41,336 bases of DNA from Thermodesulfovibrionales bacterium (GTDB lineage Bacteria > Nitrospirota > Thermodesulfovibrionia > Thermodesulfovibrionales > SM23-35): NCBI GenBank assembly GCA_031082155.1, contig JAVHLL010000025.1:1-41336 (forward strand), in the 5' to 3' direction. Below the pieces are notes generated by a model. The model was given only the letters and a program-made list of their open reading frames with translations. It was not told the origin of the DNA and did no database searches. A program made the translations under genes and the position numbers. Shown here piece after piece: positions 1-41,336 of the stretch; the stretch's first letter is position 1; each line of letters starts with the position of its first letter.

Positions 1-1104
1 TCGCCGCAGTTCTGGGGACGGAGGGTCAGATTCCATTCGCCTGAGTACTTCGTTGCGCAACTGGAACAGCTCTCCCGCAAGGGCATTTCTTTTTTTTATG
101 TTTCGGACGACACATTCACCATGAGAGAAGACCGTGTAATCAATATCTGCAAAATGATAGTGGCAAAGGGCCTTAAAATTTCATGGTTTGCCATTTCACG
201 GGTAAATTGTGTGAGTGAAGAGATGCTCTACTGGATGAGGAAAGCAGGGTGCATCCAGATCAGCTATGGGGTTGAAAGCGGGTCGGAAAAAATCAGACAA
301 ACTCTCTGCAAGAATATCAAGGCTGAAGATATCAAAAGGGCTTTCACCCTGACCGCCCGCTACGGCATACTGCCACGGGCTTATTTCATTTATGGGTCGC
401 CGGGCGAAACTGAGGAGACTATACAGGAAACAGTGGACCTCATGCACGAGATCCGGCCGCTGAGCATGGTTTCCTATATTCTCGATATCTTCCCTGGAAC
501 TGCGTTATATGAAGATTTTCAGCAAAGGACAACGCTTGGTGACAACATCTGGTTAGAGAGAATCGAGGATATCATGTATTGCGAGACTGACCAGAAATTG
601 TCGGAAAACGTGATCCTGTCCTTCGGCCGGAAACTCCGGACAGAATATTACCGCAGTCTTCCCGGGTTTGCAGATGCAATCTCGCTTGCTGACAGGGAAG
701 ATCTTTACGAAAGCCATGCTGAGTTCCTTTCAAGGCTCGGGATGACCTTCAGCCACGGGGACTATGCTGCAGTGGACGCAATACTGGACAAAGAGGGTGT
801 TGCAGAACGGCTTTTCAAAAGGGCGCTCTCGTACTTCCCTGACCACCGGGCATACCTTGGGCTTGGTATCCTCAAACAGAAACAGGGAAAGTACAAAGAA
901 TCGATAGCGCTACTCTCTGAAGGGGAAAAACATTTCCCCGCAAGTGAGCAGCTGGCCCTCTGCCTCGGGTTAAGCCATATGAACCTGGCACACTATACGA
1001 AGGCGCTACAGTGCTTTGACAGGTTCCCGGATTCTCCTCAGGTATCGCCCTACAGGACGGCCTGCCATCGTGCATTAGGGCATCCAGAACAAAAAGCCCC
1101 CTGA
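1..1104 (+). CDS. B12-binding-type radical SAM protein with C-terminal TPR-like repeats, 5' end cut off
   Basis: The frame is open from base 1, so the gene starts before the window; an ATG at 121 is internal. The visible 367 residues contain the later part of a radical SAM TIM barrel: VSDDTFT, then CIQISYGVESGSEKI and YFIYGSPGETEETI, typical of the Elp3/MiaB-like fold in B12-binding radical SAM enzymes. The CxxxCxxC cluster motif would lie upstream and is not seen. The last ~100 residues look like two or three TPR repeats (LGLGILKQKQGKYKESIALL, then a similar block). The substrate cannot be told. It ends at TGA 1102-1104 and converges on the HIT gene. I am confident of the superfamily, not of the function. 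Confidence 0.85.
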   Translation, partial: SPQFWGRRVRFHSPEYFVAQLEQLSRKGISFFYVSDDTFTMREDRVINICKMIVAKGLKISWFAISRVNCVSEEMLYWMRKAGCIQISYGVESGSEKIRQTLCKNIKAEDIKRAFTLTARYGILPRAYFIYGSPGETEETIQETVDLMHEIRPLSMVSYILDIFPGTALYEDFQQRTTLGDNIWLERIEDIMYCETDQKLSENVILSFGRKLRTEYYRSLPGFADAISLADREDLYESHAEFLSRLGMTFSHGDYAAVDAILDKEGVAERLFKRALSYFPDHRAYLGLGILKQKQGKYKESIALLSEGEKHFPASEQLALCLGLSHMNLAHYTKALQCFDRFPDSPQVSPYRTACHRALGHPEQKAP

Positions 1105-1165
1105 CAGGAAGTGCAATGGATCCGAAGCACGCATTTCTTCATCATTCATGACCGGCAAAACTTTG

Positions 1166-1507
1166 TTATCCAGGCGGCCAGTGCATGAGACGTCCTCCGA
1201 GTATATGGAGGTGCATATGAAAGATTGTCTGCCCTGAATCACGATTGCAGTTCATCACAAGCCTGAAGCCGTTTTCAGCAACCCCCTTTTCCGATGCAAT
1301 CCGATTCGCGGTCTGGAATAAATGCCCAATAAGTCCAATGTCTTCCTCCTGCAGATCCAGGTTCGTAGCGATGTGTTTTTTGGGTATTATGAGGGTATGT
1401 ACCGGAGCCTGGGGTTGGATATCATCAAAAGCCATCACCTGTGCATCCTCATATACGATTTTTGCAGGCCGTTTTCTTTCAATAATTTCACAGAATAAGC
1501 ATCCCAT
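1166..1507 (-). CDS. HIT family nucleotide-binding hydrolase (HinT-like)
   Basis: 113 residues, normal length for HINT/PKCI-type HIT proteins, which hydrolyse nucleoside phosphoramidates or AMP conjugates. The N-terminus CLFCEII and the histidine triad His97-x-His99-x-His101 (HMHLHILGG) are both present. The start ATG at 1507 has a GGAGGG ribosome binding site about 8 bases upstream. It diverges from the tusA-like gene across ~190 bases and is probably a single-gene unit. The C-terminus is slightly altered after the triad (RLMHWPPG) but keeps the aromatic/Pro character of the family. Confidence 0.93.
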   Translation of the reverse strand: MGCLFCEIIERKRPAKIVYEDAQVMAFDDIQPQAPVHTLIIPKKHIATNLDLQEEDIGLIGHLFQTANRIASEKGVAENGFRLVMNCNRDSGQTIFHMHLHILGGRLMHWPPG

Positions 1508-1585
1508 AGAGTTGGCCCTCCGTTTGCTTTTTGAATATCATTATAGCATCTCTTCGCGGGGCATGCGCGACCAACAATTTTTGTA

Positions 1586-1615
1586 TTGACGAAGGCGCCT
1601 CCGGCAGGGTATAAC
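1586..1615 (+). promoter_or_regulatory. Sigma-70 promoter for the tusA-like gene
   Basis: TTGACG at 1586-1591 and TATAAC at 1610-1615 are separated by 18 bases, each one mismatch from consensus. The predicted transcript start near 1622 gives a leader of about 75 bases. A GGGAGGA ribosome binding site sits before the ATG at 1699. An open frame from 1586 across this stretch is not credible as a gene. Confidence 0.6.
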
Positions 1616-1698
1616 TGTACTGATTCGGGGGGAAGAAAAACAGAACATATCTGGTATCATACTCTTTACTCTGTTACAAACGGGAGGAAGAAAACAGA

Positions 1699-1947
1699 AT
1701 GTCAGACTTACAGTCAAAAACCCCGGCAGAAACCCTTGATGTGCAGGGCAGATCGTGTCCTTATCCCATCATGCTCGTAAAAAAAGTGATGGAGACCCTT
1801 CCACAGGGGGCGATATTGAAAATTCTCTGTGACTCGGCCGACACCGCAGAAGATTCTATTCCGCGGTACTGTGACAAGCATGGATATGATTTCGAATCGG
1901 TAAAGATTGAGAACGGTTACTGGGAGCTTTTTATTCAAAAGGGTTAG
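1699..1947 (+). CDS. TusA/SirA-family sulfur carrier protein
   Basis: 82 residues, typical for TusA-family proteins, which carry sulfur as a persulfide on a single cysteine. The signature Cys20-Pro-x-Pro (SCPYPIM) follows LDVQG, exactly as in the family, and is followed by the amphipathic helix VKKVMETL. In sulfur-metabolising prokaryotes TusA-like proteins can pass sulfur to DsrE or DsrC partners; nearness to dsrMKJOP makes a link to DsrC plausible, but that is inference. The start has a GGGAGGA site and a good promoter. Its last 17 bases overlap the end of the convergent DedA gene. Confidence 0.92.
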   Translation: MSDLQSKTPAETLDVQGRSCPYPIMLVKKVMETLPQGAILKILCDSADTAEDSIPRYCDKHGYDFESVKIENGYWELFIQKG

Positions 1948-2497
1948 CCCTCTTCCTCCTGAAATCCCGGATAAGCCAAATGAGTAATCCTGCGATCAGG
2001 AGCCCAGCCGCAATATATTTTTCATACCGCTCAATATCTCCAAGCAGGCTTTCAAGCGTTGCGCCAAAGAAATAGCCTGCGTAAGTGCATATCGTTGCCC
2101 ACAGGATACAGCTCAGGAGCATGAACGTAAAATACTTCATGCTCCCCATGCGTGAGAGCCCCAACACTGCGGCGCTCAGCAGCCTGAAGCCGTATACCCA
2201 TTGGCTTATAAATATTGCGGCAACTCCGTATTTTGCCATAAGCGCTTCAAGCTTCAGCAGGTTTACCTTGACAAATCGCTGAATCAATCCAAGGAAAGCC
2301 TCTCTCTTATAGAGGGCAATAAGAAAAAAGGTGCCGTGTCCTATGTATGAGGCTGCGAAAGAGACGAGGATCACGGCAAATTCATTCAGGTACCCGTTGA
2401 AAGCGAGGAATCCCGCTGCGATAAGCACACTTTCACCCTCGAAGAAGGTCAGTATGAATATTGCGATGTATCCATATTTCGAGAGAAATTCTTCCAG
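1931..2497 (-). CDS. DedA/SNARE-associated family membrane protein, probable CTG start
   Basis: DedA-family proteins are polytopic inner-membrane proteins linked to lipid transport and envelope homeostasis. The frame reads EEFLSKYGYIAIF, FFEGESVLIAAGFLA, then the re-entrant and later helices, ending in an Arg-rich tail (RDFRRKRANPFE). The first standard start in frame is GTG at 2428, but that would cut off the conserved N-terminal helix and the FxExxxxxxPG-like segment. Upstream there is no ATG, GTG or TTG before the stop. A CTG at 2497 lies 4 bases after a perfect AGGAGG (2502-2507), so I chose it (188 residues). GTG 2428 remains possible. Confidence 0.8.
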   Translation of the reverse strand: MEEFLSKYGYIAIFILTFFEGESVLIAAGFLAFNGYLNEFAVILVSFAASYIGHGTFFLIALYKREAFLGLIQRFVKVNLLKLEALMAKYGVAAIFISQWVYGFRLLSAAVLGLSRMGSMKYFTFMLLSCILWATICTYAGYFFGATLESLLGDIERYEKYIAAGLLIAGLLIWLIRDFRRKRANPFE

Positions 2498-2562
2498 AAA
2501 TCCTCCTGTCCGGCATAAAATACCTCAGAACAACTCCGGGAAAGGATGCGCAGGGAAGACGC

Positions 2563-2601
2563 AAAAAAAAGGGGATGCTGGCCTCTCCAACATCCCCTTT
2601 T
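2563..2601 (-). terminator. Rho-independent terminator after the ferredoxin gene
   Basis: Arms at 2567-2581 and 2587-2601 (AAAAGGGGATG...CATCCCCTTTT) form a long stem with one mismatch, followed on the minus strand by eight T (complement of 2563-2570). It lies 27 bases beyond the ferredoxin stop and would end the dsrMKJOP-ferredoxin transcript before the DedA gene. Confidence 0.8.
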
Positions 2602-2627
2602 ACTATATTCGAACATGTTTCTAAATC

Positions 2628-2819
2628 TTATTGCTCTTTCAATGTTACTGCGCCTGTCGGACAAACACTGACACAGGTTTCACATCCCTCGCACAAGTCC
2701 GCCTGAAAAGGATCTGATTTTCCGCCTGTAAGCTGAAATACGCCAACTGGACAATTATTGACGCATTCCTCACAGCCATCACACTTATCTTTGTCAACTG
2801 TAACAATAAAGGTTCCCAC
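2628..2819 (-). CDS. Small 2x[4Fe-4S] ferredoxin downstream of dsrP
   Basis: 63 residues with two CxxCxxCxxxCP motifs, CDGCEECVNNCP and CEGCETCVSVCP, as in bacterial 8Fe ferredoxins; no signal peptide, so cytoplasmic. The start is GTG at 2819 with AAGGAGGTG at 2828-2835, spacing 8. It follows dsrP by ~90 AT-rich bases in the same direction and precedes a strong terminator, so it is probably the last gene of the dsrMKJOP transcript. It could exchange electrons with DsrK, DsrAB or another cytoplasmic enzyme; the partner is not shown by the sequence. Confidence 0.93.
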   Translation of the reverse strand: MGTFIVTVDKDKCDGCEECVNNCPVGVFQLTGGKSDPFQADLCEGCETCVSVCPTGAVTLKEQ

Positions 2820-2842
2820 TATTCTTTCACCTCCTTGAAGTT

Positions 2843-2860
2843 AAAAACCATTCGGTTTTT
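2843..2860. other. Short AT-rich hairpin before the ferredoxin ribosome binding site
   Basis: AAAAACC at 2843-2849 pairs with GGTTTTT at 2854-2860 around a 4-base loop, ending 7 bases from the ferredoxin Shine-Dalgarno sequence. It might be a weak terminator or processing site that sets ferredoxin level relative to dsrP. The surrounding 2861-2900 is almost pure A/T. Confidence 0.35.
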
Positions 2861-2910
2861 ATATTTTATTTTAAATTATTTTAATTATTTTTTAAAAGAG
2901 TGCCCCTTTT

Positions 2911-4101
2911 TCATTCGGCTTTGATCTGTCTTTCTCCATATTTGTCAAAGACAACGTCTTCCTTCACTGATACTGCAATCTTATACAGGATAGTCAATAC
3001 GAGAAACCCTATCGCCCATACGGCAAGAGTGATCAATGCTTCCGGGAGCGTCGGCCAGTATTCAGTAATTTTCTCAAAAGGATTCGGCACAAATCCTCCG
3101 ATAACAAGACCAAACCCCTTATCAATCCAGAGGGAGAAAAATGTTGCTGCACAGGCGACTGCAAGCAGGCTTTCGTTTTTCCTGATCTGAGGAAAAACCA
3201 ACAGCGCTATCGCAATAACTGCCAGGATGCTTGAAAGCCACATAATCGGAACAAGCTGTGAGTGTCCGTGCAAGCCGGCGTATAAGTATTGAAAAGCGTG
3301 CATATGTCCGGGGATTTGGCTATAGAATGCGGTAAAGAGCTCAAGACCGAGGAAAAAGACATTAATGAGCATGCAGTAGGTAACAATTTTCCCGAGCGTC
3401 TGAATCGCCTCTTTGCCGGGATCAAACTTCGTATATTTTCTCACGATCATGGCAAGGATGATAAGGAGCGCGGGACCACCGGCAAATGCCGATGCCAGGA
3501 ATCGGGCAGCCAGAATTGCCGTCAGCCAGAAATGTCTTCCCGGAATACCTGCATACAAAAATGCCGTAACCGTATGAATTGAAGGCGCCCAGGCGATCGA
3601 GAGAATGATAAGAGGTTTTACCCACTTAGGTGGTGCAACTTCCTTTCTCTCTGCGCCCAAAACTGTCCATCCAATCAGCAGGTTGAGGAAAAGATATCCA
3701 CTCAGCACAAGCATATCATAGAACATTACCGAATTGGGGGTTGGATGCAGGATAACATTCAGGACACGAAGCGGCTGTCCCAGATCGACAAAGATAAACA
3801 GCATGCACATAATGACAGCAGCAATGGCAAGAAATTCCCCTAAAATGGTGAGTCTGGCAAATTTCTTGTAGTCATGCAGGTAATACGGAAGGACAACCAT
3901 AACACCTGACGCAGCCACGCCAACCAGAAAGGTAAATTGACCGATATAAAGACCCCAGGAAACATCCCTGCTCATACCGGTTACCCCAAGGCCATTTTGA
4001 AACTGATAAAGATACGCCAGGAACCCGACGCCTATCAGAGACAGCAAAAAACATACCCATACCCAGTATCTTCGACCTCCGTATATCGCTTTCTCAAGCA
4101 T
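2911..4101 (-). CDS. dsrP: DsrP, NrfD-like membrane subunit of the DsrMKJOP complex
   Basis: 396 residues with about ten hydrophobic helices, matching NrfD/PsrC-type quinone-interacting subunits. Recognisable segments include [20 protein letters not shown] near residue 50, [24 protein letters not shown], and [18 protein letters not shown] near the C-terminus. With DsrO it is thought to form the periplasm-facing quinone module, paired with DsrMK on the cytoplasmic side and the cytochrome DsrJ. ATG at 4101 has an AGGAGGGA site. It follows dsrO by 12 bases. The order M-K-J-O-P is the classic one. Confidence 0.95.
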
Positions 4102-4113
4102 TCCAATTCCCTC

Positions 4114-4929
4114 CTAAATTATGTAATACACACTAGGGCTTGTCCCGAGTTCGGGCTTACGTCTGATGGTAAACCGTTCACTGAGGATTTTCCTGACTTC
4201 AGAAGCCGGATCTTCCAGATCGCCGAAAATTAATCCGGGTGTTGTACCCTTTTTGACTGCAACCTCTTTGGCCGCCTCCACACAGGCAGGTTCAAGCCCC
4301 TTGGCAAGTCTTTCATAGCACAAGGTACATTTCTCAACAACACCTTTCATTCGTGTTGGAAATTCAGGGTTTTCTTTTGACTCATCAATAAAAGGCCTTG
4401 GATTTTTGTAATTGAAACTCCTGGCGCCGTAAGGACAGCCAGCCATACAGAACCGGCATCCGATGCATCTGTGCATATCCATCATAACAATGCCGTCACT
4501 TTTTCTCTTGAATGTTGCCTGCGTTGGACACACCCTTACGCAGGGAGGATTTTCACAATGATTGCAGAGCATAAGGAACGGCATATGCTGATATTTCTCA
4601 GCGCGGTATTCATCTTCATTACCGGGGAAAGCATGTTCATAGGTTTCCGGCCACATCCATTTCACCTCATGTTTCGGGTTATCGGTTACATGAGGTACAT
4701 TGTGAACACGGTGACAGGCATCAATACATGGCTGGAAATCTTCTTCTGAGGCAAACTTGCTCATATCAACGACCATGGCCCAACGTTTCGCGGTTAATGC
4801 CTCCGGGTTTTTTGAAACCTGGGAAGCTTCAACGCTGTTCTTTAAGGCAGTGACGCCGGTAACCCCGCCAATACCAAGAATAGAGGAAAGACCGGCTATT
4901 TTTATAAATTCTCTCCTATTCATGCTCAT
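4114..4929 (-). CDS. dsrO: DsrO, periplasmic ferredoxin-like iron-sulfur subunit
   Basis: 271 residues from ATG 4929. The N-terminus MNRREFIKIAG is a twin-arginine signal, so the protein is exported folded with its clusters. Cysteine groups follow: CIDAC..., CNHCENPPCVRVCP, CIGCRFCMAGCP and CTLCYERLAKGLEPAC, the pattern of NrfC/PhsB/DsrO four-cluster proteins. It passes electrons between DsrP and DsrJ in the periplasm. The frame is open further upstream to 4998, but that would precede the Tat signal and overlap dsrJ heavily. ATG 4929 overlaps the dsrJ stop (ATGA) and has GGAGAAAGGG upstream; ATG 4923 is an alternative. Confidence 0.95.
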   Translation of the reverse strand: MSMNRREFIKIAGLSSILGIGGVTGVTALKNSVEASQVSKNPEALTAKRWAMVVDMSKFASEEDFQPCIDACHRVHNVPHVTDNPKHEVKWMWPETYEHAFPGNEDEYRAEKYQHMPFLMLCNHCENPPCVRVCPTQATFKRKSDGIVMMDMHRCIGCRFCMAGCPYGARSFNYKNPRPFIDESKENPEFPTRMKGVVEKCTLCYERLAKGLEPACVEAAKEVAVKKGTTPGLIFGDLEDPASEVRKILSERFTIRRKPELGTSPSVYYII

Positions 4930-5330
4930 AACCCTTTCTCCTTCGGCTCTAAGTGGCAAGTCCAGCAATATGGACTTACCGCAGCGTAATTGTGACATTC
5001 ATCACAGAAATTCTTCTTGTTAGAATGGCATTTCATACAGGTGTTCTGGAGACTCATGGTATATTGTTTTCCTGTCGTACTCGTATAGACCGTTACTCCG
5101 TCACGGACAACCCAGTCCCTCCACTCATTGAGCATTTTCATATGTTCTTTTTTCATATAGGCCTTTGATTCAACACATTGCCTATCACTCTCTGGAAGCT
5201 TGAGAATTTCCGGGGTATCAATCTTTGGATCAGGCTTTGCAGTTGCCTGCTTCCCGCTTAACCAGAACGGAGCAGTCACTAACGAGATAAAAATAATCAA
5301 TCCGAGTAGTATCTTTCCGCCGTTATACAT
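4926..5330 (-). CDS. dsrJ: DsrJ, periplasmic triheme cytochrome c of the DsrMKJOP complex
   Basis: 134 residues from ATG 5330. An uncleaved-looking hydrophobic N-terminal segment (residues ~8-24) anchors or exports it. Three CxxCH heme sites are visible: CMKCH 98-102, CDECH 109-113 and CWTCH 122-126. A lone Cys52 (DRQCVES) matches the position of the cysteine known to be an unusual heme ligand in DsrJ. The start has GGAGGG seven bases upstream and overlaps the end of dsrK by 8 bases; a farther ATG at 5366 would lengthen the overlap and lacks a good site. The heme chain is shorter than in multiheme NrfH-like proteins, as expected for DsrJ. Confidence 0.95.
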   Translation of the reverse strand: MYNGGKILLGLIIFISLVTAPFWLSGKQATAKPDPKIDTPEILKLPESDRQCVESKAYMKKEHMKMLNEWRDWVVRDGVTVYTSTTGKQYTMSLQNTCMKCHSNKKNFCDECHNYAAVSPYCWTCHLEPKEKGL

Positions 5331-6936
5331 CTTCTTCACCCTCCATTCCTGGGAGTGGTTCGCCACGCAGGTTCGTAGTTCGTTTCCTTTCTCCCTTCAT
5401 GATTAAGGCGTTTCCAACCATTTCATGAACACCTGTCACTGCTACTCCAGGCACCCAGTAATCCATAAGCGGGGGCAGAACTGCCCTGTCAATCGCGCAG
5501 ATACAGGCGAGCATATTCACTCCATACTTTTTATGGACGTGGCGCACCGCATTTGCCCTCGGCAACCCTCCCCTCAGCCTCTGTTCCATATTTTCCGAGG
5601 CGTTAAGTCCGGAGCCGCTCCCGCAGCAGAAGGTCTGCTCCCGGATCGTATTCTCGGGCATTTCGTAGAAATTGTTGCAGACATTGTTGATTATGAACCT
5701 CGGTTCCTCAAGTAATCCCATACCCCGCGAGGTGTTGCAGGAATCATGGTAAGTGACAATGAGGTTATCATTTCTCTTCGGATCAAGGTTTAATTTACCG
5801 TTTTTTATCAGGTCAGCAGTAAACTCTGTGATATGAACCGTTTTGTTGGACTTTGCATTCTCGAACCTTGTCCCGGTAATCGGTGAAACCGGTTCTTCAA
5901 GATAGTCTACAGGACCGAACCAGGTGTTGTGGTATTGATGCCAGACCCTCCACATATGCCCGCATTCTCCGCCAAGTATCCACTTTACCTTCAGTCTCTT
6001 TGCTTCAGCATAGATCTTGGAATGAAGCCTCTTCGCCATCTCATTCGTGGTAAAGAAACCGAAATCTCCCCCTTCAGAGGCAAAGGTACTCCAGGTATAA
6101 TCTAATCCCAGTTCATGGAAGAGGAGGAGTTCCCCCATGGTGGTAAATGTCCCCGGGTCCGCAAACATACTTCCGGAGGGTATCACTACAAGAATCTCGG
6201 CTCCCTTCCGGTTGAAGGTCGGTGATACTTTTATCCCGGTTATTGTCTCGAGGTCATCAATAAACATATCGAATGAATCCTTGATCGTGTGGGGTTGGAG
6301 CCCTAAGTGGTTCCCTGTTCTGTAGCAGTTTGCAACCGGGCCTGCAATCCAGTCAATGTTTAATCCGAGGAGATTGAGCAGTTCCCTTGCGAGAATAGTA
6401 ATCTCAGCGGTATCAATACCATAAGGACAAAAAAGAGAACAGCGGCGGCACTCCGTGCACTGGTATGCATAGTACCAGATCTCTTTCAACACATCTATTG
6501 TAAGCTCTCTTGCTCCCGCGATCTTGCCCATGATCCTGCCGGAGGTTGTACAGTACTTTCTATACACGGACCTGAGGAGCTCTGCCCTGAGCACCGGCAT
6601 ATTCTTTGGGTCCCCGCCACCGATATAAAAATGGCACTTGTCTGCACAGGCTCCGCATCTGACACAGATATCGAGGAAGAGCCTGAACGACCGGTACTTG
6701 TCAACTCTCTCTCTCAGCCCTTCGATGAATATCTCCTGCCAGTTTTCCGGGAGATGCCAGTCCTCGTCTTTTACTGACCACTGCCTCGGGTTCGGCATGC
6801 CGACATATTCAAGGGATTTAGCTTTCGATGCATAACAGAACATCCCCGGCCTGAAGTCAGGACGGGTATCCATCCATGCTTGCTTGGGTGGAACATGGTT
6901 TATTCTTATAAGTTCTTCTGGTTTTGGGTTTGCCAT
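5323..6936 (-). CDS. dsrK: DsrK, HdrD-like cytoplasmic iron-sulfur catalytic subunit
   Basis: 537 residues. Two ferredoxin motifs, CVRCGACADKC at 91-101 and CTECRRCSLFCP at 160-171, are followed by the heterodisulfide-reductase-like CCG region (DSCNTSRGMG, FCCGSGSGLNASEN). The final cysteine pair of the CCG region reads C-I-C (MLACICAID), where many CCG domains have CxxC. DsrK is believed to bind a special [4Fe-4S] cluster and reduce the DsrC trisulfide using menaquinol delivered by DsrM. ATG at 6936 follows dsrM by 2 bases. The long N-terminal region before the ferredoxin domain is normal for the family. Confidence 0.96.
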   Translation of the reverse strand: MANPKPEELIRINHVPPKQAWMDTRPDFRPGMFCYASKAKSLEYVGMPNPRQWSVKDEDWHLPENWQEIFIEGLRERVDKYRSFRLFLDICVRCGACADKCHFYIGGGDPKNMPVLRAELLRSVYRKYCTTSGRIMGKIAGARELTIDVLKEIWYYAYQCTECRRCSLFCPYGIDTAEITILARELLNLLGLNIDWIAGPVANCYRTGNHLGLQPHTIKDSFDMFIDDLETITGIKVSPTFNRKGAEILVVIPSGSMFADPGTFTTMGELLLFHELGLDYTWSTFASEGGDFGFFTTNEMAKRLHSKIYAEAKRLKVKWILGGECGHMWRVWHQYHNTWFGPVDYLEEPVSPITGTRFENAKSNKTVHITEFTADLIKNGKLNLDPKRNDNLIVTYHDSCNTSRGMGLLEEPRFIINNVCNNFYEMPENTIREQTFCCGSGSGLNASENMEQRLRGGLPRANAVRHVHKKYGVNMLACICAIDRAVLPPLMDYWVPGVAVTGVHEMVGNALIMKGERKRTTNLRGEPLPGMEGEEDV

Positions 6937-6938
6937 GG

Positions 6939-7931
6939 TTACTCCTTTTCTACCGGTAATCCTACTGATTTCATTTTATCTCTAAATTCTTCCTCATACT
7001 CTTCATAAGTATGAGCCTTGACAGGATAATTCCAGGGGTTCGCATGCAATGCGGCGCGGTTGTTATTTGCCAGGTTCCTTGTAGGGCTCATGAATACTCC
7101 TGCCATATGCATAAGCTTACTCATGGGGAAATACGCAAAGAGTGCGCTGACCAGAAAAAGGTGTATGTAAAAGATGGTCCCGATACCCGCCGGAATAACA
7201 GGATTGAAGGTTATCAGTCCCATCATCAACTCTTTAATGCCTACCACATCCGTTTTCAGAAAATATCTCATTAGAACGCCTGTAGTACCTATCGCGCCGA
7301 TGAGGAAAAGCGGGAAGTAGTCAGAGGCAAGGGAGATATATCTTACCTGCGGGATAATGACCCTTCTCAGAAAGAGGAAGGTTACTGCACCAAGGAAAAT
7401 CAGATCAGTTATATAGAGGACAGGGGCCCCGACCTGGAAAAAACCGTCGAGGGTCTCTAAGATTTCCACAAAAAACGGAACCGGCTCGAAGAAAAGCCTC
7501 AGATGCCTCGTAAGGATAACGAGGAAGGTCCAGTGGAAGGCAAGTCCGGCCATCCAGAGCCATTTGGTTGAGCCATAGGTGAATTGTGGCCCGTCTCTCA
7601 GTTCCATCTTCGTGTTCCTGAAAAGGGAACGGAAAACCAGCACTTCCAGTGCCATCCTGATGATAACCCCGAACGAAGTGAATGGGTTGTCAATCTTACT
7701 CGATTTTATCCACGGGAAGCTCTTCTCCTGTCCGGCAGTTGTCGGTATCCGGAACGGGACAGGAACACGCGCCCATTTCAGCACCCGAAATGCAATCCCC
7801 ACAATAAACACTGCGAAGGCCAGATAGGGAATAATGACCCCGAAGAAGTAGTGAAGATGAATGCTCCTCACCCCCACGAAGGCAATAACCCCAAGTATTG
7901 CTACTGCGAAAAAGGAAAATAATAGTCCCAT
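6939..7931 (-). CDS. dsrM: DsrM, NarI-like cytochrome b membrane subunit
   Basis: 330 residues, with five or six hydrophobic helices. Histidine-bearing helices such as FHWTFLVILTRHLRLF (near 128-143) and IHLFLVSALFAYFPMSKLMHMAG (near 258-280) are typical di-heme b ligands of NarI-like subunits. It oxidises menaquinol and passes electrons to DsrK. A soluble N-terminal pair of helices precedes the NarI domain. It begins 4 bases after the RsbRD_N gene and is followed by dsrK after 2 bases, so translation is probably coupled. Confidence 0.95.
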   Translation of the reverse strand: MGLLFSFFAVAILGVIAFVGVRSIHLHYFFGVIIPYLAFAVFIVGIAFRVLKWARVPVPFRIPTTAGQEKSFPWIKSSKIDNPFTSFGVIIRMALEVLVFRSLFRNTKMELRDGPQFTYGSTKWLWMAGLAFHWTFLVILTRHLRLFFEPVPFFVEILETLDGFFQVGAPVLYITDLIFLGAVTFLFLRRVIIPQVRYISLASDYFPLFLIGAIGTTGVLMRYFLKTDVVGIKELMMGLITFNPVIPAGIGTIFYIHLFLVSALFAYFPMSKLMHMAGVFMSPTRNLANNNRAALHANPWNYPVKAHTYEEYEEEFRDKMKSVGLPVEKE

Positions 7932-7935
7932 GGTT

Positions 7936-8517
7936 CTACCCCTCTATTTTTTGAGTTAGTACTGTTTCCTCACCGAGACCCTGATTGCCATCTGGTATTT
8001 CGCATACCAGGTTTGCCCTTTTCAAAAGCCTGAACATCATATTCCTTGCCTCATTCGTCCTGATCTCGTAAATCTTCTCCCGGCACTGCATGAAAATATC
8101 GAAGGCAAGAAGCGCCAGCGCATCTATCTCTGATTCCAGTGAAAGCAATTCATCCTGGAATTGATTTCTCTGTAATTCTTTTCTCAGTTCCTCCCGGACG
8201 ACCTTTTTCAGCAGGAAGAGGAAGGATACGGATTGGGAAGGGGAAAAATCCTGCACTGCCTTTATCTTTATAATATCGTTGAGGTAAGGGAAATACCTTT
8301 CAGGGTCACCTCCCTGCAGGAGTTCTTCAAACAGACCGTGTATTACCTCCGAGAACGTAAATCCTACTGGATTGGCAAACTGATTGTGATTGCTTTTAAA
8401 AAAATTTGAAGTATCCGGGGGATAGCTTGCTACAATTGTATCAAACCACCTTTTCAGAATGGACGATTTTTTTTCTAACAGGAGATCCTTGAGATTCATA
8501 TCCAGTCTCTGCGTCAC
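7936..8517 (-). CDS. RsbRD N-terminal-like domain protein, first gene of the dsrMKJOP operon
   Basis: 193 residues, all-alpha, no membrane segment and no cysteine cluster (two Cys only). The layout KDLLLEKKSSILKRWFDTIVASYP followed by NPVGFTFSEVIHGLFEELL resembles the RsbRD_N domain, a non-heme-globin-like sensor fold found in stressosome co-antagonists. No STAS domain follows, so this is a stand-alone domain. It is tightly coupled to dsrM (4 bases), suggesting a role in assembly or sensing for DsrMK. Start GTG 8517 or ATG 8499 are both possible; neither has an ideal site, and AAGG lies right next to the GTG. It has its own promoter. Confidence 0.85.
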   Translation of the reverse strand: MTQRLDMNLKDLLLEKKSSILKRWFDTIVASYPPDTSNFFKSNHNQFANPVGFTFSEVIHGLFEELLQGGDPERYFPYLNDIIKIKAVQDFSPSQSVSFLFLLKKVVREELRKELQRNQFQDELLSLESEIDALALLAFDIFMQCREKIYEIRTNEARNMMFRLLKRANLVCEIPDGNQGLGEETVLTQKIEG

Positions 8518-8555
8518 CCCTTGATTTGAGATTAAGAAAGCATGGTACGTCGGTA

Positions 8556-8584
8556 ATTTTATTGTATCAACTAAAAAACGTCAA
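8556..8584 (-). promoter_or_regulatory. Sigma-70 promoter for the RsbRD_N-dsrMKJOP operon
   Basis: On the minus strand TTGACG (8579-8584) and TAAAAT (8556-8561) are 17 bases apart, each one mismatch from consensus, with a T-run in the spacer. The predicted start near 8549 leaves a ~32-base leader to GTG 8517. This separates the operon from dsrC transcription. Confidence 0.6.
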
Positions 8585-8630
8585 CGTATTTTTTTGAATA
8601 CTGCAATAAAATGAAACTGCAAAATGAAGA

Positions 8631-8670
8631 GCAAGAAGTGAGAAGCCGGAAAACACTGCTCACTTCTTGC
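8631..8670 (-). terminator. Hairpin after dsrC, likely terminator or mRNA stabiliser
   Basis: A perfect 12-base inverted repeat, GCAAGAAGTGAG (8631-8642) and CTCACTTCTTGC (8659-8670), lies 24 bases after the dsrC stop. On the minus strand only an interrupted T stretch follows (TCTTCATTTT), so it may stabilise the 3' end or terminate incompletely. Confidence 0.55.
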
Positions 8671-8693
8671 TTTTCCAGACTCTTTTTTTAAGA

Positions 8694-9029
8694 TTATACG
8701 CAGCCTGTCGGTTTAGGAAGCCCGGCATACCTACAGGCCTGTTTTGCGGGACCGCCCGGGAATAACTCATACAGGTACTTTGTGTTCCCCTTCTCCGGAC
8801 CAAAAGCCTTACCGATTTCTTTTACAAGAATTTTAATCATAGGTGCAATCTGGAATTTGATGAAATACTCTCTCAGGAATTTGATGATTTCCCAATGCTC
8901 TGACCCGAGTTCAACACCATCTTGGGCTGCCATAATCGGAGCAATTCCTTCCTTCCAGGACTCCCAATCTACCAGATACCCATCTTCATCAACTTCTAAT
9001 TGCTGCCCTTCAAACTCTAAAAACGGCAT
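8694..9029 (-). CDS. dsrC: DsrC, sulfur-carrying substrate protein of sulfite reduction
   Basis: 111 residues, the normal size. The flexible C-terminal arm carries both conserved cysteines, Cys99 and the penultimate Cys110 (CRYAGLPKPTGCV), so this is true DsrC rather than a TusE or RspA homologue. DsrAB hands the sulfur of sulfite to these cysteines as a trisulfide, which DsrMKJOP then reduces to sulfide. ATG at 9029 is preceded by AGGAGGT. It stands as its own unit with a promoter upstream and a hairpin downstream, in line with its need for high expression. Confidence 0.97.
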   Translation of the reverse strand: MPFLEFEGQQLEVDEDGYLVDWESWKEGIAPIMAAQDGVELGSEHWEIIKFLREYFIKFQIAPMIKILVKEIGKAFGPEKGNTKYLYELFPGGPAKQACRYAGLPKPTGCV

Positions 9030-9098
9030 TTTACTACCTCCTTTTCTCTGTATTTAATTTTTGATAGAAGCGACACTCCCATCAACTTAAGCCAGAGT

Positions 9099-9128
9099 AT
9101 AGTAGCACACAAATATATGAACTTTCAA
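9099..9128 (-). promoter_or_regulatory. Probable dsrC promoter
   Basis: TTGAAA (9123-9128) and TACTAT (9099-9104) lie 18 bases apart on the minus strand in an AT-rich region, giving a leader of about 65 bases. TATACT (9096-9101), partly overlapping, is an alternative -10. Upstream, at about 9161-9178, the sequence ATACAAAG occurs twice in direct repeat. Confidence 0.45.
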
Positions 9129-9205
9129 TCAATGCGAAAAAGGGTTCTTTTAAACGGGTTATACAAAGTAATACAAAGACATGAGTATGGTCAAATAAAA
9201 AAAAT

Positions 9206-10600
9206 TTATTTATGAATAAGTTTTTTTCTTTGATGGGACTCCGCCATCCGAATCATCCCATTCACCCACTCCGGTGTGCCAAAGGCATGGATATGGGCAT
9301 AGGTGGCAAGCACATTCTTATAGCAAATCCCATCCATTTTATTCAGTATCCCCTGCCCTTTCCGCATCCTGAATACGAAAGAAAATCCTTCATTTTCCGA
9401 TAGTTCGCGCACATGGGAATAATGGAATTCATGACCGTGGAGGACATTGCCGCAATCAAAATACGGGTTGGGGTGTGTTACCTCAACAATTGCATAGCCG
9501 TGCCCCTGCGGTTTTTTGCTCACCTCGATAACGATCGGGAAAATGCCGGCCATCTCATAGGTCCTGCCCTCCCAGAACAATGTTTTCGCCAGATACATTA
9601 ATCCTCCGCACTCAGCATACACAGGCATTCCTTCCTCAGCAACTTTTCTGACTGCCTCAAGGAGCTTCCGGTTGGCAGAAAGAGCATCTGCGTGAGTTTC
9701 GGGGAAGCCTCCGCCTATATAGAGGGCATCCAATGCAGACGGCAGATCATCGGTCAGGGCACTGAATTCGATGATTTGCGCCCCTGCCCGCTCCAGCGCT
9801 TCTATGTTCTCCGGATAGTAGAACTGGAAGGCTGAGTCACGAATCACTCCGATAGTAACCTGTTTTTCCCTGACCTCTAAAATCGGTGCGTGCCGCAGGT
9901 TTACCGCAGGAGCCTCAGTTGCGATTTGCCATACCTGTTTCATGTCCAGATATTCGGAGACAGTCTGAGCAGCCTTCTCAATTGCATCTTCGGCAACAGG
10001 ATGTTCCTGGGGAGGTACGAGACCAAGATGTCTCCCTGGAAAATTGATATTCTGCAGTTTCGGAATTGCGCCAAGAACCGGCAGGTGACAATACTTTTCT
10101 ATACTCTGTCGGATAACTGATTCGTGACGATGCCCTGCTAGCCTGTTGAGGATAACCCCCTTGATCGGCACTACAGGATCAAAAGTCTGACATCCGAGAA
10201 CAAGAGCAGCAACAGTGCGGGTCACTTTTGTGCAGTCTACGACAAGAATGATGGGGGCCTGAAGGAGTTTTGCCACTTCAGCGGTGCTCACACTTCCTTC
10301 AGCATCCATACCGTCATACAGCCCCCGGTTACCTTCGATAACAGCTATATCCGCATTCTGCGCATGCAGACTCAAGGAAGAGAGCACCTGATCTTTATTC
10401 ATAAGGAAAAGATCGAGGTTATAACACGGATGACCTGCGCCACTGCTCATCCAGCCCATGTCAATATAATCAGGTCCCTTTTTGAAAGGGACGACCCTGT
10501 ATCCCTGTTTTTTCCATGCACGGCAGAGCCCTACACTAAGGACCGTCTTGCCGGTGTCTCCCCCGAGACCGGCGATGACAAGCCTGGGGCATTCTATCAT
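9206..10600 (-). CDS. dsrN: CbiA-family a,c-diamide synthase, probable DsrN (siroheme amidase)
   Basis: 464 residues, usual for CobB/CbiA. An N-terminal P-loop (GLGGDTGKTVLSVGLCRA) with DethiobiotinS-like ATPase fold, and VEGNRGLYDGMD, are followed by a class I glutaminase half with YIGGGFPETHA, the nucleophile Cys in YAECGGLMYLA, and the GHEFHYS histidine region. CbiA proteins transfer amide from glutamine to cobyrinate carboxylates. In dsr clusters the related DsrN is thought to make siroheme amide for DsrAB. No other cobalamin gene is in the window, which favours DsrN. Its start overlaps the zinc-ribbon gene by ATGA. Confidence 0.88.
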   Translation of the reverse strand: MIECPRLVIAGLGGDTGKTVLSVGLCRAWKKQGYRVVPFKKGPDYIDMGWMSSGAGHPCYNLDLFLMNKDQVLSSLSLHAQNADIAVIEGNRGLYDGMDAEGSVSTAEVAKLLQAPIILVVDCTKVTRTVAALVLGCQTFDPVVPIKGVILNRLAGHRHESVIRQSIEKYCHLPVLGAIPKLQNINFPGRHLGLVPPQEHPVAEDAIEKAAQTVSEYLDMKQVWQIATEAPAVNLRHAPILEVREKQVTIGVIRDSAFQFYYPENIEALERAGAQIIEFSALTDDLPSALDALYIGGGFPETHADALSANRKLLEAVRKVAEEGMPVYAECGGLMYLAKTLFWEGRTYEMAGIFPIVIEVSKKPQGHGYAIVEVTHPNPYFDCGNVLHGHEFHYSHVRELSENEGFSFVFRMRKGQGILNKMDGICYKNVLATYAHIHAFGTPEWVNGMIRMAESHQRKKLIHK

Positions 10601-10839
10601 CGTCTGCTTGGGCCGGGCACTTCGATCGTGCTGCAGCTGCCGCTGCTGCAGCTCTTCACGGTAGATGTTGCTTTGCTGCCGCTTACTGAAGCACCGATAT
10701 TGATGGTACTTAATATGCGCTCAACCTCCGTTGATTTGCATTTTGGGCACTTCATTTTTATGCCTTCTTCCTCTTTCTTCAATTTCAGAAGTTCGAATAC
10801 TTTCCCGCATTTCAGACAGCGGAATTCATAAATAGGCAT
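10597..10839 (-). CDS. FmdB-type zinc-ribbon small protein
   Basis: 80 residues from ATG 10839, chosen for the AAGGAGCAGCT site directly upstream; the frame extends to 10878 without a better start. It begins MPIYEFRCLKCGKVFE and has a second CPKC pair, the FmdB/regulatory zinc-ribbon signature (CxxC...CxxC). The tail is Ser/Gly/Cys-rich (KSCSSGSCSTIEV), adding two cysteines. The role of this family is poorly known. Translational coupling to the CbiA/DsrN gene suggests a shared function, perhaps in siroheme handling, which is inference. Confidence 0.88.
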   Translation of the reverse strand: MPIYEFRCLKCGKVFELLKLKKEEEGIKMKCPKCKSTEVERILSTINIGASVSGSKATSTVKSCSSGSCSTIEVPGPSRR

Positions 10840-10992
10840 AGCTGCTCCTTTCATCTTAATAAAATAATTTAACTGCACTGACTATATACTGCTCTCAGTT
10901 TTACAATAAATATGCCTTTCAGGAAAAGTCAAGGAACCCCTCATTCCACGCGGGTTGTAAAATACTTGTTCCTTCAAACAAACCGGGGAGGC

Positions 10993-10998
10993 TATAAT
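10993..10998 (+). promoter_or_regulatory. Perfect -10 box for the HEAT-protein operon
   Basis: TATAAT at 10993-10998 lies just before the GGAAGGAG ribosome binding site and ATG 11023, giving a leader of about 18 bases. The matching -35 region (near 10969-10975) is poor, so an activator may be needed. Confidence 0.4.
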
Positions 10999-11022
10999 AA
11001 AAAATACTTGGAAGGAGAACAC

Positions 11023-12096
11023 ATGACGACTGCACCGGAAGAACCCCGCTGCCCTTTCTGTTACCACAGGATCGAACAGCCGAGAGAACTGCCCCAAAGA
11101 AAAGTCATGGAATTTCCTGTCGGTGCATGCATGCACTGCGGCGCTGTGTATGCATATGACACTACAGGGCATAATATGGGGGCAGCGTTTATTGAGTCCC
11201 TTCTTTTTGCCTGCAATGAAGATGACTATTTGGCTTTTTCTCTCTCTCATGGAGATGATTACACTGATGCGGTGGTCGGGAATTACGATATCGTAACCCA
11301 TAGTATTGTGCCCGATAAAGTATATAATGACCGGTATGTACGGGGAGCCCTCGTGTTCGTCAAGCTCTTCGGCCAGTTCCATGATGCAACAGGAGGAAAG
11401 GTAAAAGAAAAATTAAAATATTCCACCCCTATTGTAAAGACGAAGCTCCGCTCGGAAAAATTCTCGAAGGAAAAAGTCCGTCGGGATATTGCAGAAAATA
11501 ACCTCTCTGACCTTATAGCTCTCGCTGAAGAAGACACCCGGGTAATCAATGAACTGCAGCGGATGCTCTATACTCCGGATGAGCAGGTACGCTGGAAAGT
11601 TATTGACATGCTCGGCATGGTCTGCAGGAAAGTTTCCGAAAAAAGGCCTGATATTGTGAGTAAATTTATCAATAATCTCCTGCAGAGTGCAGCATATCCC
11701 GGTGCATCAGCATGGGGCGCCCTCGAAACAATCGGTACCGTTATCAGCATAAATCCAGGTTTGTTTGGCGAATTCACAAAGCCTCTCCTTTCCTTCATGG
11801 TTCATGAAAGCCTCCGAAAAGAACTGCTGTGGGCCATTGGAAAGATTGCAGCAGCAGATCCAGCCCTTGCAAAACATGCTTTCCGCGCCCTTTCTGCATT
11901 GCTTGACGACAAAGATCCTGGAGTGCGCGGATATGCTGCGTGGGCGTTAGGCAACATCGGGTTCAATGACGTGCTTGAAAAATTGAAAAGTCTCGAATCC
12001 GATGACAACACACTCTCTCTCTGGAGAGACGGAGAGCTGCAGGAAGTGAGTGTTGCACAGCTCGCGAAAGAGGCGATCGAAAAGATCACCCGATGA
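11023..12096 (+). CDS. Zinc-ribbon plus HEAT-repeat protein, paralogue of the DVU0298-like protein
   Basis: 357 residues from ATG 11023 (GGAAGGAG site); an upstream ATG at 10912 has no site and overlaps the promoter. An N-terminal zinc ribbon (CPFC...CMHC) and a segment around residues 40-140 without known domain lead into HEAT/PBS-lyase-like helical repeats (EQVRWKVIDMLGMV, KELLWAIGKIAAAD, VRGYAAWALGNIG). The repeats match, block by block, those of the protein at 18018-18716. No enzyme motif is visible, so a scaffold or partner-binding role is likely. It is coupled by ATGA to the next gene. The position between dsr blocks suggests a role in Dsr enzyme assembly or regulation, unproven. Confidence 0.88.
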   Translation: MTTAPEEPRCPFCYHRIEQPRELPQRKVMEFPVGACMHCGAVYAYDTTGHNMGAAFIESLLFACNEDDYLAFSLSHGDDYTDAVVGNYDIVTHSIVPDKVYNDRYVRGALVFVKLFGQFHDATGGKVKEKLKYSTPIVKTKLRSEKFSKEKVRRDIAENNLSDLIALAEEDTRVINELQRMLYTPDEQVRWKVIDMLGMVCRKVSEKRPDIVSKFINNLLQSAAYPGASAWGALETIGTVISINPGLFGEFTKPLLSFMVHESLRKELLWAIGKIAAADPALAKHAFRALSALLDDKDPGVRGYAAWALGNIGFNDVLEKLKSLESDDNTLSLWRDGELQEVSVAQLAKEAIEKITR

Positions 12097-13202
12097 AGAA
12101 ACCGTCAATACGGTACCTGGTCGCTTCACCCTATGGTGACGTCCCGGTCGACGATGAAAAGCTCGATTTCCCTCTCGAAGCGGACCCGTTAAAAACCCCT
12201 TACAGAGTGTATTTCCGGTCGATCAGCGACTTTCTTCTGGGGAACAACTGTATGCCGCTGTTACACTCGCTCAATACAGCGCCCGGAGCAGAGATTCAGC
12301 CCCATGATATTGAGGAAATCGTTGTCCGGACAGAAAAACACGGGGCGCTCTACCATCCGGCAAGCATCGAAGTCGTCTGCAGGGAAAACAGGAGGAAATT
12401 CGGCCTTAATGTCGCAGTCACGGATACGGGGAAAGATTTTCTCAAGAGAGAATTTACGCTGCTCACCATGCTCCATAAAAAATTCAGTCTGCCGTATATC
12501 CCGGCCCCCTATTTCCTTGACGAACCGGATTCCATGGTGTTTCTTATCGAGGAATGGTTCGAAGGCTATCATGAATTCCATATTGCGGATACTGAAGACG
12601 GGGGACAGAAGTTGAAACTCTGGGAATACGGGAAAGGGGACCGTTTTCTCTCTCCTGAAGAGAGCGCTGAAATCTACCGGCAGGCCTCCAGGATTCTCAC
12701 CCTCTATTATGATATACAACGCTTCAGGCTAATCTATCCATGGCACCACGCAGCAGGGGATTTCGTGGTAAAGATACCCGATGGGAAAGGGACAGAGGTG
12801 AGGCTCACTACAGTACGCGGATATGAACCTTTCCTCGGAGCCGCTGAAGACATGGTGCATCCCACCCTTGCCCTGTTCTATTTCCTCCTCCATCTCTCGA
12901 TTCAGATGCGGCTGGATAAACTGGACGGCGTCGGTGATACCGCCTGGGCAGACGATGGATGCGTAGATGCCACGCTCACAGGGTTCTTCCACGGACTTGA
13001 CTCAAGGAAAGATTTTCGCGAATGCTGTGGTTCGGCTGCAGAATTTCTGAACCTGCTGAGATCGTTCGGCAGGGAAGACCTGAAAACTACGTTCCGCACA
13101 GTTGCTGCCCAATTCGAACAGACAAAAGACTTTCCGGTGATAGAGAAAAATTTAGAGGATCATATCGGCAGGTTTTTTCTTACGCTTCAAAATTTCCCTT
13201 AA
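12093..13202 (+). CDS. Uncharacterised protein, possible divergent kinase-like fold
   Basis: 369 residues, soluble, no signal peptide. I do not recognise the family with certainty. The middle resembles a protein-kinase/aminoglycoside-phosphotransferase fold: FLKREFTLLTMLHKKF, PYIPAPYFLD..MVFLIEEWFEGYHEFH (hinge-like), then YPWHHAAGDFVVKI, which looks like a catalytic loop (H..GD), but a clear Asp-Phe-Gly equivalent and the nucleotide-binding lysine are not obvious. It may therefore be a pseudokinase-like binding protein. The ATG overlaps the stop of the HEAT gene (ATGA), so the two are co-translated. Its 3' end overlaps the convergent YkgJ gene by 23 bases. Confidence 0.8.
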   Translation: MKKPSIRYLVASPYGDVPVDDEKLDFPLEADPLKTPYRVYFRSISDFLLGNNCMPLLHSLNTAPGAEIQPHDIEEIVVRTEKHGALYHPASIEVVCRENRRKFGLNVAVTDTGKDFLKREFTLLTMLHKKFSLPYIPAPYFLDEPDSMVFLIEEWFEGYHEFHIADTEDGGQKLKLWEYGKGDRFLSPEESAEIYRQASRILTLYYDIQRFRLIYPWHHAAGDFVVKIPDGKGTEVRLTTVRGYEPFLGAAEDMVHPTLALFYFLLHLSIQMRLDKLDGVGDTAWADDGCVDATLTGFFHGLDSRKDFRECCGSAAEFLNLLRSFGREDLKTTFRTVAAQFEQTKDFPVIEKNLEDHIGRFFLTLQNFP

Positions 13203-13827
13203 GGAGATCGTCAAAAGACATCCTCAATATTCGCGAGAGCGGCAGCATAAGATTTGCTTTCCTGTCAGGATGGAGCGTTTTCCCTTCAGTCAGAAGCTTC
13301 TCGGACAGCCTGCAGAGTTCACTGTAAATTTTGTCGAGCTTTACCGTGGGATAAGAGGCTTTTTCCTCAAAACCCGAGATACTGCAGACATACGCGTGTT
13401 CCTTTTTCTCTTTCCGGAGGCTGTAGGGAACACCATAAATACGGCAGATGATCGGGCGGGTCTCATAGAATACACATTCTTCTTTGTCACCAAGGAAAGG
13501 ACATCGCACCCGCTGTTTCCCGAGTCCGTATACTTTCATTTTCGGGTCTTCATCAAACACCTTGAGGGTCTCCTTTGCCTTCAGTATCTCGTCCTCGCCC
13601 TTTTCAGCCCTTCTCAGGATATCTCTCCGGACCTTCCGCTCGAGACGGCTGAAATGAAAATGAATGGAGGCTGCCTCTATGGGGAACACACCGAAAACAG
13701 CATGACAGCAGTCGCAGCAGCGGATCCTGCAACGCACACTGTCAGGATACTTCTCCTGGACTGTCTTAAAGAGGATATCTGCTTTCCGGGCAAGTATTGC
13801 ATATTCTGAAAAAAGCTCTTCGATCAT
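13180..13827 (-). CDS. YkgJ-family cysteine-cluster protein
   Basis: 215 residues. The cysteine pattern CRIRCCDCCHAVFGVFPIEA early, then CPFLGDKEECVFYETRPIICRIYG, fits the YkgJ/CxxCxxCC family (putative zinc- or iron-sulfur-binding proteins, sometimes linked to methyl-group or cluster chemistry). The function of the family is mostly unknown. Its start overlaps the stop of the TPR gene (ATGA), so the two are coupled, and both run in the same direction as dsrABD just upstream. The long basic helix near residues 85-112 (RRDILRRAEKGEDEILKAK) is unremarkable. Confidence 0.85.
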   Translation of the reverse strand: MIEELFSEYAILARKADILFKTVQEKYPDSVRCRIRCCDCCHAVFGVFPIEAASIHFHFSRLERKVRRDILRRAEKGEDEILKAKETLKVFDEDPKMKVYGLGKQRVRCPFLGDKEECVFYETRPIICRIYGVPYSLRKEKKEHAYVCSISGFEEKASYPTVKLDKIYSELCRLSEKLLTEGKTLHPDRKANLMLPLSRILRMSFDDLLKGNFEA

Positions 13828-14582
13828 TTCTTCGGCCCGGCTTTTCCTGTCCTTTTCCCTTTTCCTGTCCCAGCAGTCTTTTCTGGTTTGCTTTTGGTTT
13901 TAGTTTTGGTTTTCGCTGCTGTTTTGGTCTTTGTCCTGCCTGCAGTCTTCTTTTCCGATTTTTTCCGGTGCGGTTCGAGAAGTTTCAGAAAATCAGGATG
14001 GACCTCAAATCCGAGTGCAAGCGCCCTGTCGCAATTTTCGATCGCTTTCTCTATTTCACCGAGAAGATGATATACATTCGCAAGGTTATTGTAACCAAGA
14101 GCAAAATCCGGCGCGAGTTCCAGCATTTTCCTGTTCATCGCAAGACTTTTGTTAATATCATCTTTCTGAAGATACGCATTTGCGAGGTTACACATTGCCT
14201 GCACAACGTCAGGATTCAGCTCCAGCGCTTTTTCCAACGCCTCTATTGCCTCATCGGTCTTCCCCATCTGCAGGTAGGCAAAACCAAGATTTGCATATCC
14301 CCGGGCATACCGGGGTTCTATTTCAACCGCACGGATATTCGCCTTTGCAACTTTTTCCAGGTCTCCATCCTTGAAATAGATATAGCCAAGATTTACGAAA
14401 GACTCAAACATCCTGACGCCCTGGACTATTGATTCTTCAAACGCATCAATCGCTTCATCGAACTTCCCCTGACTCATCAGAGCAACCCCTAGATTATAGA
14501 GGGACGCGGCACAGTCCGGTTTCTCTATCAATCGGAGTTTCTGTTCATGAATAAATTGCTCTATGTTTTTCAGTTCATCCAT
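13824..14582 (-). CDS. TPR protein with Lys/Thr-rich tail
   Basis: 252 residues. Five or so tetratricopeptide repeats can be read from residue ~20 to ~205 (for example YNLGVALMSQGKFDEAIDAF, YANLGFAYLQMGKTDEAI, CNLANAYLQKDDINKSL, YNNLANVYHLLGEIEKAI). The last ~40 residues are a low-complexity Lys/Thr/Gly tail with K-T repeats, possibly nucleic-acid or membrane-surface binding. No signal peptide. TPR proteins serve as scaffolds; the partner is unknown. It follows dsrD after 219 bases that contain hairpins, and overlaps the YkgJ gene. Confidence 0.9.
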   Translation of the reverse strand: MDELKNIEQFIHEQKLRLIEKPDCAASLYNLGVALMSQGKFDEAIDAFEESIVQGVRMFESFVNLGYIYFKDGDLEKVAKANIRAVEIEPRYARGYANLGFAYLQMGKTDEAIEALEKALELNPDVVQAMCNLANAYLQKDDINKSLAMNRKMLELAPDFALGYNNLANVYHLLGEIEKAIENCDRALALGFEVHPDFLKLLEPHRKKSEKKTAGRTKTKTAAKTKTKTKSKPEKTAGTGKGKRTGKAGPKK

Positions 14583-14660
14583 AAAATTTATCTTACCATA
14601 ATGTTCTTTCTCTTAAGTTTAAGACGCAAAGGCAGGTGTTTCTTAAATCAGCCCTGGATG

Positions 14661-14725
14661 AAAAACTCTTTCTGAGAATGCCAGAAAGTCAGCAAAGGGT
14701 GGCCATGATATTATGACCACCCTTT
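14661..14725 (-). terminator. Hairpin pair ending dsrABD
   Basis: On the minus strand, after dsrD, two hairpins are seen. The first has arms AAAGGGTGG (14694-14702) and CCACCCTTT (14717-14725). The second has arms CTTTCTG (14668-14674) and CAGAAAG (14682-14688) and is followed by AGTTTTT, a plausible intrinsic terminator. The remaining 14583-14660 holds nothing obvious. Confidence 0.55.
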
Positions 14726-14801
14726 ACCTTAATCCAAAATCCTTAATCCAAATAAATCAGTCGTTCAGGAAACAAGGTGCTCGCCTGAATTCTGCGAGTT
14801 T

Positions 14802-15059
14802 CTATCCTCCTGCATCGCCTGATTTTTCAACAGATATGCCTCTGCCTTTCAGTCCGTACATGGTAGAACTTCCGGTTGACAATAACTCCATTACCTCTTC
14901 ACTTACCATCGCGGATGCTACTTTCTTGACCTCTGATGCACCAGCGTCAGGGATTGTCTTCTTCACGCCGGTAAGCATATCCTTGAAATAGAATTTGCTT
15001 TTGGCGCCTTTCGAGGCATAGTCTATGATAGCCTGTCTGATGTCTTCATCTCTTCCCAT
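14802..15059 (-). CDS. dsrD: DsrD, small winged-helix activator of DsrAB
   Basis: 85 residues, close to the ~78 of known DsrD. The core IIDYASKGAKSKFYFKDMLTGVKKTIPDA...VKKVASAMVSEEVMELLSTGSSTMYGLKG matches the DsrD winged-helix fold. DsrD is characteristic of reductive-type dsr clusters and has been reported to stimulate sulfite reduction by DsrAB. It begins 24 bases after dsrB and is the last gene of the dsrABD unit. Its presence, with no dsrEFH in the window, points to sulfite reduction rather than sulfur oxidation. Confidence 0.96.
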   Translation of the reverse strand: MGRDEDIRQAIIDYASKGAKSKFYFKDMLTGVKKTIPDAGASEVKKVASAMVSEEVMELLSTGSSTMYGLKGRGISVEKSGDAGG

Positions 15060-15083
15060 AATTTTTCACTCCTCTTCGTTTTC

Positions 15084-16262
15084 TTATATACCACCAACAG
15101 CCTTGGATACAGCCCATGCATGGTCGGTATATTTAAACTGAGTCGATGTCCTGTAAGTATCAACAGCAAGGCGGTAATCGTCCAGGCTCTTCTCGGTGAA
15201 CGGGATACCGGTCTTCTCAAAGAATCTCTCCCAGCCGATACGCCCAGCCCAGTCGCCGATCCTCTCATACTTATTCGCGTCCTTTGCCCAGACTTCAACG
15301 ATGTGTTTCACCACATTCGTTACTTCAGGCCAGCGCGGCATATTGTTCGGAAGCCACGGAATAATTACTTTCGAGAATTTCGGCATGCTGATACGGTTTG
15401 AAATCTTGCCGCCGACCAGAATAGCGATACCGTCACCTTCTCTGTCTGCCAGAGGTAATCCCAGACACATGGTATAGCAGTTGCCGCAGTACATGCACTT
15501 TTCATTATTGACCGATACGCTCTTCTTGCCCTCTTCGGTGGTAATCGGCTTGATTGCATAGAGCGGACATGCAGCGACAACAAGGGGAATCTCGCAGACT
15601 TTCCCAAGGACTTCGTGGTCAATTGCCGGCGGCTTGCGGTGATAGCCGAGCAGAGCGATATCAGAACAGTGCACAGCGCCGCACATATTGAGACAGCAGG
15701 CCAATGCTATTCTTAATTTCGCAGGCAGCCTCATGTTTTTGAATTCGTCAAACAGCACATCAGCAGTCGCCTTGACCGGACCGGAAGCGTCGGTTGCAGG
15801 GGTATGACAGTGGACCCACCCCTGGGTATGGACAATATTTGACATGCCCATTCCTGTGCCGCCTGTCGGGAATTTGAAAGAACCTCCAATATGCTTTTTA
15901 CCGTCAAGCTCTTTTTTGAGCGCCTTTGCCTTTGCTTCGTCGTCCAATATAAATTCAATGTTATTTCTCGTCGTGAATCTCACATAACCATTGCAGTGTT
16001 TATCAGCGATATCGCAGATTTCACGAATGTGTTCAACCGAAATCAGTCTTGGTGCAGCAGCCCTTACAGTAAAGGCCTTTTCACCTGTCTCGGAAACATG
16101 CACTAAAAGACCGGGCTCCAGTATTCTGTGAGAAGCCCATTTCCCGTAATTCCTCCTGATGACAGGCGGCAACATCTGCCCATAGTGACTGGGGCCGATA
16201 TCAGTTATCCTGCCTGCCTGAGGCTTTTTGGGATCATAATAACCAAGTTTGCCTTTCGACAT
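15084..16262 (-). CDS. dsrB: DsrB, dissimilatory sulfite reductase beta subunit
   Basis: 392 residues. The siroheme-[4Fe-4S] ligands are present: [16 protein letters not shown], then [13 protein letters not shown]. The ferredoxin insertion reads [11 protein letters not shown] and [16 protein letters not shown], with Leu after the last cysteine in place of the usual Pro. DsrB carries the catalytic siroheme site that reduces sulfite in the cytoplasm together with DsrA and DsrC. The tail [20 protein letters not shown] extends slightly beyond the common end. It follows dsrA by 18 bases. Confidence 0.98.
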
Positions 16263-16280
16263 AACATATCCTCCTTTATA

Positions 16281-17717
16281 TTATCTTGGATGTCTGGTTC
16301 TGTAAGCGTTAATGTCTCTGTCCCATCCACCGGGAACCTCTGACTCCTTGAAGAAGACGTACGGATTCGAACGAGGCTCTTTCACCATCTGAGGCATAGG
16401 CGGAATCCCGAGTACTTCACAGAATGTCTTCAAGCTGACGCGCTGGATTGTTTCACCGATACGCTCACGGTTCTTTCCTTCTTCAATCCACCAGTCGAAG
16501 ACCTTTCTGACAAGGTTTTTCTGGGAATCATACGGTTTGTTTACATACATAAATGGTATGGTCAGGCATCCCATCTGAGCGCCTTCGAGGATCGGGGCCT
16601 TTGCGCCGAAGAGGATACTCAAACCCTGGTCTTTCCCTACCCTTAATGCTTCGGGCATGGCGTCTATACAATGCATACAGCGGTTACACTCTGCATTGTT
16701 GATGCTGAGTTTCTTTCCATCCCATTTCATGCACTTGGTAGGACAGAGGTCGATTATTTCGCTCTGGATGTCGAATTTACCCCAGTCTCTCCCGGCAAAT
16801 GCTCCGCCGTCAACAGGGATCTTTCCGGCAACATATTCCTGGACCGCGTCCTGATTAATGCGGATGTCGTCCTTCCATGTGCCGATATACGCCATATCCG
16901 AACGGGCGATACTTGCGGTGCAGCCATTTGGACATCCGTCAAATTTAAATTTGAATTTATAGGGGAAGGCAGGCCTGTGCAATTCGTCCTGGAACTCCAT
17001 GGTCATTTCATAACAAAGATCCATGGTATCGTAGCATGCAAACTCACAGCGTGCCTTGCCGATGCAATCAGAAGGGGTACGGAGGTTTCCACCCGAACCG
17101 CCGATATCAACACCGAGATCATGGGTCAGGTCAAAGAATATAGGCTCCAACTGGTCAGAGAATGAACCCAAAATAACAAGGTCTCCGGTAGAACCGTGCA
17201 GGTTGGTCAACCCGCTTCCGCGGTATTCTGCGATGTCACAGAATCCTCTCAGCCAGTCAGTGGTATAAAATTTTGCACTTGGCTGATTAACACGGATGGT
17301 ATGGAAATGAGCGATATTGGGGAATTGCGCCTGCTGGTCGTTATAACGGCCTACAATGCCTCCGCCATAACCGAGGACTCCAACGATACCGCCGTGTTTC
17401 CAGTGGGTCTCACCCTCTTTATAGGAAAGCTCCACTATTCCCAACAGATCATCGCAAATATCTGCAGGGATCATGAGATTGTCCTGCCCCAATTTATGTC
17501 TGTGCAAAGCCTCTCTCTTGATGTCGCTGACGAAACTGGGCCAGGGTCCCGACTCTAACTGCTCTATCATCGAAATATCATGCTTCACCTTGAAATTCTT
17601 CAACTCATCGTCTGTATAATTCTTCAGCTGCTCGTCAGTAAAAATTCTTATATCATCATATTTTTTATGCTCTTTTTCTTCTTTATCCCACAGCTTCTCT
17701 TGTCCTGGGGCTCCCAT
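16281..17717 (-). CDS. dsrA: DsrA, dissimilatory sulfite reductase alpha subunit with N-terminal extension
   Basis: 478 residues. Conserved blocks include QLESGPWPSFVSDIKREA, ETHWKHGGIVGVLGYGGG, the cluster ligands CIGKARCEFAC and CPNGC, and the ferredoxin domain LCPTKCMKW...CNRCMHC. The C-terminus VPGGWDRDINAYRTRHPR is typical. About 40-45 residues before QLESGPWPS exceed the Desulfovibrio protein as I recall it, and hold an 8-residue near-repeat (TDEQLKNY, TDDELKNF). The start ATG 17717 has AAGGAGGTAAGC directly upstream, so the extension is probably translated. First gene of dsrABD. Confidence 0.98.
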   Translation of the reverse strand: MGAPGQEKLWDKEEKEHKKYDDIRIFTDEQLKNYTDDELKNFKVKHDISMIEQLESGPWPSFVSDIKREALHRHKLGQDNLMIPADICDDLLGIVELSYKEGETHWKHGGIVGVLGYGGGIVGRYNDQQAQFPNIAHFHTIRVNQPSAKFYTTDWLRGFCDIAEYRGSGLTNLHGSTGDLVILGSFSDQLEPIFFDLTHDLGVDIGGSGGNLRTPSDCIGKARCEFACYDTMDLCYEMTMEFQDELHRPAFPYKFKFKFDGCPNGCTASIARSDMAYIGTWKDDIRINQDAVQEYVAGKIPVDGGAFAGRDWGKFDIQSEIIDLCPTKCMKWDGKKLSINNAECNRCMHCIDAMPEALRVGKDQGLSILFGAKAPILEGAQMGCLTIPFMYVNKPYDSQKNLVRKVFDWWIEEGKNRERIGETIQRVSLKTFCEVLGIPPMPQMVKEPRSNPYVFFKESEVPGGWDRDINAYRTRHPR

Positions 17718-18017
17718 TGCTTACCTCCTTCTGCTTGAGTTTTTTATACGTTCGTGCAAACGGAACGAAACCAACAGTCTGACTTGTTCACCCCCTTCCC
17801 GCTATGAATATTCACTAAAATATTGTAGACAGAAATATGCCTTTTTCTTTTGGTGAAACTTAAGAAAAGTGTTTAATAATAATCAACTCTCTTTCTTTTG
17901 TCAAGTATAGAATTTTTATAGAAAATTTAAATGGACTGAATTAATTTATCTGATAATTAGCACCTGATTACAAGCAATTGCTTACATTGAAAGCAGCGGA
18001 TCCCCACAAGGGAATTT
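17718..18017 (-). promoter_or_regulatory. dsrA upstream region: promoter, leader and palindromes
   Basis: On the minus strand TTGACA (17899-17904) and TATTAT (17876-17881) are spaced exactly 17 bases, with an A/T-rich UP-like stretch upstream (17905-17930). The predicted start near 17869 gives a ~150-base leader ending in a strong AGGAGG. A perfect 12-base palindrome AAGCAATTGCTT lies at 17972-17983, and CGTTC-N9-GAACG at 17749-17767 in the leader; either could be an operator or RNA element. No gene is seen here. Confidence 0.65.
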
Positions 18018-18716
18018 TTATGAAGACTTCAGTCCTCCGGATACTCCGGTTATCTTGCTGACGGCTTCTTCAGCCCACTCTCCCAAGGACTTCACTGAAA
18101 ATTCTCCATTGCAATAGATGGTCACTGCAGCATCAGATACCTGCATCTGCCGGAGAAAGGGCACCGCAGGCCTGTATCCTGTCTGGCCCATTGCCCATGC
18201 GAGCAGTCCGAGCGTCTCTGCATCCGTACTCGCAAACACCGCGAATATCCTGTCACGAAAGAAATCCACCGAGTCCTCAATACGCTTCCCGAGACGGCCG
18301 ACACCCCAGAGTCCGCCCTTTACAAGAGGCGGTTCATCAATAGTGTGCGCAATCATCATACTGCCGTACGGGTCTATGATCTCAGGTATATGGGCAATAA
18401 TTTCCGCAATTGCCTGGGGGGCGCTCCAGCCGATCCCTCCTGACTCATCCGTCATCGACCAGAAAAGGGTCCTGATATAATTCCTCACCTTTTCTCCCCG
18501 CCCTGCCTTCCACCACTGCTCCATAACTTTGGCCACAGTCTCTATCGCAGCCCAGCGCACAGGTTCGTCCAGATCATAAAGCCGGAACCGGACCGCCTGC
18601 CAGGAATGCCGGTCCCTGATGCAATATTCCACCAGGAGGGCATATTCTCTCCTCTTCAGCAGTTCTGCTACCTGGTTCTTTACCGACAAATTCCCCTGTT
18701 CCATGCCATTTATCAA
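18018..18716 (-). CDS. DVU0298-like HEAT-repeat protein upstream of dsrA
   Basis: About 232 residues. The text VRWAAIETVAKVMEQWW, LFWSMTDESGGIGWSAPQAI and GLWGVGRLGKRIEDS resembles the uncharacterised DVU0298 family of sulfate reducers, with HEAT/PBS-lyase-like helical repeats and no catalytic motif. It matches the repeats of the protein at 11023-12096. The frame opens at GTG 18722. TTG 18716 has GAGG at a spacing of 5 and I prefer it; ATG 18704 is a further option. It runs ahead of dsrA in the same direction, though dsrA has its own promoter. A scaffold or maturation role is inference. Confidence 0.82.
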   Translation of the reverse strand: MINGMEQGNLSVKNQVAELLKRREYALLVEYCIRDRHSWQAVRFRLYDLDEPVRWAAIETVAKVMEQWWKAGRGEKVRNYIRTLFWSMTDESGGIGWSAPQAIAEIIAHIPEIIDPYGSMMIAHTIDEPPLVKGGLWGVGRLGKRIEDSVDFFRDRIFAVFASTDAETLGLLAWAMGQTGYRPAVPFLRQMQVSDAAVTIYCNGEFSVKSLGEWAEEAVSKITGVSGGLKSS

Positions 18717-18887
18717 TATCACCTCATTTTACATCGTTTGTATCCCTTCAGTGAAGAGTGAAATCCCCAGGAGGTGTTGGGGAGGTTTGAATATATTTTC
18801 CAAAATACCCCACCTGCATCTTCCCTTGTAAAAGAGAGACTTTCCCCTGCCGTAATTGTAATTGTTTCCACAGTTTTGATATTTTTG

Positions 18888-18916
18888 TTTACAAGCACCC
18901 TATAGTGAGTGATATA
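18888..18916 (+). promoter_or_regulatory. Promoter for bamA and the lipid A genes
   Basis: TTTACA (18888-18893) and GATATA (18911-18916) are 17 bases apart. The leader is about 25 bases, with GAGGAG before ATG 18946. Upstream, 18760-18830 has short G/C-rich inverted repeats (CCCCA/TGGGG) of unclear meaning. Confidence 0.45.
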
Positions 18917-18945
18917 TTAAGGGGTTTATAGAGGAGCACAAAAAA

Positions 18946-21201
18946 ATGAAAATACGACTGATAAGCCTCATTTTTATCCTGATCGCCCTTCCTGCCCTTG
19001 TCTATGCGGAGGAATTTCCCGTGATCAATTCAATCGAAATACAGGGCCTGAAACGGATAGAAGAAAGTGCCGTGAAAGCGAAGATTACGCAGAAAGCAGG
19101 CGAACCGATCTCTCAGGAAAAGACGAATGAGGATATCAAGGCCATTTATAAAATGGGGTACTTCGACGATGTCAGAGCAGAAATAGAACCCTTCGAAGGC
19201 GGGGTAAAACTCATTTATGTGATCAAAGAAAAGCCGACAATAATAAAAATCGACCTCCAGGGCAATGAAGAGTTTGACGATGAGAAATTGCGGGAGAAAC
19301 TTACCATAACGACCGGAGCTATCGCCGATGCGGTCCTTATTCAGGACAATGCGAACAAACTGAAGGATTATTATGAAGAGGAAGGGTACTGGCTCGCACG
19401 CATAGTTCCTGTTGTAAAAACTGTCAGCGAGCATGAAGTGAGCCTCACCTACCAGATCGAGGAAGGGCAGAAGGTAAAGATAAAAAAGATACAAATAGAG
19501 GGGAATAAGGCCATTTCGGCAGGAAAAATCAAGGGCGTCATGGAGACAAAAGAGTGGTGGCTTTTCTCTTTTATCACCTCCTCCGGGTATTACCAGAAAA
19601 CCCGCATGGATATGGATATAGAGCGGACACGCGACCTCTATTTCAATAACGGATACCTCAAGGTCGTAGTCAGCGATCCGGAAATACAGCTCACGGAAGA
19701 CAAACAGAAAATGACGATCACCATACCGGTCTCTGAAGGGGAACTGTTCAGCGTTTCCTCAATAGAATTCAGAGGGAACACGGTGTTCGGGGATGACGAA
19801 ATAAAAAAGAAGATCACCATGGCGACCGGCAAACCCTTCAGCAAGGAATCCCTCAGGAAAGACATCATGGGAATTTCCGATCTCTATTCGGAAAACGGGT
19901 ATGCGCTTATAACGGTCACCCCGGACCTCGAACCTGACGATACTGCCAGACTTGTAAAAATAACGCTGAAGATTGATGAGGGCGAGAAATATAAGATAGG
20001 AAGGATAGAGATATCGGGGAACACGAAAACACGCGACAAGGTAATCAGGAGAGAGGTGAGACTCGATGAGGGGGACACCTTTAACAGCTCCCTGATCAAG
20101 AGGAGCTATGAGAAAATCAATAACCTGAACTACTTCGAAACAGTCGACCTCTCGCCGAAACCCCGCCCCGAGGAAAAACTCGTCGACCTTGATATCAAGG
20201 TAAAAGAAAGGCCGACCGGCTTCTTCAGCATCGGCGGTGGATATAGCTCCGTCGAAAAGTTCATTGCCATGATCGAGCTGACACAGGGGAACCTTTTCGG
20301 CAGAGGGCAGTATATGAAAATAGGGGCACAACTCGGAGGGAGAACCACGTATTATGATATCACTTTCAGGGAACCGTGGCTCTTTGACAAGCCGATCTCG
20401 CTCTCTACCAACATCTATAAAACCCAGAGAGATTATATCGAATATGACAAAGACGCAATCGGTTTCGGTATCTCCCTGGGCAAAAGGTTCACCGACTACT
20501 GGTCCGGCAGCGTTGCGTATAATTTCGAAAATGCAAAGGTCACCAATGTTGCTGATGACGCTTCGGTAATCATTCAAGACCAGGAGGGATCAAGGACTAC
20601 TAGCAGTGTCACGCCCACCATGGTCAGGGATTCGAGAGACAACTATCTTGACCCGTCCCGCGGGTCGAGGAACTCACTCTATATAACCTATGCTGGTCTC
20701 GGCGGAACGAATAATTTTGTGAAGGGTGAAATTGATTCCGCATGGTATCTTCCGCTCGGTCCCACCTCGTTCATGCTCCGCGGGCGGTTAGGGTATGCGT
20801 CAGGGATAAGCGGCAAGGAGCTGCCCCTATATGAACGGTTCTATGTGGGCGGCATCTATACCATAAGGGGGCTGGGCTTTGGCGAAGCAGGACCTAGGGA
20901 CAGCAATGGAGACGAGATAGGCGGTCTCACCCAGCTTATTTTCAATGCTGAGTTTCTCTTCCCCCTCGTGAGTGACATCAAATTAAAGGGCGTTGTCTTC
21001 TTTGACGCAGGAAACTCATACGACACTGAAAGTGCAGACGTCACCTCCGACAGTTTCGGCGATCTGAGGTATACAGCCGGGGCAGGCCTGCGATGGATCT
21101 CGCCTATAGGGCCTGTAAGGATCGAATGGGGATACAACCTTGACAGAAGGCCCGGAGAAAAATCAAGCAGGTTCGAATTTGCCTTCGGGACCTTCTTCTA
21201 A
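18946..21201 (+). CDS. bamA: BamA, outer-membrane protein assembly factor
   Basis: 751 residues. A signal peptide (MKIRLISLIFILIALPALVYA) is followed by five POTRA-like segments (for example INSIEIQGLKRIEESAVK, VSSIEFRGNTVFGDDEIKKK, YKIGRIEISGNTKTRDKVIRREV), then the 16-strand beta barrel from about residue 420, with FYVGGIYTIRGLGF as the conserved (V/I)RG motif of strand 16's lid loop. It ends in Phe (FGTFF), as outer-membrane proteins do. It folds and inserts beta-barrel proteins. It leads a run of envelope genes, the usual bamA-skp-lpxD-fabZ-lpxA order. Confidence 0.97.
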   Translation: MKIRLISLIFILIALPALVYAEEFPVINSIEIQGLKRIEESAVKAKITQKAGEPISQEKTNEDIKAIYKMGYFDDVRAEIEPFEGGVKLIYVIKEKPTIIKIDLQGNEEFDDEKLREKLTITTGAIADAVLIQDNANKLKDYYEEEGYWLARIVPVVKTVSEHEVSLTYQIEEGQKVKIKKIQIEGNKAISAGKIKGVMETKEWWLFSFITSSGYYQKTRMDMDIERTRDLYFNNGYLKVVVSDPEIQLTEDKQKMTITIPVSEGELFSVSSIEFRGNTVFGDDEIKKKITMATGKPFSKESLRKDIMGISDLYSENGYALITVTPDLEPDDTARLVKITLKIDEGEKYKIGRIEISGNTKTRDKVIRREVRLDEGDTFNSSLIKRSYEKINNLNYFETVDLSPKPRPEEKLVDLDIKVKERPTGFFSIGGGYSSVEKFIAMIELTQGNLFGRGQYMKIGAQLGGRTTYYDITFREPWLFDKPISLSTNIYKTQRDYIEYDKDAIGFGISLGKRFTDYWSGSVAYNFENAKVTNVADDASVIIQDQEGSRTTSSVTPTMVRDSRDNYLDPSRGSRNSLYITYAGLGGTNNFVKGEIDSAWYLPLGPTSFMLRGRLGYASGISGKELPLYERFYVGGIYTIRGLGFGEAGPRDSNGDEIGGLTQLIFNAEFLFPLVSDIKLKGVVFFDAGNSYDTESADVTSDSFGDLRYTAGAGLRWISPIGPVRIEWGYNLDRRPGEKSSRFEFAFGTFF

Positions 21202-21240
21202 ATATTTTTTTAACCAGCACAAAAACAACGAGGAGGATAC

Positions 21241-21780
21241 ATGAAAAAACCTGTTATGAGAGCACTCACCCTCAGCATGGTACTTGTAGTTTTTTGCCTG
21301 CTGCCTGCGTTCACCCATGCTGCAGAGGCTATGAAATTCGGTGCGGTCGATGTGCAGAAGATACTGAATGAATCCGACACCGGGAAAAAGGCGAAATCCG
21401 ACCTGGAATCCCTGATAAAAACGAAGCAGACGCTCATAGACGAAAAGGGCAAGGCCATCGAGAAGCTCAAGAACGATCTCGAAAAGCAGGCTTCGGTGCT
21501 TTCTCCAGACGCAAGGAAAAACAAGGAAGACGAACTCGAAAAATATGTAAGAGAGTACCAGCGCCTCGTGCAGGATTCACAGGCCGATGTAAAAAAGAAA
21601 GAGTCCGAGCTCACCGAAAATATACTGAAAGAAGTCCAGGATATGATCCAGAAGATCGGCGAAGATGAAGGATATACCATGATCTTCGAAAGAGGGATGG
21701 TTATCTATTCAAACAAGGGGATAGACCTCACGGATATTGTGTTAAAGAAATTCGATGACATGAAATCCAGAAAGAAGTAG
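21241..21780 (+). CDS. OmpH/Skp-family periplasmic chaperone
   Basis: 179 residues with a cleavable signal peptide (…[11 protein letters not shown]) and a long coiled coil from ~45 to ~135 rich in Lys/Glu, the tentacles of Skp. The core [19 protein letters not shown] is the standard OmpH start. It holds unfolded outer-membrane proteins in the periplasm for BamA. A GAGGA site lies before ATG 21241, 39 bases after bamA. Its stop shares one base with the lpxD start. Confidence 0.93.
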
Positions 21781-22799
21781 TGAAGCTCAGAGAACTTGCA
21801 TCGCTCATACACGGCGAAATCATCGGTGATGAGAGCATCGAGATTACCGGGGCTTCCGGCATCCGGGAAGCGAAAAAAGGCGAGATCACTTTCCTTTCTG
21901 CCAGAAAGTACCTGAAAGATCTTGCCGGTTCCGGGGCATCGTGTGTAATCGTCAGGGAGCCGCTTACCGACATCCCGGTTGCCCAGGTAAAGGTGCCGAA
22001 TCCCCAGCTGGCTTTTGCAAAACTACTCGAACACTTCTATGTGAAACGTCACGTCCCTGCCGGGGTAAGTGCTGATGCATATATCTCCGGGACTGCACGG
22101 ATCGCGGAAGGAGTCTCTGTATATCCGTTCTGCTATGTTTCTGCCGGGGTTTCTCTCGGGAAGCGGACAGTGGTGTATCCCCATGTTTTTATAGGGGAGG
22201 ATAGTGCGATTGGAGAAGACTGCATCCTACACCCCAATGTTACCGTAAGAGAGAAGGTTCGGATCGGGGACAGGGTCATCATCCATTCCGGTGCGGTAAT
22301 CGGCTCTGACGGGTTCGGATATGTGTTTGATCAGGGCATACACCATAAAATCCCCCAGGTCGGGGGAGTGATCGTTGCAGACGATGTCGAAATAGGGGCG
22401 AATGTCTCTATCGACCGTGCAACTACAGGGGATACCCTGATCGGCAGCGGCACAAAAATAGACAATCTCGTTCAGATTGCACACAATGTAAAGATAGGGA
22501 GAAATTCCCTCATTATCTCGCAGGTCGGGATCGCAGGGAGTGCCGAAATAGGTGACTATGTCACCCTGGCCGGTCAGGTCGGGGTCGCAGACCATACTCA
22601 CATCGAGTCCGAAACAATATTCGGCGCCCAGGCGGGCGCAATGGGGCACGTTGCAAAGGGAATATATTCAGGTTCTCCCGGTATCCCGCACAGAGAATGG
22701 CTGAAGGCACAGGCGGTCTATGCAAAACTGCCGGAACTCCAGAAAAAAGTGAGGGCGCTCGAAGCAAAAATAAAGGAACTCGAAAAGGAGGAATCCTGA
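21780..22799 (+). CDS. lpxD: LpxD, UDP-3-O-acylglucosamine N-acyltransferase
   Basis: 339 residues, normal length. An N-terminal uridine-binding domain ([23 protein letters not shown]) precedes left-handed beta-helix hexapeptide repeats and the catalytic His in QIAHNVKIG, with GSDGFGYV and [10 protein letters not shown] also conserved. It adds the second acyl chain in lipid A synthesis. The start is GTG 21780, overlapping the skp stop by one base, so translation depends on coupling. The C-terminal helix ([17 protein letters not shown]) is a short coiled coil. Confidence 0.96.
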
Positions 22800-23234
22800 A
22801 TGATAGATATAAAAGAGATTCAGACACTCCTGCCTCACCGGTATCCTTTCCTCTTGGTCGACAGGATCATCGAACTGAAACCAGGAGAAAAAGCGATAGG
22901 GATCAAGAACGTCACGGCGAATGAAGCGTTTTTTCAGGGCCATTTCCCGGGCAATCCCATTATGCCGGGGGTCCTCATGGTTGAAGCGATGGCACAGGTT
23001 GCAGGAATCCTCGCCTTCAAGTCGGGGGACATTCAGGGTCAATCCGTATATTTCATGAGCATCGAGAAAGTAAAATTCAGGAGACCGGTAGTGCCCGGAG
23101 ACCAGCTCAGGATGGAGATCAAAATACTCCAGCAAAGGGGCAACGTATGGAAATTCTCCGGACATGCATTTGTCGAGGACAAGATCGCCTCAGAAGCAGA
23201 GTTCACTGCCATGGTTACCGACAAGGAGATATAG
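22800..23234 (+). CDS. fabZ: FabZ, 3-hydroxyacyl-ACP dehydratase
   Basis: 144 residues, usual for FabZ hot-dog dehydratases. The active-site His in QGHFPGNPIMPGVL and the Glu in MVEAMAQ are present, with LPHRYPFLLVDRI at the N-terminus. It removes water from 3-hydroxyacyl-ACP in fatty-acid elongation and competes with LpxD/LpxA for the same substrate, which explains why they are clustered. The ATG directly follows the lpxD stop (TGAATG). Confidence 0.97.
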   Translation: MIDIKEIQTLLPHRYPFLLVDRIIELKPGEKAIGIKNVTANEAFFQGHFPGNPIMPGVLMVEAMAQVAGILAFKSGDIQGQSVYFMSIEKVKFRRPVVPGDQLRMEIKILQQRGNVWKFSGHAFVEDKIASEAEFTAMVTDKEI

Positions 23235-23240
23235 AGAATT

Positions 23241-24020
23241 ATGGAGAGAGAGATTCATCCCTCAGCCGTTATCGACCCGAAAGCTGAAATTGAGGAAGGG
23301 GTTGTAATCGGCCCGTTCTCGATAGTCAAGGAAGGGGTCAGAATTAAAAAAGGCACAAAGCTCATGTCGAATGTCATTCTCGAAGGAGATACCGAGATAG
23401 GGGAAAACTGTACCATTTATCCGTTCACAAGCATTGGCCTCCCCCCGCAGGATATGAAGTACAGGGGGGAAAAAACCGGGGTAAAGATCGGCGACAACAA
23501 TACCATCCGGGAGTATATTACCATTCACAGGGCCTCTGTCGGCGGAGACGGATTCACCAGGATCGGAAACAACAATTTCCTCATGGCATATGTGCATATC
23601 GCGCATGACTGCAAGCTCGGCTCCGGCATCGCCATGGCAAACGTTGCAACGCTTGCAGGACATATCCTTGTCGAAGACCACGCTGTAATCGGCGGCCTTG
23701 TCGCAATCCACCAATTCACCCGGATCGGAGCCTATGCGATGATCGGCGGGTTTAGCGGTGTTGGACAAGACATCCCGCCGTATATGACCGCAGCAGGAGC
23801 CAGGGCAAAACTTTTCGGTCCCAACACCATCGGGCTGAAGAGACACGGTTTCTCCGACGAGACCATTAACGAACTGAAAAAAGCATACAAGATCCTCTTC
23901 AGAGAGAAACACACACTGAAGGAAGCAATCAAGAAAGTCCAGGAGAACCTCCCATACACCGATGAAATAAAACATCTCATCGAATTCATACAGGCGAACA
24001 AAAGAGGGATCTGCCGCTGA
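23241..24020 (+). CDS. lpxA: LpxA, UDP-GlcNAc O-acyltransferase
   Basis: 259 residues, standard length. Hexapeptide repeats, the catalytic His region (YVHIAHDCKLG), the IGLPPQDMKYRGEKT loop and the C-terminal helical domain (RHGFSDETINELKKAYKILFRE) identify it. It carries out the first committed step of lipid A synthesis, in the cytoplasm. The ATG is 6 bases after fabZ. lpxB and lpxC are not in the window. Confidence 0.97.
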   Translation: MEREIHPSAVIDPKAEIEEGVVIGPFSIVKEGVRIKKGTKLMSNVILEGDTEIGENCTIYPFTSIGLPPQDMKYRGEKTGVKIGDNNTIREYITIHRASVGGDGFTRIGNNNFLMAYVHIAHDCKLGSGIAMANVATLAGHILVEDHAVIGGLVAIHQFTRIGAYAMIGGFSGVGQDIPPYMTAAGARAKLFGPNTIGLKRHGFSDETINELKKAYKILFREKHTLKEAIKKVQENLPYTDEIKHLIEFIQANKRGICR

Positions 24021-24028
24021 CAAAGAAT

Positions 24029-24089
24029 CAAGTATCAATGGACAATGATCAATGCAAAATTATCAATTGGAGTTTTGACTTGATACTTG
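24029..24089. repeat. Inverted repeat between lpxA and lpxI
   Basis: CAAGTATCAA (24029-24038) and TTGATACTTG (24080-24089) are perfect 10-base complements around 41 AT-rich bases that also contain near-repeats of CAATGATCAATG. It could form an mRNA hairpin that tunes lpxI, or be a fragment of a dispersed repeat. Confidence 0.5.
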
Positions 24090-24130
24090 TTCATTGCTAA
24101 TTTTTACTTGCCTCTCTTCCAGGAGATTAT

Positions 24131-24964
24131 GTGACAAGCCATAGTCATACATCTAAAAAACTCGGCATTATAGCCGGCGCAGGTGAACTTCCTATTGCTA
24201 TTGCCGATGAAGCAAAAACGTTCGGATATGCTGTATTTGCAGTAGCGCTTGAACCCCTGGCAGACAAGGCATTGTCATCACATGTCGATGAGATACAATG
24301 GGTAAACGTCGGCAAATTCGGGAAATTGATCGACACGTTGCAAAAACATGGCATCAGCGAAGCTGTCATGGCAGGAAAAGTATCAAAGACCCTTCTCTAT
24401 AAAAGCAAAATTACTCCCGATTTGAGAGCTGTAAAACTCCTCTTTTCCCTGAAGGACAGAAAAGACGATTCCATTCTCCTTGCGATCACCCGAGAACTCG
24501 AACAGGAAGGAATCCGCCTCCTTGACATCACCCGCTTCAGCGGTTCCCTTCTCGCATCAGAAGGGGTGCATACGAAAAGAAAGCCGACCGAGGCCGAATG
24601 GAAAGACATCGAATTCGGATGGAAGATCGCGAAGGAAATCGGAAAACTGGACATCGGCCAGACCGTTGTGATCAGGGAGCAGGCAGTCATGGCAGTGGAA
24701 GCCATCGAAGGCACGGACGAGGCGATCCGGAGAGGAGGCGCCCTTGCAGGTGAAGGCGCTGTGGTAATAAAAGTGAGCAAACCAGAACAGGACATGAGGT
24801 TCGACGTCCCTGCCGTGGGCCCCCAGACTTTGCATATCATGAAAGAGGTCCACGCAAAAGTCCTTGCCGTGGAAACAAACAAATGCCTTATCCTGAACAA
24901 GGATTCTCTGATCGAAGAGGCAAACAAAGCAAAAATCACCATTGTGGGTTATTCAGGTTCATAG
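24131..24964 (+). CDS. lpxI: LpxI, UDP-2,3-diacylglucosamine pyrophosphatase
   Basis: 277 residues. The start KLGIIAGAGELPIAIADEA and the segments VMAGKVSK..., LKDRKDDSILLAITRELEQEG and GHTVVI-like IGQTVVIREQAVMAVEAIEGTDEAIRRG match the LpxI (formerly DUF1009) family, including acidic residues thought to hold the metal. It makes lipid X and replaces LpxH in many non-enteric bacteria. GTG 24131 has an AGGAG site. Confidence 0.94.
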   Translation: MTSHSHTSKKLGIIAGAGELPIAIADEAKTFGYAVFAVALEPLADKALSSHVDEIQWVNVGKFGKLIDTLQKHGISEAVMAGKVSKTLLYKSKITPDLRAVKLLFSLKDRKDDSILLAITRELEQEGIRLLDITRFSGSLLASEGVHTKRKPTEAEWKDIEFGWKIAKEIGKLDIGQTVVIREQAVMAVEAIEGTDEAIRRGGALAGEGAVVIKVSKPEQDMRFDVPAVGPQTLHIMKEVHAKVLAVETNKCLILNKDSLIEEANKAKITIVGYSGS

Positions 24965-25002
24965 CGCAAGGATCAAAATCAGCACCGAGGGGGAGATGAA
25001 AA

Positions 25003-25809
25003 ATGAAAAGTTGCAAAGTATTGATCGCGGTCTTTTTGTTTACACTTTGTTTTCTTCCGGCCGGATCATGGGCAGACGCAAAGCAGCCTGTGGTCATTTT
25101 TGACCAGGGTCACAGCCAGAAATTCGTGATCGAACAGAAGGGAGACCTCCATCTCTCCGGACTCTCGGGTCTGTTCAAAAGTGACGGCTTCGAAGTAAAA
25201 ATCAATATCGGACAGATCACCGACAAGGTCCTTGCAAAAACCGACGTACTGGTGATTTCTGGCGGGTTCAAACCCCTTGCTTCCGCAGAAACAGAAGCCA
25301 TAGTCCGCTTTCTGAAAAGAGGAGGCAACCTCTGTGTAATGCTTCACATACCGCAGCCGGTTCACGAATTGATGACCCGGCTTAGGACCTACGCCTCCAA
25401 CGGGGTACTTCAGGAACAAGAGAACCTGATAAAACAGGGACCAAAAGAATTTTTCGTAACGCAACTAGGGCAGCACGCAATCACACACGGGATCAAAAAA
25501 TTCGCTGTCTACGGCGGATGGGCGCTCATGAGCGAATCACAAACAGGGAAGGTCATCGCCTGGACCAGCCCGAAGGCATGGATCGACCTGAACAGAAACA
25601 ATAAACTCGATACTCCTCCTGATGCACGACAGGCATTCGGAGTCGCTGTCGCCGGGACCCTCGGTAAAGGGCGCTATGTGATCTTTGGAGACGATGCAAT
25701 ATTCCAGAATTCATTTCTTGTGCAAGAGAATATGTCACTCGGTAGGAATCTGGTGAGATGGCTGAAAAACCGTGAGAAAACTACTCCCCGGTCGGGCATG
25801 ACCCTTTAA
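25003..25809 (+). CDS. Exported protein with GATase1/DUF4350-like fold
   Basis: 268 residues. A signal peptide (MKSCKVLIAVFLFTLCFLPAGSWA) is followed by an alpha/beta domain: VVIFDQGHSQKF, VLVISGGFKPLASAETEAIVRFLKRGGNLCVML, and GKGRYVIFGDDAIFQN. These resemble glutamine-amidotransferase-like domains of gliding/DUF4350 proteins, without a clear catalytic triad. It is probably periplasmic. The substrate or partner is unknown. A GGGGGAGATG site precedes the ATG. It follows lpxI by 38 bases and may be in the same transcript. Confidence 0.75.
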   Translation: MKSCKVLIAVFLFTLCFLPAGSWADAKQPVVIFDQGHSQKFVIEQKGDLHLSGLSGLFKSDGFEVKINIGQITDKVLAKTDVLVISGGFKPLASAETEAIVRFLKRGGNLCVMLHIPQPVHELMTRLRTYASNGVLQEQENLIKQGPKEFFVTQLGQHAITHGIKKFAVYGGWALMSESQTGKVIAWTSPKAWIDLNRNNKLDTPPDARQAFGVAVAGTLGKGRYVIFGDDAIFQNSFLVQENMSLGRNLVRWLKNREKTTPRSGMTL

Positions 25810-25855
25810 TCTAGAGTATCATTCAGAAATGTTTTGAGAAAAAGTTTTTCGGCAT

Positions 25856-27046
25856 ATGAGTCAGAATGCAAAGTCACTGATAAAGAAAGATGTGGTCATC
25901 ATCGGGGCAGGAGCTTCAGGCCTTATGTGCGCCAGAGAAGCCGGGGAGAGAAACCGTTCAGTCCTTGTCCTCGAGCATATGAACAGAACAGGGAAAAAAA
26001 TCAGGATTTCAGGCGGGGGACGATGCAATTTCACCAATTTACACCTGCAGCCTGACAAGTACCTGTCAGCCAATCCCCATTTCTGTAAATCTGCCCTCGC
26101 ACGGTTTACTCCCCGCGATTTCATCAGCATGACAGAACGTCACGGGATAGCATACAGCGAAAAGGAAGAAGGCCAGATCTTTTGCCAGAGGTCTTCAGGG
26201 GATATCGTGAAGATGCTTGATGAGGAATGCCGGAATGCCGGGGTAAAAATCCTCCTAAACTGCAGAGTGGGGAGCATAACAAAAACCGGCCATTTCTCCA
26301 TTGCAACAAATGCCGGCAGGATAGAAGCAGGCACGCTTGTTATCGCAACGGGTGGATTGTCGTATCCTGAACTCGGGGCAACAGACCTCGGATTCCGTAT
26401 CGCACAGAATTTTGGCCTGAGAGTTACAAGGCTGAGACCCGCGCTCGTCCCGCTTCTGTTCAGCCGTCACTATCTGCAGGCGTTTAGTGGATTGAGCGGC
26501 ATTTCATTTGATGCGGTAGTCAGGTGCAGTGGCAGACAGTTCCGGGGGAAAGTACTTTTTACCCATCAGGGACTGAGCGGCCCTGCGATTCTTCAGATTT
26601 CATCGTACTGGGATTGCGGAGATGAAATCTCGATTGACCTGCTGCCTGGCATGGATTCCTATGCGCTTCTCACAGGAATGCGAAAGAGCCGGATGGAGTT
26701 GAGTAACCTTTTCTCGTCATATCTCCCCAGAAAGTTCTGTCAGCAGTGGTGTGCAGCGAACGCACCTTCAAAACCGGTATGCCAATATACAGAAAAAGAG
26801 CTAAGGGAAATCGCGCATAAAATGCACCATTGGTCGATACAGTTTGAACGCACCGCCGGTTATGCACAGGCAGAGGTCACCAGCGGCGGAATCGATACGG
26901 CAGAACTGTCTTCAAAGACAATGGAATCAAAGAAGATCCCAGGCCTTTTTTTTGCAGGCGAGGTTATTGATATTACAGGACAGCTCGGCGGATACAACCT
27001 TCAGTGGGCATGGTCATCGGGATTTGCTGCAGGACAATATGCGTAA
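25856..27046 (+). CDS. HI0933/BaiN-family FAD-dependent oxidoreductase
   Basis: 396 residues. An N-terminal Rossmann motif (VVIIGAGASGLMCAREAGERNR) and GKKIRISGGGRCNFTN are diagnostic for the HI0933 family; GGLSYPELGATDLGFRIAQ and the C-terminal AGEVIDITGQLGGYNLQWAWSSGFAAG (FAD binding) complete it. The family's physiological substrates are mostly unknown. The start ATG 25856 has no strong site. Its end overlaps the maf gene by 8 bases. Confidence 0.92.
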   Translation: MSQNAKSLIKKDVVIIGAGASGLMCAREAGERNRSVLVLEHMNRTGKKIRISGGGRCNFTNLHLQPDKYLSANPHFCKSALARFTPRDFISMTERHGIAYSEKEEGQIFCQRSSGDIVKMLDEECRNAGVKILLNCRVGSITKTGHFSIATNAGRIEAGTLVIATGGLSYPELGATDLGFRIAQNFGLRVTRLRPALVPLLFSRHYLQAFSGLSGISFDAVVRCSGRQFRGKVLFTHQGLSGPAILQISSYWDCGDEISIDLLPGMDSYALLTGMRKSRMELSNLFSSYLPRKFCQQWCAANAPSKPVCQYTEKELREIAHKMHHWSIQFERTAGYAQAEVTSGGIDTAELSSKTMESKKIPGLFFAGEVIDITGQLGGYNLQWAWSSGFAAGQYA

Positions 27047-27623
27047 TACCAGAACTGTCATACTCGCGTCGGCATCTCGGAGAAGGAAAGAGATTCTCAG
27101 AAAGACAGGGCTGAAATTCAGGGTCGAAGAAAGCAACTATGAAGAACACGCCGTTCCTGGACTGAAGCCTCACGAACTGGTAGAATTCCATGCACGTCAA
27201 AAGGCAAGGGACGTTGCCGGCAGGCACAGAAATGCTCTCGTCATCGCTGCTGACACAATCGTCGTTCTGAAAGGCAATCTCTATGGAAAACCCCGGAACC
27301 GGGCAGAAGCAGGAGAGATGCTGAAGATCCTGAGCGGGAAAGCACATTTAGTTATTACGGGATTTACAATAATAGATACTGCCGATTCCAGGGAACTCTC
27401 CGGATCAGTCGAATCAAAGGTCTTCTTCAAACGGCTGAGCATGGATGAAATCAAGGCATATGTGAGGTCAGGCGAGCCTCTCGATAAGGCGGGCGCCTAC
27501 GGCATTCAGGGACTTGGCGCTGTGCTGGTAAAAAAAATCGAAGGGGATTTCTTCAACGTGGTGGGACTGCCCTTGCATGCTCTTGCCGAAGGTCTGAAGA
27601 AATTCGGGGTGTTAGTGCTATGA
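27039..27623 (+). CDS. maf: Maf-family nucleoside triphosphate pyrophosphatase
   Basis: 194 residues from ATG 27039, where the family begins (VILASASRRRKEILRKTGL); the frame is open further upstream but inside the oxidoreductase gene. Conserved parts include EESNYEEHAVPG, AADTIVV, GKPRNRAEAGEMLKILSGKAHLVITG, and DKAGAYGIQGLGA. Maf proteins hydrolyse non-canonical or canonical (d)NTPs to monophosphates, typically dTTP/UTP. AGGA lies just before the start, which overlaps the preceding gene by 8 bases. Confidence 0.93.
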   Translation: MRNTRTVILASASRRRKEILRKTGLKFRVEESNYEEHAVPGLKPHELVEFHARQKARDVAGRHRNALVIAADTIVVLKGNLYGKPRNRAEAGEMLKILSGKAHLVITGFTIIDTADSRELSGSVESKVFFKRLSMDEIKAYVRSGEPLDKAGAYGIQGLGAVLVKKIEGDFFNVVGLPLHALAEGLKKFGVLVL

Positions 27624-27631
27624 AAGGTTTC

Positions 27632-27755
27632 ATAAAAGAGAGCTCTTGTATACCAATGGCACCGAAAGAATGACCCATAAACCGGGCGCCACTCTCCCAG
27701 ACACTGCTAAGTTCATATTCGTTCAATAATAAACTAATTTTTGGCTCTCTTTTAT
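27632..27755. repeat. 124-bp element bounded by a 12-base inverted repeat
   Basis: ATAAAAGAGAGC (27632-27643) and GCTCTCTTTTAT (27744-27755) are perfect complements at both ends of a 124-bp stretch filling the gap between maf and the next gene. No open frame is seen in it. It could be a small non-autonomous element, or a long-range hairpin or convergent terminator. Confidence 0.45.
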
Positions 27756-27773
27756 TTACCGACGAAGTTATAA

Positions 27774-28301
27774 TCAATGCCGATAATCAATTCTGCCCCC
27801 GCCGTCTCCCTCTTCCTGGTTCTCTTCAACGATGACCAAAAGTGTCAGGCCGCAATCGGAGCACTCTTTGTCATCCGGGCCAACGGGGGAACCACAGGCA
27901 GGGCATTTACCCTGGTTAATCAGTTCGTTGGAAGCCCGGAGCTCCGGATGCATTTCCATAAAGTATTCCGCAATGCGCTCCTGTGCTCTTTCAAGGTGCT
28001 CTGAAGATACGATCAACCGGTATATATCGCCGCAACAGCCTTTGTTACAGCTGACATCGGAAGTGACCGTACAAGGGATACCGGCATTGATGAGAACGTT
28101 GTACAGTTCCCCTAACCACTTCAGATCGCCCTCTCTGACCACAACTGAGTTTTCAACGGCCTTCGCCATCAGCTGCTTCTTTTCCTCCTGTGCCTGTCTA
28201 TGTTCCTCGTGCAAAAGCAGGACCGCGCCGCAATCAGCGCATTTCTCGATATGCGGCAGATACTCCATTTCGCAATCAGGACATATCCTATTCCGGCTCA
28301 T
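27774..28301 (-). CDS. Double zinc-ribbon protein with DUF2007-like middle
   Basis: 175 residues. The N-terminal ribbon is CPDCEMEYLPHIEKCADC and the C-terminal ribbon is CPACGSPVGPDDKECSDC; between them residues ~50-115 (GDLKWLGELYNVLINAGIPCTV...YRLIVSSEHLERAQERI) resemble a DUF2007/signal-transducing fold, with an extra CNKGCCGD. The tail is acidic and Gly-rich. The function is unknown. It converges on maf across the inverted-repeat element. Confidence 0.85.
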   Translation of the reverse strand: MSRNRICPDCEMEYLPHIEKCADCGAVLLLHEEHRQAQEEKKQLMAKAVENSVVVREGDLKWLGELYNVLINAGIPCTVTSDVSCNKGCCGDIYRLIVSSEHLERAQERIAEYFMEMHPELRASNELINQGKCPACGSPVGPDDKECSDCGLTLLVIVEENQEEGDGGGRIDYRH

Positions 28302-28428
28302 TCTCCTATATTAGCAAAGCTTGGAATAAATTAGAGGCAAAAGTATGGTATGGGCTTGTGAAAGAAAGGGAGCAAAGGCAAAATGTGGAATGCACGATAC
28401 AAGGCCTCTATTCAGTTGGGAACAGATA

Positions 28429-28782
28429 TTAGCGGTAGAAATACCCTTCCTGACCGCTTCCTTTTTCTCCTTGTTCCCTGACCATTTTCTCTATATTCTT
28501 TACAATGCCTCTCGCTTCTCCCTCTGATAATCCTGCGTCTTCCATGCAATGAGCAAACTGATTTGCTACTCTTGTAATCTGCAACTGACTGACTTCTGCT
28601 GATGAATGAGCTAGCATAAGCGCATGAGCATACTGATTGGATAATGCAGCACATGACTCAGGAACCGGCGGTAATTTTTCCGGAGGTATTTCTTCTTTCT
28701 TGAAAAATTCACACCCAAAGGAGACTATACTCACAATAAAAATTACACTGACAATCGTGATAAAGAATATTATTCTTTTCAT
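28429..28782 (-). CDS. Small putative lipoprotein
   Basis: 117 residues from ATG 28782 (AAGGAAA just upstream); the frame opens 9 codons earlier without benefit. Signal sequence IIFFITIVSVIFIVSIVSFGC ends in a lipobox-like SFGC, so Cys24 is probably lipid-modified. The mature part has a Pro-rich linker (EEIPPEKLPPVPES) and an alpha-helical domain with two cysteines. I do not recognise the family. Confidence 0.7.
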   Translation of the reverse strand: MKRIIFFITIVSVIFIVSIVSFGCEFFKKEEIPPEKLPPVPESCAALSNQYAHALMLAHSSAEVSQLQITRVANQFAHCMEDAGLSEGEARGIVKNIEKMVREQGEKGSGQEGYFYR

Positions 28783-28943
28783 TTTCCTTGTATGCTTTAT
28801 GTATATCACGGAACGAATAAATTATCAATAAGAAGGCAACGTGAAGATTATCTCAAGAATTTTCTGTAGAAACCTGGATCGTTCTGCTTATTTTAAATAG
28901 CAAGCAGTGTTTCATGGCTAAATTATGATCAGGGGTGTAAATT

Positions 28944-29666
28944 ATGACCGAATTTGATGCCTCCCGGTGGGCAAACGCTGAATTTGCCCGGGAGTACAGG
29001 GACAACGCCGAAGTTTATATCATTGAACGAAGAAGGCTTCTCGCTATACTTCAGTCTTTTTACATAAATTTTCTGAATGACGGTCGGCACAAAGCAATGC
29101 TGGATCTCGGGTGTGGAGACGGCATTCTTACGCACGAAATCCTGAAGATTGATAAATCGATATCAGTCATACTTGTTGACGGTTCCGAAGACATGTTGAC
29201 TAATGCCAGAGAACGCCTGAACGCATTCAAAAACCTGCACTATATTCGTGCAAGTTTTCAGGATATTTTGGAAAATGAGCTTCTGGGTCGAAATTTTGAT
29301 TTTGTTGTCTCATCATTCGCAATTCATCATCTGACAATGGACGAAAAACAATCTCTTTTCAACAAGATTTATGCTTACCTGAACCCTGCGGGGTTTTTTG
29401 TGAATATCGACGTAGTCCTTTCGCCGACAGATGCTCTGGAACAATGGTATTTGTCGTTATGGAGAGAATGGATCGAGGAAAAGAAACTCTCTTTACACAT
29501 TCAGGGAAATTACTATGATGCTATTGCCAGAAGGTATAAAGACAATACGGACAATAAGCCTGACACTCTGAATGATCAGCTCAACGCGCTGAAATCTGTC
29601 GGGTTCAAAAATATTGACTGTTTTTATAAATATGGAATATTTGCCATGTATGGAGGCAAAAAATAG
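28944..29666 (+). CDS. Class I SAM-dependent methyltransferase
   Basis: 240 residues. Motif I is LDLGCGDGILTHEIL (near residue 52), followed by ILVDGSEDMLTNARERL (motif post-I) and FDFVVSSFAIHHL (motif II). The substrate cannot be inferred from the sequence. AGGGG lies before ATG 28944. Codon use is a little more AT-rich than in its neighbours, but I would not call it foreign. Confidence 0.9.
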   Translation: MTEFDASRWANAEFAREYRDNAEVYIIERRRLLAILQSFYINFLNDGRHKAMLDLGCGDGILTHEILKIDKSISVILVDGSEDMLTNARERLNAFKNLHYIRASFQDILENELLGRNFDFVVSSFAIHHLTMDEKQSLFNKIYAYLNPAGFFVNIDVVLSPTDALEQWYLSLWREWIEEKKLSLHIQGNYYDAIARRYKDNTDNKPDTLNDQLNALKSVGFKNIDCFYKYGIFAMYGGKK

Positions 29667-29716
29667 CATTCCCTTTTTTGTGACGAAATGCATCAGGGAT
29701 ACATTCCGGGACATGA

Positions 29717-29722
29717 TATAAT
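29717..29722 (+). promoter_or_regulatory. Extended -10 promoter with very short leader
   Basis: TGATATAAT (29714-29722) is a full extended -10 box. The predicted start lies about 6 bases before ATG 29735, so the transcript would be almost leaderless; no -35 is seen. Confidence 0.4.
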
Positions 29723-29734
29723 TACAATCAGGAC

Positions 29735-30232
29735 ATGCAACAGCTATTCTATTTTCTAGGCATCTGGAGCAACAGGAATTTTTCCTGGTACGACATCCTC
29801 GGGCTTTTTCTCTTTATCGCAGGATTTATCATCGGGCTGGGAGCAGTCACCGTTATCGACCTTCATGGGTTTTTTGGAAGAAAATCCCCTTACTGGACAG
29901 AGGCAACGATACGCACCCACAAAATCACAAAACCGCTCATCTGGGCAGGCATGTTTTTGGCAATCCTGGGGGGTGTTCTCACTTACAGGAATCTCGGTTT
30001 TACAGGCGTTGCACCCATCCACAGCTTCATCGCGGTTGTGCTGATACTGAATGGAGTATTCCTCTCTTTCCGGATAAGCCCGCGCCTCCTGCAGAGGGAG
30101 AAAGAGGGAAATGCACAGGAACTACTCCCTTCGGATATGCAGAAAAAGATTGCGGTGAGTTTTGTCATCTCGGTCCTTGGGTGGTGGGGCAGCCTGTTCC
30201 TGCTCGTCTGGTATCTTGTTGTCCTGAGATGA
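29735..30232 (+). CDS. Four-helix membrane protein, unknown function
   Basis: 165 residues with about four hydrophobic helices (LGLFLFIAGFIIGLGAVTVI, LIWAGMFLAILGGVLTY, FIAVVLILNGVFLSF, FVISVLGWWGSLFLLVWYL). A conserved-looking loop, IDLHGFFGRKSPYWTEATIRTHK, lies after the first helix. I do not recognise the family. It overlaps the next small frame by ATGA. Confidence 0.75.
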   Translation: MQQLFYFLGIWSNRNFSWYDILGLFLFIAGFIIGLGAVTVIDLHGFFGRKSPYWTEATIRTHKITKPLIWAGMFLAILGGVLTYRNLGFTGVAPIHSFIAVVLILNGVFLSFRISPRLLQREKEGNAQELLPSDMQKKIAVSFVISVLGWWGSLFLLVWYLVVLR

Positions 30233-30422
30233 TTTTTTTAGTGAGGAATTTCAGCTCATCGAGAAAATTAAAGCGAACGCCTGTTTGACAGAGAAAGACC
30301 GGGAGGTTATGCTATATCTGCTCTCATCGGTGAAGTACTCTCTTGAAGGCATCAACTATGTCATCATATTCCTGTTGTCCATCCTTGCCATTGCAGCCGA
30401 CATAGTTCTCAGCTCATTGTAA
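30229..30422 (+). CDS. Small membrane protein needing a -1 frameshift (or a T-run error)
   Basis: ATG 30229 overlaps the preceding stop (ATGA). In its own frame it runs only 19 codons, but codons ATT TTT TTA form the slippery heptamer T TTT TTA (30234-30240). A -1 slip there gives SEEFQLIEKIKANACLTEKD and then a hydrophobic helix INYVIIFLLSILAIAADIVL to TAA 30420-30422, about 64 residues in total. The downstream frame looks like real coding sequence. A missing T in the 7-T run would produce the same picture, and an internal ATG 30310 (GGGAGG, 2 bases away) is a weaker option. Confidence 0.55.
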
Positions 30423-30444
30423 AAACAGTCCCTTTCCCAAAAGA

Positions 30445-30978
30445 CTAAAAAGACCCTAATCTTATCCCGAACAAAAAGAACATCATTGCAATGAAGAGTA
30501 TCTGAACTATCCAGCCGATTATGCACACTCCCAGCGCGCGGAATGTACTCTTGTAATCCAGGGCCTGCCTGACTGCAATGACCATGGCTATGAGCATCCA
30601 TATGGATGCGCCAAACGTAACTATCTCTGTGACTCCAGGGATGATACCGAACACCCGGATTAAACCGGGCGAACTTGAAAATCCGACAGTACGGAGCAAC
30701 TCGCCGGGAGATGCACTGGTCTGTTTCTCCGGAAGGATCCTGGTTCCGATAAAATAGGTGAGATATGCCCAGAGAAACCAACCGAGAAGAGCGCCGACCG
30801 TACCAAGAAGCATGCCGCTCAACCCTCCGTACCGGAATGTCCCTATACCTGCAGCAACGCTGGAAAGTACAACAACGAGCATAGCCTGTTTTAATGCTCC
30901 GGTATCAGCTTCAACTTCTTCATAGAGCTGTGCATCTAATTTGGCGGCGCGAAAAATGCGGTCTTTCAGATCGGCCAT
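30445..30978 (-). CDS. YIP1-family membrane protein
   Basis: 177 residues. An N-terminal soluble helix is followed by about five hydrophobic helices, with the YIP1-like pattern MLLGTVGALLGWFLWAYLTYFIGTRIL and FSSSPGLIRVFGIIPGV. A GGGAGGGAG site lies before ATG 30978. Bacterial YIP1 proteins have no assigned role. It is followed by no coupled gene. Confidence 0.82.
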   Translation of the reverse strand: MADLKDRIFRAAKLDAQLYEEVEADTGALKQAMLVVVLSSVAAGIGTFRYGGLSGMLLGTVGALLGWFLWAYLTYFIGTRILPEKQTSASPGELLRTVGFSSSPGLIRVFGIIPGVTEIVTFGASIWMLIAMVIAVRQALDYKSTFRALGVCIIGWIVQILFIAMMFFLFGIRLGSF

Positions 30979-31073
30979 GTCTCCCTCCCTAGATGATTAT
31001 ATCCAGCGCACAGTATTTATAGAATTTATTGAAGTAAGCGAACGCAAGAGCTGCTGACACCGGATCATCCTGT

Positions 31074-33752
31074 TCACCGGGTCATTTTATTGAGTATCTG
31101 CCCGAGTTTTTTCAGTTCTTCTCCATAGCCTGACCAGTTCCCCTGTCGTAAGAGTTCGTTAAGCCTTTCGTATGTCTGCGCAGCCTCTTTTGCAAGCTGC
31201 TCAAGCGAAGTCTTTTCGTCTCCTGTCGCCTTTGTCCGGAGAGAAGAGGCAATCCTGCCCCCAAAGAGCTGCTGGAGACCGAGTTCAAGATTTTCTTCCA
31301 TGACTACGTTGTTTTCGAACGCAAGGATAACCCGTCTGAGTTCAGGCAATCCGCCCTTGTCCTCCGCAGCGAGGTACAGAGGCTGTACATAAAGGAGGGA
31401 ACTCTCTATAGGGATTATGAGGAGACTCCCCCGTATAACTTTCGACCCGCGTTGTCCCCAGAGGGTAAGCTGCTGTGATATGTAGGAATCCTGATCGATC
31501 CGGGCATCGATCTGTCTCGGGCCGAATACGAGTCTGTCCCTCGGGAACGTATATACAATGAGATTTCCGTAATGCGGTTCATCACATCTCCCTGCAATCC
31601 ATGCGGCAAGATTATCTCTTTTAGAAGGAGTATAGGGCAGCAGGAGGATATATTCCTCTTGTTTCTCCGCCGGCAATGTCATGATCGTATAATAAGGCTC
31701 TATAGGCTCCTCTCCATAGGCAGGGATTTCCCACAAATCTTCTTTATTATAAAAAACCTTGGGATCGGTCATATGGTATGTTGAGAACATCTTTGCCTGG
31801 ATCTGAATAAACCCCTTCGGATATCTGATATGCTTCCTTAAATCATTTCCCATGGCTGACAGGGGAAAAAAGAGCTTCGGGAACATGGTGTTGTATACCT
31901 TCATGATCACATCGCCGGGGTCGCTGATATAGAACTGAACGGTGCCGTTATACGCATCAACGACAACTTTCACCGAATTCCGGATGTAGTTGATTTTATT
32001 GTTGAGAGGATTCGAATAGGGAAGCCTGTTTGATGCGGTATAGGCATCAATAATCCAGAACAGCCTGCCGTCGTCAGCGACCACAATATACGGGTCCTGA
32101 TCATAAAGAAGAAAAGGAGCTATTTTCCGAGCCCTTTCTATGATATTTCTGTAGAAGAGAATCCTGCTCGAGGGGGTAATATCAGAGGAAAGAAGAAGTT
32201 TTTCCGTCTGGAATTTTACTGCGAAGGCCGCCTTTTTCAATACCGATGATAATTCTACCCCGCCTTTCCCTTCGTACGAGGTATAGACATTTCCTTCCGA
32301 GGTTGGATAATTAAACTCAGGGACTTTGGTTTTTATCACGATATAATCACTGGAGAGTTCACCGAAATAAATTTCAGGTCTCGTTACGGTGATATTTGAA
32401 GAAGAAACAGGGGGGATGTCTTTTATGATAAATTCGGGCAGCCCCTCTCTCGAAATTTTACTCACAGGTCCCATGGAGATACCGAAGCCGTGGGTAAACA
32501 CAAGTTTTTCATTGATCCAGGACCTGCTGGGCAGGTCGTCATGTGAGAGCTCCCTCGGGGACATCATTACCTGCATATACTCGCCATTGATCCAGTACCG
32601 GTCGTTGTCCACATCCTTAAAGCTGTAATAGGTCCTGATCTGCTGGAGCTGGCTGTATGTCCTCTGGGTCGGCGCATCATCCCACAGCCGTATATTCTTG
32701 ATGGTTGCATTGTTTTTTTCGAGGTCCTTGGAAGTCAGGGTATAAGAGACGTCGAACGGACTTACCGTTATTCTGTCGAGGTCATATCCGAATCTTGTGA
32801 ACCGGATATGATTTTCTATGAACGGTCTCTCAAGTGCGAGTTCGTTCGGCGTAACCTTGAGACTCTGCAGCATTGCAGGATATATCAGAAGGCCTATCAC
32901 GTAGACGAGCGCGGTAAGCCCCAGCGGCGCAATCATTATTTTCCGGGAGCCCCTCAAGGCACCGGCCATAAAAAGTACGCCGCTCAGAACCGTGAGGACA
33001 ACGAGGACGCGCAGGACATACATTCTCGCATGAACGTCGGCATATCCGGCCCCAAAGATGATGCCCTGGGGAGACAGGAGGAGCTGGAACTGGTCAAGAT
33101 ATAACCCGAAGGCAATGTTGATGATGAACAGTCCGGCAAGAAAACTTGCATGGATTCTCACCCGTTTGTCGATAGAGAAGTTTTTCTCCTGAACCGCTAT
33201 GCCTCCCCTGAGAAAATAATTGATCAGTACAATGAGAAGGGTTATGAAAATGAGAAGGGTTATGAAATTCCTTATAATTTCAAGCCACGGGACAACAAAA
33301 AGATAGAACCCGACGTCCCGATTGAAAAACGGATCGCTCATGCCTACGCTCAGACGGTTCTGGAAGAGCAGGAATTCATTCCAGAGAGAACTTCCGAGAA
33401 GCCCGATATACAGGCCTGCGAGGATTCCGAGGATAGCGGTTATAGGTTTTACCCATTTTGCAAGCATCGCAATATTCAGCGAGATGTGTGTCTGCCCGTC
33501 AAAAAAAAGTTCGATGGGAGCGAAATGGGCCCTGTTCGCAAAGAAGAGATTTATCATGATAAACACAAGGGATAACAATCCGAACGTGAAACCAAGAAGA
33601 AGTTGTGTGGAGAGGATTTTCGCAAAAATGCTCTGATAGTCCAGATCGCTGAAAAAAAGCCAGTCGGTATAGACCGTAATAAATGTGCCGCCGAAGAGAA
33701 ACAGGAGGGCGAGAATTCCTGCGACAAAAAAGAATGATTTTCTGTTCTTCAT
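31074..33752 (-). CDS. UPF0182-family large membrane protein
   Basis: 892 residues, typical for the family. Seven hydrophobic helices lie in the first ~310 residues, then a large extracytoplasmic region with NIRLWDDAPTQRTYSQLQQIRTYYSFKDVDNDRYWINGEY, TSYEGKGGVELSSVLKKAAFA and WGQRGSKVIRGSLLIIPIESSLLYVQPLYL, all standard UPF0182 segments. The function is unknown. AGGAGG stands before ATG 33752. The final helix (LAKEAAQTYERLNELLRQGNW) is usual. Confidence 0.95.
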   Translation of the reverse strand: MKNRKSFFFVAGILALLFLFGGTFITVYTDWLFFSDLDYQSIFAKILSTQLLLGFTFGLLSLVFIMINLFFANRAHFAPIELFFDGQTHISLNIAMLAKWVKPITAILGILAGLYIGLLGSSLWNEFLLFQNRLSVGMSDPFFNRDVGFYLFVVPWLEIIRNFITLLIFITLLIVLINYFLRGGIAVQEKNFSIDKRVRIHASFLAGLFIINIAFGLYLDQFQLLLSPQGIIFGAGYADVHARMYVLRVLVVLTVLSGVLFMAGALRGSRKIMIAPLGLTALVYVIGLLIYPAMLQSLKVTPNELALERPFIENHIRFTRFGYDLDRITVSPFDVSYTLTSKDLEKNNATIKNIRLWDDAPTQRTYSQLQQIRTYYSFKDVDNDRYWINGEYMQVMMSPRELSHDDLPSRSWINEKLVFTHGFGISMGPVSKISREGLPEFIIKDIPPVSSSNITVTRPEIYFGELSSDYIVIKTKVPEFNYPTSEGNVYTSYEGKGGVELSSVLKKAAFAVKFQTEKLLLSSDITPSSRILFYRNIIERARKIAPFLLYDQDPYIVVADDGRLFWIIDAYTASNRLPYSNPLNNKINYIRNSVKVVVDAYNGTVQFYISDPGDVIMKVYNTMFPKLFFPLSAMGNDLRKHIRYPKGFIQIQAKMFSTYHMTDPKVFYNKEDLWEIPAYGEEPIEPYYTIMTLPAEKQEEYILLLPYTPSKRDNLAAWIAGRCDEPHYGNLIVYTFPRDRLVFGPRQIDARIDQDSYISQQLTLWGQRGSKVIRGSLLIIPIESSLLYVQPLYLAAEDKGGLPELRRVILAFENNVVMEENLELGLQQLFGGRIASSLRTKATGDEKTSLEQLAKEAAQTYERLNELLRQGNWSGYGEELKKLGQILNKMTR

Positions 33753-33913
33753 GAAAAACCTCCTGTGATTTTTTTGAGAAGAAGCGACAATACAGCAAGC
33801 GCTGTTAGGACATTCTGTGCTTATCGGAATATTCTTATATTGAGAACTCTGCTGTTCCCATTATACCGTACCCGCATTAAACTTGCCAGTCCTTTTGCAA
33901 ATCCAGCATACTC

Positions 33914-35893
33914 TCAGTCCCCGGGTTCCCGGTGAATATGGGCATGCTGCTTTAACTGCTCAAGTTTCATATTCTTCAATTCAAAAATCCTTACTTCCTT
34001 TTCTTTGCCTTTTACCCTGACCCGGTCCAGTTCATTGAGCTCTATATGTCCAAATAAATTTTCTCCCATAAATGGTTGAATGTGTTCCAGCGTAAATTCT
34101 GTGATAATGATCTTTGCATTATAACTTCTCGTCAGTTTTTCTACCCGCGCACCGAGGTTCACATGATCACCGATAATGGTATAATCCATCTTTTTGCCCG
34201 GCGCTCCTATATTGCCAATTACCACTTCACCGGTATTGATGCCGATGCCGCAGTCGAGTACCGGCTTCCCCTCCCTTGTCCATTTCTCATGCAGTTTCTC
34301 GAGACTCGCAACCATATGCAGCGCGCAACGGAGCGCACTCTCTGCATGGTTTTCCTGGTCGACCGGAGCGCCCCAGAAGGCCATAATTTCATCACCCACA
34401 AATTTGTCGAGGGTGCCGTCCCATTTGAAGATAATGCTTGCCATTTCTTCGAAATATTCATTCAGCAGTTCTATGACCTGCTCAGGCGATGTCTGTTCCG
34501 ACAGTGTGGTGAACCCTATAATATCCGAAAACAGGACCGTCACTGTCTTCCTTTCACCGCCCAGCTTTGCCTTCTCGGGGTTGTTGATAATCTGTTCCAC
34601 AATTTTTGGCGACACATAACTCGAAAACATCCTCCTTATCTCACCGGCTTTCCTTTCCTCGAAAAAATATTTCGTTACAGTGACCACAACAGCTATCATC
34701 ATCATATTCGCTGCAGGGTAGATGAAATTGACCCAGAGATTCATGAAAGAAAAGAGTATCTGAACGCCGAGAATATACCCGGAGAACAGCGCAAAGGAAA
34801 GCGCAGCGCCCCTGATCGCACTGAGACGCGGGAGGAAGAAACCCAGCACCAGACCTGTCATGACAAGGACAATGATTTCAATATATCCCGGACTTTTTTC
34901 AAGAAAATTCCGGGTGAGGATATTCTCAACGATAGTGGCATTTTTCTCTACACCCGGCATGTTCGCTGAGAAGGGAGTGTTCTTCAGGTCATAGGTCGCA
35001 ATGGCTGACGTGCCGAGGAATACTATCCGGTTTTCAAGCTCTTTTTGTTGAACCTTCCCCGATAGGACGTCGGCAGCAGAAACCGGGATAAATGTTCCCT
35101 CCCTGCCGTAATAATTAATGAGCATCCTCCCTTTCCGGTCAGCAGGAATAAACAGGCCGCTTCCGAGCCTCACCCCCCTGCTACCGACAAGAGCCATTTC
35201 ATCACTTTTCAATCCGAGGGACACTCGCGCAGTCTGCAGTGCAAGAGAGGGAAAATATTCCTCTGCATATTTCAGATATAAGAACTCCCACCTCAGTTTC
35301 CCGTCGCGGTCGGGATGGCTGTATACATGCCCGCTGAGGGTATTATCGAGAATCTGCGGGATATCTGCCATAAGGGCATCAGCCTCGACCGCCCGGATTT
35401 GTCTCTGGTCCTCAAGCTTCATGAATACGGAATCGAACAGCGTGTACGGGATATCCTTTTTCTCCAGGTCCTTTTTTTTAAGCCAGACATCGAAGACCGC
35501 TGCCAGGATAATCTTATCCTTTGCACGGTGCAATACCTCACCAAGCGCTTTATCAGACTGTGCATCTTCCGGTTCGGTGTAAAAAATATCTACTGCAAGG
35601 ACCCTTGGTTGAAGAGCAAGGATTTTTGCTATAAGTTCAGCCTGCAGGGTCCTGCTCCAGGGCCAGCGTCCGTATTGCCTCAGGCTTTTTTCGTCTATTA
35701 CGACAACGGCTACGTTACCCGACACCTTCGGCGGAGAGATAAAATTTCTGGTCTGAAACCGATAGTCAAGGGTGAGCGTTTCGACGCGCTCCTCGACGGC
35801 ACCCGGCCGCCAGATGAGGAGGGCGAGGAAACACGCTGACGACAGGATGCAGAAAACGAATATGCGCCTGCCTATTTTCTGATGAATATTCAT
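33914..35893 (-). CDS. CHASE2-domain adenylate cyclase
   Basis: 659 residues from ATG 35893 (GTG 35905 and 35902 are in frame too). A first membrane helix is followed by a CHASE2 sensor outside the membrane (VAVVVIDEKSLRQYGRWPWSR, VLAVDIFYTEPEDAQSD, MLINYYGREGTF), then three helices and a class III cyclase domain (VTVLFSDIIGFTTLSEQ, DKFVGDEIMAFWGAP, TIIGDHVNLGARVEKL). The two metal-binding Asp residues, the Lys of DKFVGDE and the Asn/Arg pair are present, so it should be active and prefer ATP. The signal sensed is unknown. Confidence 0.93.
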   Translation of the reverse strand: MNIHQKIGRRIFVFCILSSACFLALLIWRPGAVEERVETLTLDYRFQTRNFISPPKVSGNVAVVVIDEKSLRQYGRWPWSRTLQAELIAKILALQPRVLAVDIFYTEPEDAQSDKALGEVLHRAKDKIILAAVFDVWLKKKDLEKKDIPYTLFDSVFMKLEDQRQIRAVEADALMADIPQILDNTLSGHVYSHPDRDGKLRWEFLYLKYAEEYFPSLALQTARVSLGLKSDEMALVGSRGVRLGSGLFIPADRKGRMLINYYGREGTFIPVSAADVLSGKVQQKELENRIVFLGTSAIATYDLKNTPFSANMPGVEKNATIVENILTRNFLEKSPGYIEIIVLVMTGLVLGFFLPRLSAIRGAALSFALFSGYILGVQILFSFMNLWVNFIYPAANMMMIAVVVTVTKYFFEERKAGEIRRMFSSYVSPKIVEQIINNPEKAKLGGERKTVTVLFSDIIGFTTLSEQTSPEQVIELLNEYFEEMASIIFKWDGTLDKFVGDEIMAFWGAPVDQENHAESALRCALHMVASLEKLHEKWTREGKPVLDCGIGINTGEVVIGNIGAPGKKMDYTIIGDHVNLGARVEKLTRSYNAKIIITEFTLEHIQPFMGENLFGHIELNELDRVRVKGKEKEVRIFELKNMKLEQLKQHAHIHREPGD

Positions 35894-35960
35894 CGTTTTC
35901 ACCACTGATTATTCATGAAACAGAGAAAAGTTGCAAGCAGACTCTGTCTGTAAAAACAAG

Positions 35961-35994
35961 GATGGATTGCCGGATCAAGCCGGGGAATGACGGG
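35961..35994. repeat. Candidate dispersed palindromic repeat
   Basis: The stretch around GATTGCCGGATCAAGCCGGG, followed by GAATGACGGG, has an imperfect hairpin (TTGCCGG/CCGGGGAA) and resembles intergenic REP-like repeats I know from several proteobacterial genomes. Only one copy is in the window, so its repeat status is not shown here. Confidence 0.35.
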
Positions 35995-36006
35995 AGGAAA
36001 TATTAA

Positions 36007-37356
36007 TTATTTTTCGGGATATTGCAGGCCTGCTTTTTTCTGGTCTGCAACGACTGCAAGGACGTACTGTTCAGCGGAGAGATATTTTCGGGCCACTCTC
36101 AGTATATCCTCTTTTGTGACGGCATTGATATAGCCGGGATAGTTCGTTCTGTAGTCAAGCCCGAGGGCATAGAACTCGACCGCTGCGAAGAAATCGGCAA
36201 TCTTCCTGTTCGTATCAAGGCGTCTCAGAAAATTCCCTGTCAGAAATGATTTCGCCTCTGAAAGTTCCTCGTCCGAAACCGGTTCCGCCGTAATTCTTTT
36301 AACCTGCGTTATTATTTCGGCAAGCGCAGTATTTGCAGATTCGTTCTTTGTCTGAAGGCTGATCTGATAATATCCGCTCTCCTTTTGGGCGGCGAAAAAG
36401 CTCTGCACATCGTATGCGAGTCCCTTTTCGTCCCGGATAGACCGCATGAGCCTTGAGGAAAAGCCCCCCCCGCCAAGGATATAATTCATAACTGAGACGG
36501 CATAGTAATCGGGGTCTTCCCGCCGAATGCCAAGGTTTCCGAGCATGAGGGTCGCCTGTGTCAGGTCTTTCTCTATTTTGAGGACAGACCTCCCCGGTTT
36601 GCCTGCAGGTTTTCCAAAAACCGTTAAGGGGACAACTGCCTTTTTCCATTCGTTTAGGTATTGCTGCAGCATTCCCTGCAGTTCTTCCGGAGTAAGGTCC
36701 CCGGCAACGGAGAGGATCGCATTGTTGGGGAGAAAATATGCCGAGTGGAACTGCATCATGTCTTCCCGTGTGATAAAGTCAATTGTTTCAGCCGACCCTT
36801 CCATGAGCCTGCCATACGGATGCGTCCCGAAGACCTCTTTTCTGAATGCACGGCCTGCGAGAAAAGAGGGGTCCTCTTCCCGATGCTTCAGGGAACCCTT
36901 GATTAATTCTTTGACCCGTGTAATCTCCTCCTGAGGAAAAGACGGATGAAGGAGGACGTCGGAGAAGATATCAAAGCCTTTCTGTATATCCTTTTTTAAT
37001 ACGGAAAGGGTGAGCGTCGTATAATCAGCGCCGGCAGATATGCCAAGAGATGCGCCGATAAAATCTAACGCTTCGCTTATCTCTTTCGACGAACGCGCCT
37101 TTGTTCCTTCGGAAAGAAGTTCGGCAGTCACATTTGCAAGTCCCGCTTTTTCTCCCGGCTCATGAACCTGGCCTGCCCTGACGATCAGGGTAACCATGAC
37201 AATAGGAAGATTGTGATTTTCCGAATGGAGCACAATCAAACCGTTTGGCAGCACAGTTCTTGTGCTATCAATCGCAAAGGCCTGCGAAGAAAGGAACCAG
37301 CAGGCTGCCAGCATCAAGCTGACAAGAATTCTTTTTTTACCCATTACCTTTTTCAC
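36007..37356 (-). CDS. M16-family peptidase-like protein lacking the zinc motif
   Basis: 449 residues with a signal peptide (…LVSLMLAACWFLSSQAFA). The fold of the M16 domain is clear (GLIVLHSENHNLPIVMVTLIVRAGQ, LPNNAILSVAGDLTPEELQ, GGGGFSSRLMRSIRDEKGLAYDV), but where active members have HxxEH it reads AGLANVTAELL, so it is probably the non-catalytic half of a pair. Arg/Tyr in the RDEKGLAYDV loop, used for substrate grip, are kept. Start GTG 37356 overlaps the stop of its partner; ATG 37344 is an alternative with AAGGT. Confidence 0.93.
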   Translation of the reverse strand: MKKVMGKKRILVSLMLAACWFLSSQAFAIDSTRTVLPNGLIVLHSENHNLPIVMVTLIVRAGQVHEPGEKAGLANVTAELLSEGTKARSSKEISEALDFIGASLGISAGADYTTLTLSVLKKDIQKGFDIFSDVLLHPSFPQEEITRVKELIKGSLKHREEDPSFLAGRAFRKEVFGTHPYGRLMEGSAETIDFITREDMMQFHSAYFLPNNAILSVAGDLTPEELQGMLQQYLNEWKKAVVPLTVFGKPAGKPGRSVLKIEKDLTQATLMLGNLGIRREDPDYYAVSVMNYILGGGGFSSRLMRSIRDEKGLAYDVQSFFAAQKESGYYQISLQTKNESANTALAEIITQVKRITAEPVSDEELSEAKSFLTGNFLRRLDTNRKIADFFAAVEFYALGLDYRTNYPGYINAVTKEDILRVARKYLSAEQYVLAVVADQKKAGLQYPEK

Positions 37357-38675
37357 TCTTCACTTTTCACTTTCTTTTCCGGTACCAGTATCCCGACTGT
37401 TCTGTTCTCTTCATGGAAATACTTTTTTGCCACCTTCATTACATCCTCAGCAGTTACTTTCCGGATGCCTTCGACATAGGTATCAATAAGCTTCCATCCG
37501 CCGAGCATCTCGAACGTTCCGTATTTCATTGCCTGAATGAAAATTGAGTCCTGTCCCATGATGAATGAGGACTCGATCTGGTTCTTCGCCTTCTGCACCT
37601 CGCGTTCTGAAGGGGGAATTTCCTGAATCTTTTCTATCTCCAGAAGCAGCGCGGATTCCACATCCTTTATATCCTTGCCGGGCGCCGCTGTTGCCGCAAG
37701 GAAAAAGACATAGGGATTTTTGCTAAAGCCACTGTAATCAGCATCTGCAGCGAGTGCGATCTTCTTGTCATACACTATGGACTGATAGAGCCGCGTGCTT
37801 TTTCCCCCCGAGAGTATTCCGTTGAGCACTTCGAGGGCATAGCTGTCTTCATCAGGAAAGCTTGGCGTATGATATACCATAAGGACATAAGGAAGCTCCG
37901 CTTCTCTTTTCAGGATAACCCTCCGCTCTCCACGTTGATCCGGTTCCCTCGACATGACAGCTTCGGATTCCGGACCACGGGGGACATCATCAAACGCAGC
38001 CCGGATATGTTTCATCATTTCCTCTCCGTCAATATCGCCTGCAACTACGATCACCGCATTGCCGGGCGCGTAATAGGTTTTGTAATATTTAAATAAGGCT
38101 TCCCTCTCTATATTTTTCAGGTCGGACATCCATCCGATAACAGGCCGTTGATAAGGATGGACTTTGTATGCAGCAGCCATGACTTCTTCAAAGAGCGCAT
38201 TCTGCGGGTCGTCTTCATACCGCAATCTCCGTTCTTCCATGACAACATTTCTCTCGGAGGCCGTCTCTTTCGGGTCAAGTGTCAGGTTCTGCATCCTGTC
38301 GGCTTCGAGTTCAACAGCAAGTGCAACCCTGTCCGAAGATAACATTTCAAAATAGACCGTATAGTCTTTTGTGGTATATGCATTGTCTGTGCCGCCATTC
38401 TTCTGTACTGTTCTTGACAATACCGACGGGCCATATTTCGGAGTGCCTTTAAACATCATGTGCTCCAGCAGATGGCTGAGTCCCGACCTCCCTGCCGGCT
38501 CATCCTTTGCACCGACCCGGTACCATACCTGAAACGTCACAACAGGCGCCTTGTGTTCCTCAATAAGGATTATTTTCAATCCATTTTCCAGGGTATATTC
38601 CGTGACATCAGAGGCGCCGGCATTTCCCGATACGAGAAAAAAGACAAGGGTAAAAAGCAGACCGAAATATTTCAT
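37353..38675 (-). CDS. M16-family zinc peptidase, catalytic subunit
   Basis: 440 residues, exported (MKYFGLLFTLVFFLVSGNAGA). The inverted zinc motif His68-Leu-Leu-Glu71-His72 (SHLLEHMMFKGT) and the distant Glu near 147-148 (VVMEERR) are present, so it should be an active periplasmic metallopeptidase. With the downstream motif-less paralogue it probably forms a heterodimer, as in processing peptidases. No Shine-Dalgarno is visible before ATG 38675; a TATGAT lies about 15 bases upstream, so the mRNA may be nearly leaderless. Confidence 0.95.
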   Translation of the reverse strand: MKYFGLLFTLVFFLVSGNAGASDVTEYTLENGLKIILIEEHKAPVVTFQVWYRVGAKDEPAGRSGLSHLLEHMMFKGTPKYGPSVLSRTVQKNGGTDNAYTTKDYTVYFEMLSSDRVALAVELEADRMQNLTLDPKETASERNVVMEERRLRYEDDPQNALFEEVMAAAYKVHPYQRPVIGWMSDLKNIEREALFKYYKTYYAPGNAVIVVAGDIDGEEMMKHIRAAFDDVPRGPESEAVMSREPDQRGERRVILKREAELPYVLMVYHTPSFPDEDSYALEVLNGILSGGKSTRLYQSIVYDKKIALAADADYSGFSKNPYVFFLAATAAPGKDIKDVESALLLEIEKIQEIPPSEREVQKAKNQIESSFIMGQDSIFIQAMKYGTFEMLGGWKLIDTYVEGIRKVTAEDVMKVAKKYFHEENRTVGILVPEKKVKSEE

Positions 38676-38721
38676 ATATAAAATATATCATAAAATGTAT
38701 AAATAGTGGGGGAAAAAGTGA

Positions 38722-38775
38722 TTCTCTCGTATGGGAGAGAAATTACTTGACACTTTTCGGCATCTTCGTTATTTT
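38722..38775 (+). promoter_or_regulatory. LysM-gene promoter and adjacent inverted repeat
   Basis: TTGACA (38747-38752) and TATTTT (38770-38775) are 17 bases apart, giving a ~30-base leader with AAAAGGAG before ATG 38811. Just upstream, TTCTCTC (38722-38728) and GAGAGAA (38735-38741) form a 7-base inverted repeat, an operator candidate between the two divergent genes. Confidence 0.6.
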
Positions 38776-38810
38776 TATGTAAAGTAAAACTTTTAAAAGG
38801 AGTAAACGTT

Positions 38811-39803
38811 ATGCGGAGAATAAAACCTTTGTTCGGTGGAACAATTCCTTTTCTGATTATTTTCGTCTTGTACTCTGTTGCATTCACGCAAGACCAGAAA
38901 TATAAGGACTACACAATAATAAAAGGGGACACTCTCTGGGACATTACGGACAAGGAACTTCAGGACCCCTTTCTCTGGCCGAAAGTATGGAAAGAAAACC
39001 CTGACATTAAGAACCCCGATTTGATTTATCCAAAGCAGACGATTAAAATACCACTGTATTTACTCCAGGAAGAGATCGTCCCCGAGATCAAACCCGTGGC
39101 AAAACCTGTTGCACAACCCAAGCCCCCCAGGGAAGCACCGAAAATAATCGAACCGAAAAAAATTGATTATCTGGTGAATAAGACCCTTCTGATTTCCAGC
39201 GGGTATGTTGCAGAAACAATCCCCAACCTCGGGGCAATAACGGAGACACCATTCGGGGCCGGCAAAACGATCGTCGGCAAGGGGGATGAGGCATATATTA
39301 AACCTGTTGTACCTGTCAGGAAAGGGGGAAAATTCTATATCATCAGACCCATGCAGAAGGTAATACATCCTAAGACAGGCGACTTTATGGGGTATCTCAT
39401 TGATGTGGTAGGGATTGCGGAGGTTGTTGACGAGAACGATCCGAAGATTCTGATCACTGACTCTTATTGGGAAGTAAAAACAGGGGATCTCCTTGACACA
39501 TATTATGACATAGAACCACCTCTCGAGAGGGAAAATCCCCGGAAGCCGGATATCAAGGGTTACGTGGTGGCTGCAAAACAATCGCGGCTCATTAGCGTTG
39601 AATATGAGATTGCCTATATAGACAAAGGGAGGAGAGATGGCCTTCAGGTTGGCGACATTTTGGCGACATTGAAGCAGAGTAAACACCGAATAGAAAACGG
39701 GTTACTCCAGGTAATAAGTCTGCAGGAAAAGACCGCAACCGTGATCGTCCGGAAAAGCCACGAAGAGGTCGTGCAGGGAGACCCTGTGTTAATGGCTAAG
39801 TAG
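38811..39803 (+). CDS. LysM-domain exported protein
   Basis: 330 residues. A signal peptide or anchor ([18 protein letters not shown]) is followed by one LysM domain at ~33-82 ([20 protein letters not shown]...[10 protein letters not shown]), which binds peptidoglycan glycan, then a Lys/Pro linker and a C-terminal region of ~200 residues of beta-rich character ([30 protein letters not shown]) seen in similar LysM proteins near envelope genes. Its last 8 bases overlap the convergent rpoD gene. Confidence 0.88.
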
Positions 39804-41223
39804 GAATGACAGTCAATCTCTTAAGGGCTTTGAGCCTGCTGGGATGCTTCAGCTTTCTCAAAGCCTTTGCTTCTATCTGTCTTACCCTTTCCCGTGTTAT
39901 CGAAAGATGCCTTCCCACTTCTTCGAGCGTATGGTCCCGGTCGGCTCCTATGCCGAATCTCATTCTGATAACCATCTCCTCTTTCGGAGTCAGGGTTTTC
40001 AGGACCTGCTGAATTTGTTCCGACGTCTCTGTTTTTTCGGCATCTGCATAGGGAGAAGGACTGTTCTTGTCGCCGATAAAATCCTCAAGCTCAGTATCCT
40101 CGTCGCCGACAGGCGTCTGGAGCGCTATAGGATCCTGTATCGCCCTGAAAACCTCCTCAACTTTCCTTACCGGCACTAATAATTTCTGCGCGATTTCCTC
40201 GTTGGTCGGCTCTCTCCCAAGCTGCTGGGTAAGTTCCCTTGACGCTTTGGTAACCCTGTTATAGAACTCCATCATATGCACAGGGACCCTTATCGTTTTC
40301 GTCTGATCAATCAAGGCCCTTGTAATTGCCTGCCTGATCCACCAGGTTGCGTACGTGCTGAATTTGAATCCCTTTTCATATTTGAACTTGTCAACAGCCT
40401 TCATGAGGCCAATGTTGCCTTCCTGTATCAGATCGAGAAGGGGGAGTCCCCTGCCCACATAATTCTTGGCGATATTCACCACGAGTCTCAGGTTTCGGGT
40501 TATCAGTTCATTCTTGGCCGTAGAAATCAGTATCTTCGCCTTTTCGATCCGTGTCCACATCAATTTGAGGTAATCTATCTTTGCGCCAACTTCAGCCTCA
40601 ACCTTTTTGAATACCTTCTCCACCTCTTTCGCGAGTAGTTCGAGCTTCTTCGTATCAACATTTTTCTTCTTTTTCTCCCGGATGATAGTCTTCAGCCCCT
40701 TCAGCGTCCCATATTTCGTGATACGCTTGTCTGCTGTTTCAATCTCCTCCATCAGCATCTCAATAATTTCTACGGTCCTGAGGAGTGCATCATCAGTACG
40801 CTCCTCTTCCGGGATTACCTCTTCTTCATCTCCGTTCTCGCTGACCTCCAGTTTCTTGTACAGCGGCAATGCGGTAATGAGTTCACGGATTATTGATTTT
40901 CCCTCTTCAAGCCTTTTGGCGAGGTCCGTTTCTTCATCCTTTGTGAGGATGGAAATGTCCCCCATCGAATAGAAATATGCCTGAACAAGGTCTTCCGTTT
41001 TCTCATATTCTTCTGTTTCCTCTTCTGCCTCCTCTTCTGCCGGCGTCATCTCTTCATGATCCACAACCTTGACACCCATATCCTGGAGGATGTCCATCAG
41101 GTCTTCTATCTCATCCGGCGAGAAAAACTCGGAGGGAAGTGCATCGTTTATTTCATCATAGGTGAGTATTCCCCGGCGTTTGCCGATATCGATAATCTCT
41201 TCGAAAATGTCTCTTTCTCTCAT
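39796..41223 (-). CDS. rpoD: RpoD, principal sigma-70 factor
   Basis: 475 residues. Region 1.1 is at the N-terminus ([19 protein letters not shown]), then 1.2 ([22 protein letters not shown]), region 2 ([42 protein letters not shown] and [16 protein letters not shown]), region 3 and region 4.2 ([23 protein letters not shown]). It directs RNA polymerase to housekeeping promoters such as those above. It is shorter than the E. coli form because the non-conserved region is small. An AAGGAG site lies ~13 bases before ATG 41223, only ~25 bases after an rRNA-side terminator, so it has no evident separate promoter in this stretch. It is not next to dnaG. Confidence 0.97.
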
Positions 41224-41249
41224 TTCTCTCTCTACTCCTTAAAAGACGC

Positions 41250-41272
41250 AAAAAGGGCCTTTTCAAAGGCCC
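41250..41272 (-). terminator. Intrinsic terminator between 23S rRNA and rpoD
   Basis: On the minus strand GGGCCTTT and AAAGGCCC (complement of 41265-41272 and 41255-41262) form an 8-base stem with a 2-base loop (or 7 bases with a 4-base loop), followed by TTTTT (41250-41254). It stands ~35 bases after the rRNA end and inside the possible rpoD leader. Confidence 0.75.
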
Positions 41273-41307
41273 CCATTCCCTTTGACAACAGGAGGGAAAT
41301 GAAGAGG

Positions 41308-41336
41308 GGTCAAGTCGCACGGTCTATTAGTACTGG
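41308..41336 (-). rRNA. rrl: 3' end of 23S rRNA, cut off by the window edge
   Basis: Read on the minus strand, the end of the window gives CAGTACTAATAGACCG, then TGCGACTTGACC, the well-known last bases of bacterial 23S rRNA; CTTGACC normally pairs with the GGTCAAG at the 5' end of the molecule. Only ~29 bases are inside the window. The next ~35 bases downstream lead straight into a terminator, so no 5S gene follows. Confidence 0.85.

Follow-up and report, generated by a model that had tools for sequence, protein, structure and literature searches.

Sulfate respiration has DsrAB as its terminal enzyme. The insertion of siroheme and clusters into DsrAB and the setting of its activity are, to our knowledge, poorly known. 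Known accessory proteins of Dsr include DsrC, DsrD, DsrT, and the siroheme amidase DsrN; the DsrS protein of purple sulfur bacteria has a size of ~40 kDa. Kinase-fold enzymes form a second point of reference. All active ones that we know of keep the Asp of the DFG metal site, and in WNK kinases the β3 lysine is replaced by a Lys from the P-loop. The protein described here, termed K, touches on both fields. It is encoded in the window, the whole 41,336-nucleotide stretch that was analyzed (contig JAVHLL010000025.1, Thermodesulfovibrionales bacterium), and from its dsr linkage it probably helps to make or control the central enzyme of sulfur respiration.

K and a zinc-ribbon/HEAT protein (HEAT in the following) form a gene pair in the ORF list. 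The features of the locus are as follows:

7936 to 8517, RsbRD_N protein (DsrT), named by its place next to dsrM
9206 to 10600, minus strand, dsrN, CobB/DsrN-like amidase (Pfam and NCBIfam)
10597 to 10878, minus strand, FmdB-type zinc-ribbon protein (TIGR02605, 53.9 bits)
11023 to 12096, plus strand, zinc-ribbon/HEAT protein of 357 aa (ORF, Pfam HEAT_2 and HEAT_EZ, NF045662, AlphaFold2 model)
11050 to 11139, plus strand, Cys4 zinc ribbon of HEAT (C10, C13, C36, C39)
11491 to 12078, plus strand, DVU0298-type HEAT domain, residues 157 to 352 (NCBIfam match)
12093 to 13202, plus strand, K, 369 aa, predicted kinase-like fold, no Pfam or NCBIfam family
12333 to 12356, plus strand, β1-β2 (P-loop) turn EKHGALYH of K, residues 81 to 88 (conservation and DSSP)
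12414 to 12416, plus strand, A108 of K, place of the VAIK Lys in β3 (register from DSSP)
12450 to 12452, plus strand, E120 of K, αC Glu
12555 to 12626, plus strand, hinge and three-strand insert of K, residues 155 to 178, with W155, E161, H163, and W177 invariant
12738 to 12764, plus strand, catalytic-loop equivalent PWHHAAGDF of K, residues 216 to 224 (conservation)
12807 to 12818, plus strand, DFG equivalent TTVR of K, residues 239 to 242, no Asp, R242 invariant
13180 to 13827, minus strand, CxxCxxCC (YkgJ-like) protein (PF03692, 23.3 bits, cut-off 23)
13824 to 14582, minus strand, TPR protein (Pfam)
14802 to 15059, minus strand, dsrD (PF08679)
15084 to 16262, minus strand, dsrB (ORF and sequence; recovered in relatives)
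16281 to 17717, minus strand, dsrA (TIGR02064, 578.8 bits)
17586 to 17717, minus strand, DsrA N-terminal extension, ~40 aa beyond the usual leader of 11 to 13 aa (sequence)
18018 to 18722, second DVU0298 protein, upstream of dsrA (NF045662, 135.3 bits)

On the minus strand, the pair is flanked by the FmdB, CxxCxxCC, and TPR genes, followed by dsrD, dsrB, and dsrA; the other side of the pair holds dsrN, dsrC, the RsbRD_N gene, and dsrMKJOP. The assignment of DsrT follows the position adjoining dsrM that is given in PMC10504309.

HEAT and K are the sole plus-strand genes from dsrN to dsrD, and an ATGA is common to both, with the HEAT stop TGA at 12094 to 12096 and the K start ATG at 12093 to 12095. 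The ORF coordinates bear out the earlier note, which had described this overlap and the lone plus-strand unit between dsrN and dsrABD; the flanking FmdB, CxxCxxCC, and TPR genes of the minus strand were absent from its account. At its 3′ end, K overlaps the CxxCxxCC gene tail to tail by 23 bp. The longest HEAT ORF starts at 10912. The start at 11023, which has GGAAGGAG 5′ of it, is preferred because of its better ribosome site and its agreement with the start in relatives. Promoter- and terminator-like sites that might give HEAT and K a promoter of their own were no commoner than in shuffled sequence. In the window's GTDB family, HEAT adjoins K in all 16 K loci (15 genomes), and comparison with a same-genus genome gives dN/dS values of ~0.14 for K (0.042/0.300) and ~0.13 for HEAT (0.045/0.343). 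Both genes are under purifying selection, and the constant pairing and low dN/dS mark them as real genes.

The zinc ribbon of HEAT lies within residues 1 to 45, and its four cysteines are invariant in 28/28 aligned HEAT proteins. HEAT_2 and HEAT_EZ exceed the Pfam cut-off, and the NCBIfam family NF045662 (DVU0298_fam) matches with 172.4 bits (curated cut-off 75). The AlphaFold2 model (pLDDT 89.7) finds armadillo/HEAT solenoids in Foldseek. Among 296 Desulfobacterota genomes, DVU0298 matches at E<=1e-18 are present in 127 of the 147 dsrA-positive and in 3 of the 149 dsrA-negative genomes, and the family is therefore a signature of dsr-bearing organisms; conversely, dsrA is found in 127/130 DVU0298 carriers versus 20/166 non-carriers (p 2e-57). 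Six loci without K, chosen for their long frame, encode a zinc-ribbon/HEAT protein that measures ~580 to 620 aa and has a repeat-like tail at its C-terminus, and TPR and CxxCxxCC genes adjoin there as well. As HEAT thus stands beside dsr genes without K, the link to dsr is broader for HEAT, and K is the accessory protein of the two.

Within the window's GTDB family, K is present in 15 of 20 genomes. It is absent from all 41 searched genomes of the same order outside the family, and dsrA is found in 55 of the 61 genomes searched in the order. Of 395 genomes drawn evenly from the phylum, 12 carry K, and all 12 belong to the window's family. A scan of GTDB genomes yielded 256 relatives, the best 80 of which come from Nitrospirota, from Desulfobacterota carrying various names, from two Bacillota (Peptococcaceae/Desulfotomaculum), and from one record titled Nitrospinota. 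A viral role of K was also considered and rejected, as the 64 pattern matches in viral contigs included no relative.

The 296 Desulfobacterota genomes include 48 with K. The dsrA gene is present in 47 of these 48 and in 100 of the 248 non-carriers (p 1.9e-15). K and dsrA share a contig at a distance above 10 kb in 4 of the 48 genomes and lie on different contigs in 12, and one genome (G497) has K with no dsrA match. Locus L106, which holds K, DsrN, and DsrC with no dsrA, was rejected as a case of K without DsrAB, since part of its DsrN consists of N and the region may be missing from the bin. Over 55 loci, the distances of K and DsrA are correlated (Mantel r 0.58, 0/2000 permutations as high), which shared organismal descent also predicts.

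The dsr linkage on which the earlier note had built holds up in the wider survey, in which the family usually lies near dsr genes. In 31 of the 48 genomes, no more than 10 kb separate K from dsrA. Of the 80 named loci, 67 have dsrA, B, D, or N at a distance of up to 6 kb, and many of the remaining 13 are on short contigs. The most frequent neighbor within 6 kb is a TPR gene (66/80), followed by HEAT (44/80), CxxCxxCC (41/80), and FmdB (26/80). When only the 25 loci that extend 6 kb to either side of K are taken, dsrA is near K in 22 and TPR in 23. HEAT, which had been put forward as the partner of K, is neither its sole nor a universal partner, as the count of 44/80 versus 66/80 for TPR demonstrates. 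Two gene orders dominate: HEAT-K set against CxxCxxCC-TPR-dsrD-B-A, which is the type of the window, and TPR-K-dsrA-B-D-N, in which all genes run in one direction. Because K keeps company with dsr genes in several phyla, it is a probable helper in making or controlling sulfite reductase, and a functional tie of K to Dsr is considered very likely. From the linkage, we infer a role of HEAT and K in sulfite reduction.

The DsrA of the window carries ~40 extra N-terminal residues. This extension is found in 19/19 loci with adjacent HEAT and a complete DsrA start (three incomplete ones were set aside) and in 3 of 34 readable K loci without adjacent HEAT. Among these three, HEAT is cut by the contig end in L071, and L094 starts inside K. 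The extension maps to one DsrA clade (28 rows, SH-aLRT 91) and therefore represents one event and not independent evidence. The clade unites Nitrospirota, Desulfobacterota, and Bacillota, and the pairing of K with HEAT belongs to it. The DsrA of the window groups with Desulfobacterota and Bacillota K/HEAT loci and is distant from the DsrA of G002 and G007, two K-lacking genomes of the window's own family. This grouping suggests a transfer of the dsr cassette, with HEAT and K on it, from phylum to phylum.

Such a transfer, indicated by the DsrA tree, would also suit a K that is a passenger of the cassette with its function elsewhere, as would the 16 of 48 genomes in which K is away from dsrA. 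Those genomes nevertheless still have dsrA (47/48 overall), and the linkage holds in two gene orders and several phyla, which makes the passenger explanation quite improbable. In G652, a genome of the same clade, dsrABD-TPR-CxxCxxCC-HEAT-FmdB is kept, and K is cleanly missing with 143 bp in its place. Even in the presence of HEAT and the extension, K is thus no strict requirement. The idea that the DsrA extension is tied to K alone was rejected, since the extension follows one DsrA clade, is present in G652 without K, and is absent from 31/34 readable K loci without adjacent HEAT.

Several observations speak against a role in Dsr function. K is dispensable, being absent from 100 of the 147 dsrA-positive Desulfobacterota genomes and lost in G652; the genomes of the same order outside the family do without it, although dsrA is present in nearly all of them; and there are the 12 of 48 genomes with K on another contig, the 4 with K at more than 10 kb, and the case of G497.

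The AlphaFold2 model of K reaches a pLDDT of 88.5 and a pTM of 0.88. Foldseek found 136 PDB chains at E<=0.001; all of the top 50 are kinase domains or are described as kinases or phosphotransferases. In the VIA comparison, the N-acetylhexosamine kinase NahK (4ocu) ranks first (Z 13.0, 246 residues, 4.5 Å), followed by homoserine kinase (2ppq, Z 12.4), APH(2'')-IVa (9qpb, Z 12.2), and then Bud32 and choline kinases. The DSSP assignment of the model, with strands at 73 to 80, 88 to 96, 160 to 166, and 172 to 178 among others, follows the full kinase order β1-β2-β3-αC-β4-β5-hinge-αE-loop-β7-β8. The earlier note had called the protein kinase-like from two stretches of text, the hinge EEWFEGYHEFH and the loop WHHAAGDFVVK; both are present in the sequence, and the structural searches agree with this reading and do not return an unrelated fold. 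The predicted fold of K comes from a 16-sequence alignment, and the Foldseek TM-scores are low (0.25 to 0.36 by query), both of which could be expected of a modeling artifact. Such an artifact is hardly credible given the pLDDT, VIA Z-scores of up to 13.0 over 246 residues, the complete strand order, and the in-frame repeat inserts of K relatives, which fall exactly at the β7-β8 turn. On the model, a protein-kinase-like two-lobe fold is regarded as almost certain.

At the sequence level, Pfam and NCBIfam contain no family for K, and 41 members give only scattered weak matches, none of them to the APH family (PF01636) at E<=0.1. An hhalign comparison with an alignment of 13 APH-family proteins gave a probability of 0.5%, and the PDB sequence profile search with K gave no match (best E 0.19); both negatives count against the reading preferred below.

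The motif places in K were taken from the DSSP positions of the model and from known kinase motifs, and the residue roles given here follow from this register. The P-loop turn comprises residues 81 to 87, the β3 strand residues 99 to 108, helix C 111 to 131, the catalytic loop 215 to 223, β7 224 to 227, and β8 235 to 238, with the hinge after residue 154. A108 would then take the place of the VAIK Lys, and D223 that of the loop Asn because it directly precedes β7. H218, five residues ahead of D223, would stand at the HRD Asp, and T239 or T240 at the DFG Asp. In 81 sequences, W155, E161, H163, W177, W217, H218, A220, A221, G222, D223, F224, L238, R242, R273, D275, G279, G297, F298, and H357 are invariant, and K82 (79/81), G84 (80/81), H88 (80/81), A108 (80/81), and T240 (74/81) are nearly so. 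The αC Glu is retained as E120 (Glu in 76, Asp in 5). The loci behind these counts were found with the patterns [PH]WHHAAGD or E[ED]WF[ED][GD][YF]H, which introduces a bias, and 10 divergent members found by profile were checked for this reason. All 10 have K82, A108, W155, E161, H163, W177, W217, H218, H219, G222, D223, R242, R273, D275, and H357, and H83 and H88 are each present in eight. Their loop keeps WHH and GD throughout, with Gly for one or both Ala in three members and Met for Phe in one.

The canonical residues are missing from both sets, the 81 sequences and the 10 profile-found members: there is no conserved Lys at residues 104 to 110, no HRD-type Asp or loop Asn, whose places are taken by H218 and D223, and no Asp at residues 236 to 242. 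The lack of a clear metal-binding DFG, suggested before from the window's protein, thus extends to the family (0/81 with Asp at 239 to 240), as does the conservation of H, G, and D in YPWHHAAGDF (H218, G222, and D223 in 81/81). Four canonical residues swapped for fixed ones fit a re-purposed pocket, as placed on the model, better than relaxed decay. The chemistry of K is likely non-canonical or absent.

K could be a strict pseudokinase, a scaffold that is inert, ligand-sensing, or purely structural and that would control the assembly of Dsr or the flow of electrons by contacting HEAT/TPR. The absence of the VAIK Lys, HRD Asp, loop Asn, and DFG Asp fits this, as do the scaffold proteins next to K and the tolerated loss of K alone in G652. 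Pure scaffolds, in turn, rarely hold about fifteen cleft-region residues invariant across phyla, K82, H218, H219, and D223 among them, and the pseudokinase explanation is viewed as somewhat doubtful. An active atypical transferase that adds a phosphate or a nucleotide to a small molecule or to a Dsr protein, e.g., the DsrA tail, is judged unlikely; so is its proposed chemistry, in which K82 of the P-loop stands in for the β3 Lys and H218/H219 and D223 act in catalysis. Such an enzyme would explain the retention of E120 and of K82 (79/81 and 10/10). RimK-like ATP-grasp and YcaO enzymes, classes that modify proteins or peptides, are encoded within 8 kb of K in 12/80 and 10/80 loci, respectively, in a lineage-specific manner, and may point the same way. 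The missing DFG-site Asp in all 81 and 10 further sequences argues against a transferase. Rather unlikely, too, is an enzyme of the kinase fold that modifies DsrAB or its amidated siroheme by means of a new, histidine-based site. The details of that site, namely K82 in the P-loop, an HH-x3-D catalytic loop, an Arg for the DFG Gly, and action through the DsrA extension in the window's clade, are given a similarly small chance.

The reading preferred here, for which the chances are put at about even, is that K is an accessory factor that serves Dsr maturation or regulation by ligand binding. The cleft of the kinase fold would be kept with a new chemistry, in which K82, H218, H219, D223, R242, R273, and D275, together with E161, H163, and W177 of the hinge insert, may replace the lost Mg-ATP ligands as a set that is conserved just as strictly. 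The kinase-shaped cleft would bind a nucleotide, a metal, or a tetrapyrrole. K may have the zinc-ribbon/HEAT solenoid for its platform and be partnered by the TPR and CxxCxxCC proteins, and this group would jointly help in the assembly, modification, or regulation of DsrAB. The docking target in the window's lineage may be the N-terminal extension of DsrA, which occurs in the same clade. Cofactor handling becomes the leading question for K because of DsrN, the siroheme amidase, in the neighborhood.

A description of K or of the HEAT-K pair was not found in the open-licence literature on Dsr, siroheme maturation, and DVU0298, including the available parts of PMC10504309, PMC8528874, PMC13293266, PMC2702500, PMC5109826, and PMC2901600. 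In the accessible portions of this literature, DVU0298 is named once, as a table entry in a CO review, and apparently without relation to the HEAT protein. The fold of K is already known; no description of the family, of the conserved pocket, or of the link to dsr was found there. With K, the kinase fold would gain a rewired pocket. Zinc-ribbon/HEAT, TPR, CxxCxxCC, and K, all of them unassigned proteins, form a conserved module linked to dsr that hints at missing Dsr steps. If the histidine-based site were real, the kinase fold would have a new catalytic type and sulfate respiration a new maturation step.

Compared with known systems, K appears from its model to found an undescribed family whose fold is protein-kinase-like and lies on the aminoglycoside/choline-kinase side. 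With NahK (4ocu), homoserine kinase (2ppq), APH(2'')-IVa, and choline kinase, it shares the two-lobe fold, the helix C Glu, the hinge, and the positions of the catalytic loop and the β7-β8 hairpin. It differs from them in lacking the VAIK Lys, HRD Asp, loop Asn, and DFG Asp as well as any Pfam- or profile-level similarity, and in possessing an extra three-strand hinge insert with the invariant E161, H163, and W177. The HEAT domain of its partner passes the cut-off of the DVU0298 family (NF045662), as does the copy at 18018 to 18722, with the difference being the extra N-terminal Cys4 zinc ribbon of the partner. K resembles DsrC, DsrD, DsrN, and DsrT in its genome linkage to dsrAB but belongs to an unrelated family, DsrT being an RsbRD_N protein and DsrN a CobB-type amidase.

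The gene for K, the predicted kinase-fold protein, carries additional sequence at several positions in some relatives. In-frame inserts at the turn between β7 and β8, near residue 231, are found in 6 of the 16 family members (L005 and L011 to L015), one of which is specified as follows:

L012, 2203-2283: in-frame insert of 81 bp in K

This insert, or its first 36 bp, has at least 56 to 65 matching places in each of the genomes G005, G013, G015, and G017. The inserts in K are REP-like elements that lie within a coding gene. Other inserts are located near residue 62 (L011 and L012) and near residue 104 (L010 and L015). An Rfam search of the window found no matches.

In the window, the 3' ends of K and of the convergent gene for the YkgJ-like CxxCxxCC protein share 23 bp (13180-13202). 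K is missing from the otherwise complete cassette of L205 in G652, a genome of the window's DsrA clade, where 143 bp separate the CxxCxxCC and HEAT genes; this absence is a natural loss. L149 carries K next to a putative ThiF/MoeB-like reading frame in a genome (G497) without a dsrA match, a bin that is possibly incomplete. In two further loci, TPR-K-dsrA is immediately preceded by a YcaO gene in the same orientation:

L095, 7616-8986: YcaO gene
L100, 7784-9109: YcaO gene

Relatives of the zinc-ribbon/HEAT protein occur in longer, shorter, and ribbon-less forms. The proteins of L159 to L164 reach about 580 to 620 residues through an extra repeat-like tail, and their genes adjoin TPR and CxxCxxCC genes, with K absent and dsr mostly nearby. 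Short zinc-ribbon forms are present in seven Desulfobacterales-type loci and resemble that of L208, a locus in a K-lacking genome from the window's family:

L208, 5308-5709: stand-alone zinc-ribbon domain of 134 residues, between dsrN and dsrC
Window, 18018-18722, minus strand: second HEAT protein of the DVU0298 family, which lacks the zinc ribbon and is encoded upstream of dsrA

Farther along, the window also encodes:

Window, 33914-35905, minus strand: CHASE2-guanylate cyclase protein

The remaining scanned genes around it appear ordinary (LpxD, LpxI, M16 peptidase, sigma-70, and UPF0182). DsrA itself is extended at its N terminus:

Window, 17586-17717, minus strand: additional N-terminal segment of DsrA, in which KYDELRIYSDEELNNYTEEELK-like text is conserved

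Extensions of this type are confined to one DsrA clade.
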